Assembly (NCBI GenBank): GCA_018883325.1
Contig: VEQH01000012.1
Coordinates: 1-64,000 of the forward strand
DNA length: 64,000 nt
DNA from: Flavobacteriales bacterium
GTDB lineage: Bacteria; Bacteroidota; Bacteroidia; Flavobacteriales_D; Crocinitomicaceae
Direction of reading: 5' to 3'
Numbering within the stretch: position 1 is the stretch's first letter; every line of letters begins with the position of its first letter. Under the pieces are notes generated by a model. That model saw only the letters and a program-made list of their open reading frames with translations. It did not search any database and was not told the DNA's origin. Shown piece by piece: positions 1 to 64,000 of the stretch. The position numbers were made by a program, and so were the translations under genes.

Positions 1-48
1 ACTCACATATTTGGGCTTAGATGCACGGTTTTTCGATGTTTTTTTCAT
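1..48 (-). CDS. Possible start of a gene leaving the window on the left
   Basis: On the minus strand an ATG at 48 opens a frame of 16 codons (MKKTSKNRASKPKYVS) that stays open to the window edge. A purine-rich AAGGA stretch lies just before the ATG. The basic, lysine-rich start would suit a cytoplasmic or membrane-anchored protein, but no family can be named from so little. It would be the next gene downstream of the secreted protein at 89-643. It could equally be a chance frame. Confidence 0.35.
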   Translation of the reverse strand, partial: MKKTSKNRASKPKYVS

Positions 49-88
49 TTTTCCTTGCACTTGATTCCATAAAATTAACAGGAATCCT

Positions 89-643
89 TTATCTGACAAG
101 GATTTGTAGTTTTTCAGCAGACCCTAATTTATTTTCTGTTATCCCGACTGGACAATCACAACTTCCAGGACCAGAAGTTTGTGTTAGATTTACTGAAACA
201 TCTTGTGATTGTGCTGATGTAGAAATTAGCATTATATAAAATTCACCAGCAAGTGCTTCAAAAATTGTTGCAATTTCAATAGCAGATGATGAATAACTAC
301 AATCTTCTTGTAGGGCTATACCATTTTCAATTTGAGTACAAGATTCAGCAAGACTTGTAAAAGGTCCCCAAACTATAAAATCTACATCAGAGCCACTTGT
401 AGGAGTGACATCTATGTTAAAGTTAAAAGAACCACTAAATGACACCTCCAAAAAGTAGTAACGTTGATTATAAGCGCTATCAATACAACCATAATCAATA
501 TTCGTTGGTGCAGAAATATTTCCTTGTAGCACAGGATAATTATATGTTGTCCCAGTACAAAACCTTAAAGCAGAAGCACAATTTTCTTGTGAAAAACTCA
601 AAAATCCAATTGTAAAAAGGAAAATAGTAAGGATTGATTTCAT
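89..643 (-). CDS. Small secreted Cys-containing protein of unknown function
   Basis: The 184-residue product starts with a clear signal peptide (MKSILTIFLFTIGFLSFSQ). The mature part has several cysteines, a FCTGTTYNYP motif and a DVDFIVWGPF motif. This pattern occurs in the N-terminal domain of many large gliding/T9SS-associated surface proteins of Bacteroidota, which in those proteins is followed by a CHU_C-type tail. Here the protein stops right after that domain, at GITENKLGSAEKLQILVR, where T9SS proteins usually continue into a sorting domain with a PNP motif. No such motif is visible, so it is either a stand-alone version or has lost its tail. Function is unknown. Confidence 0.75.
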   Translation of the reverse strand: MKSILTIFLFTIGFLSFSQENCASALRFCTGTTYNYPVLQGNISAPTNIDYGCIDSAYNQRYYFLEVSFSGSFNFNIDVTPTSGSDVDFIVWGPFTSLAESCTQIENGIALQEDCSYSSSAIEIATIFEALAGEFYIMLISTSAQSQDVSVNLTQTSGPGSCDCPVGITENKLGSAEKLQILVR

Positions 644-721
644 AGCGATCTATTTTAAATAGTTGTAATCAAATTTAAAATAAGATTCTTAAAATCAATA
701 AATTATTTGAAGTTTAAAACC

Positions 722-1954
722 CTAACAGTCGAAAATCAACTCAGAGCTAGCGTCTCTTTTCATAAAAGTAGCTGCCATTTCGAGGAGTTGTTTACTTGTT
801 ATTTTATCAATTCCTTGATGCATTTCTTGCAAGGTATCGATTTGATTAAAAGCCAACATACTTTTACCTAAACCTTGCATTAATCCGGAGTTGGAGTCCA
901 TTCCTAAAGCTAAATGTCCTTTCAATTGCTCTTTTGCTCGGTGTAATTGAATAGAAGATAATTCTTTTGTTTCCAACAGTTTAACCTCTTTATAAATCAA
1001 TTCTATGGCTTTGTCAATATTTTTAGATTCAGAACCTAAATAGATTTGCCAAAAACCAGTGTCAGCATAGGTGTTATAACTCGCTTCAACTGTGTAGGCG
1101 TAACCATATTTTTCTCGCACTGTCAGATTTAAACGCGAATTTAATGCTGGACCTCCCAATAAATTAATCAGCAAGGACATCGGAATTCGATTATCGCTTT
1201 TATAGCTAGGAGCCATACCGCCAATTACGCCGTGCGTTTGATAGTTTGCTTCCTTCGTTCGAATATGGAAAGGTTTGTAATCTAGAAAAGGAACAACTTC
1301 GTTTCGTTGCGCCGTCAAAGGAATTCCTTCTAATGAATTTAAAAGCAATTTTTCTAATCGCGAATATGAAACATTTCCAACAAAGGAAATCACCAAATTG
1401 TCGGCTGTGAAATAGGTACTAACGAAACTTTCTAAGTCAGCTCGGGAAAAGCTTTCAACACTTTCTTTTGTTCCAAGAATATTGTTGCCAAGTGAATGAT
1501 TTTTAAACAACTCAGCTTCAAAATCATCAAAAATCTTTTCTCCAGGATTGTCCATATACGAATTCAATTCGTCTAAAATCACCTCTTTTTCCTTTTCAAT
1601 TTCTTTCGGAGGAAAAATAGAATGAATGGAAATATCCGACAATAAATCAATGGCTTTTGCTGTGTGTTCTTTCGAAAAGGAAGCGTGTAAACACATTTCT
1701 TCTTTTGCGGTGTAGGCATTTAATTCTCCACCAACAGAATCAATTCTTGAAAGGATGTGAATTGCTTTGCGCTTTTGAGTTCCTTTAAAAACGCAATGTT
1801 CTAAGAAATGTGCCAAGCCAACTTGATTTTCAGCTTCAAAACGCGAACCTGCTGCAAAAAAGTAACCTAAATGCGCAACTTGATTCGGCACGTGAAGGTA
1901 AACAACGCGCACTCCATTTGGAAGTGTATGTATGGAAGGTTGAAATCGCTTCAT
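722..1954 (-). CDS. M16 family zinc metallopeptidase (insulinase/mitochondrial processing peptidase-like)
   Basis: The 410-residue protein carries the inverted zinc motif HFLEH at residues 49-53, and a glutamate-rich helix (EKEVILDELN) near residue 130 supplies the likely third ligand. It is a single M16 unit of about 400 residues with both half domains, the usual size of bacterial PqqL/YmxG-like peptidases that work as dimers. No signal peptide is visible, so cytoplasmic action is likely. Its ATG shares one base with the stop codon of pdxH (TAATG), so translation is probably coupled. The substrate is unknown. Confidence 0.93.
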   Translation of the reverse strand: MKRFQPSIHTLPNGVRVVYLHVPNQVAHLGYFFAAGSRFEAENQVGLAHFLEHCVFKGTQKRKAIHILSRIDSVGGELNAYTAKEEMCLHASFSKEHTAKAIDLLSDISIHSIFPPKEIEKEKEVILDELNSYMDNPGEKIFDDFEAELFKNHSLGNNILGTKESVESFSRADLESFVSTYFTADNLVISFVGNVSYSRLEKLLLNSLEGIPLTAQRNEVVPFLDYKPFHIRTKEANYQTHGVIGGMAPSYKSDNRIPMSLLINLLGGPALNSRLNLTVREKYGYAYTVEASYNTYADTGFWQIYLGSESKNIDKAIELIYKEVKLLETKELSSIQLHRAKEQLKGHLALGMDSNSGLMQGLGKSMLAFNQIDTLQEMHQGIDKITSKQLLEMAATFMKRDASSELIFDC

Positions 1955-2601
1955 TAAGGATTTTTACGGTAAATTTTCCAATCGTCTGCGCTGCGTTCAT
2001 AAACAATTCGATCGTGTAAACGCGACGGGCGACCTTGCCAAAACTCAATGTGAGTGGCACTTAAAGCGTATCCTCCCCAATGTGGCGGACGCGGTACTTC
2101 ATTCGGAAATTGATTTTCTAAGGTTTCCAAACGTTTGAATAAGTCTTCTCTGTTTTCAAGGATTTCAGATTGCTGAGAAGCCCAAGCACCCAATTGACTT
2201 TCCCGCGGACGAGAAGCAAAGTAGGCATCGCTAACAGCAGCGTCCACTTTTTCAACTCTTCCTTCAATGCGCACTTGACGTTGCAATGTTGGCCAGAAAA
2301 ACAACATAGATAGCAGTGGATTTTCAGCTAATTCTTTTCCTTTTTGGCTGTTGTAGTTTGTATAAAAAATGAATTTTTCATCTAGTAATTCTTTCAAATA
2401 CAAAACACGGGAACTTGTTTGAAGCGTTTCTTTATTGACAGAACTCAACACAAAAGCATTGGGTTCATTTTCTTTAACGTGATAAGCTTCATCAAACCAT
2501 TCCGAGAATAAATGAAATGGTTTTTTTCCTGCAGTTATTTCCAAAGACCCTTTGTCAAAGTCTCCGTGTTCATCCCGCAATTTTTTCAGCCATTCACTCA
2601 T
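1954..2601 (-). CDS. pdxH: Pyridoxamine 5'-phosphate oxidase
   Basis: This 215-residue protein has the normal length and the conserved stretches of PdxH: an N-terminal FxxWFDEA segment, the FMN-binding strand region around FYTNYNSQKG, FFWPTLQRQVRIEGR, a SRPRESQLGAW segment and a C-terminal end rich in basic residues (RPSRLHDR). The enzyme uses FMN and oxygen to convert pyridoxine or pyridoxamine phosphate to PLP. It is the middle gene of a three-gene operon whose members overlap by one base (TAATG) on both sides. Confidence 0.96.
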   Translation of the reverse strand: MSEWLKKLRDEHGDFDKGSLEITAGKKPFHLFSEWFDEAYHVKENEPNAFVLSSVNKETLQTSSRVLYLKELLDEKFIFYTNYNSQKGKELAENPLLSMLFFWPTLQRQVRIEGRVEKVDAAVSDAYFASRPRESQLGAWASQQSEILENREDLFKRLETLENQFPNEVPRPPHWGGYALSATHIEFWQGRPSRLHDRIVYERSADDWKIYRKNP

Positions 2602-3233
2602 TAATTTTCGTCTTCGTTTGAATATTCATCAGAAATTTCACTTTCTTCAAATTCGTCAGTTTCATCCTCGTTTTCAATTTCAGCTAGTTCATCTTCAAAT
2701 TCGTCATCGAAATCAGAACCTGAAGCACTGAAAACTTTACCTGCAGCTTTTGGTTCGTGCTCAATTTCTGGCATAACTCTTTTTGCAACTGGCGATTCAA
2801 CTTCGCTGTCGTTATAAGGGAAAATATCTACAATTGGAGAAGCGATAATTTGAGTAATTTGATAATCAATCATCAATGTTGAAAGACTTTCTTCGATGCG
2901 CTCGTATGCTTCTTTTACTGTTTCAGCAGAAACCAAGAAGTTTTGAGAAATCGTTTTCTTTTTATCACCTTCTTCCTCTAGTTTGTCGTATGAAATTTTG
3001 GCTTTAAACCAAGTATCAGACTCATCATATTGAAAAATATCGTGAATATCTGTGCGTGCAATTCCTGTAACCAAAAACTCACCGCGAATGGTTGTTCCAA
3101 GTTCTTCATAGATGCGTGCTTCTGCGTCTGTGAAGGTCATCGCAGCTAATAAATAAGGTTCTGAAACACGTTTGAATGTTCCATTTTCTAATTGTTTGGT
3201 GTATTTTACTTTAACGGTAAACCAACTGTTCAT
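2601..3233 (-). CDS. DUF4494 domain protein with acidic C-terminal tail
   Basis: Residues 1 to about 150 match the DUF4494 pattern seen in Bacteroidota, beginning WFTVKVKY and containing SEPYLLAAMTFTDAEARIYEE and IDYQITQIIASPIVDIF. The last 50 or so residues are a low-complexity acidic tail rich in Glu and Asp. The N-terminal part looks like two repeats of a strand-rich unit (WFTVKVKY... and WFKAKISY...). The function is not known. The gene leads an operon with pdxH and the M16 peptidase, with one-base stop/start overlaps, which hints at a link to PLP metabolism. A CAAAGATA (TATCTTTG on the minus strand) lies at 3254-3261. Confidence 0.85.
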   Translation of the reverse strand: MNSWFTVKVKYTKQLENGTFKRVSEPYLLAAMTFTDAEARIYEELGTTIRGEFLVTGIARTDIHDIFQYDESDTWFKAKISYDKLEEEGDKKKTISQNFLVSAETVKEAYERIEESLSTLMIDYQITQIIASPIVDIFPYNDSEVESPVAKRVMPEIEHEPKAAGKVFSASGSDFDDEFEDELAEIENEDETDEFEESEISDEYSNEDEN

Positions 3234-3357
3234 ACTGTTTTTGTTTTAGCCGACAAAGATAATGCGAACGATAGCTTTCTTTGCCATTTGTTTGTAATAA
3301 TATTTTACTGATTATAGGATTTTTTAAACAGATTCCTTTACAAGAAACCGTCTTTTT

Positions 3358-3834
3358 TCAATCAAAAGTCCCAAAGCCAAAAGGCAGTAAATGCTGAATA
3401 GATTCTATAACCATAGTACGATCATCTTGATTAATCAGAATCACTTTCATTGGTTTTTGTTGTCTATTTTCGGTTTCTAACATCACTTGACGACACGAAC
3501 CACAAGGTGAAAGTAGCTGTTTGTCAGGCATTAAGTCTCCTTTTGCTACGATAACGATTGTCTCAACCGCCTCATTCGGAAAATTGGCTCCAGCGTAAAA
3601 CAAAGCAACTCGCTCAGCACAAAGTCCTGAAGGATAAGCAATATTTTCTTGATTATTACCTAAAATTACTGTTCCATCCGATAACTGTACAGAAGCACCA
3701 ACTTTGAATTTACTGTAAGGAGCATAAGCACGATTCATTGCCTCGTAAGCTTTAGAGACCAAGTAACGCTCTTCTTCTTCTAATGATTTCCAAGAATCTA
3801 ATAACTGGTAGTTGAATTGAAATTTCTTTTCCAT
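3358..3834 (-). CDS. cdd: Cytidine deaminase
   Basis: The 158-residue protein has the zinc-binding motifs of cytidine/deoxycytidine deaminases: CAERVALFYAGANFP with the catalytic Glu after the Cys ligand, and PCGSCRQVMLE with two more Cys ligands. The upstream YAPYSKFKVGASV segment is the usual substrate-binding strand. It converts cytidine and deoxycytidine to uridine forms in pyrimidine salvage. It appears to be a single-gene unit; a 124-bp gap separates it from DUF4494 downstream. Confidence 0.96.
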   Translation of the reverse strand: MEKKFQFNYQLLDSWKSLEEEERYLVSKAYEAMNRAYAPYSKFKVGASVQLSDGTVILGNNQENIAYPSGLCAERVALFYAGANFPNEAVETIVIVAKGDLMPDKQLLSPCGSCRQVMLETENRQQKPMKVILINQDDRTMVIESIQHLLPFGFGTFD

Positions 3835-3987
3835 AGAAAACGAAGATACGAATTGAATTTTGATTGATTGATTTTTTAGCTTTATTTAAAGTTAAAGCGA
3901 TTTTTTTTACTTTTTTTAACAATCACCTCAATTTTTTTTAACTTCGGGTAATAATCATTTTTCTAATCAACCCTTAATTAATGAATT

Positions 3988-6516
3988 ATGAACAAAATCT
4001 ACACTCTTTTTCTTACTGCTATCCTTTTTGCAACAGTTGGATGTCGTTCTTATTCTTCTTATGATTTAAAATTAAAAGAGAATAAAACAGCGACAAAACT
4101 TAAGCCCGTTGAACTAAAAGTGAATAGCTCGTCCTACTTAGATGCAACTGCAACAAGGGTTTATAACTACGAAATTTTAAATAATGTTTGTCAATTAACT
4201 GCAAGAGATTCTTTAGCACTCGATAAAGAAAATATGGGTAGTGTTGAAATAACCAAAATCAAACAAAAAAACACGCGTAATCCATTGTGGTTTGTTTTCT
4301 GTACAGCTACTTCAATTGGAACACTTGGTACGGCAGCTTTGGTGGGAATTCCTATTGGACATAGAAAAGGAGTTACCAAATTACAATTAGACGTGAAAGA
4401 TAACTCTGGAACTATTATAAAAACGTATAATGCAAAAGGTAAGCATACTTCATTTATAACAGGTTATTGGGGCTATGACTCTGGCGATGCAGGAGCAAAA
4501 TCCTATGATTTATCCTTTAAGAAAGCAATGGAAAAAATCAGAAATCAAATGGGAAATGATATCACTGAACTGAACGAAAAACTACCAAAAGGATTGTTGG
4601 AAGAGGATGAAGTAGAAGCGAAAATTTACGTTCAATTGGGTGATATTTTCTACGATGCTAAAAACTATAATTTGGCGATTTCCAATTATACAACTGCATT
4701 TACAACCTTGAAAAACTTTAAAAAGAAAGACGCTCAATTCGTTTACAAATTAGGGATGAGTCACATCAATGAAGGAAAAGACGGTTCAGAGTTGAATGGA
4801 ATTAAATACCTTACAAAAGCATTAGAATTAGATCCTTTGGTTGATTTTATGGCTCCTGTTGGTTTGTATTTAGCTTATAAAGGATTGGATGATTTCGATA
4901 ATGCAGTCAAATGGTTGGATTATACTTTAGATAAATTTTACTTGAATTCTGCACAAAAGGATTTATTGAATAAATGGAAAAATCAAATGCTTGGTAACAA
5001 GGAACAAATCAAAGCTGGAGCATCTTTAAAACTTACGCCTGAAAAAGTTGAAATAAATAATTTAGGTAATGGAATCAATGGTGTTGAAGCGGATTATTTT
5101 CCTTCTGTAACGGCAGATGAATCGATGTTGCTTTTCACTTCAACGCGCGAAGGAAGTACAGGAGGAAAAAACAGTGAAGGTGCTTATGATGAAGATTTAT
5201 GGTACAGTATGAAAACCCAAGATGGAAAATGGAGCGCACCTCAGAACTTTGGAACGCCAGTAAATACTAAAAATAACAATGGAATTGCTTCTTTCACTGG
5301 TGACGGACAATTCGTTGTTTGCGGAAGATGTAATGAGCCAGATGGTTATGGAAGTTGTGATATTTATGGCGCAACATTAACTGGAAATACTTGGAATAAA
5401 CCAATAAACCTAGGTTCTGTAATCAATTCAAAATCGTGGGATGCACAAGTTTCGGTTTCAGCTGATGGGAAAACCTTAGTTTGGTCTTCAAATCGAGAAG
5501 GAGGATATGGCGACCAAGATTTATGGATGTCTAAAAAAGATGAAAAAGGAATTTGGACACAAGCGAAAAATCTTGGTAGTGTCATCAATACAGAAGGAAA
5601 TGAATATTCACCTTTCCTTCACCCTGATGGTAAAACACTTTATTTTAGTTCAAACTTTCACTCACCAAGAATTGGAGGAATAGATATTTATAAATCGACT
5701 TTAAACGAGAATGGAACTTGGAGTAAACCAGAAAATTTAGGTTATCCAATCAACACCGAGAAAAACGACCTTTATTTTGTGCAAACGCCTTCAGGATTGA
5801 AAGGATATTTTGCTTCAGATAGAGAAGGCGGATTGGGATTGTATGACATCTACGAAATCGTTTACCCACAAGAGAAAAAATCATCTTTAATAACGTTCAT
5901 TGGTAATGTAATTGATGAAGAGAGTTCAATTCCGTTAGAGGCAAATGTTAAAATTGAAGACGTTGACAGTTCATCGCTAGTTGGAGAATATGTATCCAAT
6001 TCAAGTACAGGAAAATTCGTTGTCATTTTAACTCCTGGTAGAAATTATTCGATGACCGTAAGTAAAAATGGTTACTTATTCTATTCCGAAAACTTTAATG
6101 TTTTAGATACTACTGAATTTAAAGAAATTAAAAAGGATGTTTTATTGCAAAAAATCAAAGAAGGGAAGAAAATTGTCTTAAATAATATCTTTTTCCAAAC
6201 AGGGAAATCAGAGTTGACAGAATCTTCAGCATTGGAAATTAGTAAATTGTACGATTTATTAATGCAAAACCCAAGCATAAATGTTGAAATTTCAGGACAT
6301 ACAGACAATGTTGGTGGAGATGCTGAGAATTTGAAATTATCTTTTGATAGAGCAAAAGTTGTTGTTGAAACATTAGTTGCAAAAGGTATTCCTGCTAATA
6401 GATTAGTCGCAAAAGGATACGGAAAAACGCAACCCATTGCGCCTAATGACACACCAGAAAACAAACAGTTAAACAGAAGAACAGAATTCAAGATTTTGGG
6501 CGCAACAAAGAACTAA
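3988..6516 (+). CDS. PorE-like OmpA family lipoprotein with TPR, PD40 propeller and regulatory domain
   Basis: The 842-residue protein starts with a lipoprotein signal (lipobox ending in TVGC, near Cys19). A region around residues 95-115 is hydrophobic and Gly/Ala-rich. TPR-type helices follow at about 210-320, WD40-like PD40 blades with SxDGK and LWxS patterns at about 370-630, a carboxypeptidase-regulatory-like beta domain at about 640-715, and a C-terminal OmpA peptidoglycan-binding domain (GHTDNVGG, NRRTEF) at about 735-842. The order TPR, propeller, CRD, OmpA in a lipoprotein is that of the T9SS component PorE. Several paralogues in Bacteroidota share it, so a PorE role is an inference. 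Confidence 0.85.
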   Translation: MNKIYTLFLTAILFATVGCRSYSSYDLKLKENKTATKLKPVELKVNSSSYLDATATRVYNYEILNNVCQLTARDSLALDKENMGSVEITKIKQKNTRNPLWFVFCTATSIGTLGTAALVGIPIGHRKGVTKLQLDVKDNSGTIIKTYNAKGKHTSFITGYWGYDSGDAGAKSYDLSFKKAMEKIRNQMGNDITELNEKLPKGLLEEDEVEAKIYVQLGDIFYDAKNYNLAISNYTTAFTTLKNFKKKDAQFVYKLGMSHINEGKDGSELNGIKYLTKALELDPLVDFMAPVGLYLAYKGLDDFDNAVKWLDYTLDKFYLNSAQKDLLNKWKNQMLGNKEQIKAGASLKLTPEKVEINNLGNGINGVEADYFPSVTADESMLLFTSTREGSTGGKNSEGAYDEDLWYSMKTQDGKWSAPQNFGTPVNTKNNNGIASFTGDGQFVVCGRCNEPDGYGSCDIYGATLTGNTWNKPINLGSVINSKSWDAQVSVSADGKTLVWSSNREGGYGDQDLWMSKKDEKGIWTQAKNLGSVINTEGNEYSPFLHPDGKTLYFSSNFHSPRIGGIDIYKSTLNENGTWSKPENLGYPINTEKNDLYFVQTPSGLKGYFASDREGGLGLYDIYEIVYPQEKKSSLITFIGNVIDEESSIPLEANVKIEDVDSSSLVGEYVSNSSTGKFVVILTPGRNYSMTVSKNGYLFYSENFNVLDTTEFKEIKKDVLLQKIKEGKKIVLNNIFFQTGKSELTESSALEISKLYDLLMQNPSINVEISGHTDNVGGDAENLKLSFDRAKVVVETLVAKGIPANRLVAKGYGKTQPIAPNDTPENKQLNRRTEFKILGATKN

Positions 6517-6584
6517 AGTTGCCTTTTACAAGATTAATAAGTTATTAAGTTTAATTAACTACTTAAATTTACGACAAAAAAATC

Positions 6585-7448
6585 ATGAATAAACTGCAAT
6601 TTCTTGTTTTTGCGTTGTTATTAATGCTCTCTTCGAATATTGTTTTGGCTCAAGATACAACTCGATTTGAAGTATATGATGTTATTTATATGAAGGATAA
6701 TCGAATACTAAAAGGTCAAATTCTTTCGTATGATTCGCAACTTGGTGGCATTTCATTTAAAGATGTTTACGGACGAGTGTATAATTTTAGCCGTGAAGAA
6801 TATAAGTACTTCCTTGAAAAACAAAATTTCCCTATAAAAGTCAAAAAACAAAAAGGTCTTATTGAAAGGAAAAGTAATGGAATTCGCTTTTCTTTGGCAC
6901 TTAATACAAGCTATTTTTATGGACTTGAAAAAAGTGACAGTGATGATTTAAATTCAAGAAGGGATACACAAGGTTTAGGTATTGGTTTAGCTGGCACTAT
7001 TGGTAAATATTTTACTCGAACGCATTTTTTAGGTGGAATTGCTGAGCTTGGAGTAATGAACAATCAACAATATTATAATGTTGGTGCGCGCTATAATTTT
7101 GAATACGACAATAAAAAAACAAATCTTGCAATGTATGTTCCAATTGAATTGAAGTATCAAAGTATGTTTTTAGAAAATGCTGGAATACCCTACACAGAAA
7201 CAACTGAAAACAGCTCATATTCTGGATATTACTTCCCAAAAACAGAATTTTCAACTGTTTTGATTTCTGTAGGTCACGGTTTTGGTTTTATGCTTAAACA
7301 AGGTGGTTCATTCAATATTGAACTTGCTTATCAACGACATCTTACCTTGAGTCAGAAATTTTATAATTTGAAACCTGTAGATGCAACTGATTACGACCCT
7401 AAGTTTCAAGTGAATGGTTTTAGACTGGGTTTTTCTTTTAGTTTTTAG
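6585..7448 (+). CDS. Outer-membrane beta-barrel protein, unknown
   Basis: The 287-residue product has a signal peptide ending near NIVLAQ, a short strand-rich segment, and from about residue 95 onward alternating hydrophobic/aromatic strands finishing with GFRLGFSFSF. The terminal Phe on a beta strand is the usual end of an outer-membrane barrel. It follows the PorE-like gene by 68 bp on the same strand and may be cotranscribed. No specific family is recognised. The early segment MKDNRILKGQILSYD is a motif often seen before barrels in Bacteroidota. Confidence 0.75.
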   Translation: MNKLQFLVFALLLMLSSNIVLAQDTTRFEVYDVIYMKDNRILKGQILSYDSQLGGISFKDVYGRVYNFSREEYKYFLEKQNFPIKVKKQKGLIERKSNGIRFSLALNTSYFYGLEKSDSDDLNSRRDTQGLGIGLAGTIGKYFTRTHFLGGIAELGVMNNQQYYNVGARYNFEYDNKKTNLAMYVPIELKYQSMFLENAGIPYTETTENSSYSGYYFPKTEFSTVLISVGHGFGFMLKQGGSFNIELAYQRHLTLSQKFYNLKPVDATDYDPKFQVNGFRLGFSFSF

Positions 7449-7484
7449 ACCGTTAAATTTAATTTTCTAAAATGAAACTTTCAA

Positions 7485-8144
7485 CTATTCCGCTTCCAAA
7501 CGTTTGATGTCTGCAATCAAAGTACTGACTTCTTTTTTGTTAGTTCCGTCGTAATAACCTCTAATTCTGCCTTGTCCGTCCACTAACACAAAGTTATTCG
7601 TGTGAATAAAATCGCTACCAGCATCACCCAAATTTTGAGCTTCAGCGGGTTTTAGAACGAAGAATGATTTTCGAGCCAAACTGTATAAATCTTCTTTTTT
7701 TCCTGTTAAAAAATGCCACTGACCTTTGACATAATTGTGAGAGCTTGCATAGCGTTTCATCTGTGCCACAGTATCCACTTCAGGATCTACTGTGAAACTT
7801 AAAATCTTCACGTTTGAATTGCCTTTTATTGCTTTCTGAACGCGCTGCATTTGCTTATTCATAATCGGACAAATACTTTTGCACGTAGTAAAAAAATATT
7901 CTGCAACATAAATTTTACCTTTTACATCGTTTTCTGTAATCGTTTGATTGTCTTGATTTTGAAATGAAAATTTTCCAACTGTATGTCCCTGACCAACGCG
8001 TAAAAGTTCTGGGTCAACCATTTCCTCTTGCACATCAATTGGATTTATAACGGGCAAAACAGATTCTGGTTTTTGATTCATAATGTAGTAACCAAGTGGA
8101 ACACAAACGACAAATAATAGCGCTAAAAATGCAATTCTTTTCAT
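7485..8144 (-). CDS. SCO1/SenC family copper/thiol protein
   Basis: The 219-residue protein has an N-terminal membrane anchor or signal, then a thioredoxin-like fold with the CKSICP motif (CxxxC) that binds copper in SCO proteins. The distal histidine ligand is likely in DFIHTNNFVLVD. SCO proteins deliver copper to cytochrome c oxidase or act as thiol reductases outside the inner membrane. The gene is the last of a minus-strand run after the NadR-like kinase, separated by only 4 bp. That operon context gives no obvious functional link to NAD salvage. Confidence 0.93.
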   Translation of the reverse strand: MKRIAFLALLFVVCVPLGYYIMNQKPESVLPVINPIDVQEEMVDPELLRVGQGHTVGKFSFQNQDNQTITENDVKGKIYVAEYFFTTCKSICPIMNKQMQRVQKAIKGNSNVKILSFTVDPEVDTVAQMKRYASSHNYVKGQWHFLTGKKEDLYSLARKSFFVLKPAEAQNLGDAGSDFIHTNNFVLVDGQGRIRGYYDGTNKKEVSTLIADIKRLEAE

Positions 8145-8148
8145 AAAC

Positions 8149-8658
8149 TTAATTTTTCAGTAAAGAAGTAATAACTCCATCAACAATCGATTTGCGTTGC
8201 TGTTCATTTCCTTCTACGAGCACAAAGGTTTGCTTATTTTCAATTAGAAAACTATGATATAAGTCAAATAATTCATCGCGATTAAAGGGGTTTTCTCGCA
8301 TCGGATCAAATTCCCAAGGAATATCAGGTTTACATAAGAATAAAACATCAAAACGCTGAAGTTTAAACAATTCCAAAATTCGAGCACTGACGGATTGATA
8401 CTTATAAAGCGACCAAATACATAAAACAGTCATTTCTGTATCAGCAACTAAAAAATCATGTTTGACTTGCCAACTTTTATATTGTCCTTCTGCAATTAAA
8501 TCTAAATCAGATTGTTGATAGGAATTTTTATGTTGTAGAAATACACGAGCAAATTCTTCGACATAAAAACCAGTATAAGTAGCAGAAACATACTGCGCTA
8601 ACGTAGTCTTCCCCGAAGATTCTGGACCTGTAAATGCTACACTAATCGGCTTTTTCAT
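8149..8658 (-). CDS. NadR-type P-loop kinase (probable nicotinamide riboside kinase)
   Basis: The start at 8658 (MKKPISVAFTG) is preferred over an upstream frame because the P-loop GPESSGKTT then falls near the N terminus. The 169-residue product matches the C-terminal kinase domain of NadR, with EFARVFL, a downstream FLCKPDIPWEFDPMR segment and a lid region. It lacks the N-terminal adenylyltransferase domain of enterobacterial NadR. It overlaps the end of pnuC by 17 bp. The likely role is phosphorylating nicotinamide riboside as it enters through PnuC, which traps it in the cell. Confidence 0.88.
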   Translation of the reverse strand: MKKPISVAFTGPESSGKTTLAQYVSATYTGFYVEEFARVFLQHKNSYQQSDLDLIAEGQYKSWQVKHDFLVADTEMTVLCIWSLYKYQSVSARILELFKLQRFDVLFLCKPDIPWEFDPMRENPFNRDELFDLYHSFLIENKQTFVLVEGNEQQRKSIVDGVITSLLKN

Positions 8659-9196
8659 GCTTCCATTTTTTACGCCATAAAACAAAACCAAAAATTGCCA
8701 TTAAAGTATTGATGAAAAAGAGTCCAACTGTAAAATTCATACCTTGTTCGGCCCACAAATACATAGAAAGGAGGTTCAAAACAATCCAATAAAGCCAATT
8801 TTCAAGAATCGATTGAGTCGTCAAATAAGTTGCTAAAATTGCAAATGCAGTAATGAACGCATCTAAATAAGGTAGTTTTTGATTGGTTTTTGAAAAAACA
8901 AACCCAAGTGTTAAAGCCAAAATTAGCGTAGGAATTCCAACTAAAAGATGCTTTCGAAGCGACCAAGTTTTAAGTTTTGTCTCGGCAGTTTTTCCCCAAT
9001 TGACATAGCCAAAAACACCAAGAACAACGTAAGCAAATTGTAATCCTGCTTGAAGGTAAAGCGCACCAACGAAACTCAAGTAAACGTAAATCGCAGAACT
9101 AATGATTCCAAAAATCCAAGCAATTCGTTGCGAAAATGAAATTAGTAAGAGGTAAAATAAACCAAGTACAACAGCAATAATTTCAAGGTTGTTCAC
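8642..9196 (-). CDS. pnuC: PnuC family nicotinamide riboside/mononucleotide transporter
   Basis: The 184-residue integral membrane protein has about six to seven hydrophobic segments and the PnuC signature region IAWIFGIISSAIYVYLSF together with GVFGYVNWGK and LDAFITAFAILATYL. PnuC proteins move pyridine-nucleotide precursors by facilitated diffusion. Some Bacteroidota homologues (PnuT) carry thiamine instead. The directly overlapping NadR-type kinase argues for nicotinamide riboside, and no TPP riboswitch is visible upstream. The repeat protein at 9205 lies 8 bp upstream and likely shares its transcript. Confidence 0.92.
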   Translation of the reverse strand: MNNLEIIAVVLGLFYLLLISFSQRIAWIFGIISSAIYVYLSFVGALYLQAGLQFAYVVLGVFGYVNWGKTAETKLKTWSLRKHLLVGIPTLILALTLGFVFSKTNQKLPYLDAFITAFAILATYLTTQSILENWLYWIVLNLLSMYLWAEQGMNFTVGLFFINTLMAIFGFVLWRKKWKHEKAD

Positions 9197-9204
9197 TTTA
9201 TTTC

Positions 9205-9540
9205 TTAGTACAATAAGTGTTTTTTGGAAGCATTTTTCCAGCCAGCTTTGTATGCTGCATCAACGAAAAACACTTTTAACTCTCCTTTATATTCAGCATC
9301 AACAAAGAAGATTTTCTTTTTTGCTTTATATTCTGCATCCACGAAAAACCATTTCCCATCGTTGGAGCCCGCTTTGTATTCTGCGTCTTCTTTATAAACC
9401 AATAAATCGGCCTTGTATTCTTCATCAACAACATACACTTTCACGTTTGCTTTATATTCCGCATCAACTGAAAAAATTTTTTGAGCTTTTATGAAATTTG
9501 TCGACAACAGGAAAAGCGCAAGTACAAGAATTGATTTCAT
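9205..9540 (-). CDS. Secreted six-repeat protein, DUF6150-like
   Basis: The 111-residue product has a signal peptide (to about FIKAQ) followed by six near-identical units of about 13 residues with the pattern KxFxVDAEYKAxx, the last ending VFFVDAAYKAGWKN. Each unit would form a short strand and turn, so the mature protein is probably a small repetitive beta fold. The YKADLxVY style repeats resemble the family DUF6150, an assignment from memory. It is the first gene of the pnuC-nadR-SCO1 run, 8 bp before pnuC. A 101-codon frame on the opposite strand is only a mirror of these repeats. Confidence 0.75.
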   Translation of the reverse strand: MKSILVLALFLLSTNFIKAQKIFSVDAEYKANVKVYVVDEEYKADLLVYKEDAEYKAGSNDGKWFFVDAEYKAKKKIFFVDAEYKGELKVFFVDAAYKAGWKNASKKHLLY

Positions 9541-9642
9541 TGAATTTTTATTTCAAAAATAAGGAATCTTAATCGACGCTTGAATATTATTTAAAGAGGT
9601 TTAATTTTTTTTCACCGACTAATTACATTAAATTTACTGAAT

Positions 9643-11088
9643 ATGAACAAAATAACCGCACTATTTTCACTCTTGATAACCAGTTACATTCAAGTATATT
9701 CTCAAGAGTTTTCTAAAGTTTATACAGCTCAAGCATCACTTGAACCTCTTGATTTGACAGCTTTGAATGATGGTAATTCTGTGTTTTTAACGAAAAATAT
9801 TATTTGTAAAATTGACAATAATGGAGACCCGATTTGGACAAAAAAAATAGAAGGAACTTCAATAGACTTAAGAAAAATTATTGAGTTGGATGAAGGTTCG
9901 TTTATTGTTGCTGGAGAGGAAAAAAATAATACTTCAACAATTATTTTCAAAATAAACTCTTCTGGTTCAATTGTTTGGCAAAAAGCTATAAAGGGAAATT
10001 TTGTTGATCAAACAACTTTTGGTTTAATTAAAACAAGTGACAATCAAATTATTGTTGGAATACAAACTCATTATGGATTGACAATTACAAAATTGGATTC
10101 TTTTGGAAATTTTATTTGGAAAAGTGATATGTTTTCAGGTGAAAATTCTGGTAACTTATATGACGATCAACTTTATTTTAATGGTATAACTGAAACCTCA
10201 AGTGGAGAAATAATTTTATCAGGTCTAATTTATATTGAAAACTCTTCTCAAAGTAAAAATGGACTTATTTTGAGTTTAAATTCAACGGGGCAATTAATGT
10301 GGTGCAAAAAAGTAGGTAATTTTTATATTTCTGGTGTTAAAGAAATTGGAGCGTTTTACTATTTTAGATGTTTTAATGGAAATACTGAGTTATTGGTAAC
10401 TGACCTCAACGGAAATGTTCAAATGGCTAAAAATTCAGGTGTTTCCTTCGCTTATACATATCATTACAGAGACATTTCACTTTTAGAAAATAACTCTTTA
10501 TTAATCCATGGTCAAAAATCCAATGTTCAAGATTATCTTTTTGAATATTCTTTAACAGGCGAAATAATAAATACGTATGAATTTAATGGCGAACTACTTA
10601 AGGTTTGTCAATTTCCAAACGGTGAAATTATTATGCTCACGAATTCAAATTATAAATTAATGATTAGTAAAATCAATAGTTTAAATTCTGAAAATGCTTG
10701 CATCACTTCAAACGATATTGCCACTTCTTCTGATGTTACTTTATCATCTGTAAATTATCAAATATTAGAAGTAACAAACTCAGAATATTCAAACACTTCA
10801 ATTCAAGCAATTGATGCTTCCATTACAGTAACCAATGGTTGTGAAATTTTAAGTGTCCCTCAAAAGTCAATTACAACTTTTTCCCTTCATCCCAATCCAG
10901 CAAATGATTTTCTCCAATTAACAACTGAAAACCCAACAGGCGAATACCAACTTTTGGATGCGCAAGGAAGATTGATTCTCAAAGAAAAAATCATTTCAAG
11001 TACCCAACAAATTGATTTGAAAGGAATTCAATCAGGGATTTATTTTGTAGAAATAGATGGGAATGTAAAACGATTTATTAAAGAATAA
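9643..11088 (+). CDS. Secreted beta-propeller-like protein with T9SS type A sorting domain
   Basis: The 481-residue protein has a signal peptide (to about VYSQ) and repeated strands of the form NGDPIWTKKI, SGSIVWQKAI and FGNFIWKSDM, which look like PQQ/kelch-like propeller blades. A C-terminal domain of about 75 residues carries LHPNPANDFLQL, LLDAQGRLIL and SGIYFVEI. That tail is the type A T9SS sorting domain, removed when cargo is anchored at or released from the cell surface. It is divergent from the DUF6150-like gene. The cargo function is unknown. Confidence 0.9.
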   Translation: MNKITALFSLLITSYIQVYSQEFSKVYTAQASLEPLDLTALNDGNSVFLTKNIICKIDNNGDPIWTKKIEGTSIDLRKIIELDEGSFIVAGEEKNNTSTIIFKINSSGSIVWQKAIKGNFVDQTTFGLIKTSDNQIIVGIQTHYGLTITKLDSFGNFIWKSDMFSGENSGNLYDDQLYFNGITETSSGEIILSGLIYIENSSQSKNGLILSLNSTGQLMWCKKVGNFYISGVKEIGAFYYFRCFNGNTELLVTDLNGNVQMAKNSGVSFAYTYHYRDISLLENNSLLIHGQKSNVQDYLFEYSLTGEIINTYEFNGELLKVCQFPNGEIIMLTNSNYKLMISKINSLNSENACITSNDIATSSDVTLSSVNYQILEVTNSEYSNTSIQAIDASITVTNGCEILSVPQKSITTFSLHPNPANDFLQLTTENPTGEYQLLDAQGRLILKEKIISSTQQIDLKGIQSGIYFVEIDGNVKRFIKE

Positions 11089-11091
11089 AGT

Positions 11092-11691
11092 CTAATCTTT
11101 GAAAACTTTAACTAAATCCACTTTTAGGTTTGGGAACATTACAGACTGAGCTTCTAACACTTCATCTTTAAGATTGAAAACTCCAGCGGATTCAAATTTA
11201 CCTTCAGTTTTTGTGAAGATTTCTATGCTTTTTGAATCAGGGTTCACAATCCAATATTCTTGAACACCATTTTCCTCATAAAGATTAAACTTCTCGTTGT
11301 AGTCTCTTTTCATTGTGCTGTCAGATGTGATTTCAACAACTAAATCTGGGGCATCTATCGCACCACGGTCATCCAGTTTAGTTAAATCGCAAAACACAGA
11401 AATATCAGGTTGAACCACTGTGTCTATTTCACTATCACTTCCTTTATTCTTTTTTAGACGAACATCGAATGGCGCTTCATAAACCTGACAATCGCACGCC
11501 TCAAAAAAATTATCTAATTGAACCGTTAACTTTAACGAAATACGTTGGTGTATTCTTTTTGGAGCCGGGCTCATTTTATAAATCCATCCTTTTATAAGCT
11601 CTATTCGTTCTTCAAAAACCCAAGTTAGGTAATCAGCATATGAATAACGCTTTTTAAGGTCTAAATCGGAAATGTCGGTAATCTTAGACAT
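11092..11691 (-). CDS. Uma2 family (DUF820) putative restriction endonuclease-like protein
   Basis: The 199-residue protein matches the Uma2/DUF820 family with the YADYLTWVFEERIELIKGWIYKMSP opening (split in family profiles around ELIxG), the QPDISVFCD segment, PDLVVEITSDST and the EYWIVNPDSKSIEIF end. The fold is PD-(D/E)xK nuclease-like; the Asp/Glu of QPDISV and LVVEI are the expected active-site acids. Family members are abundant in cyanobacteria and scattered elsewhere, and their cellular role is unclear. Its stop is 3 bp from the stop of the T9SS protein coming the other way. Confidence 0.88.
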   Translation of the reverse strand: MSKITDISDLDLKKRYSYADYLTWVFEERIELIKGWIYKMSPAPKRIHQRISLKLTVQLDNFFEACDCQVYEAPFDVRLKKNKGSDSEIDTVVQPDISVFCDLTKLDDRGAIDAPDLVVEITSDSTMKRDYNEKFNLYEENGVQEYWIVNPDSKSIEIFTKTEGKFESAGVFNLKDEVLEAQSVMFPNLKVDLVKVFKD

Positions 11692-11753
11692 ATTAATAAA
11701 TTGAATTTATAATAGGTAAAGTTAAGCAATTTAAAAATTAATGATTTAGTATT

Positions 11754-12806
11754 TTACTCCACAAAATAATCCTTCATCTGAGCTGGCCAAAGGTCTTTGG
11801 TTTTCAGTAATTCTTCTAAATAGATAATTGGTAGTTGAGCGACTTTTGTCCAAACTAATTTATTGAATTGATTGTCAGGATGTTGTTCTCTTCGGCTGGT
11901 CATCGGTGAAAGTTCCACACAAACGGCTAACATTCCGAGTTTTGAGCGAATGTAATTTTCCAAACCACAACCATAAGTGATTGGATTATAGGAAAGATTC
12001 ATCATTTTCAAGCCTGTCATTCGCGCTACTTTTTTATTGATTAAACTATCGACATTGTTGAATTTATCATACGTGTCGCAATCGCCCCAAAAAAGTACAT
12101 TTCCTTTGGTGTGAAAAGAAAGCGTAAGAATTGGAATTAAGGAATTTGCGAAATTTTGAAGTACAACTGTTTCTTTTGCTTCGGCAGGAAAACAACCTTT
12201 ATAGCCCTCAGAAGCAGGAGCTTCTTGCGAAATGGAAGTACATTTATACAAATGATTTCCGTCGTCAAAATTGCTGTTTAAATCAATTCCATATCCATTT
12301 GCTTTCCAAGCTTCTAATCCATCAATGCGTTTAATTTTCAAAACTGTGTCTTTGAATTTTTCGATGCTTTCCCAGTTTTCATGCGCTATCTTCAAGCCAT
12401 CGGGGTTAACAACAGGAGAAACATAAATGTCAAATAGTTCCAAATATTGCGAAGCTTTTTTATAGGTGCTGTCCATTCCTACGACTGAAAGCAGAAATAA
12501 ATTTGCGAATTTCATTACCATTTTTGAGCTGTAATCTTCGCGCGCATGAATATTTCCTACCAACCAAATCGGGTATTTTTTGTGTTTACTTTCCGAATGT
12601 ATTTTCAAAGTTAGTATCGGTAAGCCAAATTCTGAAAATCCAATTGTATCGAGTTTAACGAAAGGTTGAAATTCTGTGTTGATTTTGTATAAATCTTCAT
12701 TGATTGCTTCGTAGGTATATTTCAAATTATCTTCCACGTAATAACCTTTTTGCGCAAAGGCACTGAAATTCAAGAGGAAAAAAAAGAGTAGTAATCGAAA
12801 ATTCAT
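11754..12806 (-). CDS. M14 family zinc carboxypeptidase, exported
   Basis: The 350-residue protein has a signal peptide (to about FSAFAQ). The zinc site is visible as GNIHAREDYSS (HxxE), with the third ligand in LTLSFHTKGNVLFW, and the catalytic Glu fits AVCVELSP near the C terminus. Substrate-binding NPDG and GIDLNSNFDDG segments also match M14. It would trim peptides or peptidoglycan stems in the periplasm or outside. No T9SS tail is seen. Confidence 0.92.
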   Translation of the reverse strand: MNFRLLLFFFLLNFSAFAQKGYYVEDNLKYTYEAINEDLYKINTEFQPFVKLDTIGFSEFGLPILTLKIHSESKHKKYPIWLVGNIHAREDYSSKMVMKFANLFLLSVVGMDSTYKKASQYLELFDIYVSPVVNPDGLKIAHENWESIEKFKDTVLKIKRIDGLEAWKANGYGIDLNSNFDDGNHLYKCTSISQEAPASEGYKGCFPAEAKETVVLQNFANSLIPILTLSFHTKGNVLFWGDCDTYDKFNNVDSLINKKVARMTGLKMMNLSYNPITYGCGLENYIRSKLGMLAVCVELSPMTSRREQHPDNQFNKLVWTKVAQLPIIYLEELLKTKDLWPAQMKDYFVE

Positions 12807-12885
12807 AAAAATAGAACTGTATTTTACGGAAAGATTACATTAACTTTGGGCGTAAAATTAATTTCTCCAACAAATATACTACCCT

Positions 12886-13851
12886 ATGTCCGAAAAAGCA
12901 GCTTTGTGTTCACTTTTGAATATCGAATTTCCAGTAATAATGGCACCTATGTTTTTGGTTTCTAATGAAAAAATGATTATTGAAGGAATTAAATCAGGTA
13001 TAACAGGAGCTATTCCCGCCTTGAATTATAGAACAGTCGAGGAACTTCGCAAAGCAATTCGACACATTAAAACGGAAGTAAAAGGGCCATTCGGAATTAA
13101 TTTAATAGTGAATCAATCGAACTTTTTATACAAAGAACAACTTCAAGTTTGTTGCGAGGAGAAAATTGATTTTTTCATTACTTCTTTGGGTTCTCCTGAA
13201 GAAACGATTAAAAAAGCGCACAAATACGGCATAAAAGTTTTTTGTGATGTGACAGATGTGAATTATGCTTTGAAAGTTGAAGCTTTGGGTGCTGATGCAA
13301 TCATTGCTGTTTGTAAAGAAGCAGGAGGTCACGCTGGAAATATTTCCTACAAAGACTTAATTCCAGAATTGAAGAAAGCGTGTAAAATTCCTGTTTTATC
13401 GGCCGGTGGAATCGGTACTGGTCAAGGAATTAAACAAATGTTGGAGTTAGGTGCAGACGGTGTTTCTATGGGAAGTATTTTCATCGCAACGGAAGAAGCG
13501 CCTGTTTCTCAAGAATACAAAGATGCTTGTGTACAATACGGAGCAAATGACATTGTTAAAACGACAAAATTATCTGGAACGCCTTGCACAGTAATTAACA
13601 CGCCTTATGTTAAGCAAACAGGAACAGATCAAAATTGGTTGGAGCGCTTGTTAAATAAAAATAAGCGTTTGAAAAAATGGTTTAAAGCTTTGACTTTTAT
13701 GCGTGGGATGAAAAGTTTACAAAATGCTGCATTCAGCTCGACTTATAAAACCGTTTGGTGTGCTGGTCCGTCGATTGAGCATGTTACAAAAATTCGTTCA
13801 GTGAAAGAAGTAGTTGAAGATTTGAAAAGCGATTTTGGTGTGAATTATTGA
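12886..13851 (+). CDS. Nitronate monooxygenase / 2-nitropropane dioxygenase family FMN enzyme
   Basis: The 321-residue protein is a TIM-barrel FMN enzyme of the NMO family, with an early MAPMFLVSNEKMI, GPFGINLIVN, DAIIAVCKEAGGHAGN (catalytic His region) and VLSAGGIGTGQGIKQMLELGADGVSMGS for phosphate binding. It could act on nitronates or be a FabK-like enoyl reductase; sequence alone does not settle this. A TAACTTTG box at 12841-12848 is a possible -7 element 38 bp before the ATG. Confidence 0.9.
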   Translation: MSEKAALCSLLNIEFPVIMAPMFLVSNEKMIIEGIKSGITGAIPALNYRTVEELRKAIRHIKTEVKGPFGINLIVNQSNFLYKEQLQVCCEEKIDFFITSLGSPEETIKKAHKYGIKVFCDVTDVNYALKVEALGADAIIAVCKEAGGHAGNISYKDLIPELKKACKIPVLSAGGIGTGQGIKQMLELGADGVSMGSIFIATEEAPVSQEYKDACVQYGANDIVKTTKLSGTPCTVINTPYVKQTGTDQNWLERLLNKNKRLKKWFKALTFMRGMKSLQNAAFSSTYKTVWCAGPSIEHVTKIRSVKEVVEDLKSDFGVNY

Positions 13852-13900
13852 TGTTGAGTTGGAATTTTGGGTCGAAGACAATTGAAGTGAATCTTTACAG

Positions 13901-13916
13901 AGTTAAGCTCTTAACT
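13901..13916 (+). terminator. Weak hairpin after the nitronate monooxygenase gene
   Basis: AGTTAA and TTAACT can pair around a GCTC loop, followed by TTAATTTT. The stem is only 6 bp and AT-rich, so it is a weak intrinsic terminator candidate. Confidence 0.3.
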
Positions 13917-13958
13917 TTAATTTTCACTTTTAATTCTCCATTTTCAATTTTACATTTT

Positions 13959-15431
13959 TTACACTGAGCCCGTCGAAGTGTCCATTTCCCCTTCCGTCAT
14001 TTTTCTACTAAAGACAGCATAAAACAAAGCAAAAAACGTTACTCCCATTTGTGTTTCGAGTGTGTCTTCAATTACGAATGTTACAATTGCAACGAGAATA
14101 AAAACAACGCCAAAAACTTGCTGAAACTTAATTTGCTGGTATAAAAAGTAAAGCATCCAAGCGATAAAAAACAAAAAACCGATTATTCCGAAACTTACTG
14201 TTTCTGTAAGGTAAGTGTTGTGTGCACGTAAACGTCTTTCTTCCGTTAAAGGTGAATTTGTTTCTTCATACTTGTTTAAAAATGAATCATTTACATCGCC
14301 TGTTCCAACACCTATAAGCAAGTTTTCCTTGATTATCAAAAGTGCCGTTTTCCAATATTCTAAACGTTCTAATAAGGAATGACCGCTTGGATTTTGAGAA
14401 TGGTGAATCTGGAAACGCAAACCATAAAGTCTTGCCATCAAGCCTGATTTTGTTTCGTTGATGTCTGCATAACCTTTTTCAATGTTCTGAATGTCACTTA
14501 CAGAAAGTTTTGCCACACCATCGCCACGTACGGGTAAGTTTTTCGAAATTAAATAACGTTCTAATGTAAATTTGAGTTCTTGTTTTCTTAAATCTAAACT
14601 ATCGTAAGGAATTTTGGCTCGTTTGTTCCATTCCTGTTTTAGGCTCACATAATTTTCCGGGAAGACGCTATTTTGATTAATCGGCTTACTTAAATAAACT
14701 AATAAACCTATTTTCACAGCAAGTAAAAGTAAAAGCGTTCCAATTATGACCATCCAATTTCGACGTTGGTATAATTCCCAAAGTAAAAGAACGAAAACAA
14801 CAACAGCAATTGAAATTACACCCGACAATACTTGACTATAATAAGTGTAAAATGCAAACCACAACGCTGTTATCAACCAAACCCAACGGAAATTTGATTT
14901 AAGATTCCACAAGAAATAATTTGCCAAAACGCCGAGTGCGATTAATATACCAAATCGAATGTGCGATCCAAATAAAGATAAGTCGCGAATATCGATGTAT
15001 TCAATCTTATCTTGAAAAAATTGATAGCAGAGAAAGTTTACAAGCGAAGTAACAAATAGCGACAACACAAAAATCAAATAGAAAACCGTCAACTGATTTT
15101 TTGTAAACGGTGGACGCGTACAAATAATTAATGCGATGGCAAACAACGAAAATTTGACACGAATATCATTTAATCCATAGTCGAGGTTTTTACTCCAAAG
15201 TAAACCCACAAAATGTAAAAGGTAGAAAGCAGCTAAAAACCAAAACAATCGGTTTGACTTTAATTGTAGCCAGTAATTTTTGAAATCGCGCTCTAGCAAA
15301 AAACCAATTCCTCCGAAAAGCAGACCTAAAGACATTAAAAATTTACTGCAAACAACACCAACTACCAAAAGTAAGATGGTGAAAAGCTGGAAATTACCAT
15401 GAAATGCAGGAGAAATTTTTACCCTAGACAT
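13959..15431 (-). CDS. O-antigen ligase family (Wzy_C) membrane protein
   Basis: The 490-residue protein has about eleven or twelve hydrophobic segments and a long soluble loop from about 260 to 380 that ends in the Wzy_C region with GVGTGDVNDSF and RAHNTYLTETVSFGIIGF. This is the pattern of O-antigen ligases and polymerases that join lipid-linked polysaccharide to acceptors in the periplasm. The final residues MDTSTGSV are encoded by a sequence (GACACTTCGACGGGCTCAGTG) that looks like a dispersed Bacteroidota intergenic repeat read into the gene, so the original stop may have been altered. Confidence 0.9.
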   Translation of the reverse strand: MSRVKISPAFHGNFQLFTILLLVVGVVCSKFLMSLGLLFGGIGFLLERDFKNYWLQLKSNRLFWFLAAFYLLHFVGLLWSKNLDYGLNDIRVKFSLFAIALIICTRPPFTKNQLTVFYLIFVLSLFVTSLVNFLCYQFFQDKIEYIDIRDLSLFGSHIRFGILIALGVLANYFLWNLKSNFRWVWLITALWFAFYTYYSQVLSGVISIAVVVFVLLLWELYQRRNWMVIIGTLLLLLAVKIGLLVYLSKPINQNSVFPENYVSLKQEWNKRAKIPYDSLDLRKQELKFTLERYLISKNLPVRGDGVAKLSVSDIQNIEKGYADINETKSGLMARLYGLRFQIHHSQNPSGHSLLERLEYWKTALLIIKENLLIGVGTGDVNDSFLNKYEETNSPLTEERRLRAHNTYLTETVSFGIIGFLFFIAWMLYFLYQQIKFQQVFGVVFILVAIVTFVIEDTLETQMGVTFFALFYAVFSRKMTEGEMDTSTGSV

Positions 15432-15566
15432 AAATATGAAACGGTGAAAACAAAGGATTAGTATAATTGTTAAACAGTAAGCAAACTTAATAATCGAATT
15501 GGTAAATAATACTAATTCTTTGCGTCAATTGAATTTAAACACTCTATTTAAAGTATTTTTACCGAA

Positions 15567-16583
15567 ATGAAAAACATGAAATATTTCTTAATTCTTCTAG
15601 TTTTAGCGCAAATTATTTTTGTTAAAGCTCAAACTTATTCACTACCCAATTTAAATTATCAATATACTGAATATGAGCCAGATATTGATGCTTTGACGAT
15701 GCAAATTCACCACTCAAAACATCACAAAGCTTACATCGATAATTTGAATAAAGCGATTGCAGGCACAAAAATGGAATCTATTTCTTTAATTGATTTGATG
15801 CTTTATGCAAGTTTTCGTTCAGATGCAGTTCGAAATAATGCAGGCGGGCATTATAACCACACTTTATTCTGGGAAATTTTAACACCTAAAGCAAAACAAT
15901 CTGGAATTGTAACAGCAGAGTTTGATGCTGCAGTTAAAAGTCAATACGGATCGTTGGATTCGCTAAAGAAATTAATCAATCAAGCTGGTACTACACGTTT
16001 TGGTTCAGGTTGGGCTTGGTTAATCGTAACTCCAGACAAAAAATTAATGGTTACAAGCACTGGAAATCAAGACAATCCAATTATGGATGTTGCCAAAGAT
16101 CGTGGTATTCCAATCTTAGGAATTGATGTTTGGGAACACGCTTACTATTTGAAATACCAAAACAAACGCGCCGACTATTTAGCTGGAGTTTGGAATTTAA
16201 TCGATTGGGGAATTGTTTCAGATAAATACAAACTAGCCTTGAATGATTCTTTATTAATGACTATTGAAAAGGATTCTTGGCCTGCGCTTAAGGATTTTCA
16301 TAAAGTGATGTCTCAAACTTTTCATCCTGCTGAAACGGGAGATTTCAAACCGCTACGTCTTAGAAGTAATGAGTTTTTAGCTAAAGCATTGCTATTAAAA
16401 AATTCTACACCACCAGTTTCTTTAAATAAGCCTGCAATTCAAGCTGCAATGGACAAATTGGTAAAGGAAAGTGCAGCTATTCAAAAAGCAGTTCAGAAAA
16501 ATGCAAAAGACGAAGCTCTTAAAAAATTAATTACGCAAGCTCACGATACATTTCATGTGATTCAAGGATTGTGTAATGAATAG
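15567..16583 (+). CDS. Exported Mn-type superoxide dismutase with C-terminal extension
   Basis: The 338-residue product has a signal peptide (to about FVKAQ), then the SOD domain at about 22-225. Metal ligands are visible: His in MQIHHSKHHK, His in GGHYNHTLFW, and Asp and His in DVWEHAYYLKYQNKR. GGHYNH and STGNQDNP put Gly and Gln at the positions typical of Mn enzymes. About 110 residues follow that ordinary 200-residue SODs lack. They are helical and rich in Lys and Ala, with DFHKVMSQTFHPAETGDFKPL and a terminal LITQAHDTFHVIQG, and may form a separate helical domain. Export implies defence against external superoxide. Confidence 0.93.
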   Translation: MKNMKYFLILLVLAQIIFVKAQTYSLPNLNYQYTEYEPDIDALTMQIHHSKHHKAYIDNLNKAIAGTKMESISLIDLMLYASFRSDAVRNNAGGHYNHTLFWEILTPKAKQSGIVTAEFDAAVKSQYGSLDSLKKLINQAGTTRFGSGWAWLIVTPDKKLMVTSTGNQDNPIMDVAKDRGIPILGIDVWEHAYYLKYQNKRADYLAGVWNLIDWGIVSDKYKLALNDSLLMTIEKDSWPALKDFHKVMSQTFHPAETGDFKPLRLRSNEFLAKALLLKNSTPPVSLNKPAIQAAMDKLVKESAAIQKAVQKNAKDEALKKLITQAHDTFHVIQGLCNE

Positions 16584-16821
16584 GGGTAGGGTTTTTAGAT
16601 GAATACCTTGTTACATTTACTTACAAAGTATAAGATTCAATAGACTTTTTAAAACCCTATCTCGAACGGACTTCAGTCTTTCGGGAGCAAAGCAAAAACG
16701 TGGGGATAAATAATTTATTAGGATTAATATTCTTTGTTGAGAAAAGAGAACTTCAATAATTACATAGAACAATCAAAACTCATCCTCCACCGTTTATGAT
16801 AGACTTTTTTGAGGCTTAAAA

Positions 16822-16890
16822 ATGTGTCGTTTTTCCTCTATAGATTAACCCAAATTAAAGATTAAATTCCTAACATTTTGCATTTACCCC
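16822..16890 (+). repeat. Degenerate repeat, copy 1
   Basis: ATGTGTCGTTTTTCCTCTA opens this copy and TTTTGCATTTACCCC closes it. Copy 2 at 17042-17108 opens ATATGTCGCTTTTCGTTAT and closes TTTTGCATTGACCC. The two are almost the same length and share both ends and the central TATAGATT, with a diverged middle. Confidence 0.5.
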
Positions 16891-17041
16891 AGTAATCTCC
16901 CTTAATTTTCTTAATGCCTTAATGGTTAGTTTTTACCATTAAGAAGTTAATGTTCATTAAGAATAATTTGCTTTAATTTTCAAACGCGCTTTTTAAATGC
17001 TACAATCAAAGTATTTAGAGCTCAATTTAAAGTGGGTCGAA

Positions 17042-17108
17042 ATATGTCGCTTTTCGTTATAGATTGAAGCAGATGTATGCCTAAATCTCCAATTTTTTGC
17101 ATTGACCC
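17042..17108 (+). repeat. Degenerate repeat, copy 2
   Basis: This is the partner of the copy at 16822-16890, lying 220 bp further on in the same orientation. Shared blocks are TGTCG, TATAGATT and TTTTGCATT. Confidence 0.5.
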
Positions 17109-17143
17109 ATAGGAACCCGACACAAAAAACCACCCTAAAACAA

Positions 17144-17173
17144 AAAAGAGTTGCCAAAACTGACAACTCTTTT
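17144..17173 (-). terminator. Intrinsic terminator of the initiator tRNA
   Basis: AAAAGAGTTG and CAACTCTTTT form a perfect 10-bp stem around a 10-base loop, and the minus strand continues with a T run. It starts only a few bases after the tRNA 3' end, so it closes the tRNA transcript. Confidence 0.85.
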
Positions 17174-17178
17174 CTTTG

Positions 17179-17251
<73 letters not shown>

Positions 17252-17369
17252 ATATATCGTTAAAATAATTTTTCTTTTTTTAAAAACTTCGTTAAGTCTT
17301 GTCCCTTTTGGGAGTACAAAGATATGTATTTAATCCTTATCTACAAGTATATTTTAACAATCTTTTAAA

Positions 17370-19436
17370 TTATCGAACTTCTGGTCCCGCTTCGAAAGCT
17401 TTTTCAGGGGATAAGAAACTCAACTCACCTGCTTCATTTTCAGCCATTAAAATCATTCCTTGTGATTCAATTCCTCGGATTTTTCGTGGTGCTAAATTCA
17501 ATAAAACTAAAACCGTTTTGCCAATTACTGTTTCTGGTTGGTAATGTTCTGCAATTCCAGAAACAATTGTTCGTTCGTCAACACCTGTTTTTACAGTCAA
17601 TTTCAACAATTTGTCTGCTTTTTCAACTTTCTCTGCATGAAGAATTGTACCCAAACGCATATCTAATTTTGTGAAATCGTCGAAACTTATTGCTTCTTTA
17701 ACTGGTGGAAAATTGCTTGGAATTTCATTTGTACTGTGTAGTTTTTGCACTTCTGTTTCAACCAAAACATCTTCTATTTTTTTGAATAATATTTCAGCAA
17801 CACCAATTGATTTTCCAGTTTTTATCAAGTCTGAATTACCTAAATCGCTCCAAGAATTGGCTGAGAAATTCAACATTTTTTGAAGTTTTAAAGCTGTGTC
17901 TGGTAAAAATGGTAAAGTAGCGATGGATAAATTCGCTGTTATTTGCAATGCTACATACATTACTGTTTTCACACGCTCTGGATCATTTTTCACAACTTTC
18001 CAAGGCTCTTGTTCAGCCAGGTATTTATTTCCAAGACGTGCAAGATTCATCATTTCTGCTTGTGCTTCGCGCAATTTATAAGCGTAAATCAATTTCGAAA
18101 TGCGCTCAGGAATTGCATTTAATTCCGCTAACACAGCTTCGTCAATTGCAGTAAATTCATTCGGTGAAGGCACAATTCCGTCGTAATATTTTTGAGTGAG
18201 TACCAAAGTTCTATTAACGAAATTACCATAAATATCAGCTAATTCACTATTCACGCGTGTTTGGTATTCTTTCCAAGTAAATTCAGAATCTTTATTCTCG
18301 GGAGCAATTGCTGTAAGCACGTATTTCAATTCGTCAATTTTATCGGGATAGGCTGCAATATACTCATGTAACCAAACGGCCCAATTTCTTGAAGTTGAAA
18401 ATTTATCTCCTTCAAGGTTTAAAAATTCATAAGCAGGAACATTATCTGGCAAGATGAAATCTCCGTGATCTTTTAGTAAAATCGGGAAAATAATCGCATG
18501 AAAAACGATGTTATCTTTTCCTATGAAATGCACTAATTTTCTGTCTTGAGCTTCGGTTTTACACCAGTAATCTTTCCAGTTTTTCCCTTTGTCTAAAGCC
18601 CATTGTTTCGTTGCAGAAATGTATCCAATTGGTGCGTCCAACCACACATATAATACTTTCCCTTCTGCATTTGGTAATGGAACTTTTACTCCCCAATCTA
18701 AATCACGTGTCATTGCACGCGGTTTCAAACCACCATTTATCCACGACATACATTGACCAATTACCTGATTTCTCCAGGTTTTCGGGTCGTGTTGTTGCAC
18801 ACCGTCTAAAGTTCCTTTTTCAATCCATTCTTTCAACCATGTTTCATGTTGATCCATTGGTAAATACCAATGAGAAGTAGAGCGTAAAATAGGTGATTTT
18901 CCACTTAAGGTTGAAATGGGATTGATTAAATCCGTTGGACTTAAATCACTACCACATTTCTCGCATTGGTCACCGTAAGCTGATGGATTTGCACATTTTG
19001 GACATTGTCCTGTAATGTATCTGTCAGCAAGAAATTGTTGGTATTCTTCATCGAAGTATTGCTCGGAAGTTTCTTCAATGAATTTTCCGTTTTCGTACAG
19101 TTTTTTGAAAAAATCAGCCGAAGTTTCGTGGTGAATTGGTGCTGATGTGCGGTGAAAAATATCAAAATCAATATTGAAGTCTTTAAAAGCATCGCGAATT
19201 AAAATATGGTATTTATCTACAATTTCTTGTGGCGTAATACCTTCTTTTTTTGCGCGTAAAGTAATTGCTGCACCGTGTTCGTCACTTCCACAAATGAAGG
19301 CAACATCGTGATCATTCATTCTAAGAAATCGCACAAAAATATCTGCAGGTAAGTAAACTCCTGCGACGTGTCCTAAATGTAGTGGCCCATTTGCATAAGG
19401 TAAGGCCGCTGTAACTGTGTATGCTGCTTTTTTCAT
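17370..19436 (-). CDS. metG: Methionyl-tRNA synthetase
   Basis: The ATG at 19436 (MKKAAYTVTAALPYANG) is chosen because it begins right at the catalytic fold; an upstream frame adds only an odd Cys-rich stretch. The 688-residue enzyme has the HIGH-type PLHLGH, a zinc knuckle CPKCANPSAYGDQCEKCG, the KMSKS variant KFSTS, an anticodon-binding helical domain and a C-terminal EMAP/tRNA-binding domain (LDMRLGTILHAEKVEKADK onward, GMILMAE) from about 585. It attaches methionine to both Met tRNAs, and the initiator tRNA gene is its downstream neighbour. Confidence 0.97.
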   Translation of the reverse strand: MKKAAYTVTAALPYANGPLHLGHVAGVYLPADIFVRFLRMNDHDVAFICGSDEHGAAITLRAKKEGITPQEIVDKYHILIRDAFKDFNIDFDIFHRTSAPIHHETSADFFKKLYENGKFIEETSEQYFDEEYQQFLADRYITGQCPKCANPSAYGDQCEKCGSDLSPTDLINPISTLSGKSPILRSTSHWYLPMDQHETWLKEWIEKGTLDGVQQHDPKTWRNQVIGQCMSWINGGLKPRAMTRDLDWGVKVPLPNAEGKVLYVWLDAPIGYISATKQWALDKGKNWKDYWCKTEAQDRKLVHFIGKDNIVFHAIIFPILLKDHGDFILPDNVPAYEFLNLEGDKFSTSRNWAVWLHEYIAAYPDKIDELKYVLTAIAPENKDSEFTWKEYQTRVNSELADIYGNFVNRTLVLTQKYYDGIVPSPNEFTAIDEAVLAELNAIPERISKLIYAYKLREAQAEMMNLARLGNKYLAEQEPWKVVKNDPERVKTVMYVALQITANLSIATLPFLPDTALKLQKMLNFSANSWSDLGNSDLIKTGKSIGVAEILFKKIEDVLVETEVQKLHSTNEIPSNFPPVKEAISFDDFTKLDMRLGTILHAEKVEKADKLLKLTVKTGVDERTIVSGIAEHYQPETVIGKTVLVLLNLAPRKIRGIESQGMILMAENEAGELSFLSPEKAFEAGPEVR

Positions 19437-19443
19437 CGTTTTG

Positions 19444-19451
19444 CAAAGATA
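19444..19451 (-). promoter_or_regulatory. Candidate -7 box of metG
   Basis: The minus strand reads TATCTTTG, a perfect TAnnTTTG element of the Bacteroidota sigma factor, ending 7 bases before the metG ATG. No clear TTG -33 box is seen at standard spacing. The transcript would have almost no leader. Confidence 0.5.
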
Positions 19452-19595
19452 ACACCGACGACACAAATAATGGAATTCAATGTCATTTATATTTCTTGGA
19501 CTAGTGTATTTGATGTATCAGTATTAACCAAATCAAAAATTGAAGAGGAAATTATTGTTTTTCTTTTGATTTGGTTTAACAATTCGGTAAAACAA

Positions 19596-19621
19596 AAAGG
19601 GCCGACCTAAGCCGACCCTTT
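19596..19621 (-). terminator. Intrinsic terminator of the PA-domain T9SS gene
   Basis: On the minus strand AAAGGGTCGGC and GTCGGCCCTTT pair over 11 bp (with two or three G-T pairs) around a TTAG loop, followed by TTGTTTT. It lies 22 bp past the stop codon. Confidence 0.85.
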
Positions 19622-19643
19622 GAATATAGTTTAAAAAAGAATA

Positions 19644-21386
19644 TTATCTTTTTGTCACTTTGAATTGAGATGTTTTACCATTCTCCAATGCTACGTTAAA
19701 TACATAAATACCAGCGTTCAAAGAGGCGATATTTACGTTTGCATTACCAGCATTTAAAGTTACAAGGTTAGAGATAACAACTTTACCTGCGATATCAGTT
19801 ACAGTTAAGTTAGCAACACCTTCTCCGTCGATAGAGATTGTAACAGCATCAGTTGCAGGGTTAGGGTAAGCGTTACCTTCAACAGAAGAATTTTCACCTA
19901 AACCGATAGTTGCAACATCAATTAATTTAACAGCAAGTGCGTTTGGAATATCTGCACCAAATCCTGTAGCAAAGTAAGTACCATCACTTTCACCTGGACT
20001 CATTGGTTGAGCATAGTAATCAAAATTCCAAGTGTAGTTAGTAGAACCTTCGTGACCTAAAAACACTTCAACATTTGATGTTTGAGCACATGCTAAATAT
20101 CTTTGATTGTTTTCTAAAGCAACTGCAGTATTGTATTGTGCATAAACTGTTTCGCTTTGTAAGTCAGTTGGGAAATAATAGAATCCTGAAGCAATTTCAG
20201 TTAATGAATTAAATCCAAATGCAGCATCATTTAAATCTGTGAAAGCATCTTCCCATTTGTAAAGGTATAAAGCAATTTCTTCACCAGCCAAAGATGCAGT
20301 CGTGTTAGAAGCAGCGAAATAAACACCAGCAGCACCAACTCTAGAAGCATTAGGATTGTCAATTACAGTACAAATTGAGAATGTGTTGTTATTGTCACTT
20401 GGTCTGTAAAACAATGTTGGATTAGGTAAATTAGTTGTTGCATCTAATTGAGCATATCCGTAAATGTTTTCATTGATTGTAAACGTTGTAGAAATTGAGT
20501 TATCTCCATCATACTCGTCAGTTAAACCGTCTAAAGAAACAGTATAAGTTAACGTGTATCTTCCTGCAGGATAAGTTGCAAGTGAAAATTGAGGTAAGTT
20601 AACTGCTTGTGTAGGATCTACATCAACGCTGTCATTAGCTGCAATGTTTAAGCCAGAAACTGTATTGTCATAAACAACATTTGAAGAAGGTCCAACGATT
20701 TTTGCGTTGATGCTTACGTTTGTTTGTGCACTGCTTCCAGGATTGTAAACTCTTGCACCTAAATCGAAATTGAATTCAGAACCACTTTGAGCTAAAATTG
20801 ATGGAATTGCACCTAATTTAGGGATTAAAGCAGCATTTCTAGACAATCCTATGTCATTTGCAAATAAACCAGTTTTGTTACCCATGAATACAACAACTGA
20901 TTCTGTTTGCATGGCTTCAACTAAAAGTGCTCCTTCAGCATTACCAAGCATTACAACAGGAATAGTTACATTTGGACCATCAGCTCCACCACCCATTGGA
21001 ATTACATCTGGATCGCGGTTGATAATGATAACCCCAACAGCTCCAGCTTCTTGTGCGTTGAAAGCTTTTTTACCAAATTCACAAGTATTACGGTAAATAA
21101 CCGCAATTTTACCTGTTAAGTTGTTTATCAAAGGATTACAACCTTCTTGTGCGATTGGATGTCCTTGAGGATTTGTACCTGAAGAACCATCATCAACTAA
21201 CATTAAGGTATCTTGAACAAAAGTACCTGGGATGTTAAAATCTGGTGTTCCCCAAGCTCCTGGTTCAGCCCATGTGAAAGGATAGTTTGCTACAATTGAA
21301 GTAGGTGAGACACCTGCAACAATTACTTGAGCACTCGACCAATATGCCGAAGCGACTACCGATAAGGAAAGTAATAATTTTTTCAT
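19644..21386 (-). CDS. Secreted protein with PA domain and T9SS type A sorting domain
   Basis: The start at 21386 (MKKLLLSLSVVASAYWSSAQ) gives a clean signal peptide; a second ATG two codons upstream is also possible. The 580-residue protein has a protease-associated (PA) domain at about 75-165, with GKIAVIYRNTCEFGKKAFNAQEAG split by family blocks and GVIIINRDP, then a beta-sandwich region, a jelly-roll-like segment and a C-terminal sorting domain (GNAYPNPATDAVTI, ITDIAGK-like strand, NAGIYVFNV, terminal FKVTKR). PA domains usually accompany peptidases, but no catalytic motif is seen. A strong terminator follows. Confidence 0.88.
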   Translation of the reverse strand: MKKLLLSLSVVASAYWSSAQVIVAGVSPTSIVANYPFTWAEPGAWGTPDFNIPGTFVQDTLMLVDDGSSGTNPQGHPIAQEGCNPLINNLTGKIAVIYRNTCEFGKKAFNAQEAGAVGVIIINRDPDVIPMGGGADGPNVTIPVVMLGNAEGALLVEAMQTESVVVFMGNKTGLFANDIGLSRNAALIPKLGAIPSILAQSGSEFNFDLGARVYNPGSSAQTNVSINAKIVGPSSNVVYDNTVSGLNIAANDSVDVDPTQAVNLPQFSLATYPAGRYTLTYTVSLDGLTDEYDGDNSISTTFTINENIYGYAQLDATTNLPNPTLFYRPSDNNNTFSICTVIDNPNASRVGAAGVYFAASNTTASLAGEEIALYLYKWEDAFTDLNDAAFGFNSLTEIASGFYYFPTDLQSETVYAQYNTAVALENNQRYLACAQTSNVEVFLGHEGSTNYTWNFDYYAQPMSPGESDGTYFATGFGADIPNALAVKLIDVATIGLGENSSVEGNAYPNPATDAVTISIDGEGVANLTVTDIAGKVVISNLVTLNAGNANVNIASLNAGIYVFNVALENGKTSQFKVTKR

Positions 21387-21450
21387 ATACATTTTGATTA
21401 TAGTTTACGCAAATTTAAAACAATAATCCAAAGATGAAACAAAAAAAATA

Positions 21451-23034
21451 CTATTTAAATAATAGAATTAAGTAATAGAAAATCGCTGCTAAAGCTGCAC
21501 TTACAGGAATTGTTAAAACCCAAGCCCAAAGTAAATTAATTGTTACTCCCCAGCGCACTGCACTCAATCTTTTGGTAGCCCCAACACCGATAATAGAACC
21601 TGTAATTGTATGCGTTGTGGATACTGGAATACCAAATTGTGAAACGGTGAATAAAGTTAAAGCTCCTGCAGTTTCAGCGCAAACTCCTTCCAACGGGGTA
21701 ACTTTTGTGATTTTTGTACCCATTGTTTTAACAATTTTCCAACCTCCCATTAAAGTTCCAATTCCAATCATAAGGTAACACCCGAAAGCAATCCAAAAAG
21801 GCATTGTTTCTGATTGCACTTTCGTTTTAATTTTAAATCCTTCTTTCAAATGACCATCTTCTTCAACATATTCTCCAAAAATAGATGCGTATTTGTATTC
21901 CTTGTTGAGTACTTTGTCGTTAAAAATAGTGTCGTTTGTTTTAGAGTCACAAAGTGCATCTCCGTACGTGTAAACTTCAATTTTTTCAGCTTCATCTTGT
22001 ATTTTTTTCAAGGCTGGTAGTGATGCATTTTTGTAATTTGGATTTAATTTCCCCTCTTTATCATAAACAATTTCATGCGAATTGGCATCAACAATTGCTT
22101 TATGTTCAGTGTAAAATAAATGTCCATCAATTTCGATAACCTCAGGTTTAAATTTCTCTAATTTCCCTTCCTTGTTATCGTATTCAATTTGCATTAATTC
22201 AGTGATTTGAAGATTTTTAGGAATAGCTTTATCTAATTTTCCTTCTCTACCCATGTTTCCATACACCAACAATGCAGCACAAATGATACCCATAACTTTT
22301 TGAGAATCAGCTCCACCGTGACCGAGTGAAAAAGCAGCAGATGAAAGTAATTGTAATCTTTTGTGCATGTTTGCTTCTTTCAAAGCAGAAGGTTTTTTAC
22401 CGTATTTTATTTCAAACCAAATGTAAACAAGAACAAATACAGCGATCATTCCAGCAACGATGTAAAGCATAATCGGCTTCATGTCAATGAAAATTATCAT
22501 ATAATCCATTACGCCAATTGTTATTCCTGACAAGATCAGAATGACAAGCATTTTCTTCCAGAAGGAACGTGCAATCGTCACAACTGCAATAAGATAAGCA
22601 ATAAAACCACCAATTAAAGGGGCAAGAAATATAAACAATACAACTTTAATGATTTCGCCTCCACTTATTACATCAAATCCAGCATGCGCAACTGCTGCAC
22701 CTGCAAATCCACCGATTAATGTGTGGGATGATGAAGACGGAATACCTAACCACCAAGTCAAAAGATTCCAAAAAGTTGCTGCAAGAAGTCCTGCAAGGAT
22801 TACCCAAAGGTCAATTGCGTTGTTATCAACTGTTTTTGCAACAGTATTTCCAACACTCATATCAAATACCCAAAAAGCAATAATATTAAATGATGCAGCC
22901 CAAACAACCGCTTGAAAAGGAGTTAAAACTTTTGTGGAAACAACTGTAGCAATTGAATTTGCGGCATCGTGAAAACCATTAACTAAGTCAAACAGAAGCG
23001 CAATTACAATTACTGTAACCAATAAATAAAACAT
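21451..23034 (-). CDS. PiT family inorganic phosphate transporter
   Basis: The 527-residue membrane protein has both PiT signature repeats: GFHDAANSIATVVSTKVL with GIPSSSSHTLIGGFAGAA at the N side, and GGADSQKVMGI with GIPVSTTHTITGSIIGVG at the C side. A hydrophilic insert of about 130 residues (265-390), rich in Lys and Glu, separates the halves and is longer than in E. coli PitA. It imports phosphate with protons or sodium. The DUF47 gene lies 24 bp upstream in the same operon. Confidence 0.95.
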   Translation of the reverse strand: MFYLLVTVIVIALLFDLVNGFHDAANSIATVVSTKVLTPFQAVVWAASFNIIAFWVFDMSVGNTVAKTVDNNAIDLWVILAGLLAATFWNLLTWWLGIPSSSSHTLIGGFAGAAVAHAGFDVISGGEIIKVVLFIFLAPLIGGFIAYLIAVVTIARSFWKKMLVILILSGITIGVMDYMIIFIDMKPIMLYIVAGMIAVFVLVYIWFEIKYGKKPSALKEANMHKRLQLLSSAAFSLGHGGADSQKVMGIICAALLVYGNMGREGKLDKAIPKNLQITELMQIEYDNKEGKLEKFKPEVIEIDGHLFYTEHKAIVDANSHEIVYDKEGKLNPNYKNASLPALKKIQDEAEKIEVYTYGDALCDSKTNDTIFNDKVLNKEYKYASIFGEYVEEDGHLKEGFKIKTKVQSETMPFWIAFGCYLMIGIGTLMGGWKIVKTMGTKITKVTPLEGVCAETAGALTLFTVSQFGIPVSTTHTITGSIIGVGATKRLSAVRWGVTINLLWAWVLTIPVSAALAAIFYYLILLFK

Positions 23035-23058
23035 AGAATTATGTATTAAGATTTACAA

Positions 23059-23703
23059 TTAAGCGTATTTTACAACAATAGATTCAATTACGTTTCCAGC
23101 GTCTTCACACTTATCTGTAGCCGTTTCCATTACTTGATAAATCTCTCTTCTTTTGATTAATTCTTTTGCGTCAACATCTGATTCAAATAAACGCTCAATG
23201 CTCATGTCAAAAATATCGTCAGCACTATTTTCGATGCTATTAATTTTGATTACACATTCAATTATTTTTTGTGTGTTTTTCAAATTACGCAATTCCATCA
23301 CCGCTGCTTTAACTGCTGCAACAGCTTCTTTGATAGCCTCAGCAGTTTTTTGAATTCCTTGGTCGGAAATAGGATCTATTTTGTAGAAATTGATTTTTTT
23401 AGCAGCTGCATAAACGTAATCAGCAATGTCATCAAGTGCAGAAGCTAATGCGTGAATATCCTCTCTGTCAAAAGGAGTAATGAAATTTCTTCCTAATTCT
23501 ATGAAAATTTTGTGTGTGATTTCATCATTTTTATGTTCAATTGCTTCCATTTCTTTAATCAAAACACCTCTTTTGTTAAATTCTGGCTCATTAACAACTT
23601 GAACTAATTTTTTAGCAATATCTTGTAAATTGTCGCTTGCCTCTTCAAATAGGTTGTAAAAAACTTTATCTTTTGGTAAAAAGTAACTGAATATTCCTGA
23701 CAT
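23059..23703 (-). CDS. DUF47 (PhoU-like) Pit accessory protein
   Basis: The 214-residue protein is a helical PhoU-like DUF47 member, with EASDNLQDIAKKLVQ, EAIEHKNDEITHKIF, DREDIHALASALDDIADYV and a C-terminal TATDKCEDAGNVIESIVVKY. The ExxxD-type acidic positions are the expected metal-binding sites. Genes of this family sit directly before pit in many bacteria and are thought to regulate the transporter. It leads the DUF47-pit operon here. Confidence 0.94.
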   Translation of the reverse strand: MSGIFSYFLPKDKVFYNLFEEASDNLQDIAKKLVQVVNEPEFNKRGVLIKEMEAIEHKNDEITHKIFIELGRNFITPFDREDIHALASALDDIADYVYAAAKKINFYKIDPISDQGIQKTAEAIKEAVAAVKAAVMELRNLKNTQKIIECVIKINSIENSADDIFDMSIERLFESDVDAKELIKRREIYQVMETATDKCEDAGNVIESIVVKYA

Positions 23704-23990
23704 AATTATAAATTTTGGACAAATTTAAGGGCATCTATTCAGGATTATCTTTCTTACAGTTATTGTTAACGTAAACATAACATTAGATAAATTTAATTTT
23801 ACTCAACTTATTGTAAATCAGTTTTTAAAACTTACATCGATACAAAAAACAACTGATTTTTTTCAGATTTACTTTAGATATTCTCTTCAATGTTAATTTA
23901 ATATTAAATGGTTTAATTTAACGTTATAATACTATTAAGTTGATATGAAATTTATATTAAGAATCTACTTTTGCAAGCAAATAAAATTAC

Positions 23991-25202
23991 ATGAAAACCT
24001 CTCTTACCACGCTTTTTACTTTTTTAATTTTCAATTATTTTTTTGGTCAAAATCAACCAATTACTGTTCTAACCAAGCGCGAAAAAGGTATTGAAATTAT
24101 TCAAAAAGATAGTTTGTTTAGTTTGCAATTTCAGTTTAGAATGCAAAATAGAGCTGCTTATATGTCCAATTCTGAGACAGATTTTAATCCTGAATCTTTT
24201 GAATTTAGAGTTAGACGTTTGCGACTAAGAATGAAAGGTTTTGTATTCAATCCCAAAATAGGCTATTACGTGCAACTTTCATTTTCCCGAGGCGATATGG
24301 ATTGGGAAGGACCGCAAGATGCAATTACGAATTCTAGTCCCAATATTGTTAGAGATGCGGTCATTTACTATTCTCCTACAAAATCTTTGAAATTTGCTTT
24401 CGGTCAAACAAAATTACCAGGGAATCGACAACGTGTAATCTCCTCTGGAAACCAACAATTTGCAGATAGATCTATTGTAAATGCTACGTTTAATATTGAT
24501 CGAGATTTTGGTTTTTTCGCTAATTACGAACGAAATTATTTCATGTTAAAGGGCGCAATTACTTCTGGTGAAGGGCGCAATTCATCTAAATCTTCAAAAG
24601 GATTAAATTATACAGGAAGAGTTGAATTATTTCCATTTGGTAGATTTACAGGTGATAATGATGAATGCGAAGGAGATTTAGCTAGAGAAAAGAAACCAAA
24701 ATTGGTTGTGAGCGGCACTTACAATTATAATCATGACGCTATTCGTCAAGGTGGAACACTTGGAAATGATTTATTTTCAAACGTAAATCTTCAAAACCTT
24801 CAATTAGATGCATTGTTTAAGTACAAAGGTTTTGCGCTCTACAATGAATTTTGTAAAAGAGATGCATCTAATGCTGTGACTGTTAATTCACTTGGTTTAA
24901 ATAGAGTTGTTTATACTGGTTTTGGAATGCTAACACAAGCAAGTTATCTTTTCAAAAGCAACTACGAAATTGCAGGAAGATTTGCGGTTATTAATCCCAA
25001 AAATGAAATTTTTGACAATCCCTCAGTTTTAAATTTGAATGAAAAAAGATTGGAGCAGTGGCAGATTGGTGTTACAAAATACATCTACGGTCACCGTCTT
25101 AAAGTGCAAGGGAATTTAGTTTACCATATTTCAAAGGATTTAAAAAATCAAACGCAAAAAGGTCAGTTTGGTGCTATTTTCCAAGTAGAATTGGGAATTT
25201 AA
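23991..25202 (+). CDS. Phosphate-selective porin O/P family outer-membrane protein
   Basis: The 403-residue protein has a signal peptide (to about FFGQ) and the porin O/P pattern: LQFQFRMQNRAAYM, FEFRVRRLRLRMKGFVFNPK, GYYVQLSFSRGD, SLKFAFGQTKLPGNRQR and a C-terminal GAIFQVELGI strand. It would form a 16-strand barrel for phosphate or polyphosphate passage. It is transcribed away from the DUF47-pit pair across a 287-bp gap, so outer- and inner-membrane phosphate uptake sit side by side. Confidence 0.9.
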   Translation: MKTSLTTLFTFLIFNYFFGQNQPITVLTKREKGIEIIQKDSLFSLQFQFRMQNRAAYMSNSETDFNPESFEFRVRRLRLRMKGFVFNPKIGYYVQLSFSRGDMDWEGPQDAITNSSPNIVRDAVIYYSPTKSLKFAFGQTKLPGNRQRVISSGNQQFADRSIVNATFNIDRDFGFFANYERNYFMLKGAITSGEGRNSSKSSKGLNYTGRVELFPFGRFTGDNDECEGDLAREKKPKLVVSGTYNYNHDAIRQGGTLGNDLFSNVNLQNLQLDALFKYKGFALYNEFCKRDASNAVTVNSLGLNRVVYTGFGMLTQASYLFKSNYEIAGRFAVINPKNEIFDNPSVLNLNEKRLEQWQIGVTKYIYGHRLKVQGNLVYHISKDLKNQTQKGQFGAIFQVELGI

Positions 25203-25297
25203 TTTAGCGATAATTCGCTACTGGCAAAGAACATTTCCTTTTATCAGCTGTTTCTTACTTTATTGCTAATTTTGCAACGCTTTTTACAATACAAAAA

Positions 25298-26308
25298 ATG
25301 ATAGAAACAGACATAATTATTATCGGTGCAGGTCCCGTTGGATTGTTTACCGTTTTCGAAGCAGGACTTTTAAAGTTGAAATGCCATTTAATTGATTCTC
25401 TTCCGCAAGCAGGAGGACAATGTTCGGAGATTTATCCTAAAAAACCAATTTATGATATTCCAGGTTTTCCATCTGTTCTTGCAGGAGAATTGATTGATAA
25501 TTTAATGGAACAAGCGGCGCCATTTAAACCGGGTTTTACACTTGGCGAAGCGGCACTTTCAATTGATAAAACAGACGACAATAAATTTATCGTAACAACT
25601 GTAAAAGGAACGCAACACATTGCTCCAATTGTTATGATCGCTGGAGGTTTGGGAGTTTTTGAACCAAGAAAACCACCTATTGAAAACATCGAAGATTACG
25701 AAGACAAAGGAATTGAATACATCATTAAAGATCCAGAAATCTACAGAAACAAAACTTGTGTAATCGCAGGTGGTGGTGATTCTGCTTTAGATTGGTCTTA
25801 TTATTTAGCAGAACGTAAAATTGCAAAAGAAGTGATTCTTGTTCACAGAAGTAGCTCTTTCAGAGGACATCTTGATTCCGTTCAAAAGGTAATTGATATG
25901 GCTGAAAAAGGTACAATCCGTTTGATTACAGAAGCTGAGGTAACTGGCTTGGGTGGCAACGAAAAATTGGAATATGTTACTGTGACGCATCAAAAAGATG
26001 GGGAAATTAAAGTTGAAGCAGATCATTTTATTCCTTTGTTTGGTTTGAAACCAAGTTTAGGTCCAATTGCAAATTGGGGATTAGAAATTGAGAAAAATGC
26101 GATCAAAGTGAACACAGTTGATTACTCTACAAACATTCCTGGAATTTACGCAATTGGTGACGTGAATACTTATGAAAACAAGTTGAAACTTATTCTTTGT
26201 GGATTCCACGAAGGAACTTTAGCTGTTCAATCTGCATTCGCACGCATTCACCCTGAGAAGAAAAACGTTTTAAAATATACAACTGTAAACGGCGTTCAAG
26301 GGTTTTAA
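25298..26308 (+). CDS. Ferredoxin/flavodoxin--NADP reductase, thioredoxin-reductase-like type
   Basis: The 336-residue flavoprotein has the FAD motif GAGPVGLFTVFEAG, LPQAGGQCSEIYP, PIYDIPGFP, a second Rossmann motif AGGGDSALDW for NADPH, and the C-terminal FAD segment GIYAIGDVNTYENKLKLILCG. The redox CxxC of thioredoxin reductase is missing, which defines the YumC-type ferredoxin-NADP reductases. It lies just before cysD and cysN on the same strand, so it probably supplies reduced ferredoxin to sulfite reductase. A TAATTTTG box at 25267-25274 may be its -7 element. Confidence 0.93.
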   Translation: MIETDIIIIGAGPVGLFTVFEAGLLKLKCHLIDSLPQAGGQCSEIYPKKPIYDIPGFPSVLAGELIDNLMEQAAPFKPGFTLGEAALSIDKTDDNKFIVTTVKGTQHIAPIVMIAGGLGVFEPRKPPIENIEDYEDKGIEYIIKDPEIYRNKTCVIAGGGDSALDWSYYLAERKIAKEVILVHRSSSFRGHLDSVQKVIDMAEKGTIRLITEAEVTGLGGNEKLEYVTVTHQKDGEIKVEADHFIPLFGLKPSLGPIANWGLEIEKNAIKVNTVDYSTNIPGIYAIGDVNTYENKLKLILCGFHEGTLAVQSAFARIHPEKKNVLKYTTVNGVQGF

Positions 26309-26409
26309 GTTGAATTCTTATTTTTCAAAGTGTGGTAAACTTATGTTTGTCACACTTTTGTTTTTTTATATTTGTTGAAATCTCAGTTATTTTCTGAATA
26401 AACAAAGCG

Positions 26410-27306
26410 ATGGACTACCTAGATCAATTAGAAGCGGAAGCAATTTACATTCTACGAGAAGTTGCCGGGCAATTTGAACGTCCTGCATTACTTTTTAGTG
26501 GTGGAAAAGACAGTATTTGTTTAATTCACCTTGCATTGAAAGCATTTCGTCCGGGGAAATTTCCATTTCCTTTAGTACACATTGACACCGGTCATAATTT
26601 CCAAGAAGCTTTAGATTTTAGAGATGTACTAGCTGAGAAAATTGGTGAAAAATTAATTGTTCGAAAAGTTGAAGATACCATTCGCGAACGAAAATTAGTG
26701 GATGGTAAAGGGAAATTCCCAAGTAGAAACGGCTTGCAAACTTATACCCTTTTAGATACAATCGAAGAATTTGAATTCGATGCGTGCATTGGTGGTGCTC
26801 GACGTGACGAAGAAAAAGCACGAGCAAAAGAACGTATTTTCTCTGTTCGCGACGAATTTGGACAATGGGATCCTAAAAAACAACGTCCAGAATTGTGGAA
26901 TATTTACAACGGCAAAATTGACAAAGGTGAAAATGTGCGTGTTTTCCCAATTTCAAATTGGACAGAATTAGATGTTTGGAATTATATCAAAAGAGAAAAC
27001 ATTGAACTTCCTACTATTTATTTCACCCACGAACGCGAGTGTATTTTGACTCCTCAAGGTCAGTTGATGAATACGAATGAATTTGTAGAAATTGAGCCTG
27101 AAGATAATGTAGTGATTAGAAATGTTCGCTATCGAACGGTTGGTGACATGACGTGTACAGCAGCAGTAGAATCTACAGCTTACACAGTCGATGACATCAT
27201 CAAGGAGCTAAAAGAAACAAAAATCTCTGAGCGTGGTGCAACACGAATGGACGATACGCTGAGCGAAGCAGCAATGGAGGATAGAAAAAAAGGGGGGTAC
27301 TTTTAG
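26410..27306 (+). CDS. cysD: Sulfate adenylyltransferase subunit 2
   Basis: The 298-residue protein has the PP-loop ATPase motif FSGGKDSICLIHLA, the HIDTGHNFQEALDFRD segment, GGARRDEEKARAKER and the C-terminal RYRTVGDMTCTAAVES. With CysN it makes adenosine 5'-phosphosulfate from ATP and sulfate. CysN follows after 66 bp; that gap holds an inverted repeat of GTAAAATG/CTTTACATTTTC type. Confidence 0.97.
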   Translation: MDYLDQLEAEAIYILREVAGQFERPALLFSGGKDSICLIHLALKAFRPGKFPFPLVHIDTGHNFQEALDFRDVLAEKIGEKLIVRKVEDTIRERKLVDGKGKFPSRNGLQTYTLLDTIEEFEFDACIGGARRDEEKARAKERIFSVRDEFGQWDPKKQRPELWNIYNGKIDKGENVRVFPISNWTELDVWNYIKRENIELPTIYFTHERECILTPQGQLMNTNEFVEIEPEDNVVIRNVRYRTVGDMTCTAAVESTAYTVDDIIKELKETKISERGATRMDDTLSEAAMEDRKKGGYF

Positions 27307-27372
27307 ATAATTAAAAATGTAAAATGTAAAATTAATTTTCAATTTTCAACTTTACATTTTCAATTCAAAAAA

Positions 27373-28617
27373 ATGGAACTATTAAGATTTTTTACAGCAG
27401 GTAACGTTGATGATGGCAAAAGCACATTAATTGGACGTTTATTATACGATAGCAATTCGATTTCAACGGATATAATCGATACATTGACCAAACAAAGTAA
27501 AGCCAAAGCAGAAGACGTTGATATTGATTTAGCATTGTTGACAGATGGCTTGCGAGCAGAGCGCGAACAGGGAATTACAATCGATGTTGCATATAAATAT
27601 TTTGTGACGGACAAACGAAAATACATCATCGCTGACACCCCAGGACACGCGCAATACACACGTAATATGTTTACGGGAGCATCCAATACAGATTTAGCGA
27701 TTATTTTAATTGACGCAAGAAATGGTATTACCGATCAAACCAAACGTCACAGTATTATTTCCAGTATTTTAGGAATTCCTCACGTTTTGATTTGCGTGAA
27801 CAAAATGGACTTAAAAAACTACGACCAAGCTGTTTTTGAATCGATTAAAAAGGATTATTTAGCCTTTGCGCAACCTCTAGGACTTAAGAAAATTTCATTT
27901 ATCCCAGTGAGCGCATTGACAGGTGAAAATGTAGTAAATAAATCCTCAAATTTCTTATGGTACAACGGTGAAACGCTATTCGATTTCTTAGAAAATGTGG
28001 AAATTCCGCAAGAAGAAGCGAATAATGAAACGCGCTTTCAAGTGCAATATGTTATTCGTCCTCAAACGCAAGAATTACACGATTACCGTGGATACGCAGG
28101 CGCACTTTTGAGTGGAACTATTCGCAAAGGTGATCAAGTACGTGTTTTCCCAATTGATGCCTTGACAACGATAGAAAAAATCGAAAAATTTGAAAACGAA
28201 GTTCAAGAAGCAGCTGCTGGCGAACCAATTATTTTACACTTATCAGATGATTTAGACATCAGTCGAGGCAGTACTTTTGTTCTGGAAAACCAATTACCAG
28301 AAGTTTCAAATGAAATTGATGCTACGATTTGTTGGATGGACAACAAACCATTTCAAAAAGGTCAAAAATTACTGTTGCAGCAAAATAGTTTTCGAGCAAA
28401 AGTAGCTATAAAATCCATTGAAGGAAAAATTGATATTCACACGTTGGAATCAACAGAAGAGGTTTCTGAAATCCATTTGAATGAGTTTTGTAAAGTCAAT
28501 ATTAAAACAGCTGAATTAGTAAGCTACGATCCCTACACTAAAAACCGAAAAACAGGAGCTTTCATTTTGATTAATGAAAACACAAATAATACCGTTGCAG
28601 CTGGCGTGATTGGTTGA
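27373..28617 (+). CDS. cysN: Sulfate adenylyltransferase subunit 1 (GTPase)
   Basis: The 414-residue protein has the GTPase motifs GNVDDGKSTLIGRLLYD (G1), REQGITIDVAYKYF (switch I), DTPGHAQYTRNM (G3) and CVNKMDL (G4), followed by two EF-Tu-like beta barrels ending GAFILINENTNNTVAAGVIG. It drives sulfate activation by GTP hydrolysis. No APS kinase domain is fused. A partial copy of its last codons lies 64 bp beyond its stop. Confidence 0.97.
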   Translation: MELLRFFTAGNVDDGKSTLIGRLLYDSNSISTDIIDTLTKQSKAKAEDVDIDLALLTDGLRAEREQGITIDVAYKYFVTDKRKYIIADTPGHAQYTRNMFTGASNTDLAIILIDARNGITDQTKRHSIISSILGIPHVLICVNKMDLKNYDQAVFESIKKDYLAFAQPLGLKKISFIPVSALTGENVVNKSSNFLWYNGETLFDFLENVEIPQEEANNETRFQVQYVIRPQTQELHDYRGYAGALLSGTIRKGDQVRVFPIDALTTIEKIEKFENEVQEAAAGEPIILHLSDDLDISRGSTFVLENQLPEVSNEIDATICWMDNKPFQKGQKLLLQQNSFRAKVAIKSIEGKIDIHTLESTEEVSEIHLNEFCKVNIKTAELVSYDPYTKNRKTGAFILINENTNNTVAAGVIG

Positions 28618-28633
28618 TATTCTGATTTTTAAG

Positions 28634-28648
28634 CACATAGAAACATAG
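28634..28648 (-). repeat. Inverted copy of the CTATGTTTCTATGTG repeat
   Basis: CACATAGAAACATAG is the exact reverse complement of the 15-base core at 30969 and 31092. It lies between the cysN stop and the copied cysN tail. Confidence 0.7.
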
Positions 28649-28673
28649 AAAAAAGTGGTTATACCAAATTTAA

Positions 28674-28738
28674 AAAACAGCTTTTATTCTAATCAATGAA
28701 AACACAAATAATACCTTTGCAACAGTTGTAAATGCTTA
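28674..28738 (+). pseudogene. Remnant of a second cysN 3' end
   Basis: From 28682 the frame reads FILINENTNNTFATVVNA followed by TAA. The intact cysN ends GAFILINENTNNTVAAGVIG. The DNA match runs from AAAACAG through AACACAAATAATACC, with a 2-base loss near the beginning that breaks the frame. The remnant has no start and no upstream coding part. It is either a local duplication or the tail of a lost second cysN. Confidence 0.8.
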
Positions 28739-28780
28739 ATTTGAGGACAAATTATATGGTTGATTTTAGTAAATTTACCT

Positions 28781-30067
28781 ATGATTTCACGAAAAAAATT
28801 CTTGGAAACGAGTCTCTTCGGTTTTGCTGGTTTATCGTTTTTAGATTTTAAAGATTGGAAATTCAATGAAAAGCTAGGTGTTGATGTCTATAAAAATCTG
28901 TCACCCTCTGAAATAGTTGAAAATGAAAAATTTTGGGCGAATGTAAGAGAAATGTTTCCAATTTCGAATGAGTTTGTCTTTCTAAATAATGGAAGTGTTA
29001 GTCCTCCCAATAAATTTGTTCAAGAAAGAATTGAGGAGGAAATGAAACTCGCAAATCAAGGTCCTTCTTTGTTTATGCGTGTTAATCAAGAAAAAGAAAT
29101 TACAAATTTACGTTCAACCGTTGCAAGATGGATGAATGTTTCACCCTCAGAAATTGCATTTACACGCAACGCAACTGAAGGGTTGAGCACTATTATTTTT
29201 GGTTTACCTTTGCAAAAAGGAGATGAGGTAATTGTAAGCCAATACGATTATCCCTATGTCTTAAACGCTTGGAAACAACGTGAAAAACGAGATGGAATTG
29301 TTTTAAAATGGGTTGATTTTAAATTGCCATTTAAGGCTAATCAACTTATTGATTCGTATAAACTAGCTTTTACAGAGAAGACAAGATTTGTTCAATTAAC
29401 TCATGTTTTAAATTGGAACGGTCAAATTCTTCCGGTAAAAGATCTAATTGAAATCGCACATAATCAGGGCTGTGAAGTTTTGCTCGATGCCGCACATTCT
29501 TTAGGGTGTATGGAGCTTAATATCAATGATTTAAAGTGTGATTACCTCGCAACTTCTTTTCATAAATGGATGAATGGTCCAATAGGAACGGGTTTGTTGT
29601 ACTGTGCGAAAAGTAAAATTTCTAAAGTTTGGCCTTTGCTTTCTTCTTACGATTCATTTCGCGAGGATATTCGAAAATTTGAAACAATTGGAACTTTTCC
29701 AATCTACACTTATTTAGCAATAAATTCATCTATTACCTGTCACGATGTAATTAAACTTGAAAACAAACGCGCTCGATTTGTATACCTAGCAAGTCTTTTA
29801 ATCAATAAGTTAACTAATTATATGGAAGTAAAATTGCTTTCACCAAAGAATCCTGAATTCGTCAACGGAATGGTAAGTTTTGAATTGAGTAATTTTAATG
29901 GATTTGATCTTTCAGAATTACTATTGAAAGAATATAAAATTCAAACAACTTTTGTGAAGGTTGGGGACATAGACGGCATTAGAGTTAGTCCGAATATGTT
30001 TACTTCAAAACAAGAAATTTTGAATTTTTTAGCTGTAATTCGAGAAATAATAAATAGAAAAAATTAA
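28781..30067 (+). CDS. Class V aminotransferase-fold PLP enzyme with Tat-like signal
   Basis: The ATG at 28781 (MISRKKFLETSLFGFAGLSF) is preferred over a TTG 21 bases upstream because it opens a Tat-like signal. The 428-residue protein has the class V fold with VSPSEIAFTRNATEGLSTII, VLLDAAHSLG (cofactor Asp) and ATSFHKWMNGPIGTGLLYC with the PLP lysine. The family includes isopenicillin N epimerase-like and cysteine desulfurase-like enzymes; the substrate is not known. SRKKFL has Lys for the second Arg of the Tat motif. It is followed after 3 bp by a VanZ-like gene. Confidence 0.9.
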   Translation: MISRKKFLETSLFGFAGLSFLDFKDWKFNEKLGVDVYKNLSPSEIVENEKFWANVREMFPISNEFVFLNNGSVSPPNKFVQERIEEEMKLANQGPSLFMRVNQEKEITNLRSTVARWMNVSPSEIAFTRNATEGLSTIIFGLPLQKGDEVIVSQYDYPYVLNAWKQREKRDGIVLKWVDFKLPFKANQLIDSYKLAFTEKTRFVQLTHVLNWNGQILPVKDLIEIAHNQGCEVLLDAAHSLGCMELNINDLKCDYLATSFHKWMNGPIGTGLLYCAKSKISKVWPLLSSYDSFREDIRKFETIGTFPIYTYLAINSSITCHDVIKLENKRARFVYLASLLINKLTNYMEVKLLSPKNPEFVNGMVSFELSNFNGFDLSELLLKEYKIQTTFVKVGDIDGIRVSPNMFTSKQEILNFLAVIREIINRKN

Positions 30068-30070
30068 GAG

Positions 30071-30952
30071 ATGAAACCAAATTCTTCATTTTCAAAATCA
30101 ATTGCTAAAGGAATAAATTTTCTACACGAACGAAAAAAGTTGACTTTGGCACTTATGTTTTTGTATAGTTTTTTAATTATTGCGTTGCACGATCCCTTAG
30201 TGAATATTTCTGTTTTCATAATGAAAAAAATGTCAATTCAAGGTTACAATACATTCATTTCAATTTTGGCATCAACAGCACTTCTTAGTTTAATAATGAT
30301 TCTATTTGTACAATTAAAGAAACATCAAAACCACCTTAAAGAAAAACTGATTTTATTGATTTCGATAATTTCTCTTCTCTTGATTCATTACGTTTACTTG
30401 TTGGAAATGAATATTGAAATCATTCATGCTTTCGCTTATGGAGGTTTGGTAATTCTTTTTTTTGCTTATTTCAAAAGATGGGCAGCAGCTGTATTTTTTT
30501 CAATTCCAGTAATGTTAACAGACGAATGGAATCAATACATTAATCTTTATCCCTCTTATGTTGAATATTGGGAATTGAATGATGTTTTGTTGAATATTTT
30601 AGGGCAACTATTTGTATTGTGTTTTTTATTCTCTTTGAACATTTTCCCCGATAAACTTAGAAAGGTGTGGTATAAAAAACCAGAAATGATATTGCTTTTT
30701 TCAATTGTAGTGTTATTTGTTGGTTTCACTTCATTTGGTTTTTTTGCAACCCATCAGGACTATGCTTCTGACACTACTATTTTCAACATGAGTAGATTGC
30801 AAAATCATGCTGTTTCTTGGCATACCCACGGTTTAACTAAGAAAGTCTATTACATTTTGTCACCCAAAGAATCATTATTCATTTTCACTGGTTTAAGCTT
30901 TGTAATACTATTTTTAGAAGAAAAAATTGTTTCAAAAAAGGAAGGAAATTAA
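30071..30952 (+). CDS. VanZ-like integral membrane protein
   Basis: The 293-residue protein has about eight hydrophobic segments. The middle carries a VanZ-like pattern: IIHAFAYGGLVILFF, an acidic DEWNQYINLYPSY after a strongly hydrophobic helix, and LNDVLLNILGQLF. VanZ gives low-level teicoplanin resistance, but most family members have no known role. The last 90 residues, with one more pair of helices, are extra. It begins 3 bp after the aminotransferase stop and must be cotranscribed with it. Confidence 0.7.
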   Translation: MKPNSSFSKSIAKGINFLHERKKLTLALMFLYSFLIIALHDPLVNISVFIMKKMSIQGYNTFISILASTALLSLIMILFVQLKKHQNHLKEKLILLISIISLLLIHYVYLLEMNIEIIHAFAYGGLVILFFAYFKRWAAAVFFSIPVMLTDEWNQYINLYPSYVEYWELNDVLLNILGQLFVLCFLFSLNIFPDKLRKVWYKKPEMILLFSIVVLFVGFTSFGFFATHQDYASDTTIFNMSRLQNHAVSWHTHGLTKKVYYILSPKESLFIFTGLSFVILFLEEKIVSKKEGN

Positions 30953-30968
30953 GATATTTTCAAAAAAC

Positions 30969-31033
30969 CTATGTTTCTATGTGGTTTAAAAACAACACAT
31001 TAATTTTTTTAACCACAATAGGTACATAGAAAA
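30969..31033 (+). repeat. Inverted-repeat intergenic element, copy A
   Basis: The left arm CTATGTTTCTATGTGGTTTA and the right arm TAACCACAATAGGTACATAG pair imperfectly over about 20 bases around an AT-rich centre. The first 50 bases recur at 31092-31140. Similar short elements with ATAGAAACATAG cores are common between genes in Bacteroidota. Confidence 0.75.
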
Positions 31034-31091
31034 TGAAATCAAGAAATAGCTTGGCGAACATGGCTTAGAGAATTTCTAAATTGTAAAAGAG

Positions 31092-31140
31092 CTATGTTTC
31101 TATGTGGTTTAAAACCACCACGTTCCTTTTTTAACCACAA
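31092..31140 (+). repeat. Intergenic element, copy B
   Basis: CTATGTTTCTATGTGGTTT opens it and TTTTTTAACCACAA closes it. It matches copy A over 49 bases with few changes. It ends exactly where the ORF6N-like coding similarity begins at 31142, so the element marks the break point of that gene. Confidence 0.75.
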
Positions 31141-31141
31141 A

Positions 31142-31498
31142 TTAATTTCACAAACAATAGTTAATTTAAGATCACAATTTGTGACCTTAAAAACAAATAG
31201 AGGTGAGTTTTCTAAGTACTTACCATTTGCTTTTACAGAATTAGGTATTGCAATGTTATCTACAGTTTTAAATTCAGAAAAGGCAATTCAGGTTAATATT
31301 TCAATAATGCGCGCATTTGTATTAATTAGACAATTTGCCTTATCGCATAGTGATTTAACAGCAAAACTTTATGAATTAGAATTGAGGTATGATCAAAAAT
31401 TCAGTGACATTCATCAAGCCCTAAATTACCTGATTCAAAATGATAAAAAATCTATTTCACAAAAACAACGCGAGAAAATAGGATTTAAAAGGGAATAA
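31142..31498 (+). pseudogene. 5'-truncated ORF6N domain gene
   Basis: The frame encodes ISQTIVNLRSQFVTLKT, YLPFAFTELGIAMLSTVLNS and IQVNISIMRAFVLIRQFA, which match the second part of ORF6N (KilA-like) DNA-binding proteins of phages and Bacteroidota, followed by a coiled-coil ELELRYDQKFSDIHQALNYL. The usual first 70 or so residues with the IYEIRGQKVMLDFDLAELYEV region are absent. The nearest upstream ATG at 31094 lies inside a repeat element and gives an unrelated start. It is best read as a remnant. Confidence 0.8.
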
Positions 31499-31529
31499 AT
31501 TTTTACATGTGTAAATCTCAATTAACAAA

Positions 31530-32261
31530 TTAACCCTCCCAAATCTCCCAACTTTTAAGCGCTTGCTCTTTCAGCATACTTTCTCCATTGAGGATTGTTG
31601 CACCCTTTTTTTCGGCCTCGCTAAGGAATTTTGTTTTCGCAGGATTGTAAATTAAATCAATAACCAAATGGTCAGAACTTAAAAACTGAAAAGGGAATTC
31701 AACGCACACGTCATTGTTTGGATAAGTCCCAACGGGCGTGCAATTAACGATGACTTTACAAGCATTTAACATGTGATCATTGATGTCTGAATATGAAAAA
31801 TGTTTGGGTTTTCCATTTGGATTTTGTGAGATAAAAATTACATCAATCCCAATTTGTTTGAACACATATTCAATTGCTTTTGACGCTCCGCCAGTTCCTA
31901 AAATCAAAGCGCGTTCGTGTTTAAATGTCAAAAATGGCTTGATACTTTGCTGAAAACCGTAAGCATCTGTGTTGAAGCCAATTGTTTTTCCTTCCTTAAA
32001 AGCCACAACATTAACAGCTCCAATTGTTTTAGCAACCGAATCGATTTCATCCAAAAAAGGAATGATTTCTATTTTATACGGCACAGTTACGTTTATACCA
32101 GCAATACTTTTATCACTTAAAATAGTTTTGACTTCTTCAATTGTTTCTAATTCAAACAATTCGTATTTGGCATTAATCCTATTTTGCGCAAAGTAATTTT
32201 GAAAAAAAGTAGGAGAAAAGGAATGTGCAAGGGATTTACCAATTAAGCCGAAACGTTTCAT
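31530..32261 (-). CDS. aroE: Shikimate dehydrogenase
   Basis: The start at 32261 (MKRFGLIGKSLAHSFSP) is chosen because the conserved fold begins there; an upstream frame adds 18 unconserved residues. The 243-residue enzyme has SLAHSFSPTFFQNYF for shikimate binding, NVTVPYK with the catalytic Lys, GFNTDAYGF, the NADP loop GTGGASKAIEYVF and the C-terminal NGESMLKEQALKSWEIW. It reduces 3-dehydroshikimate in aromatic amino-acid synthesis. Confidence 0.95.
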   Translation of the reverse strand: MKRFGLIGKSLAHSFSPTFFQNYFAQNRINAKYELFELETIEEVKTILSDKSIAGINVTVPYKIEIIPFLDEIDSVAKTIGAVNVVAFKEGKTIGFNTDAYGFQQSIKPFLTFKHERALILGTGGASKAIEYVFKQIGIDVIFISQNPNGKPKHFSYSDINDHMLNACKVIVNCTPVGTYPNNDVCVEFPFQFLSSDHLVIDLIYNPAKTKFLSEAEKKGATILNGESMLKEQALKSWEIWEG

Positions 32262-32400
32262 TTTTGAATTTTTGTAAAAATAGGAAAATGGAATAGTTCT
32301 GATGAAAAAATCCAACTAATTCGCAGCCAAAAAGAAGCATTAAAAAGAGATTAGTTGAATTTTAAACAGGCTTTTTGAAGTGTATTTTTCTGTTGATTGT

Positions 32401-34842
32401 TTAAACCTTATCCTTTGCTCGGAGTTTTTTAAATTCTTGCGTGTCGAGCCAATAAATCACCTTCATTGAAAAACTATTTGTTGGCCCATTGTTCAACGTG
32501 CTTGTGAAATTTTGCCAGAATAAATCATCTACACGTTTGTCTTGCGTGAAAATCGAATTTTTCCAGACAACATTAATTTCTGAACCAGGAAGGAATACCC
32601 AACGGTACTGTAAATCAATTGTAAATGCATTGTAATTGACATTATATGCAGATTTCCCAGAAGCATCTAATCCAGAATAAGTTGGGTGTGCCGCCAATCG
32701 TCCGTCTTCTTCAAGTGTGTAAAACGATTCATAAACAAGAATAGAACGATAATGTCTCAATCGGAAAGTTAAACCCATTCTATTCGTCATATTGTAGTCC
32801 AAACTAATGGAACTTATCGAATTGATGCGATCTCTTTTTCCGAAAATTGCTTTGTTTGTGGTATCTGCAATTGGTGTTCCAAATGGAAAGGCAAAACCTT
32901 GAGAATTAAGTTGAAAGGATTGTGACCAACTCGGTATCAAGAAAATGCGGTCACTTAATCGAAAACGTGGCGTAAGGTAATAATCGTATTCTGACCAATC
33001 GTCTCTGTCAAGAAAAGCATAATTTAAGCCAGCGTCTAATGCAATTCTTTTTTGATAATTAGAAGAAATCCATCCTCCAACTGTTCTCCAACGTGGCGAA
33101 ATGAAAAGTTGACCATTTCTTGATTCAAAATAATCATTGAATTCGGTAAAAGAACCATTGAATTGAACTCCAGCCGCATCAAAGGTTTTGGAAATTAACG
33201 TCAAACCCGAGTTAAAATATGTTGCTGTGTAAACATTTGGGTTATACAAACGATTGTATGAAACAGAAGCATTCACAACAATTTTATTGAGTTTTTGCCA
33301 TTTTGGTTTGAAATTGCGATAACCTCCACTAATGTCTAAAATTCTACGGTTATTAACGGTGTTGAATCCTAAGTCATTTGGATTGTAAGTGTTTGATTCT
33401 TCCAAATAAGTAGTGCCGAAAATAAAGTTACCTCGAACTTTTCCAGCAAATACATTTAAGTTATGACCTAATTTTGTTTGATAAATTGATTTAATTGCTG
33501 AAAGGGCAGAACCGCCAGAAAAATTGTACGTGTTATCTTTTGTGTTAAAATTGAAGTTCAAACCACTCACATTTGCATCTTCGAAAGCTCCAGCTCGCCA
33601 AACATTTGTATTTGTGAAAGTTACAGAGCTATTATTTTTTAAGTTTTGATCCAAAACAAAAACATTGTAATTCGTCAACGGAGTAAATATCTCCTCACGC
33701 TCTTGATTGGTTGAATCATTTATAATTCTTGCCATTCGCGCAGCAGAAATCCCATTGAAAACGCCAATTCCAAGTCCATTTTTGAACCTTCCAGAAAGTT
33801 TACTCGCGTTGTATAATTGAGCAGGTCCAGGCTGTTCAACTAAACGTTCATTTGTTTCAAGGCTTATACCTTGTCCTGAATTTTGAACACCTACTCTTCG
33901 ACTGTAAAACAATCCTGCTTTATTAAACAATTCTGTTCCTTCTGTGAAAAATTGACGGTTTTCGTTGAATTGTATTTCAAATGGACTAATATTCAGAACT
34001 TGTTGATCAAAAACCACTTGTCCGAAATCTGGAATTAATGTTACGTCTAAAGTAAGCGCTTCGTTGATTCCGTATTTAATGTCCATTCCTCCGTTTATAG
34101 AGCGCGAAAAACCACCAACTTTCGAATGGTTAACATAAGCGGAAACATAAGGCATTAAAGCTAATCTCAACGGTGGTTCAATGTTTTTGATTCCGACAAC
34201 TTCGCCACTTTCGAGCAAGTAATTTTCAATATCAGGATTTACACTTACCCAAGTGGATTCTTCTCGGAATCGACTAATTTGTCTGGAAAAATTAATTCCC
34301 CATTCTTGAACATCTTTTTTTGGAAAACGAATCGCTGAATACGGAATTACAAGTTCTGCAATCCAAGCGTCTTCAGTTATTCTAACCGCACTATTCCAAA
34401 CCAAATTGAGTTGGTAATTGAAATCCAAGGAAATGATTTTGGCATCCAATTGAACGCCTTTGCTGGTAATTCCAAAATAAAATCCGTTTTGATTATCGTT
34501 GTATGTATCAAGGAAAATTCCAAAAACATCAAGGTTGGCATTATAATCATCGCGCAACGAAAGCACTTGTGATATCGAATCCGGATGGTCATAACAAATA
34601 GCACTGATGTAAATTGCATCCGCAGAATAAAGTAAAGCAACCTTTGTTTCTTTAGGAGACGCTTTTCCAGGAATTGGACGGATTTGGGTGAAGTCAGAGG
34701 TGAACTTGGCGTTTTTCCAAGCTTCTTCGTTTAAGTTACCATCTATCGTAATTTTCTCATTTATCGATAGAGCATTAATTACCTTTTGGGCAAAAAATGA
34801 AAAAGAGGAGAAAAATAAAATTATGAAAATCAATAATTTCAT
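32401..34842 (-). CDS. DUF5916 protein: sugar-binding-like domain plus outer-membrane barrel
   Basis: The 813-residue protein has a signal peptide (to about FFAQ), a CBM9-like beta domain at about 25-230 (ITIDGNLNEEAWKNA, VALLYSADAIYISAICYD, WGINFSRQISRFREES) and then a long DUF5916 region with many amphipathic strands, such as FNENRQFFTEGTELF and RLSDRIFLIPSWSQSF. This is typical of large Bacteroidota outer-membrane proteins of unknown role. Its ATG overlaps the stop of the DUF5715 gene by 4 bp (ATGA). Confidence 0.9.
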   Translation of the reverse strand: MKLLIFIILFFSSFSFFAQKVINALSINEKITIDGNLNEEAWKNAKFTSDFTQIRPIPGKASPKETKVALLYSADAIYISAICYDHPDSISQVLSLRDDYNANLDVFGIFLDTYNDNQNGFYFGITSKGVQLDAKIISLDFNYQLNLVWNSAVRITEDAWIAELVIPYSAIRFPKKDVQEWGINFSRQISRFREESTWVSVNPDIENYLLESGEVVGIKNIEPPLRLALMPYVSAYVNHSKVGGFSRSINGGMDIKYGINEALTLDVTLIPDFGQVVFDQQVLNISPFEIQFNENRQFFTEGTELFNKAGLFYSRRVGVQNSGQGISLETNERLVEQPGPAQLYNASKLSGRFKNGLGIGVFNGISAARMARIINDSTNQEREEIFTPLTNYNVFVLDQNLKNNSSVTFTNTNVWRAGAFEDANVSGLNFNFNTKDNTYNFSGGSALSAIKSIYQTKLGHNLNVFAGKVRGNFIFGTTYLEESNTYNPNDLGFNTVNNRRILDISGGYRNFKPKWQKLNKIVVNASVSYNRLYNPNVYTATYFNSGLTLISKTFDAAGVQFNGSFTEFNDYFESRNGQLFISPRWRTVGGWISSNYQKRIALDAGLNYAFLDRDDWSEYDYYLTPRFRLSDRIFLIPSWSQSFQLNSQGFAFPFGTPIADTTNKAIFGKRDRINSISSISLDYNMTNRMGLTFRLRHYRSILVYESFYTLEEDGRLAAHPTYSGLDASGKSAYNVNYNAFTIDLQYRWVFLPGSEINVVWKNSIFTQDKRVDDLFWQNFTSTLNNGPTNSFSMKVIYWLDTQEFKKLRAKDKV

Positions 34843-35594
34843 CGGTGCAAAAATAGCGATTTGAAATCGTTTAAATTTCCTCTTTTGGTTAGATTATTGG
34901 GTTTTCTCGCCACCACGTGCAAACATTGTTGACGGCGTTCAAAAGTCACCCAACATCTTTTTTCTGCTCGTAAATCGTATAAAACTTTCGAGATTGTTTC
35001 CTGAAGAATCAAGGTATTGCACGGGTCGTTTTCTCCTCGGATTAAAAAGTGATTGAAAGAAAGATCAAAGCTGTTTCCGTTTAAATGCGGACTTCGTAGT
35101 GAAGCATTTCGATTGACGCGCACCAAACGTTTCACTGTTGAAGTGGTTCTTGTGAGAGAAGTTACGATTAATTTACTTCCTTTTAGATGCGTGCGGTTAA
35201 TTAATTCATTAAATCGTGCACCGACTGTATCTAAAAAATCTTTTGCGGCTGGTGTTAAAACAGGAAAAGAAAAATTAAAACTATCCAAATAAAAATAGTC
35301 TGAAGTTTTCACTTTTACCAGTTGCTTCTGCGCGAGGTGTTTATGAAATTCTTTTTCATTTTCAACAGGTAGAATTCCTTGTTTCTCTGAAATAACGTGA
35401 TATTCATCCAAGTGATTATTCAATGAATCATGAAATTGGTGCGCTTGAAAATAATTACAATCGTAAATAATCTCAGGGCTTTGCACCTCAATTTTGGATT
35501 TCTTTTTTGGTTGTTCTGTCAAATTTTCTACAGCCACGCCAATTGAAATCAATAGAATCAAAGGAACAAACAAAGCGACGGAGTAGGATTTCAT
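34839..35594 (-). CDS. DUF5715 family protein, D,D-carboxypeptidase-like
   Basis: The 251-residue protein has an N-terminal signal/anchor. A conserved C-terminal region carries SLTRTTSTVKRLVRVNRNAS, SPHLNGNSFDLSF and QCLHVVARK. The arrangement of HxxGxxxDxS and a later LHV resembles the zinc site of M15 D-Ala-D-Ala carboxypeptidases, where His and Asp bind zinc, so a cell-wall hydrolase is possible. Known family members are uncharacterised. It is cotranscribed with the DUF5916 gene. Confidence 0.8.
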   Translation of the reverse strand: MKSYSVALFVPLILLISIGVAVENLTEQPKKKSKIEVQSPEIIYDCNYFQAHQFHDSLNNHLDEYHVISEKQGILPVENEKEFHKHLAQKQLVKVKTSDYFYLDSFNFSFPVLTPAAKDFLDTVGARFNELINRTHLKGSKLIVTSLTRTTSTVKRLVRVNRNASLRSPHLNGNSFDLSFNHFLIRGENDPCNTLILQETISKVLYDLRAEKRCWVTFERRQQCLHVVARKPNNLTKRGNLNDFKSLFLHR

Positions 35595-35615
35595 TCAAAC
35601 AAAAATACAATTATC

Positions 35616-35647
35616 TTGTCAATACGTGGAATGGTTCGCTAACTTTG
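35616..35647 (+). promoter_or_regulatory. Bacteroidota-type promoter of the DUF493 gene
   Basis: TTG at 35616-35618 and TAACTTTG at 35640-35647 are separated by 21 bases, close to the -33/-7 arrangement of the Bacteroidota housekeeping sigma factor. The coding GTG begins 5 bases after the -7 box, so the mRNA would be leaderless or nearly so. Confidence 0.55.
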
Positions 35648-35651
35648 TAAC

Positions 35652-35915
35652 GTGAAAGATTTTGAAAATTTAAGAGCCCAATTAGACGCTTTGGAATGGC
35701 CAAGTGTTTATATGTTTAAATTCATTGTTCCAAACGATAATGAGAAAATGGCGCAAGTTTCTGCTTTATTTGATGAAAATGCCAATATTTCTTATCACAC
35801 TTCCAGTAAGGGAAATTATGTGAGTGTAAGTGTCAAAGAAGTAATGCTGTCGGGCGATTCAGTGATTGAAATTTATGAAAAAGCAATAAAAATAGAAGGA
35901 ATAATCTCTTTATAA
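35652..35915 (+). CDS. DUF493 (YbeD-like) small protein
   Basis: The 87-residue product has the DUF493 ferredoxin-like pattern: WPSVYMFKFIVPND at the first strand, SKGNYVSVSVKEVM at the second and third, and a final IYEKAIKIEGIISL helix-strand. In E. coli the related YbeD lies near lipoate genes and is a possible regulator. It starts with GTG. Its TAA overlaps the ATG of the next gene by one base (TAATG). Confidence 0.8.
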   Translation: MKDFENLRAQLDALEWPSVYMFKFIVPNDNEKMAQVSALFDENANISYHTSSKGNYVSVSVKEVMLSGDSVIEIYEKAIKIEGIISL

Positions 35916-36289
35916 TGGTAGATAGAATAATAGATGTGATGATGGTAACCTTAGGGATTTTGGTTGCGTTCGTTCTTTACAAGTTGATGTTAAAACGTAT
36001 GAGTAGAGGAGGAGTGGATCAAACTTCGTATTGTACACTTTACAGTTTAGACAAAAATCCTGCAAGTGGTGAAGTTGAATTTTATTTCATTGCTCCTAGC
36101 GAAATGAAGGTTGCTTTTTGCATTTGGAAACAAGAAGAGAAATTAGTAGAAATTCGCAATGAAGTATTCACAAAAGGTGGACACATCGTTCGATTTGTTA
36201 CCAACTCAATTCCAGATGGAGAATACTTTTTCGGGATTCAAACAACGGAACAAAAAACGATAAAGAGATTTAGAATAAAGAATTCTTAA
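35915..36289 (+). CDS. Small membrane-anchored protein, unknown
   Basis: The 124-residue product has one N-terminal membrane helix (MMVTLGILVAFVLYKLML) followed by about 95 residues of beta-rich sequence (GEVEFYFIAPSEMKVAFCIW, IVRFVTNSIPDGEYFFGIQT). The layout suggests a single-pass protein with a small Ig-like soluble domain. No family is recognised. It is translationally coupled to the DUF493 gene. Its stop overlaps the stop of the convergent gene in a shared TTAA. Confidence 0.65.
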   Translation: MVDRIIDVMMVTLGILVAFVLYKLMLKRMSRGGVDQTSYCTLYSLDKNPASGEVEFYFIAPSEMKVAFCIWKQEEKLVEIRNEVFTKGGHIVRFVTNSIPDGEYFFGIQTTEQKTIKRFRIKNS

Positions 36290-36993
36290 GATTCTCTTTG
36301 TTTTTTGCCTCCTCCTTTGATTTTGATTTTTCCGTGTTTCTTTTTCACGTTGTATTTTGATTTACCAAAATCGCTTTTAGAACCATCTGCTTTTTCAATT
36401 CGAATAACTATTCCAGCCGTATGTTGGAAATAGTCAGATGTTTTGAAGAAATCAGTCAAGCCTAACTTTGCCGCAGATTGCACTTGAAATCCAAAATTAT
36501 TAGAAACCCATAAATTAACACCTAATGTAACATTTAATGTAGGTGAAAAAGCTTTGGCAGTATTTCTAGGATCTAAAGAACGAACACTTGCACCTGCTCC
36601 AATTCCAATGTATGGATCAATCACACCGCTTCCTAAAAGTTTGTATGCACTGTATTTGATGTTTGCATCAATTGAAAACAAACTCCCAGAAATATTCAAT
36701 GAATCATTTACTAATTTTTCAGGATTGTATTTAGTGAAAGCACCTGCTCCTTCAACGCTCCATCCTTGGTAAATATACTTATCAAAGAAGGCACGCGTCG
36801 GATAGAGTAAAGAATGATACTGTCCGAAATTAAAAGGATTTGTTCCCAAACCGTCATCATCAAGCATAACCCATGATGCACCAAACATAATGTTGTAACT
36901 ATCTTTATTATTTATTATTTTGGAAGGTTGAGCCAACACTTGAAGGTGAAAACACAAAGCAAAAAGTAAAAACAATCGGGTTAGATACGGCAT
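36286..36993 (-). CDS. Outer-membrane beta-barrel (porin-like) protein
   Basis: The start at 36993 (MPYLTRLFLLFALCFHLQVLAQ) gives a good signal peptide; a longer frame adds 10 residues of no clear use. The 235-residue protein has barrel-like strands (NIMFGASWVMLDDD, YIGIGAGASVRSLDP, LNVTLGVNLWVSNNFGFQVQ, HTAGIVIRIEK) and ends in a very basic tail (KYNVKKKHGKIKIKGGGKK). The pattern resembles OmpA-type eight-strand barrels. The basic tail after the last strand is unusual for a barrel. Confidence 0.75.
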   Translation of the reverse strand: MPYLTRLFLLFALCFHLQVLAQPSKIINNKDSYNIMFGASWVMLDDDGLGTNPFNFGQYHSLLYPTRAFFDKYIYQGWSVEGAGAFTKYNPEKLVNDSLNISGSLFSIDANIKYSAYKLLGSGVIDPYIGIGAGASVRSLDPRNTAKAFSPTLNVTLGVNLWVSNNFGFQVQSAAKLGLTDFFKTSDYFQHTAGIVIRIEKADGSKSDFGKSKYNVKKKHGKIKIKGGGKKQRES

Positions 36994-37151
36994 TGAATAA
37001 ATCCTAAAAAAATTAGACCACAAAATTAACTAAATTCATTAACTAAATTCATTTTAAAACAATTACAATCAAAGTTTTTTTAACATTATTAGTGTAACGT
37101 TAACAAACAATATTTCAATCCAATTTTTTAATCATTAAATTTGCCAACGGA

Positions 37152-37580
37152 ATGACAAAAACTAAAAAACATCAATTAATTTTCGAAAACGATACCGATT
37201 TTGAGGTTTTTGGAATTTCCTCCGCCTACATCGATTACCGCCTTGCATGGGAACTCAATTCTAAACTTTCAATTCAACTTGAAAAGAAAAATGAAAAGTT
37301 ATTGATTGAGGACAGAAAAACAAAACAAACAAATTCATTTTTTCTTTATTACTTTTTTGATGAAGAAAATTTGACAAAATATTATCTCATTCGCAACAAG
37401 CAAGAAAACAAACTATTGGTCAGTGACAAACAATTTGTTGACTATTTTTTATGCATTCAGGATAATAACTCATTTTCAGAGGAAACGTTACTTTCTGAAA
37501 TGAGAAATATGAATGGAGTGGTTGCTGTTTTTCCACTTGAGAGTGAAGATTTTGAGTTTATTGAATACTTGGATGAATGA
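37152..37580 (+). CDS. IPExxxVDY family protein
   Basis: The 142-residue product has a FGISSAYIDYRLAWELN segment near the N terminus that matches the IPExxxVDY family of Bacteroidota, though the naming motif itself is poorly kept. The gene precedes pyk by 40 bp, a conserved neighbour arrangement for this family as I recall. The family function is unknown; its position suggests regulation of, or coexpression with, pyruvate kinase. Confidence 0.75.
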   Translation: MTKTKKHQLIFENDTDFEVFGISSAYIDYRLAWELNSKLSIQLEKKNEKLLIEDRKTKQTNSFFLYYFFDEENLTKYYLIRNKQENKLLVSDKQFVDYFLCIQDNNSFSEETLLSEMRNMNGVVAVFPLESEDFEFIEYLDE

Positions 37581-37620
37581 TAATCAACAAGTTAAATATA
37601 GGGATTAAGAAAATAAAAAG

Positions 37621-39039
37621 ATGAAAAAAACTAAAATTGTTGCAACGATTGGCCCTGCAACTATGAGCAAAGACGTGTTACGTGAAATGATTTTATCAGG
37701 TTTAAATGTGTGCCGTCTAAATTTCTCTCACGGAGCTTATGAAGATCACGCAAAAGCTGTTACAATTATCAACGAATTAAATGAAGAATTAGGTTTAAAC
37801 GTTGCCATTCTTGCTGATTTACAGGGACCTAAAATTCGCACCAATGAAATGGAAAACAATGGCGTTTTGTTAGAAGTTGGTAAAGAAATAAAAATAATTG
37901 TCGAAAAAGTAGTTGGTAACACAGAGCGTTTTTCAATCAATTATACGCAACTTCCAAAAGACGTTTCAGCAGGTGAGCGCATCTTATTAGACGATGGTAA
38001 AATTGTACTTGAAGTTTTAGCAACAGATGGTCATTCAACGATCGATTGTAGCATTGTTCAAGGTGGAATTTTGGCTTCTAAAAAAGGAGTAAATTTTCCA
38101 AATACAAATATTTCAATGCCTTCCTTAACGGAGAAAGACCGTTTAGATTTAGAATTTGCTTTGCAACAAAATGTTGATTGGATCGGACTTTCATTTGTGC
38201 GTTCAGCAAGAGACATCATTGAATTAAAACACATTATCGCAAATCACCAGCACCATGCAAAAGTGATCGCAAAAATCGAAAAACCAGAAGCTTTAAATAA
38301 CATCGATGACATCATTAAAGAAAGTGATGCGTTGATGGTTGCTCGCGGAGATTTGGGAGTTGAAATTCCGTTTCAAAACGTTCCATTGATTCAAAAAATG
38401 TTGATTACAAAATGTATCCACCACGCAAAACCAGTTATTGTTGCTACACAAATGATGGAATCAATGATTAACAGCATGTCGCCATCACGAGCTGAAGTAA
38501 ATGATGTTGCGAACGCTGTTTTAGACGGTGCTGATGCTGTAATGCTTTCAGGCGAAACATCAGTTGGTAAATATCCAATTGAGGTGATTAAAACAATGGC
38601 AAATATTATAACTGAAATGGAAACGCATCCAGGAATTTATAACAAAGAAGAATTGCCTGAGCGCGACCAAAATCGTTTTATTTCCGATTCGATTTGTTTC
38701 AACGCTTGTCGTTTATCACAACGTGTTGAGGCAAAGGCAATTATTACCATGTCTTTTTCGGGTTATACTGCCTACAAAATCGCTTCTCAACGCCCAAATA
38801 CTAATATTTTTGTTTTCACAAGTAATAAAAACATTTTAACTCAATTGAACTTGGTTTGGGGAGTGAAAGCGTTTTATTACAACAAACGTATTAGTACAGA
38901 TCACACAATTGCCGATATTAAATACATTATGAAATCAGAAGGTTATTTGAAGCAAGGTGATTTGGTTATCAATATCGCTTCAATTCCTTTAGAAGACCTT
39001 GGAAGTTCTAATATGTTGAAATTGAGCTACGTTGACTAA
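37621..39039 (+). CDS. pyk: Pyruvate kinase
   Basis: The 472-residue enzyme has KIVATIGPATMSKDVL, LNFSHGAYEDH, the active-site AKIEKPEALNN, MVARGDLGVEIPF and VIVATQMMESMI, and a C-terminal allosteric domain with IITMSFSGYTAYKIASQRP. It makes ATP and pyruvate from phosphoenolpyruvate in glycolysis. It is probably cotranscribed with the IPExxxVDY gene. Confidence 0.97.
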   Translation: MKKTKIVATIGPATMSKDVLREMILSGLNVCRLNFSHGAYEDHAKAVTIINELNEELGLNVAILADLQGPKIRTNEMENNGVLLEVGKEIKIIVEKVVGNTERFSINYTQLPKDVSAGERILLDDGKIVLEVLATDGHSTIDCSIVQGGILASKKGVNFPNTNISMPSLTEKDRLDLEFALQQNVDWIGLSFVRSARDIIELKHIIANHQHHAKVIAKIEKPEALNNIDDIIKESDALMVARGDLGVEIPFQNVPLIQKMLITKCIHHAKPVIVATQMMESMINSMSPSRAEVNDVANAVLDGADAVMLSGETSVGKYPIEVIKTMANIITEMETHPGIYNKEELPERDQNRFISDSICFNACRLSQRVEAKAIITMSFSGYTAYKIASQRPNTNIFVFTSNKNILTQLNLVWGVKAFYYNKRISTDHTIADIKYIMKSEGYLKQGDLVINIASIPLEDLGSSNMLKLSYVD

Positions 39040-39210
39040 ATAATCCTGTTCAATTCTTAAATTCATTGTGGCTGATTTTTAATGGTAGGAATCTTTCTTA
39101 ATGATTTGTAATTTCTTAAATTCTTTTCTTGAATTTTTTCACTGCGAAAACCGTAGAAAAAATTGTCGAAATCACTTTTTTTACTAACTTAAAGTTAAAA
39201 TCGAGTAGAA

Positions 39211-40944
39211 ATGGAAAAGAAATGGTTAATGAAAACGCAACAAAGTGAAGAGAAAATCAAGGAATTACGAAACGCTTTAAAAGTAGATCGAATCGTAGCA
39301 TCTTTGTTATTGCAACGTGGAATTGAAACGTTTGAGGAAGCTGAAGCTTTTTTTAGACCTAAATTGGAAGATTTACACGATCCGTTTCTTATGAAAAACA
39401 TGGATTTGGCGGTAAATCGATTGCAGAAAGCGATAGAAAACAACGAGAAAATCTTGCTTTTTGGCGATTACGATGTTGACGGAACCACTGCTGTTGCTCT
39501 AATGTATGGATTTCTGAAAAGTTACTGCCCAAGCATAGATTTCTATATTCCAGATCGTTACACGGAAGGTTACGGAATTAGTTTTCAAGGCATCGACTAC
39601 GCAAAAGAAAACGGTCAAACATTAATCATTGCACTTGATTGTGGAGTAAAAGCAATCGACAAAGTAAAATATGCCAACGAAAAAGGAATTGATTTTATTA
39701 TTTGCGACCACCACGAAACTGGAAATGAACTTCCAGATTGTATTGTCTTAGACCAAAAACAAAAAGATTGTCCGTATCCATATAAAGAACTTTCCGGTTG
39801 TGGTGTCGGCTTCAAACTTTTGCAAGGATTTCTACAAAAACGAAATGAATCAATTGAGAAACTTTATCCATTCTTAGATTTGTTGGCAATTAGTATCGGT
39901 GCAGATATTGTTGCAATAACTGGCGAAAACAGAATTTTATGTGCACATGGCTTGCGAATTTTAAACGAAGCGCCAAGAGTTGCATTTAAAGAACTTTTAG
40001 AAATTTCAGGTAAAAAATTCCCTTTAACACTTACAGATGTCGTCTTTATTATTGCTCCACGAATCAATGCTGCTGGTCGAATTCGCAGTGGTCGTATGGC
40101 AGTAGAATTGATGATTTCACAAGACCAAGAGGAAATGAATCGTTTGGCAAAAGAAATAAATGCCGATAATTTGGAACGAAGAAGTTTAGACCAACAAATC
40201 ACAGAGGAAGCTTTGCAACAAATTGAACAAAATCCCGACTTCGAAAAAGCTGTTTCAACTGTTGTTTTTGATTCTTCTTGGCACAAAGGCGTTGTTGGAA
40301 TTGTTGCCTCTCGTTTGATTGAACGGCATTATCGCCCAACAATTGTTCTGACGGAAAGCAATGGACTAATCGGTGGCTCGGCAAGAAGTGTCGCTAATTT
40401 TGACTTATACAAAGCCTTGACAGAATGCGAAGATTTATTGGAGCAATTTGGCGGACATCAACATGCTGCAGGAATGACTTTAAAAAAGGAAAATCTTGCC
40501 GCTTTTATAAAACGATTTGATGCGGTTGTGAGAAAAAATCTAAGCGCTGAAAACAAACTGCCGATACAAGAAATTGATGTGCAAATTGATCTCAATGAAA
40601 TTCACGGCGAAGAAGAATACTACAAAATTCCTCGTTTGAAACGAATTATCGAGTCGTTTGAACCACACGGACCGGGAAATATGAAGCCTGTTTTTTACAG
40701 TACGAATTTGTTTGCTGCCGATTCTCGCTTGTTAAAAGAAGCGCATTTAAAACTAAAAGTGATTCAACCAAATTCCAAGTTAAGTTATGATGCAATTGGG
40801 TTTAATTTGGCACATAAAGAATTGGAAGCAGTCAGCGGTGTACCTTTTGAAATGGCTTACACATTAGAAACAAATGAATTTAATGGCAAAAAAAGTATTC
40901 AATTAAACATTAAAGACATTCGTGGAATTGATATTAACAACTGA
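39211..40944 (+). CDS. recJ: Single-stranded-DNA-specific exonuclease RecJ
   Basis: The 577-residue protein has the DHH motifs FGDYDVDGTTAVALMY and IICDHHETG, a DHHA1 domain with GGSARSVANF and EQFGGHQHAAGM, and a C-terminal OB-like domain. It degrades single-stranded DNA 5'-3' in recombination and mismatch repair. The length is normal. A second ATG at MKTQQSEEKI (6 codons in) is a possible alternative start. Confidence 0.96.
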   Translation: MEKKWLMKTQQSEEKIKELRNALKVDRIVASLLLQRGIETFEEAEAFFRPKLEDLHDPFLMKNMDLAVNRLQKAIENNEKILLFGDYDVDGTTAVALMYGFLKSYCPSIDFYIPDRYTEGYGISFQGIDYAKENGQTLIIALDCGVKAIDKVKYANEKGIDFIICDHHETGNELPDCIVLDQKQKDCPYPYKELSGCGVGFKLLQGFLQKRNESIEKLYPFLDLLAISIGADIVAITGENRILCAHGLRILNEAPRVAFKELLEISGKKFPLTLTDVVFIIAPRINAAGRIRSGRMAVELMISQDQEEMNRLAKEINADNLERRSLDQQITEEALQQIEQNPDFEKAVSTVVFDSSWHKGVVGIVASRLIERHYRPTIVLTESNGLIGGSARSVANFDLYKALTECEDLLEQFGGHQHAAGMTLKKENLAAFIKRFDAVVRKNLSAENKLPIQEIDVQIDLNEIHGEEEYYKIPRLKRIIESFEPHGPGNMKPVFYSTNLFAADSRLLKEAHLKLKVIQPNSKLSYDAIGFNLAHKELEAVSGVPFEMAYTLETNEFNGKKSIQLNIKDIRGIDINN

Positions 40945-41052
40945 ATTTAATCCGATTTAGCTTCTCAACTTTCTATTTTTCATAAATAAAGCAATTGAGG
41001 CTTTCATTGTAACATTTGTTTGTGTTTCTTTGTTAAACTTTAAAATAATAGC

Positions 41053-42423
41053 ATGATTCGTTTTCTTTTACTAGTTCTTGTTGGAATTTCATTCGCTGGT
41101 TTTTCTCAAAACACCAAGGTTAAATTTTTTGACAAACTTGCTAGTTCTAAATACATTAGTGATGGTTCGGAGATGTATAATGTAGGTAGAACTTCAGACG
41201 CATTAATGTTTTTCAGACAAGCAAAAGTTAAAAATCCAATGAACTGGAAAGCGTATTTTTGGTTGGCAACCACAGAGTTTGAACTTAACAGTTACGACCA
41301 AGCTTTAATGAATGCTAGTAAAGCGTTAGAATTAACAAAAGAAAAATCCGATGGAGAGTTGCAATTACTACTCGGTAAAATCAACCATAAATTAAACATG
41401 ATTGAAAGTGCAATCACACACTTCAAAAATGCAAAAATGGATTTTGGCGACAAATTAGCGGTTGATTATGACATTCCAATCTACATCGCGCAATGTGAGT
41501 TTGCTTTGAACGAACAAAAAAATGGAGTGCAAAACAAACGAATTCCGATTTCAGATAAATTGAATACGAAATACGACGAATACGGTCCAATTTTTATTGA
41601 TGGCGGAAAACAATTGTTTTTTACATCTAGAAATTCTGAAACAACAGGAGGAAATTTGAATCCAGAAGATCAACGCTTTTTTGAAGATATGTATCATGCT
41701 GTTTGGAATGCTCAAACAGGTGAGTGGAATCTGAACGAAGAAACGTTCGACGGAATTAACACAGAAGGTTTTGATGCCTTATCTTTTGTTTCAAGAGATG
41801 GATTATATGGCTTGGGAACAATAAATACAAGCGCTTCAAAAGAAAAAACAACCACAAGTTCAGATATTTTTGAAATAAATACAGATATTCCCGGAACTTG
41901 GGGTGGTGTAGAAATCATCAAAAATTCTGGGATAAACAATTCGTTCTTTGATGGTTCTGCTTCTATTACAGATACTTTGTATAACGAAGACGAATCTTTT
42001 TCGCAGACGATGTATTTCGTTTCAGATCGCACAGGAGACAAAACCTTAACGGATATTTACGCTGTTGAGAAAAAGAATGGAGTTTGGCAAACGCCTAAAG
42101 TTCTTCCGAAAGAAATTAATACAAATGGTCGCGAAACAACACCTTTTATTACACCTGATGGGAAATACCTATTCTTTAGTTCTGATGCACTTCCTGGAAT
42201 GGGTGGATACGATATTTACTACGTCGAAAATTTAGGCACAACTTGGGGAAAACCAGTGAATTTAGGTGCTCGTTTTAATACCGTAAACGACGATAGTCAC
42301 TTTCAAATTTATTTCAATATCAAAAAAGCTGTGCTTGCAGGAATTGAAGAAAATGAAGGAGTTTACAATTACGACATCTTTGAAGTAAACGTAGAAGGAA
42401 TGGATTACCCATTTTTAAAGTAG
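41053..42423 (+). CDS. Exported TPR plus PD40 propeller protein
   Basis: The 456-residue product has a signal peptide (to about AGFSQ), TPR helices at about 35-130 (NWKAYFWLATTEFELNSYDQ), then WD40-like PD40 blades at about 175-450 with FTSRNSETTGG, FVSDRTGDKTLTDIYAV and FFSSDALPGMGGYDIYYV. It resembles the first half of the PorE-like gene at 3988 but has no lipobox or OmpA domain. It may be a periplasmic partner in envelope assembly. Confidence 0.82.
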   Translation: MIRFLLLVLVGISFAGFSQNTKVKFFDKLASSKYISDGSEMYNVGRTSDALMFFRQAKVKNPMNWKAYFWLATTEFELNSYDQALMNASKALELTKEKSDGELQLLLGKINHKLNMIESAITHFKNAKMDFGDKLAVDYDIPIYIAQCEFALNEQKNGVQNKRIPISDKLNTKYDEYGPIFIDGGKQLFFTSRNSETTGGNLNPEDQRFFEDMYHAVWNAQTGEWNLNEETFDGINTEGFDALSFVSRDGLYGLGTINTSASKEKTTTSSDIFEINTDIPGTWGGVEIIKNSGINNSFFDGSASITDTLYNEDESFSQTMYFVSDRTGDKTLTDIYAVEKKNGVWQTPKVLPKEINTNGRETTPFITPDGKYLFFSSDALPGMGGYDIYYVENLGTTWGKPVNLGARFNTVNDDSHFQIYFNIKKAVLAGIEENEGVYNYDIFEVNVEGMDYPFLK

Positions 42424-42525
42424 TTTTCCAATTCACTAAAGAAAGTCAATTCTGATTTTATTGGAATTTTTATTGAACTTTATGGAATCATAGATGTACA
42501 CGCATCTTTAAGAAAAATCATTTTT

Positions 42526-44523
42526 ATGAAAAATCTCTTTTTAGCTTTAATTGCACTGATTGCAACGAATTTATCTTTTGCCCAAAAAGAAGTGAACGCT
42601 CTTGCAGAAATGAAAAAAGTAACCGTTTTCTTTACAGGTGCTCAAATTCAACACGAACATAAAATTGAACTTAAATCAGGAAAACAAGAAGTGATTTTCC
42701 AGAAATTAACTGATTTTATTGACCCAAATACTGTGCAAGTGAAAGCGATGGGCGATTTGACAATTCTATCGGTGAGAACGAAGAAAAATTATGAAGATCA
42801 AAAAATATCTAGTGAAGAAATTAATCAATTGAATTCAAAACGAAAAGCTTTAAATGCACAAGATCAAACCTTGCGCGATGAATATACAATTCTTGAATTA
42901 GACAAAAATCTTTTGATGCGCAACCGCGATTTAAAAGGATATAACGAAGGTTTGAAAGTTGCAGAACTAAAAGAAGCTTATACGTTTATGCACACGAAAT
43001 TATCTGAAATCACCAACAGACAGTCGCTTATTGAAGAGGAACTCGAGACTTTACAAAAAAAAATGAATCAGTTGGAACAAGAAATTATTTCGCAGAGAAG
43101 TAAACCTGTTATCAATTATTCAGAAATCGTTGTGGAAGTGGATGTTGAAAAAACTACAAATGCGACTTTTGTCTTTAACTACATTTCTCCTCGTGCAACT
43201 TGGAAACCTTACTACGATATGCGCAGCGACGGAATTGGTAAACCTGTTCGTTTGGAAGCAAAAGCAAACGTGAGTCAAACTACTGGAATTGAATGGAAAA
43301 ATGTAGATTTAGTGCTTTCAACAAATGATCCTTACCAAAATGCACAAGAACCAACTTTAAGTCCTTGGTATATTTACTACAATAATGCTCCACAGCAAAA
43401 AACGCAGAGCGCACGAAACATCCCAACTGTTGATTATTCTGGTGAAAAATTGCGTGGAGAAGTAATTGATGCTTCAACAGGAGAAGCTTTACCGTTCACA
43501 AAAATTACTTTTCCAAATTTCCCAAATGTTGGTGCTGTAACTGATTTTGATGGAAAATTCGAAATCACTGTTCCAAAAGGAGCAAATTATGCAAAGGCTT
43601 CCTACATTGGATATTCAGATGTTCAGTTGCAAATTACAGCTGCTTACTTAAAATTCTTCTTGAAACCCGACGAACTTAAATTGGAAGAAGTAACAGTTTC
43701 TGCTTATCGCCAAGACCTAAAAAACACACCGATGAGTATGTATGCGGGAGCAGCAAGTTCAACCGTAACGGGTGATTATGAATTGGAAGCAATGGAAATT
43801 CGCGGTGCAAGAAGTAAAAGTAGTGGAAAGAAAAACAAAGCACTTTTTGATAATAAATCTGTGCAGCAACAAAGTAATTGGTCGCCAACGGTTGCAACAG
43901 TAGTTCAGAAGAAAGACATGCGAATGGAATACTCAATTTTATCAAAAATGTCGATTCCAACAGACGGAATGGATCACAGAGTTAGTATTGGTGCGTATGA
44001 TTTGAATGCAAATTATGAATACCATGTAATCCCAAAAGTTGACCCTAGCGTTTACTTGGCAGCACAGGTGAGTGGTTGGGAAAAGTTGAATTTAATGAGT
44101 GGAGAATCAAACATTTACTTCGATGGAACATTTATGGGTAAATCGTATTTAGATGTTAATTCTACAAAAGATACTCTTTCATTTTCGTTTGGAAAAGACA
44201 ACAAAATCAGTGTGGACAGATCAAGAATCAAAGAAAAATCGAAATCAAAAACGATTGGTTCTCGTCAGAAATTTGAGGTGACTTGGGAAATTAAAGTTAA
44301 AAATAACGGTGGGGCAATGATTCCATTGATCGTAAAAGATCAATTCCCAATTTCAAACAATGCGGATATTAAAGTGAAAAATGGTGAGTTTGCTACTGGG
44401 AATTTGGATGAAAAAACAGGAATTATTACTTGGTCTTTCTTAAAAGGAATCACAGGTTCGCAATCCATTACTTTTGATTACAGTGTTGATTATCAATCAG
44501 GAATGACGCTTTATTTGGAATAG
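42526..44523 (+). CDS. DUF4140/DUF4139 (MuiA-like) protein with inserted carboxypeptidase-regulatory-like domain
   Basis: The 665-residue protein has a signal peptide (to about SFAQ), a DUF4140 domain at about 28-90 (VTVFFTGAQIQHEHKIELK), a coiled coil at about 100-210, and a DUF4139 region from about 225 (FVFNYISPRATWKPYYDMR) that resumes after residue 470. Between them, at about 310-390, is a CarboxypepD_reg-like domain (LRGEVIDASTGEALPFTKI, DGKFEITVPKG, VQLQI) as found at the N terminus of TonB receptors. Proteins of this class were first linked to mucoidy inhibition. Function is unknown. Confidence 0.88.
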   Translation: MKNLFLALIALIATNLSFAQKEVNALAEMKKVTVFFTGAQIQHEHKIELKSGKQEVIFQKLTDFIDPNTVQVKAMGDLTILSVRTKKNYEDQKISSEEINQLNSKRKALNAQDQTLRDEYTILELDKNLLMRNRDLKGYNEGLKVAELKEAYTFMHTKLSEITNRQSLIEEELETLQKKMNQLEQEIISQRSKPVINYSEIVVEVDVEKTTNATFVFNYISPRATWKPYYDMRSDGIGKPVRLEAKANVSQTTGIEWKNVDLVLSTNDPYQNAQEPTLSPWYIYYNNAPQQKTQSARNIPTVDYSGEKLRGEVIDASTGEALPFTKITFPNFPNVGAVTDFDGKFEITVPKGANYAKASYIGYSDVQLQITAAYLKFFLKPDELKLEEVTVSAYRQDLKNTPMSMYAGAASSTVTGDYELEAMEIRGARSKSSGKKNKALFDNKSVQQQSNWSPTVATVVQKKDMRMEYSILSKMSIPTDGMDHRVSIGAYDLNANYEYHVIPKVDPSVYLAAQVSGWEKLNLMSGESNIYFDGTFMGKSYLDVNSTKDTLSFSFGKDNKISVDRSRIKEKSKSKTIGSRQKFEVTWEIKVKNNGGAMIPLIVKDQFPISNNADIKVKNGEFATGNLDEKTGIITWSFLKGITGSQSITFDYSVDYQSGMTLYLE

Positions 44524-44658
44524 TTCAATTCTGGGTTTAGTCTTTTGAATTAACATTTAAGGAAAAGGAATACATACGTTAAGCGCACCTATATCAAGCG
44601 CATCCATGATTTTACGATTTAGGATAAAAGCATTTAAACTTCGTAACAATCAAAAACG

Positions 44659-44666
44659 TATCTTTG
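44659..44666 (+). promoter_or_regulatory. Candidate -7 box of efp
   Basis: TATCTTTG is a perfect TAnnTTTG element 21 bases before the efp ATG. No strong -33 TTG is seen at standard spacing. Confidence 0.5.
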
Positions 44667-44687
44667 CCCAAATTTTAAAATTTCATT

Positions 44688-45254
44688 ATGGCTACCACAG
44701 CAGATATCCGAAATGGTTTGTGCATTCGTCACAACGATAAATTATATCAAATCATTGAATTTCAACACGTAAAACCAGGTAAAGGTCCAGCATTTGTAAG
44801 AACAAAAATGAGACAAATTGAATCTGGTAAAGTTTTAGATAATACCTTTTCAGCGGGACACAAAATTGACATCGTTCGTATTGAAAACCGCGAATATCAA
44901 TACTTGTATCAAGAAGGAGATTCTTATGTTTTCATGAACAATGAATCTTTTGAGCAAGTAAACATTCCTCAGAAAATGATAGAGAAACCAGGTTTCTTGC
45001 AAGAAGGAATGGTCGTAAATATTTTATTCCACGCTGAGGAAGAAGCACCTTTAGTTGTTGATTTACCAATGTATATTATTTCTGAGGTTACTTACACAGA
45101 GCCAGGAGTTAAAGGTGACACAGCAACAAACTCAATGAAACCAGCAACAATTGCTACAGGAGCAGAAGTGAAAGTTCCATTATTCATCGACAACGGAGAG
45201 GTTATCAAAATTGACACAAGAACGGGAGTTTACGTGGAGAGAGTTAAAAGTTAA
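44688..45254 (+). CDS. efp: Elongation factor P
   Basis: The 188-residue protein has the full three-domain EF-P length. The loop HVKPGKGPAFVRTK puts a lysine at residue 32, the position modified in E. coli EF-P, and the C-terminal domain has VKVPLFIDNGEVIKIDTRTG. EF-P rescues ribosomes stalled on polyproline. No EpmA or EpmB gene is in this window, so any modification enzyme lies elsewhere. The next gene is gcvT after 130 bp of repeat-like sequence. Confidence 0.97.
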   Translation: MATTADIRNGLCIRHNDKLYQIIEFQHVKPGKGPAFVRTKMRQIESGKVLDNTFSAGHKIDIVRIENREYQYLYQEGDSYVFMNNESFEQVNIPQKMIEKPGFLQEGMVVNILFHAEEEAPLVVDLPMYIISEVTYTEPGVKGDTATNSMKPATIATGAEVKVPLFIDNGEVIKIDTRTGVYVERVKS

Positions 45255-45384
45255 GAGTTGAAAGTTAAGAATGTAGGGTGAAAATTTCCTTGATTTCAAT
45301 GTCATTCTCCCATTAGCACATTCTCTAATTAACAAATTAGCATATTAGCATATTCCCTCATCCTTAGTCCTAAAACACATTTAA
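45255..45384. repeat. AT-rich simple repeats between efp and gcvT
   Basis: The spacer begins with variants of GAGTTAAAAGTTAAGAGTTG (partly inside the efp end) and later has AATTAACAAATTAGCATATT with further TTAGCA units. These short-period repeats are typical intergenic filler in Bacteroidota and carry no gene. Confidence 0.55.
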
Positions 45385-46467
45385 ATGAAAAACACAGCAT
45401 TATCACATAAACACATCGAGCTTGGTGCTAAGATGGTACCATTTGCAGGTTACAACATGCCTGTTCAATACGAAGGCGTTAACATAGAACACGAAACTGT
45501 GCGCAATGCAGTTGGTGTATTTGATGTTTCACACATGGGTGAATTTATTCTTCGAGGTCCAAACGCTTTGGCTTTGATTCAAAAATTTGCTTCCAATGAT
45601 GCAAGCGTATTGTTTGATGGAAAAGCGCAATATTCATGTATGCCAAATGGCAAAGGTGGAATTGTTGACGATTTAATAATTTACCGTGTAAATGCTGAAG
45701 AATATTTCATTGTTGTAAATGCTTCAAACATTGAAAAAGATTGGAATTGGATTTCTTCTTTGAATGATTTAGGTGTTGAAATGATTAATGCTTCTGATGA
45801 ATATTCACTTTTGGCTATTCAAGGACCTAAAGCTGCGGAGGCAATGCAATCATTAACAGAGGTGAATTTGTCTGAAATGGTCTATTATACATTTACTCAT
45901 GGAACATTTGCAGGAATTGAAAACGTAATGATTTCAGCAACAGGTTACACAGGTTCTGGTGGTTTTGAGATTTATGTAAAAAATGAAGACGTAGAACACG
46001 TTTGGAACGAAGTTTTTAAAGCTGGAGCTGATTTTGGAATTAAACCAATCGGTTTGGCTGCAAGAGATACTTTGCGTTTGGAAATGGGCTTTTGCTTGTA
46101 CGGAAACGACATCGACGATACAACTTCACCTTTAGAAGCTGGTTTAGGTTGGATTACTAAATTCACTAAAGATTTTACCGATTCTGAATTTTTGAAAAAA
46201 CAAAAAGAAGAAGGTGTAACGCATAAATTAGTAGCATTTGAAATGATTGAAAGAGGAATTCCTCGTCACGACTATCGAATTTTAGATGCTTCAGGAAATG
46301 TAATTGGAAAAGTAACTTCTGGAACAATGTCACCAAGTATGAAAATTGGAATCGGACTTGGATATGTTACCAAAGAATTTAGTGCTTTAGAAACAGAAAT
46401 TTTCATTGAAATTCGAGAAAAAGGAGTGAAAGCTAAAGTAACTAAGCTTCCTTTTTACAAAAAATAA
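45385..46467 (+). CDS. gcvT: Aminomethyltransferase (glycine cleavage T protein)
   Basis: The 360-residue enzyme has [23 protein letters not shown], the folate-binding [15 protein letters not shown] region and the C-terminal [19 protein letters not shown]. It transfers the methylene group to tetrahydrofolate in glycine cleavage. It is not next to gcvH or gcvP here. Confidence 0.97.
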
Positions 46468-46542
46468 AAGTTGAATATTGAATTTTCTGGTATCGTTTTT
46501 GTAAATCAACTGGAAATTTTAATTGAAATTAACTAATTGATT

Positions 46543-47928
46543 ATGAGACAACTATTTACATTTATCTTTTCTGCTTTAGGAAGTTTTCTTTTTGCACAAA
46601 GTAATTTTACAGTATTCAATAACGGCGGACAGCAATTTTATGTAATTCTTAATGGAATCAAACAGAATTCTGTACCACAAACGAATGTTTCAATTTCTGG
46701 TGTTAAAAATGGTGGTTACTCTGTGAAATTGATTTTTGCAGATGGTAAAACAGCTGATATTGATAAAAACTTCATGATTGACTCACCGACGGACATAACA
46801 ACGAAAGTGAGCTTCAAAAAAGGAAAAGGGAAACTTCAATTGGTTAGCATGGTTCCAACATCAGGTACAATGAGTTCTGGTGCTGTTATTTATCGCGAGA
46901 ATAATAACGTGATTTATTCTGATGCACCTGTGGTTAATGTTCAAACGCCGCCAACAACTACAACAGTTACAACGAATCAAATTGTTCCATCTAACGTTAA
47001 TGGAAATGTGCAGATAAACGGAACGCAGACTCAAACGCAGACTCAAACCCAAACAAACGTGAACACTTCCAATCAAACTATGAATGGAAACGTAAACATG
47101 AACGTTGGAATTAATGGAAACGTTGGTGTAAATGGTACAACTTCAACAAACGGGCAAAACGGAAACGTTAATATGAACACCAATGTCACAACAAACGGCA
47201 TGAATGTTTCTGTAAACGATCCTATGGTTGGTGAAAATATCAATGTGAATGTCGGAATCACTACAAACGGTACAACGATGACAGTTACTGATCCAATGAT
47301 GAATGGAAATGTAAACATGAATGTGAACATGAACGGGATGCCGATTTCAAATTCTACTTCAACAGTAACAACAACTTCAACTCAAACAATAAATGGTCAA
47401 ACGACTTATCAATCTGGAAGTACAACTACTCAAAGTAATGCAGGAAATGTAACTGTTACGAGCACGGGAAATCCAACAATGAATGGAAATGTAAACATGA
47501 ATCCAAATCCAAATGGAAACGTTACTATTTCAACTTCTGGAAATGCAAACCAAAATAGCAATACAAGTTCCAACAGCAATGTAAATACAACTCAAAACAC
47601 GAATATTAATTCAACAAATAGCAATTTTATCAATTGTACAAGAATGTTGCTTAATACGGATGAATTTATTGCTGACCTTAAAACGCAAACATTTGAAGAT
47701 GATCGCGTAGAAATTATTTACAAAGATTTGACAAAAACATGTGTTACAGCTGTTCAAGTTTATAAGATTTTGGAAACGATAACCTTTGAAGCGACTAAAT
47801 ATGAAGTTGCACAATTTTTATATTTCAGAACGAGTGACAGACAAGTTTTAGACAAAGGAATGTTGCCATTATTTACTTTCGATAGTACAAAAATGGACTG
47901 GAGAGAATTTGTTCGTAAGAATCAATAA
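46543..47928 (+). CDS. Exported DUF4476 protein with a long Asn-rich linker
   Basis: The ATG at 46543 (MRQLFTFIFSALGSFLFAQ) opens a signal peptide; a TTG two codons earlier is unlikely. Residues about 20-110 are a beta domain (FTVFNNGGQQFYVILNGI) typical before DUF4476. Residues about 135-365 are low complexity, almost all Asn, Thr, Gly, Val, Met and Ser with repeated GNVNMN and TQTQTQTQT units. The DUF4476 domain follows at about 370-461 (DRQVLDKGMLPLFTFDSTKMDW at its end). Function is unknown; the linker probably exposes the end domain. A strong terminator follows. Confidence 0.85.
   Translation: MRQLFTFIFSALGSFLFAQSNFTVFNNGGQQFYVILNGIKQNSVPQTNVSISGVKNGGYSVKLIFADGKTADIDKNFMIDSPTDITTKVSFKKGKGKLQLVSMVPTSGTMSSGAVIYRENNNVIYSDAPVVNVQTPPTTTTVTTNQIVPSNVNGNVQINGTQTQTQTQTQTNVNTSNQTMNGNVNMNVGINGNVGVNGTTSTNGQNGNVNMNTNVTTNGMNVSVNDPMVGENINVNVGITTNGTTMTVTDPMMNGNVNMNVNMNGMPISNSTSTVTTTSTQTINGQTTYQSGSTTTQSNAGNVTVTSTGNPTMNGNVNMNPNPNGNVTISTSGNANQNSNTSSNSNVNTTQNTNINSTNSNFINCTRMLLNTDEFIADLKTQTFEDDRVEIIYKDLTKTCVTAVQVYKILETITFEATKYEVAQFLYFRTSDRQVLDKGMLPLFTFDSTKMDWREFVRKNQ
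47026..47578 (+). repeat. Low-complexity AATGGAAA(T/C)GT-type repeats inside the DUF4476 gene
   Basis: Units such as ATGAATGGAAATGTAAACATG recur several times, encoding NGNVNM blocks, beside ACTCAAACGCAGACTCAAAC units. Such tracts expand and contract easily by slippage, so length may vary between strains. Confidence 0.7.
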
Positions 47929-48013
47929 TTGCAAGATTTTACTTTTAAAAGTCGTTTTATTCGAAAATCAGAACCTAGAATTATATTCAAAGTTATCATT
48001 GATGACAAAATTG

Positions 48014-48045
48014 AAATCCATTTAATTCGTTAGATGGATTTTTTT
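48014..48045 (+). terminator. Intrinsic terminator of the DUF4476 gene
   Basis: AAATCCATTTAA and TTAGATGGATTT form a 12-bp stem with one G-T pair and a TTCG tetraloop, followed by a run of T. It lies 85 bp past the stop. Confidence 0.85.
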
Positions 48046-48078
48046 ATGATAAGATTTTTATGTTAAGGAAGCAGTATT
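48020..48078 (+). repeat. 59-bp direct repeat, left copy
   Basis: It begins ATTTAATTCGTTAGAT and ends GAAGCAGTATT. The right copy at 48201-48259 has the same length and differs at only a few positions. The palindromic element at 48079-48199 sits between them. It begins inside the terminator stem. Confidence 0.85.
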
Positions 48079-48199
48079 AGACCGTTTCAAAAGTCGATAA
48101 TTTAAGCTTTCTAAAAATTTAAATCAGGAGTTTACCCTTGTAAATGAGGATTCTAAATTTTTTTTGAGTAACGACAAGTAGCGAGTTGTGCAACGGTCT
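48079..48199. mobile_element. MITE-like palindromic element, copy 1
   Basis: This 121-bp element has terminal inverted repeats AGACCGTTTCAAAA and TTGTGCAACGGTCT. It is imperfectly palindromic almost throughout: inner arms TTTCTAAAAATTTAAA and TCTAAATTTTTTTTGAG can pair, and GTTTAC/GTAAAT flanks a central CCTT. It has no coding capacity. A near-identical copy is at 62216-62334. It may be a non-autonomous transposable element or a structured RNA element. Confidence 0.75.
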
Positions 48200-48200
48200 T

Positions 48201-48259
48201 ATTTAATTCGTTAGATAGATTTTTTATGATAAGATTTTTGATGTTATGCAAGCAGTATT
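48201..48259 (+). repeat. 59-bp direct repeat, right copy
   Basis: It begins ATTTAATTCGTTAGAT and ends CAAGCAGTATT, matching the left copy at 48020-48078. It ends 14 bp before the stop of the convergent gene. Confidence 0.85.
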
Positions 48260-48273
48260 GCTTTCTTGTACGA

Positions 48274-50661
48274 TTAGCGTAAAACATTGACATGTCCTGT
48301 CATAAGTTGTTCTATTTCCCGATTAGGTTTATAGATTAATTTCCAAATATAGGTTCCGTCTTGAACTTTTTTACCCTTGTATTTCCCGTCCCATCTGAAA
48401 TTCATATCCTCAGTGTAATAAACAGATTGTCCCCAGCGGTTAAAAACTTCAAGTTTTATCCAAGCAACTCCAACAAAACTACCTAAGAAAAAGTTATTGT
48501 ATCTATCACCATCAGGAATGAATGTATTTGGTATATAGATGTAAAGTTCTTCTTTTATTATAATTTGTTTTGTGATTGTGTCTTTGCATCCCTTTGCATC
48601 CTCAGCAATCAAAGTAATGTAGTAAACACCAGCTGTATCAAAAGTGTGGTTTGCATGCATTTCTGCGGATGAACCCCCATCACTAAAAAGCCATTGGTAT
48701 TCAACTGCATTAACGGAAGTATTTTGAAACGAAATCGGTAAATCTTCAGTTAAAGTTTGACTTAAAATATTGAAATCAGCGCGTGGTCGAACTACAGTTA
48801 CAGGTGCAAAACCTGAAATAGTAAATGTATTACAGCCATCTGAAACTTTCACTTCATAAAAACCAGTAGTATAAGGTCGAACCCAAGTTGCTGTTGTGGT
48901 TGCTCCATTATGTGACCATAAATAAGTGTAGTTTCCAACTCCACCAGAGGCTGTTGCGTAAACCATTGCGCTATCTCCAGGGCAAATTTCTATTGGTGGA
49001 TTAACAGTAACAACCAGCGGAGGAGCAGTAATTGTGTAAAGTATGGTGTCCGAGATAGTAGCTCCGCAATTATCACTTACGGTAAGGAAATAGGAACTTG
49101 TTGTCTCAGGAGTTACTGTTAATGAACTCGTTGAACTCAAAAGTGCACCTGCTGCATTTCGCCAGCTATAGGTGTAAATTCCTGTTCCACCAGAAACAGA
49201 TGCGGTAAATACATGTTGAATAAAAGGACAAATTTCAGTTACATTAGGAATTGGTGCTAAAACAAGCGGAGTGTAAACGGGAACTTGAACAAAAACTGTA
49301 TCAAACGCTTCAGTACCAATACAAACATCGTTTACAACAATTGAGTAAGTTCCAGATGCGTTTGGAGCAATGCTAATACTTGATGAGGTTTCTCCTGTGC
49401 TCCATAAATAGGAATAGGGGCTAATTCCCCCTGTAACCGTGGCGTTTAATTGAATGTTTTCACCAGGACAAGAAACGGAAGGGTCTGGAATGTTAACTTG
49501 AAGATCTACAATGTCTTGAATAAATAAATTCACTTCAAGTGGAGTAATATTTCCACAAGGGTCGGATATTTGAAAGATAAGTTTTATAGTTTCTAATCCT
49601 TCAGGAATATTATCTAAAAGTGCATCAATTGTATAAGAGATAGTTGCTTGACCAGGATTGAAAGTTACAGAACTTGGGAAATTGGTGTAATCAACACCAT
49701 TTGTTGCTGATCCTGAGATTAATACTGGAATAGTCAATGAATTCTGTAAATTTGCTTCTCTAGTTAAGTCAACAGTTGCTGTAACACATCCTTCAGCCAA
49801 CCAATTGGGGTTTGAAAAATATTGTGGAGTAACAGTATGTGAAACACTTATTGGCGTTTCAGAAGATAAACTATTAGCTTCAAGGAAAATACCTGAATCC
49901 CATTGCCCATCACCAACATCTGCAACTGCAATGACTAAGTGATAAGTCTGCCCACATTGAACACGAGAAACTGCTTCAAGTACGTCTGTGAAACCGTCGT
50001 ATTGAATGTAAAAAGGATTATTGTTGTATGGCGCACTGTTTCCATCCCCATTAAAATTGTAAAACTGAGAATTTGTGATTGTATTCACGTTATTAATGGA
50101 GACGATACTACCATTTGTTGGGAGTCGCGCAATATTTTGCATTCCCACAATTCCTGGACCAGAAATAAAGAATCCAAAAACGTCGTTATAACTTGAATTG
50201 TTTGGTGGCGCAAATTCTGGATATTCGTCTGAACCAAACACATATTTGAAACGAACAGTATCAGAAAAAGGAATAAAATCAAATTCTAAAATTGCAGCAT
50301 TAAATGTTCCTGTTCCTCCAATTAGATTAGATAAAATCGAAGAACCTCCTGTGCCATTATCCATTCCACAACCAGCTTGATTATTTGGACCTTGTGGACC
50401 ACTACCGTTATTGATTACAGTTCCTGTGGTTAAAACTATTCCTTGATCTATTCCTAGATTGGTGTTTGTGCCTGAAAAAGAGGCGATTGCAGAAGGGCTT
50501 CCATTATACATTATATTGGAAACGATCACTCCTTGCCCTAATAAAACATTTTCAACCAAGGCTTGAGGGCTTTGTCCTGTGCTTGTTGTAAGCTGAGACA
50601 GAGCGGGAGAGGCAAAAGCGAGCCCTAAAAGGATTAATATTTTGGTTATACAGTTTTTCAC
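48274..50661 (-). CDS. Large secreted protein: choice-of-anchor L domain, Ig/PKD repeats, T9SS type B sorting domain
   Basis: The 795-residue protein has a signal peptide (to about SPALS), a choice-of-anchor L domain at about 30-265 (VLLGQGVIVSNIMYNG, FGSDEYPEFAPP, FGFFISGPG), a Calx-beta-like stretch, two or three Ig/PKD-type repeats with YxYLWSTGETSSSI and YTYLWSHNG, and a C-terminal gliding-associated CHU_C domain (YIYIPNTFIPDGDRYNNFF, FNRWGQSVYY, DGTYIWKLIYK). The CHU_C tail is the type B T9SS signal, so the protein should be exported to the cell surface, likely as an adhesin. Confidence 0.92.
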   Translation of the reverse strand: MKNCITKILILLGLAFASPALSQLTTSTGQSPQALVENVLLGQGVIVSNIMYNGSPSAIASFSGTNTNLGIDQGIVLTTGTVINNGSGPQGPNNQAGCGMDNGTGGSSILSNLIGGTGTFNAAILEFDFIPFSDTVRFKYVFGSDEYPEFAPPNNSSYNDVFGFFISGPGIVGMQNIARLPTNGSIVSINNVNTITNSQFYNFNGDGNSAPYNNNPFYIQYDGFTDVLEAVSRVQCGQTYHLVIAVADVGDGQWDSGIFLEANSLSSETPISVSHTVTPQYFSNPNWLAEGCVTATVDLTREANLQNSLTIPVLISGSATNGVDYTNFPSSVTFNPGQATISYTIDALLDNIPEGLETIKLIFQISDPCGNITPLEVNLFIQDIVDLQVNIPDPSVSCPGENIQLNATVTGGISPYSYLWSTGETSSSISIAPNASGTYSIVVNDVCIGTEAFDTVFVQVPVYTPLVLAPIPNVTEICPFIQHVFTASVSGGTGIYTYSWRNAAGALLSSTSSLTVTPETTSSYFLTVSDNCGATISDTILYTITAPPLVVTVNPPIEICPGDSAMVYATASGGVGNYTYLWSHNGATTTATWVRPYTTGFYEVKVSDGCNTFTISGFAPVTVVRPRADFNILSQTLTEDLPISFQNTSVNAVEYQWLFSDGGSSAEMHANHTFDTAGVYYITLIAEDAKGCKDTITKQIIIKEELYIYIPNTFIPDGDRYNNFFLGSFVGVAWIKLEVFNRWGQSVYYTEDMNFRWDGKYKGKKVQDGTYIWKLIYKPNREIEQLMTGHVNVLR

Positions 50662-50739
50662 AATTCCTTTTAGGTAAACGGATAAATTCAGAAAACGTTG
50701 TGATTTTATGGAAAATTAAGGATTTTTTGTGAAATAAAA

Positions 50740-50766
50740 AAAGACTGCCCTTTTGAGACAGTCTTT
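50740..50766 (-). terminator. Intrinsic terminator of the YceI operon
   Basis: On the minus strand AAAGACTG and CAGTCTTT form an 8-bp stem extended by CTC/GGG with one bulged base, then seven T residues. It lies 18 bp after the stop of the membrane-protein gene at 50785. Confidence 0.85.
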
Positions 50767-50784
50767 CAAACGAATTTTAACTTA

Positions 50785-51180
50785 TTATTTTTTGATAAAT
50801 ATGGGTTTGATTGTGTTCCAAACAACTATTGGAAAGAAGTGCATTGGAATAGCAAAACCATAAATTAGATAGTAGTAACTTTCATCATCGCTATCAGGTA
50901 AGGTTGCTTTAAAAACACCTAGAATACTAGCAAAACTGATGAATGCAAACAAAAATCCAAAAATAATATCGCCGATTTTTGGTAAAAATTTTACGAAAAG
51001 TGCGTGACCTACAGATGCTAAAATACAACCAACAAAACACGCAATAATAATGGCGCTTGTAGGAATAAAACTACTGTAATCAACAACGGTTAAGTCTTGA
51101 TAAACTGCCCCGTAAAGAAAAGCGCCTAAACCTGATAAAGCTCCAGAAATGAGTGCTAATAAAGTGTATTTTACTATCAT
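50785..51180 (-). CDS. Four-helix membrane protein, unknown
   Basis: The 131-residue product has four hydrophobic helices (LLALISGALSGLGAFLYGAV, FIPTSAIIIACFVGCILASV, IIFGFLFAFISFASILGVF, YLIYGFAIPMHFFPIVVW). It looks like a small DUF6069-type membrane protein, but the family call is weak. It is the third gene after two YceI genes with a 6-bp gap, so it may work with them. Confidence 0.7.
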   Translation of the reverse strand: MIVKYTLLALISGALSGLGAFLYGAVYQDLTVVDYSSFIPTSAIIIACFVGCILASVGHALFVKFLPKIGDIIFGFLFAFISFASILGVFKATLPDSDDESYYYLIYGFAIPMHFFPIVVWNTIKPIFIKK

Positions 51181-51186
51181 TGTTTT

Positions 51187-51714
51187 TTATTTTAATGTTG
51201 CTGGAATTGTTGCAACGATTTTTAAAGTTTCTGCAACGTCGTTTCCTTTTTTACCTACTCCGAAATCGGTTCTATCTACACTGAATTTAGCCACGAAAGT
51301 TCCTTTAGATCCTTTTTTACTAAAAGTAAATGGTATTGTAAAGTCTTTTTTCACTCCGTGAATTTCTAATTTACCTACTGCTTTGTAGCCAGCATCTGTT
51401 TTTTCTATTTTAGAAGAAATAAACTCAATGTTTGGATATTTAGCAGCATCAAACCATTCTTCTCCTTTGGCGTGCTTATTTTGGATTCCGTTTCCAGTAC
51501 TAATCGACTCAACTTTAATTTTTAAGTCAAATTTTGAACTTGAAAGTTTAGTCGCATCAAAAATAATACTTCCAGACATTTCTTTAAAAACGCCACTAAC
51601 ATCCTTATTTGAAAAAGCAATATTGTGATCTTCTGAAATCTTCCAATTTTGTGCTTGTGTTTGACCTACTGAAAATAGGAACAAAAACGCAGCTATTATT
51701 TTTAACACTTTCAT
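51187..51714 (-). CDS. YceI family lipid-binding protein, exported (second copy)
   Basis: The 175-residue protein has a signal peptide (to about QTQAQ) and the YceI lipocalin-like fold: NIAFSNKDVSGVFKEMSGSI, HAKGEEWFDAAKYPNIEF, GKLEIHGVKKDFTIPFTF and FSVDRTDFGVG. YceI proteins bind isoprenoid-like lipids in the periplasm. It follows another YceI gene by 16 bp, but the two are clearly diverged, which points to an old duplication. Confidence 0.93.
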   Translation of the reverse strand: MKVLKIIAAFLFLFSVGQTQAQNWKISEDHNIAFSNKDVSGVFKEMSGSIIFDATKLSSSKFDLKIKVESISTGNGIQNKHAKGEEWFDAAKYPNIEFISSKIEKTDAGYKAVGKLEIHGVKKDFTIPFTFSKKGSKGTFVAKFSVDRTDFGVGKKGNDVAETLKIVATIPATLK

Positions 51715-51730
51715 CTTTCGAGGTTTTTTA

Positions 51731-52306
51731 TTAGTTTTTAACTACTTCTAAATCAGCATTTAAATATACTTCGTCAGCTACAACTGAATTCGGCATTGAT
51801 GTTCCAACTCCGTATTCAGATCTTTTAACCAAACCTGTAATTTTTAAACCCGCTAAGTCATTACCAGCTTTGTTTTTTGTTGTACCAGAATGAATTCCTG
51901 CTAAAACAACTGTTTTTGTAACACCGTGCATTGTGAAGTTACCTGTGATAACATATTTGTTTCCTTTTGCTTTTTTCACAGATGTACTTTTGAACGTAAT
52001 TGTTGGGTATTTATCAACTTCAAAGAAATCAGCAGAACGTAAATGGTCATCACGCATTGATAAATAAGTATTGATTGTTTTTGCTTCAGCTGTTAATTCG
52101 ATTGTTGCACCAGAAAAATCTGCATTTGGAGTTGTGATTTTCACATCAAATTTGTCAAACTGTCCAACTGTTTCAGAAACACCCATGTGTTTAACTGTGA
52201 AACCTAAACGAGAGTGACCTGCATCCAAAGACCAACTTCCAGCTTCTAATACTACGAATGAAACTAATGCAAACGCAACTGATAAAGAGATAAATAATTT
52301 TTTCAT
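51731..52306 (-). CDS. YceI family lipid-binding protein, exported (first copy)
   Basis: The 191-residue protein has a signal peptide, WSLDAGHSRLGFTVKHMGVSE (the classic YceI opening), LRSADFFEVDKYPTITFKST, NFTMHGVTKTVVL and ITGLVKRSEYGVG. It resembles standard YceI more closely than its downstream partner. It leads the three-gene operon closed by the terminator at 50740-50766. Confidence 0.95.
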   Translation of the reverse strand: MKKLFISLSVAFALVSFVVLEAGSWSLDAGHSRLGFTVKHMGVSETVGQFDKFDVKITTPNADFSGATIELTAEAKTINTYLSMRDDHLRSADFFEVDKYPTITFKSTSVKKAKGNKYVITGNFTMHGVTKTVVLAGIHSGTTKNKAGNDLAGLKITGLVKRSEYGVGTSMPNSVVADEVYLNADLEVVKN

Positions 52307-52616
52307 GTTTTTTTATTTTTTTAAGTTAAACATTTATTGAGGTACAAAGTTCAGCATTTCACTTATTACTATTAGTTAACGTAGGTTAAGACATGCTAAT
52401 TTCTGATTTTGAAGCTGATTTTCTAACAAATGTTAAATGATGTGTGCGCAATGTAATGATTGAACTAATGCCACGTTATTAATTGAAAAGACATCCAATT
52501 TTGGAATCTTTGTTCATAATTAAGTAGTTTAGGTTGGTTGAAAGAGGAGTGAAAGCTCCTCTTTTTTTGTGTTCTAAATCAAAACTCTTTTCAATTTTAT
52601 CCGTTTGAATTAGCAA
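52307..52616. other. Divergent intergenic region of 310 bp
   Basis: It should hold the promoters of the YceI operon and of the epimerase-like gene. Near its right end is a complete plus-strand terminator at 52541-52568 with no gene before it. No small open frame with support was found. Confidence 0.5.
52541..52568 (+). terminator. Terminator with no upstream gene (possible small RNA or attenuator)
   Basis: AAAGAGGAG and CTCCTCTTT form a perfect 9-bp stem with loop TGAAAG, followed by a T run to 52568. The preceding gene on this strand is several kb away, so the hairpin must end a short transcript started within the divergent region, or attenuate the gene at 52617. Confidence 0.75.
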
Positions 52617-53396
52617 ATGAAAAAAAACTGTGTATTAATTGGCTGTGGTTGGTTGGGGCAACCTTTAGGAGTTGAAATAACAAAACTTGGGTTTTCTGTT
52701 TATGGAGGAACAAGAAATTCAGAAAAAATCATTGAACTTAATCGTTTAGGATTTAATGGATTTAAAATTGATTTTCACGAACAAAATGTTTCCTTGGATT
52801 TAAGTTCTGAAATTCTTGAAACCACTTCATTACTTATTTTCACAATTCCACCGACTGGATTTTCTGATTATGGTCAAAGTCTTTTGTCAATTGCAAAATT
52901 ATTCCCAAAAGAAACCCAATTAATTTTTACAAGTTCAACAAGTGTTTACAAGGAGGTGAATGAAATTGTGGATGAAAATTCAGCTTTGGACGAACATCAT
53001 TCGGTAACTAAAGCAGAAATTTTACTACAAAATAACTTTAAAGAGCGCTTGACCATCTTGCGCTTGGCAGGTTTGATTGGAGAAAATCGTCATCCAGTAA
53101 AATACTTTTTAAATAAACCAGCTATTCCAAATGGTTTAGCTCCAGTAAATTTGATTCAGTTAAAAGATGTGATTCAAGCTTTTTTGACTGTAATTCAAGC
53201 GAAAAAAGTCAACAAAGTTTACAACATTTGCACAGCTGAACATCCGACTAAAATGCACTATTACAATGAAATCGCCAAGCAAAAATTTGGAGTTCAACTT
53301 TCTTTTCTAGTCGAAGGCAATGGAAAAATCATTGATGGCTCAAAAATTGTTAAAGAATCAGATTTTCAATACAATACCTCTATTTTTGCGGTTTAA
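52617..53396 (+). CDS. NAD(P)-binding epimerase/dehydratase-like protein (YeeZ-like)
   Basis: The 259-residue protein starts with a Rossmann motif LIGCGWLGQPLG, then VYGGTRNSEKI, LIFTIPPTG and LIFTSSTSVYKE, as in YeeZ-type extended SDR proteins. The catalytic YxxxK is not obvious (DEHHSVTKAE instead), which is common in this group. The substrate is unknown. An orphan terminator hairpin lies 48 bp upstream of its start. Confidence 0.82.
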   Translation: MKKNCVLIGCGWLGQPLGVEITKLGFSVYGGTRNSEKIIELNRLGFNGFKIDFHEQNVSLDLSSEILETTSLLIFTIPPTGFSDYGQSLLSIAKLFPKETQLIFTSSTSVYKEVNEIVDENSALDEHHSVTKAEILLQNNFKERLTILRLAGLIGENRHPVKYFLNKPAIPNGLAPVNLIQLKDVIQAFLTVIQAKKVNKVYNICTAEHPTKMHYYNEIAKQKFGVQLSFLVEGNGKIIDGSKIVKESDFQYNTSIFAV

Positions 53397-53447
53397 AGAA
53401 AATCAGTAAACACAACATTTGAATTACCTTTACGTCTTTTACCTACG

Positions 53448-56120
53448 ATGAAATATTTATGCTTCCTTTTATTGTTTTTGTTGAGTTTTCAGTCGAAGGC
53501 TTCACATATCATTGGAGGTGATATTTATTACGATTATTTAGGTAACAATCAGTATCGTTTTTTTATCACACTTTACCGAGATTGTAATTCAAATGGTGCG
53601 GATTACGACAGTCCTCTTGCTCTTGCAATTTACCGTGCGAATGGACAATTATTTCAAAATATAGATGTTCCTTTTCCGGGTAGTGTGGTTTTGCCTGTTT
53701 TATTTAATAATCCATGTGCAACACCTCCAGGAAATATGTGTGTTCAGCGAGCAATTTACACAACGGTTGTGACTTTGCCTCCAACCCAAGGTGGATATGA
53801 CGTTTCGTATCAACGATGTTGTCGCGGGCCAAATGTCACCAATCTTATCAATCCTGATGATACAGGTTTAACACTAACGACACACGTTCCGGGTTCAGAA
53901 ACTGGTTTTACGAATAATGGAAGTCCACGTTTTACCAATTATCCTCCTATACTTTTGTGTAATAACGATCAATTGGTTTTTAATCACGTGGCAACTGACC
54001 CCGATAACGATCAATTGGTTTATTCATTGGTTACACCTTATTCTGGAGCAAGTTCTGCATCACCTTTACCAGCTCAAACGCCTGCCCCGCCATATTATCC
54101 CGTGCAATGGTCAGGACCTTTTAATGCAACTCAACCTTTGGGTCCAAATTCATCAACGGTTATCAATCCCTCAACTGGTGTTTTAACTGTCAATCCAAAT
54201 ATGATTGGACTTTTTGTAGTGGGAATTCGCGTTCAAGAATTTAGAAATGGAGTATTAGTAGGTGAAACTGTTCGCGACTTTTTGTTCAGGGTTTTTGACT
54301 GTAATATTGTAATGCAAGCAATTCTACCAACACAACAACAGCTTCCAACTTTTGTTTCTTTCTGTCAAGGTCTTACAGTTGATTTTGTGAATAATTCTTA
54401 CGGTGGTTCAAATTACAGTTGGGATTTTGGTGTTCCAAATCAAACTACGGATGTTAGTTCTGTTTTTGCGCCCTCGTTCACTTATCCATCGCCGGGAACT
54501 TACACTGCTCGTTTAATTGTCAATGAAGGTTGGGCCTGTACAGATACAGCATATATGACAGTTACGGTAAATAATCCTTTTTCGCTTTCTTGGACCTCAC
54601 AAGATTCTTTGTGTATTCTCGGAAATTCGTTTGATTTTATTGCTCAAACAAGTAATCCTTCAGCTAATTTTTCGTGGGTTTTAGACACAGATGCATCGGT
54701 TCAAACTTCGACCAATTTAACGGTTCCCGATGTTACTTTTTCAACTGCTGGTTATCACGTTGTTACGCTAAATGGTGATGATGGCGATTGCGTCACAAGC
54801 TACACGGATTCGATTTACATATTTGATTTGCCAATCAGTTCAATTGGAGTGCCGCCGAGTGTTCAATGTTTGGGATACACCGTTCCGTTTGAGAATAATT
54901 CCATCAATGCTTACAATTATCTATGGGATTTTGGTGTTCAAGAATCAGCTCAAGATGTTAGTACCGATTTTGAACCAACTTACACTTATACAAATCCTGG
55001 AAATTATACAGTAAAATTAATTGCAAGCTCTTCTGCTGGCTGTAGCGACACTTCGACGGTTCAAGTTCAAATTAACGAACCTTTAACGCTTTCTTTTGTT
55101 CACAGCGATTCTCTTTGTATTTCAAATGGTGGTTATGATTTTGATGCAACAGTATCTGGTCCAGGCTCCACAGTTTATACATGGAATTTTGGTTCAAATG
55201 CTAATCCCTCAACTTCGAATCAATTAGATGTTTTTGGGGTTCAATACCTTAGACCGGGTCTTCATCCGGTAACACTTACCGGCGTTTTTGATGTTTGTAC
55301 TTTAACAGTTACTTCAACAGTTTTCGTTTATGGGATTCCGCAAATTGATTTTCTTTTTGTGAATACCTTGCAATGTGCACCCTCGAACGCAACATTTATA
55401 AATCTAAGTCAAACAGATGCTCCAGCAAGTTATTTATGGGATTTTGGTGATGGTTCTACTTCAACGGCATTTCATCCAAATCACAGTTATACAAGCGTTG
55501 GAAATTACAGTGTAAGTCTTTCAATGACAACATTAGCGGGCTGTGTTGACACTTTGTTTTTAATGAAACAAGATTTGGTAACAGTGCATCCGAAACCAAC
55601 AGCTGGATTTATGGTTACACCAAATGAAGTAGATATTTGTAATTCACGGGTTGAGTTTATTGACCAATCAATAGGTGCAAGCTCTTATTTCTACTTTTTT
55701 GATCGAAACAAGTATATTTCAACAAACCCAAACTTTTATCACAATTACACCACCTCAGGTTCTGATTATCCTATGCAAGTTGTGGAGAATCAATTCGGTT
55801 GTCGCGATAGCACGCGCAGAACTGTTTTTGTAGAACCATTTGTTTTTTACATTCCAAACACTTTTGTTCCAGACGATGATACAGTGAATGATATCTTCAA
55901 AGTTGTATCTTCTTTTGAAATAGAAGCGCTTGAACTCACTATTTATGATAAGTGGGGAGAACGAATTTTCTTCTCGGAAGACCTAAATTACGGTTGGGAC
56001 GGTACTTACCAAGGAAAACAATGTCAAGACGACACCTACATTTACACTTTCAAATACAAAGGTTGTGACTCACCTTATGAATGGAAATTGGTAGAAGGAT
56101 TTGTGAATTTGTTGCGGTAA
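53448..56120 (+). CDS. Large secreted PKD-domain protein with T9SS type B sorting domain
   Basis: The 890-residue protein has a signal peptide (to about SKASH), an N-terminal beta region that contains a GGDIYYDYLGNNQYRFFITL opening, several PKD domains from about 300 (NYSWDFGVPN, YNYLWDFGVQ, SYLWDFGDGSTSTAFHP) and a CHU_C tail (FYIPNTFVPDDDTVNDIF, YDKWGERIFFSEDLNYGWD, DDTYIYTFKYKG). It would be carried out by the T9SS and stay on the surface. The repeats suggest an adhesin or structural role. Confidence 0.92.
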   Translation: MKYLCFLLLFLLSFQSKASHIIGGDIYYDYLGNNQYRFFITLYRDCNSNGADYDSPLALAIYRANGQLFQNIDVPFPGSVVLPVLFNNPCATPPGNMCVQRAIYTTVVTLPPTQGGYDVSYQRCCRGPNVTNLINPDDTGLTLTTHVPGSETGFTNNGSPRFTNYPPILLCNNDQLVFNHVATDPDNDQLVYSLVTPYSGASSASPLPAQTPAPPYYPVQWSGPFNATQPLGPNSSTVINPSTGVLTVNPNMIGLFVVGIRVQEFRNGVLVGETVRDFLFRVFDCNIVMQAILPTQQQLPTFVSFCQGLTVDFVNNSYGGSNYSWDFGVPNQTTDVSSVFAPSFTYPSPGTYTARLIVNEGWACTDTAYMTVTVNNPFSLSWTSQDSLCILGNSFDFIAQTSNPSANFSWVLDTDASVQTSTNLTVPDVTFSTAGYHVVTLNGDDGDCVTSYTDSIYIFDLPISSIGVPPSVQCLGYTVPFENNSINAYNYLWDFGVQESAQDVSTDFEPTYTYTNPGNYTVKLIASSSAGCSDTSTVQVQINEPLTLSFVHSDSLCISNGGYDFDATVSGPGSTVYTWNFGSNANPSTSNQLDVFGVQYLRPGLHPVTLTGVFDVCTLTVTSTVFVYGIPQIDFLFVNTLQCAPSNATFINLSQTDAPASYLWDFGDGSTSTAFHPNHSYTSVGNYSVSLSMTTLAGCVDTLFLMKQDLVTVHPKPTAGFMVTPNEVDICNSRVEFIDQSIGASSYFYFFDRNKYISTNPNFYHNYTTSGSDYPMQVVENQFGCRDSTRRTVFVEPFVFYIPNTFVPDDDTVNDIFKVVSSFEIEALELTIYDKWGERIFFSEDLNYGWDGTYQGKQCQDDTYIYTFKYKGCDSPYEWKLVEGFVNLLR

Positions 56121-56159
56121 TTTTTCTTTTGAAATATTTTTAGAGTTTCTCCGCAGAGC

Positions 56160-57341
56160 TTAAATTGATTTTTTAATTTCCTCTACATCTTTATAATTTC
56201 TAACAATGAATTTTTGTTTTGCTTCCATTTTATCAAATAATTCTTGTTGTTTTTTAGACAATTCTTCATTGTGGAATTTACATTCAATCAGCATTTTAGA
56301 TTCTGAGATGAAATCAAGTTCAATTGTGTTTTCGTAAATGTACATTAGGTTTAATTCTTTCAGTCTAAGAAACACATAGTTTTCAAAAACCGCACCCCAG
56401 TCGCGTTCGCCCGTATAGAAATTTCGAATACCTGTATCACAGCAATAAATTTTCTTTGGTGAAACGAGTTGTTCATTTAATTTTCCAGCACGTGTTACAG
56501 GATAAATAATAAATGTGTCGCAAAATAAATCAAAATAGCGTTTCGACGATTCCGTAGAAATACCTAGTACTTTAGCAATTTTGTTAATGCTCAATGTTTT
56601 ACCACTTCTTTCCATCAATAATAAAAAGTAATCTTTCAGCACACTAATTTGTCGAATTCCATGAACTGCGGCAATATCTTTGTAAATGATATTATCCATT
56701 AATTCACGAATATAGGCATCGTCATTTGTGAGTACATATTCTGGGATTCCGCCTTTTGTGAGGTATTCTTTGAAGTATTTTTCATGCAAATGTGCGTCTG
56801 ATTTCGTAATTTGAATGTCTTTAAAATCAAGGTATTCGAAGTAATTTAACGGAAGAACTTCAAATGTAATTGATCTTCCTGTCAGTAATCCATTTTGAGC
56901 CTTCAATAACGAAGCACTTGATGACGAGGCAATGATTTTAACATTTTCAGCATCGTATAAATTTTTTAGTTGTTGCTCATAATCAATGCAAAACGTGATT
57001 TCATCTAAAAACAAATAAATCTGCTCTTTAATACTTAATTCATTCATTGCTCGGAAGTATTCTACAATTTCGAGAATTGTTTTTCCGGACAATAAATAAT
57101 CATCTAAACTGACATATAACATGTTTTTAGCAGGGACATTTCCTTTAAAAAGCAAGTGTTTAATGCTCAATTTCATAAGACTCGTTTTTCCGATGCGTCT
57201 TAATCCTTTTAAGAAAACAACTTGTTTGTTATTTAAATTTGGAAGCAATCTTGTTTTAAAATCTGTTCTTTCTTTTAAAGTCATTAATTTTTCAAAATCA
57301 CCTTCCCACCAAGGATTGTAGCGATAGAGTTCCTTTTCCAT
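56160..57341 (-). CDS. AAA ATPase with DUF4143 C-terminal domain
   Basis: The 393-residue protein has a P-loop GLRRIGKTSLM at about 45-55 and a Walker B-like IYLFLDEITF, followed by a winged-helix stretch (GKTLSINKIAKVLGISTES) and a DUF4143 end with LDFISESKMLIECKF, the PD-(D/E)xK nuclease pattern. Members are scattered, often mobile, and have no agreed function. The 190-bp upstream region holds three 15-bp repeats at an exact 33-bp spacing that could be the binding site of this very protein. Confidence 0.9.
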   Translation of the reverse strand: MEKELYRYNPWWEGDFEKLMTLKERTDFKTRLLPNLNNKQVVFLKGLRRIGKTSLMKLSIKHLLFKGNVPAKNMLYVSLDDYLLSGKTILEIVEYFRAMNELSIKEQIYLFLDEITFCIDYEQQLKNLYDAENVKIIASSSSASLLKAQNGLLTGRSITFEVLPLNYFEYLDFKDIQITKSDAHLHEKYFKEYLTKGGIPEYVLTNDDAYIRELMDNIIYKDIAAVHGIRQISVLKDYFLLLMERSGKTLSINKIAKVLGISTESSKRYFDLFCDTFIIYPVTRAGKLNEQLVSPKKIYCCDTGIRNFYTGERDWGAVFENYVFLRLKELNLMYIYENTIELDFISESKMLIECKFHNEELSKKQQELFDKMEAKQKFIVRNYKDVEEIKKSI

Positions 57342-57383
57342 TTTGATTAAAGATTCATTTTAAGAACAAAAATAGCAAAACCA

Positions 57384-57464
57384 TTTGTTTGTGGCAAATG
57401 AAAAATATAAAAATCGTTTGTTTATAGCAAATGCTTTTAGATAATAGCATTTGTTTTTAGCAAA
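57384..57464 (-). promoter_or_regulatory. Candidate operator: three TTTGTTTNTRGCAAA repeats at 33-bp period
   Basis: Copies are TTTGTTTGTGGCAAA (57384), TTTGTTTATAGCAAA (57417) and TTTGTTTTTAGCAAA (57450), starting exactly 33 bases apart. Each is a small inverted repeat TTTG/CAAA. A half copy ATAGCAAA is at 57372-57379. They fill the space before the ATPase ATG at 57341, suiting cooperative binding on one helix face. Confidence 0.6.
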
Positions 57465-57531
57465 CATTATTCATTAATGTTCGAAAAAATTGCAATAGAA
57501 AAACAATTTAGGAAAATAGAAAATGTCAGAA

Positions 57532-58263
57532 CTACGATTTCTTTCTCAGCACAAAATTTTGTCCGAGGTACACTTTTCGAACTTGTTCATCTGCTGCCAA
57601 TTCTTCAGCAGTTCCAGATTTAAGAATGCTTCCTTCAAATAAAAGGTAAGCTCTATCAGTGATTGACAGTGTTTCTTGAACGTTGTGGTCGGTGATGAGA
57701 ATTCCGATGTTGCGTTTTTTTAATTCTGAAACAATACTTTGTATGTCCTCTACTGCGATTGGGTCAACACCGGCAAAAGGCTCATCAAGTAAAACGAATT
57801 TTGGGTCAGTTGCCAATGCACGAGCAATTTCCGTACGACGTTTTTCTCCGCCAGAAAGGCGATTACCAAGGTTTTTACGAACGTGAGTCAAGTGAAATTC
57901 GCTCAAAAGTGTTTCGAGTTTTTCTTCTCGCTCTTTTTTGTTCAAGTCAGTCATTTCCAAAATCGCCATGATATTGTCTTCAACGCTCAATTTCCTGAAG
58001 ACAGAAACTTCTTGTGGCAAATATCCAATTCCAAGTTGTGCCCGTTTATACATTGGATAATTTGTAATTTCTTGCTCACCCAAGAATACTTTTCCTTCAT
58101 CTGGACGAACTAAACCAACAATCATGTAGAAAGAAGTTGTTTTTCCTGCACCATTCGGACCAAGTAAACCCACGATTTCACCTTGATTTACTTCCACAGA
58201 AACACCATCAACAACATTTCTGCCTTTATACGTTTTACGAATATTTGTGGTGTACAACTTCAT
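57532..58263 (-). CDS. lptB: Lipopolysaccharide export ABC transporter ATPase
   Basis: The 243-residue ATPase has Walker [17 protein letters not shown], the signature [15 protein letters not shown], Walker [13 protein letters not shown] and the H-loop ITDHNVQET. The pattern [24 protein letters not shown] is specific to LptB. It powers LPS transport with LptF and LptG. It is the last gene of a tatC-DUF5686-lptB run with gaps of only 2 and 12 bp. Confidence 0.96.
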
Positions 58264-58275
58264 GCGGTGAAATTA

Positions 58276-60729
58276 CTAAAAATTAAAGACCAACTTAGCC
58301 CTGATTCCTAATGGGCTTACACTTGGATCAAGGTGAGTCATGCGCCAGACTAAATCAACACGACCAAATTTTAAAATATTTTCAATTCCAATGCTTGTTT
58401 CCGCGTAAGGAATGTTATTGAATTTTTTCACGAAAGTTGGCATTAACATTTCAGTTTGGTGACGTTGGCTGACTTCTCCTAATACAAATTTACCTGTTGT
58501 TACTAATCGAAGCTTCAATTTCTTAATCAAAGGAAGTCGGTCAAAAAGTATTCCTCCCCATTGATTTTCAATGAAACCACTGACATATCTATCCGAAATC
58601 AGTTCTAAAAAGTTCAGTTTATTAAATGCACTTGACATCAAATAAAGCGATTGATTGCCCTCGTGAACTTTTAAGAATGGGTAAGCTGTTTTTCCGTTGA
58701 TATAGCCTAGCGTAAAACCATAATACATTCTACCGAAGATACCTAATTGGCGATAGTGCTCAAATTGAAATTCAAATTTTTGATAGTTGTATTGACTTCC
58801 TAGAATTCCTTTAACGCCAACAATCGTTTGAAAAGATAGAATTGGGTTTGTGCAGGCAACATTCGTTCTGTCAAAATATCCTGAGAGAAATTCTTCATTT
58901 TTTGCCCAACGAATTCGCGCTGTAAATTCTGTTGTTTTAATGTTTGAAATGGAAAGGGTATCAAATCCTTGTATGCGTTGATAATTTGCTAATCCCAATG
59001 GCGTGAAGGATTTCCATTCTGCTCCTGTAAATAGAATAAAATCCTTTTTAATGTCTTTTTCAAGATTCAATCCTGCTTTCTTCACAAATGTAAGTTTGTC
59101 AAAAGGAGCAGTGCTCAATACGGTTGTAAATGTATTTCCCATGGAAAGTGCACTTGCAGATTGCCCGATTTGTTCAATGTCGTATGAATAAAATCCAGTC
59201 ATCATCCCGCGTTTTTTGGGAGTAATATTGTAGCGGATTTTACCCATGTATTTGAATTTATCATCGCCAAATCCGTAGGCGACTTTTCCACCCAATTCAA
59301 TTCTTTTGGAGAACTTATTCGAGGTTCTTAATGCCAAGCCCAAACGCAATTGTTCAACAGGATTGAAAGCTACGAGCGAGAAAGCACTACCTAATTCTAC
59401 TTTGCCGAGCAAAACATAACCTGTACTTGCCAAGTATGCTAGATTTTTCATCGTTTTAAAGAAACGTGTGTGTTGCAAGGAATCAACCATTTCAATGATG
59501 TTTCCCTCTTGAACACTTAACTCAACATGGCGCATTTTGTTCCAATATTCGTCGCTTCGTATTTTTGCACTATCCAAAAATTCAACGGTGTTGTCGCTCT
59601 TATAAAAGTCTTCTTCGCGCTTTTGATTGATAGTAATATTTCTTCTACTGCTGTATTTTCTACCATAAAGCCCATATAATTTGGAGTTTTCTGTCACGCG
59701 AATGTCGGCGATTAATTTTTCTTCCACCATCATCCAAACTTCTTTTTCCACTTGCTCAAATTCTTGCTCAAAGTAGAAATCTGAGATATAATTCAAATTT
59801 GCTCCCGGAGAAATGGTTGCACTCATTTTTTTGATGGCATAAGTTGTGTCGTGAATCCACATTTCGCCTTCAAAGGTTAAATCGCCCGTTCTCTTCGGCG
59901 TAAATCGCAATTTGTAACACCAGTTTTTACCAATGAAAGTAGAATCTTCCAGGTAGAATTTGTAGTAATTTCTAGCATAAGGGGCAACGGGACTGATAAA
60001 TGATTTATAAAACAAATCATAAATATTGTCATAGACATTGATGTCTAAATACATATCGCCTAAAAATTGATTCACTTGCAAGTTTTCAACTCCAGTTATA
60101 CGTGTTGCTTTAACGACTTCTTTTTTGAGTTTAGGTTTATTCTTGAAATAGAAATCAGAGATGGATTCCGTTAGAATTACAGGTAAATACGTTTTCCCAT
60201 CGTCAGTTGAATCCAAATAATCCATGATCACATCGAGGCGTTTTACAATTCCATTCTCTGTAAATTTGTCGCCAATATTGTTGAGGTCAAGTTGAATTTT
60301 ATTGTACAATTCATACTCGTAAGCTTCGAGTTTTTCTTTGTTATTGATGGGTTTATTAGCAATTACAAGCTTATGTAAACGCGTTGAAGGAAGTTCATCT
60401 GGCGCTTTCACAACAACTTCTTCCAAATCGCTTGTGAGCACAAGTAGTTTAATTTCAAAATAATTTTCTTGGTCTTTTTTTACTTTTTTGGTCTGGGTTA
60501 AATAGCCTGTAAAAGAAAACATTACAGAATCAGTTGCATAATAGGTTTCTAAGAAAAAATTTCCAAGAGAATCTGAGATTGTTCCAATTTTAGAATTTTG
60601 AAAACGAACCTTTGCGAAAGGAAGCACTTCACCTGTAACGCCGTCTATTATTTTCCCCTTGACAATTGTTTGTTGGCTAATTCCAACAAAAGATAGTAGA
60701 GCAAAAAATAACAGAACTATACATCTCAT
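58276..60729 (-). CDS. DUF5686 family outer-membrane protein with carboxypeptidase-regulatory-like plug
   Basis: The 817-residue protein has a signal peptide (to about FVGIS), a CarboxypepD_reg-like domain at about 22-105 (VKGKIIDGVTGEVLPFAKV, GNFFLETYYATDSVMFSFTG, LEEVVVKAP) and the DUF5686 region, with a beta-barrel C terminus ending LGIRAKLVFNF. The regulatory domain is as found before TonB receptors, but there is no TonB box or plug. It sits between tatC and lptB, so it may assist outer-membrane assembly. Function is unknown. Confidence 0.88.
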   Translation of the reverse strand: MRCIVLLFFALLSFVGISQQTIVKGKIIDGVTGEVLPFAKVRFQNSKIGTISDSLGNFFLETYYATDSVMFSFTGYLTQTKKVKKDQENYFEIKLLVLTSDLEEVVVKAPDELPSTRLHKLVIANKPINNKEKLEAYEYELYNKIQLDLNNIGDKFTENGIVKRLDVIMDYLDSTDDGKTYLPVILTESISDFYFKNKPKLKKEVVKATRITGVENLQVNQFLGDMYLDINVYDNIYDLFYKSFISPVAPYARNYYKFYLEDSTFIGKNWCYKLRFTPKRTGDLTFEGEMWIHDTTYAIKKMSATISPGANLNYISDFYFEQEFEQVEKEVWMMVEEKLIADIRVTENSKLYGLYGRKYSSRRNITINQKREEDFYKSDNTVEFLDSAKIRSDEYWNKMRHVELSVQEGNIIEMVDSLQHTRFFKTMKNLAYLASTGYVLLGKVELGSAFSLVAFNPVEQLRLGLALRTSNKFSKRIELGGKVAYGFGDDKFKYMGKIRYNITPKKRGMMTGFYSYDIEQIGQSASALSMGNTFTTVLSTAPFDKLTFVKKAGLNLEKDIKKDFILFTGAEWKSFTPLGLANYQRIQGFDTLSISNIKTTEFTARIRWAKNEEFLSGYFDRTNVACTNPILSFQTIVGVKGILGSQYNYQKFEFQFEHYRQLGIFGRMYYGFTLGYINGKTAYPFLKVHEGNQSLYLMSSAFNKLNFLELISDRYVSGFIENQWGGILFDRLPLIKKLKLRLVTTGKFVLGEVSQRHQTEMLMPTFVKKFNNIPYAETSIGIENILKFGRVDLVWRMTHLDPSVSPLGIRAKLVFNF

Positions 60730-60731
60730 TT

Positions 60732-61523
60732 TTAAGATTTATTTTCGTTTTGTTGGTTTTTTTCTACACGTTTTGCAACATATATTCCTACTTCATAAAG
60801 AATTAAAATTGGAATAGAAACGATTACTTGTGACAAAACATCAGGAGGCGTTATGATTGCAGATAATATTAAAATTGCAACGATTGCATGCTTTCTATAT
60901 TTGATTAAAAATGCCGAATCGAATAATCCTATTTTAGTTAGGAAGTAGGAAACAACAGGTAGTAAGAAGAATAATCCCGTATAAAACACCGTTGAAATTA
61001 CAGTACTCATGTAGGAATTTATAGTGAAGATGTTTTCAATTTTCGAGCTTATCGTAAAAGTTCCGAAAAACTGAATACTCAATGGTGCAACCACAAAATA
61101 ACCAAAAGCTATTCCAAGGAAAAACAAGAAACTCACATAGAATACAATTCCTTTTGCCATTTTTTTCTCGTTGAATTTTAATCCAGGTTTAACAAATGCC
61201 CAGATTTGGTAGAAAATAAATGGAAAAGCAAGTACAACGCCACCCATAATACTTAGCATTAATGCATAAGAAAATTGACCTGAAACGGTCATACTCTGCA
61301 TTTTAACAGGGATGTCATCAATACAAATTCCAAAAAATTTACACATTAATTTAAAAGTGATAAAATCTTTTTGAATCATTTTCAGAAAAATCTGATTCAT
61401 GATTTTTTCTTGATAAAACCAAATGATTGTTCCAAAAATAATTACCGCAATCGCTGAGCGCACTAATCGCCATCTCAATTCCTCGAGATGTTGTAAAAAA
61501 GACATATTTGATTCTTCTGACAT
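60732..61523 (-). CDS. tatC: Twin-arginine translocase subunit TatC
   Basis: The 263-residue membrane protein has six hydrophobic helices and an N-terminal FLQHLEELRWRLVRSAIA with the conserved Glu of the signal-binding site. FYQIWAFVKPGLKFNEKK and IKYRKHAIVAILILSAIITPPD are further TatC signatures. It has an insert of about 20 residues with two Cys after the first helix (KLMCKFFGICIDD). It transports folded proteins with RR signals. No tatA or tatB is nearby. Confidence 0.96.
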   Translation of the reverse strand: MSEESNMSFLQHLEELRWRLVRSAIAVIIFGTIIWFYQEKIMNQIFLKMIQKDFITFKLMCKFFGICIDDIPVKMQSMTVSGQFSYALMLSIMGGVVLAFPFIFYQIWAFVKPGLKFNEKKMAKGIVFYVSFLFFLGIAFGYFVVAPLSIQFFGTFTISSKIENIFTINSYMSTVISTVFYTGLFFLLPVVSYFLTKIGLFDSAFLIKYRKHAIVAILILSAIITPPDVLSQVIVSIPILILYEVGIYVAKRVEKNQQNENKS

Positions 61524-61689
61524 ATCACAAAAGTAAACAATCTCAAGGATTTGAGAATCCTAATTTTCTTTGCTAAAAGTCCACGACCGACAATAATTGA
61601 AGAAATTTTAACTTTTTTCAGTTATTTGGAGATGAACGTAAATAGATTATGTTCACTCAATCTACCTTTGTTCCATAAATTAAACGACT

Positions 61690-61998
61690 ATGGAAACGCA
61701 ATTAGAAATTAAAGGATTAAGATTTAACGATTTTGACCAACAAGTGTGTGTAATGGCGAATGTTATAAAAGACAATCTTTCTTATTGGACTACACTTTTT
61801 GTGGATATGACATCTTTGAATCACATTTTGAACTTGCTACAAAAACAGAATCCAGAATCGAATTTGATGGATGAAATTGTTGCGAAAGAATACGTTGATT
61901 TCACAGAATACGAACTTTCTTTAGACCAACACCAAGCAATTTGTACTTGGGAAGAAGTAAAAGGAAAAGCAAAAGAAATCAGACAAATAAGAGCTTGA
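61690..61998 (+). CDS. Small acidic hypothetical protein
   Basis: The 102-residue product is soluble, without signal or membrane segment, and acidic (VDFTEYELSLDQHQ). A TACCTTTG box at 61663-61670 lies 19 bp before the ATG and fits a -7 element, which supports it being real. No family is recognised. Confidence 0.65.
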   Translation: METQLEIKGLRFNDFDQQVCVMANVIKDNLSYWTTLFVDMTSLNHILNLLQKQNPESNLMDEIVAKEYVDFTEYELSLDQHQAICTWEEVKGKAKEIRQIRA

Positions 61999-62215
61999 TT
62001 CTTCGTTTCAAAATATAATCTATTGTAGGATTGGAAAGCTCAATTGAGTATTTAAGCTCTTTTTTAATCAACTCATTATTGTTTTTACAACCTTATTTAC
62101 CTTAAAATTAACAATTTCGATAACGATATTTTCTCATCAATTTTGCTTTTCAAGCAAAAAAACCGAATTGTTTCCTATAAATTCTAACTATTTAAAATGC
62201 ACTTTTAATAGTGTA

Positions 62216-62334
62216 AGACCGTTTCAAAAGTCGATAATTTAGGCTTTCTAAAAATTTAAACCCGGAGTTTACCCTTGTAAATGAGGATTTTAAATTTTTA
62301 GAGTAACGACAAGTAGCGAGTTTTGCAACGGTCT
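62216..62334. mobile_element. MITE-like palindromic element, copy 2
   Basis: This 119-bp copy matches 48079-48199 with only a few changes and the same orientation. Its ends AGACCGTTTCAAAA and TTTTGCAACGGTCT are inverted repeats with one mismatch, and the inner arms CTAAAAATTTAAA and TTTAAATTTTTAG pair well. There is no flanking 59-bp repeat here and no evident target duplication. Confidence 0.78.
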
Positions 62335-62381
62335 TCGCGTTATATTCATTCTATTGTTGATTAATACTTACTTAAGGTAGG

Positions 62382-62409
62382 TTTGACCCTTTGCTTTTTA
62401 GTAATTTTG
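62382..62409 (+). promoter_or_regulatory. Candidate promoter of dut
   Basis: TTTG at 62382-62385 and TAATTTTG at 62402-62409 are 16 bases apart, near the Bacteroidota -33/-7 arrangement, and 18 bp before the dut ATG. Confidence 0.5.
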
Positions 62410-62427
62410 TCTGTTATTTGAATAAAT

Positions 62428-62862
62428 ATGCACGTAAAAATTACAAATAAATCAAAGCATCCACTTCCTCAATATGAAACCAATGGTGCTTCTGGAATGG
62501 ATGTTCGGGCAAATATTTCTGAACCAATAAACATCGAACCACTCGGTAGAGCTTTGATTAAAACAGGTTTATTTCTTGAAATGGAAATTGGCTTGGAATG
62601 TCAAGTGCGACCAAGAAGTGGAATGGCGCTCAAAAAAGGAATTACTGTTTTGAATACGCCCGGAACTGTTGATGCAGATTATCGTGGCGAAGTAGGAGTG
62701 ATTTTAGTCAATTTATCCAATGAAACAGTTACAATTGAAGATGGCGAGCGCGTTGCTCAACTTGTATTTTGTAAAGTAGAACAAGTGCAATTGCTAGAAG
62801 TAGAAACACTGAATGATTCCTCTAGAGGAGCACGTGGTTTCGGAAGCACAGGAGTAAACTAA
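62428..62862 (+). CDS. dut: Deoxyuridine 5'-triphosphate nucleotidohydrolase
   Basis: The 144-residue enzyme shows all five trimeric dUTPase motifs in order: [41 protein letters not shown] and [10 protein letters not shown]. It hydrolyses dUTP to keep uracil out of DNA and to make dUMP. The nucleotidyltransferase gene follows after 35 bp. Confidence 0.97.
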
Positions 62863-62897
62863 TAACAAAGAACTAATAAACTTAAAAAACTTTAAAA

Positions 62898-63908
62898 ATG
62901 AATGTAATCGTACCTATGGCTGGACGCGGAAGCAGATTGCGCCCACACACTTTAACAGTTCCAAAACCGCTTGTTCCAGTAGGAGGGAAGCCAATTGTTC
63001 ATCGATTGGTGGAAGATATCGCGGCTGTTTGTGCTGAAAAAATTGAACAAATCGCTTTTGTTGTTGGTGATTTTGGTGCTGAAGTGGAAAAAGAATTATT
63101 AGAAGTGGCTGCAAGTCTTGGTGCTGTTGGTTCAATTCATTATCAAAAACAACCACTTGGAACTGCGCACGCTGTATTGTGTGCTGCAGAAAAATTAGAT
63201 GGCCCTGTTGTTGTTGCTTTTGCAGATACTTTGTTTAAAGCTGATTTCAAAATTTCAAAAGAAGACGAAGGAATTTTATGGGTGAAACAAATTGAAGATC
63301 CAAGCGCGTTTGGCGTAATCAAAATGAATGACAAAGGTGAAATTATCGACTTCGTTGAAAAACCGAAAGACTTCGTTTCTGATTTGGCAATGATTGGAAT
63401 TTATTATTTCAAGGATGGGGCTCGTTTACACAAAGAACTGCAATATTTAATTGATAATGCTGTTATAAAAAGTGGTGAATATCAATTGCCTGACGCTTTA
63501 AGAAGAATGACAGAATCTGGCTACGTTTTTAAACCAGGAGAAGTGAGTGAATGGTTGGATTGTGGGAATAAAGAAGTAACCGTTCACACCAATCAACGTG
63601 TATTAGAATACGATTTAGCGAAAGGAATTGAAATGATTCATCCATCAGCAAAAATTGTAAACAGTACAATTATCCCACCTTGTTACATTGGTGAAGGCGC
63701 TGTTGTTGAAAATTCAGTTGTAGGTCCACACGTTTCAATCGGCAAAGGAACTCATATAGCTTCAAGTGTTATTAAAAACACAAATATTCAGTTAGATAGT
63801 CAAATAGAAAATGTGGTTATTGCTAATTCAATGATTGGTTCGAAAGTTGTTTACAAAGCCTCAGTTCAAGATTTAAGTATTGGTGACTTTAGCACATTAA
63901 ATGCATAA
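62898..63908 (+). CDS. Sugar-phosphate nucleotidyltransferase with left-handed beta-helix tail
   Basis: The 336-residue protein has the GT-A nucleotidyltransferase motif MAGRGSRLRPHTLTVPKPLV, a LGTAHAVLCA segment, EWLDCGNKEV and, from about residue 250, hexapeptide repeats (AVVENSVVGPHVSIGKGTHI). It resembles glucose-1-phosphate thymidylyl- or uridylyltransferases. The sugar is not known. Its stop overlaps the ATG of the next gene (ATGCATAA), so the two are translationally coupled. Confidence 0.9.
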   Translation: MNVIVPMAGRGSRLRPHTLTVPKPLVPVGGKPIVHRLVEDIAAVCAEKIEQIAFVVGDFGAEVEKELLEVAASLGAVGSIHYQKQPLGTAHAVLCAAEKLDGPVVVAFADTLFKADFKISKEDEGILWVKQIEDPSAFGVIKMNDKGEIIDFVEKPKDFVSDLAMIGIYYFKDGARLHKELQYLIDNAVIKSGEYQLPDALRRMTESGYVFKPGEVSEWLDCGNKEVTVHTNQRVLEYDLAKGIEMIHPSAKIVNSTIIPPCYIGEGAVVENSVVGPHVSIGKGTHIASSVIKNTNIQLDSQIENVVIANSMIGSKVVYKASVQDLSIGDFSTLNA

Positions 63909-64000
63909 AAAAATAGTTTTTATCGTCGGCCTCTTGGCATTAACTGCTTGTAAATCATCGAAAGAGACTTTGCAAAGTGTTCACTCGCCTGAATACATCA
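63901..64000 (+). CDS. Start of a lipoprotein gene cut by the window edge
   Basis: An ATG at 63901 overlaps the end of the nucleotidyltransferase gene by 8 bases and stays open to the edge for 33 codons. The start (MHKKIVFIVGLLALTACKSS) is a clear lipoprotein signal with lipobox LTAC. In related genomes this position often holds a TPR or DUF4292 lipoprotein, but the family cannot be told from the fragment. Confidence 0.85.
   Translation, partial: MHKKIVFIVGLLALTACKSSKETLQSVHSPEYI

Follow-up and report, generated by a model that had tools for sequence, protein, structure and literature searches.

The interior of a MITE that occurs twice in the window, the 64,000-nucleotide stretch of Flavobacteriales DNA analysed here, seems to be under selection as a single-stranded structure, either RNA or single-stranded DNA. 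The element itself is a MITE, a known kind of element, and the explanation as a whole, a MITE moved by an IS and carrying a selected folded interior, is considered reasonably probable. The features of the two copies and their immediate flanks are as follows.

48020..48078, no strand assigned: 59-bp direct repeat to the left of copy 1, in one register with its partner around the element
48079..48200, + strand: MITE copy 1 (122 bp), 93% identical to copy 2, matched by model R1 with E 2.6e-12, a value to be read knowing that the training set of the model contained copy 1 itself
48129..48147, + strand: core hairpin of copy 1, located by core pattern match
48201..48259, no strand assigned: 59-bp direct repeat to the right of copy 1, in the same register
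62215..62335, + strand: MITE copy 2 (121 bp), equal to the majority sequence of the family, which was taken from 34 copies excluding copy 2 itself and including a left-truncated copy
62215..62231, + strand: left terminal inverted repeat of copy 2, its first ~15 bases matching the end of an IS5-family element
62241..62244, + strand: AGGC motif of copy 2, read from the sequence, at the 5' foot of the inner stem (AAGC in copy 1)
62266..62284, + strand: core hairpin AGTTTACCCTTGTAAATGA of copy 2, located by core pattern match
62305..62308, + strand: AACG motif of copy 2, read from the sequence, at the 3' foot of the inner stem
62319..62335, - strand: inverted repeat at the right terminus of copy 2, agreeing with the left IS end over 17 bases

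A first-pass annotation had described two copies of about 120 bp in the same orientation, with inverted-repeat ends and the capacity to form a hairpin. The coordinates were right within a base, the orientation is shared, and the terminal inverted repeats, AAGACCGTTTCAAAA and TTTTGCAACGGTCTT, are present, copy 1 having one additional mismatch (TTGTGC). Folded as RNA, the + strand of copy 2 reaches -38.3 kcal/mol (z -5.96), which none of 200 shuffles equalled; the fold of the copy 1 + strand is weaker (-28.3, z -2.71, equalled by 1 of 200 shuffles). The RNA folds of the - strands gave z -5.07 for copy 2 and z -1.27 for copy 1. Both copies counted in that annotation are real, but the total for the genome (4.06 Mb, 139 contigs) is 34 distinct full-length copies of ~121 bp, 91-100% identical to copy 2, accompanied by one left-truncated copy and several fragments. 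A coincidence confined to two copies is ruled out by this number, and the refuting case of no more than two copies that the annotation had set does not arise.

The 121-bp copies have inverted ends and carry no coding gene, and 2 of 35 copies overlap a called ORF. Perfect 5-bp target duplications flank 18 of the 34 copies (shuffled mean 1.57, maximum 6 in 1,000 shuffles), and 29 copies have such duplications when up to one mismatch is allowed (6.46 expected). Among the duplication lengths checked in the 34 copies, from 2 to 9 bp, none but 5 bp stands out. The family mutates evenly in this genome, at 2.2-3.1% in ends, loops, stems and core of the 34 copies, and insertion sites therefore show no special constraint. 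One copy was found split, with its left 29 bases on contig C31 and the rest on contig C8 (loci L033 and L039); the split junctions share an inverted 13-mer, TTTTTCAGCAGAC, which suggests either that an inversion ran through the element or that the assembly is at fault here.

An IS5-family element of 1,307 bp in the same genome (G000:C37:248-1554) has the same ends as the MITE and lies between the flanks atacc/atacc; it was one inward-facing pair among the matches listed by the end-motif search. It carries an open frame of 379 amino acids that matches NF033581, the IS5-family transposase, with E 1.6e-80 and DDE_Tnp_1 with E 6.6e-29. This is the transposase with matching terminal repeats that the earlier annotation had asked for, found together with a 5-bp duplication, and with the 34 copies and the duplications at 18 of them it bears out the proposal of a non-autonomous mobile element. 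As judged from these sequence matches, the transposase of this IS, or that of a close relative, very probably moves the MITE in trans, and would do so by cutting at the ends. MITE and IS share 15-18 bp at their ends, and interior matches are short, AT-rich and of E 0.018 or worse; a derivation of the MITE from the IS by internal deletion was ruled out, the common sequence being confined to the ends. A genome of another genus with eight core matches (G736) contains an element that is likewise 1,307 bp long, shares these ends, carries a 72% identical transposase and has the flanks aataa/aataa; in a genome with ten core matches (G670), an interrupted transposase of 94% identity lies next to one such end. 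The transposase was absent at E<=1e-40 from 59 other relatives. Three genomes of the same genus contain full-length MITEs (at 77-84%), yet no transposase at E<=1e-40.

A clean 5-bp duplication is absent from the flanks of both window copies. Copy 1 is exactly flanked by the two 59-bp direct repeats instead of a 5-bp duplication, the repeat pieces being 88-100% alike; these possibly arose as a target duplication of this length or through duplication at the hairpin. Beside this copy, at 48277-50661 on the - strand, a large secreted protein is encoded that contains PKD and SprB repeats together with a type IX secretion signal of the CHU_C kind. The use as a terminator that had been suggested for the element is unsupported for copy 1, no terminator-like site having been found across 47850-48400 in a scan that covered the copy 1 region only. 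At the dUTPase locus, homology with genome G034 (89.5% over 554 bp) starts at 62337, right after copy 2, and homology with genome G003 (85.9% over 362) starts at 62339. The left flank of copy 2 differs from both genomes at this single locus compared for an empty site, and the 102-aa protein encoded there had no tblastn match among 29 relative loci. Copy 2 marks a synteny break because homology with G034 and G003 begins at its right edge and its left neighbour differs; a position at such a break is consistent with the missing duplication and with recombination between copies.

The interior of the element is a core with the layout AGGC, stem, tandem G.A loop, stem, AGTTTACnnTTGTAAATGA, stems and AACG, where the order from AGGC to AACG is outer stem, tandem G.A loop, second stem, G.A-type loop and core hairpin. 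Of 399 genomes searched in the order, 37 contain the pattern AGTTNACnnTTGTNAATGA, representing 14 of 70 genera and with up to 31 matches per genome; the reversed pattern, used as a control, matched 8 of 399 genomes once each, so some of the single-match genomes are due to chance, and some single matches fall by eye in coding sequence (L142, L148, L149, L155). At least 115 stretches with GGAGTTTACnnTTGTAAATGA occur among 84,980 species. By labels that come from MAG records or record titles and that may include misbinned sequences, the 80 stretches listed comprise 61 from Bacteroidota, 6 labelled Chlorobiota, 1 labelled Cloacimonadota and 12 from gammaproteobacteria, the last including Pseudomonas, Stutzerimonas and Halomonas. 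In a redundant set of 168 core matches, some of them chance, AGGC stands 20-32 nt ahead of the core in 147, AAC[GA] 14-26 nt behind it in 145, and both do so in 137, the commonest distances being 24-27 and 19-20. Stem lengths are ~10 and 6 bp in the gammaproteobacterial set and ~3-4 and 14 bp in one Bacteroidota class. Elements differ widely in stem sequence yet agree in AGGC, AACG, loops and spacing. Next to AGGC or AACG, six Bacteroidota loci (L166, L209, L213, L216, L223, L228) have an extra GC-rich insert, in many cases a small palindrome, as though insertions into the loops were tolerated.

The search of the phylum with model R1 was insensitive, with 11 candidates scored per genome, and 2 of 392 genomes were positive, including the genome of origin. 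The window element had no match in plasmids or phages. Its Pseudomonas form matches nine plasmid records and no phage; no annotated feature lies beneath these plasmid matches among the annotations listed, nor in the one region inspected. Neither the exact core GGAGTTTACnnTTGTAAATGA nor the exact ends pattern matched any viral contig. At the gathering score no Rfam 15 family was placed on the element in the window and 16 loci, and in 8 of these loci the scan went down to E 5 and gave three weak matches, none on the element; a known Rfam RNA was rejected, as no element tested was matched. Literature queries by sequence string and by topic found no description of element or core, and a cross-phylum core with exchanged ends matched no Rfam or literature counterpart.

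The same core is also found between other ends. Many elements in Bacteroidales MAGs, of ~144 bp, start with AGTGTCYGTCCATAAAG or similar, and 18 of 30 have 4-bp target duplications (shuffled mean 7.1, maximum 13), a denominator that retains four rows with impossible lengths and one element with a doubtful left end (L174). In one MAG, 72 forward and 61 reverse end matches give an estimate of 60-70 elements. Because the ends and the duplication length differ (4 versus 5 bp), one and the same core appears to travel with two or more transposition systems. For the other end classes, no inward-facing pair at IS-like spacing was present in the loci examined. The ends of a third class of core elements are similar to those of an IS5-family element in genome G050 (28% identity; ends GGGGAGTTCTATAATTT; flanks tcat/tcat); a transposase of the G050 type was absent from nine other genomes searched, and as a second cognate transposase it is only a lead, since the searched hosts of the class lack it.

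Pairing within the core is conserved where sequence is not. Among 62 non-redundant elements, chosen for AGGC and AAC at set distances so that both motifs are invariant by construction, outer-stem position 3 is Watson-Crick in 55, with several pair types (shuffled mean 20.1, maximum 31), 33 have T.T at position 1, and positions 1-4 pooled have 36 G.T against 2 A.C mismatches. The core hairpin covaries, with TTTAC/GTAAA, TTGAC/GTCAA and TTAAC/GTTAA. In alignment A3 (12 of 13 members of a Bacteroidota-type class, L137 being left out), 93.5% of cells pair versus 84.1% after shuffling, and in A4 (all 8 members of a gammaproteobacterial class) 97.7% versus 84.6%, with 11 pairs changed on both sides in each; the two alignments together hold 20 of 66 class members listed, and the shuffle controls for pairing ignore common descent. 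When the alignments were slid, pairing dropped to 33-46%. Further pair types in A4 were not above shuffles (43 of 500 were as high).

In a set of 81 non-redundant elements picked by arm complementarity (score 14 or more), the + strand gives a better fold than the - strand in 80 with RNA parameters and in 74 with DNA parameters. When all arm mismatches of this set are counted with helix limits ignored, G.T and A.C are without bias (66 versus 68). Young copies have 23 G.T and 10 A.C, and part of the G.T/A.C bias may therefore be mutational. It is the covarying stems together with the preference for one strand that make a selected single-stranded structure, beyond a DNA palindrome, seem to be involved. 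The structured nucleic acid that the first-pass annotation offered as an alternative is thus upheld as to a conserved fold with compensatory changes, but the element is mobile as well.

An ordinary MITE with a passive interior, its core kept by recent common descent and its pairing by quasi-palindrome correction (template switching), would account for part of these data. MITEs are described as commonly palindromic (PMC10969869), and such an origin agrees both with the even mutation over regions in the copies of this genome and with the lack of overall G.T/A.C bias just noted. However, the persistence of AGGC, AACG, loops and spacing among widely varying stems argues against it, as do the strand preference and the outer-stem excess of G.T, since palindrome correction favours neither strand. 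A passive interior is therefore held to be unlikely, and selection on the fold is the preferred reading.

A second possibility is a cis-acting regulatory RNA that is carried into untranslated regions. The tandem G.A loops and G.T pairs are RNA-like, insertions in tandem gene contexts of this genome were co-directional in 12 cases and antisense in 4, and in four loci an element lies <=400 bp from the same aminotransferase-like gene. Outside this genome the orientation test was negative, with 23 co-directional versus 35 antisense insertions (58 of 124 insertions examined), and in the 34 copies conservation of the core does not exceed that of the ends, which makes this function quite improbable. 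Orientation relative to genes has no consistent bias. Clustering of 2,152 ORFs from core-bearing loci revealed no common neighbour gene; the largest cluster comprised 19 ORFs from 15 loci, of which 7 lay no more than 400 bp from a core. At three Halomonas-type loci (L204, L237, L274) a core element lies upstream of what is apparently the same aminotransferase gene; this may be an ancient insertion that has been retained, or one that serves a function there. The even mutation and the lack of a consistent orientation bias point to the element's own spread rather than to host regulation.

A polar hairpin with conserved unpaired bases suits Y1 (HUH) enzymes, and target duplications with long inverted ends are features of DDE transposons. 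The element resembles REP/REPIN sequences with their RAYT in being short, intergenic, hairpin-forming and multi-copy, and differs from them in its terminal inverted repeats and target duplications and in that no core match was found near Y1_Tnp genes. Y1_Tnp matches were present in 28 of 60 genomes searched, one of them in this genome. However, 17 Y1_Tnp loci gave a single core match at chance level (E 0.69 with the weak 6-pair model R1), and genome G003 has core elements and zero Y1_Tnp matches. A RAYT link is thus unsupported by any credible core match, and a REP/RAYT-type element whose hairpin is the substrate of a Y1 transposase is considered highly improbable. Integron attC sites are single-strand hairpins read by structure, with variable stems; the element would resemble them in a single-strand hairpin with variable stems, but no R/L-box arrangement was recognised in it by eye.

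The closest likeness is to IS5-family IS and their MITEs, with the same ends, a 5-bp duplication and an IS5-family transposase in one genome. Unlike in these, the interior of the present element is not IS-derived, and its core also occurs on elements with other ends and 4-bp duplications. A minisatellite-bearing MITE of Porphyromonas gingivalis is named BrickBuilt; like it and like MITECca01 of Cardinium, the element is non-autonomous and belongs to Bacteroidota. The P. gingivalis MITE is reported to hold a minisatellite (PMC4596501), and MITECca01 to be ~240 bp long and derived from an IS982-family element (PMC9769881). In Pseudomonas fluorescens, R178 (101 bp, present in three strains and enclosing an 11-bp inverted repeat) and R30 (120 bp) have been described (PMC2718517); these could be the pseudomonad form of the core, the comparison being one of descriptions rather than sequences.

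As to mechanism, the + strand would be used in single-stranded form, either as single-stranded DNA during replication or transposition or as a transcript, and a putative trans-acting factor would read the folded strand. Only elements that keep the fold would amplify, and single insertions would drift. The chances of this sequence of events are put at about even; no protein that recognises the core was found. The most likely target of selection is the lineage of copies that transpose, in which loss of the fold would stop the spread, because insertion sites are unconstrained and orientation is not consistently biased. More tentatively, the core may be a structured nucleic-acid module, not described before, that is common to genomes of Bacteroidota, of gammaproteobacteria and of organisms labelled Chlorobiota and that is carried by transposons with differing ends and duplication lengths, its + strand, folded as single-stranded DNA or RNA, being read by a putative factor needed for propagation.

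MITEs are usually viewed as a pair of ends around filler that can be dispensed with. Here it is this filler that is conserved, as the fold, its compensatory changes and the fixed loops persist while the ends and the duplication length change. If this is true, some factor has the folded DNA or RNA of transposons as its target, and the core would give a searchable signature for a family of elements that is without annotation in the plasmid records examined.
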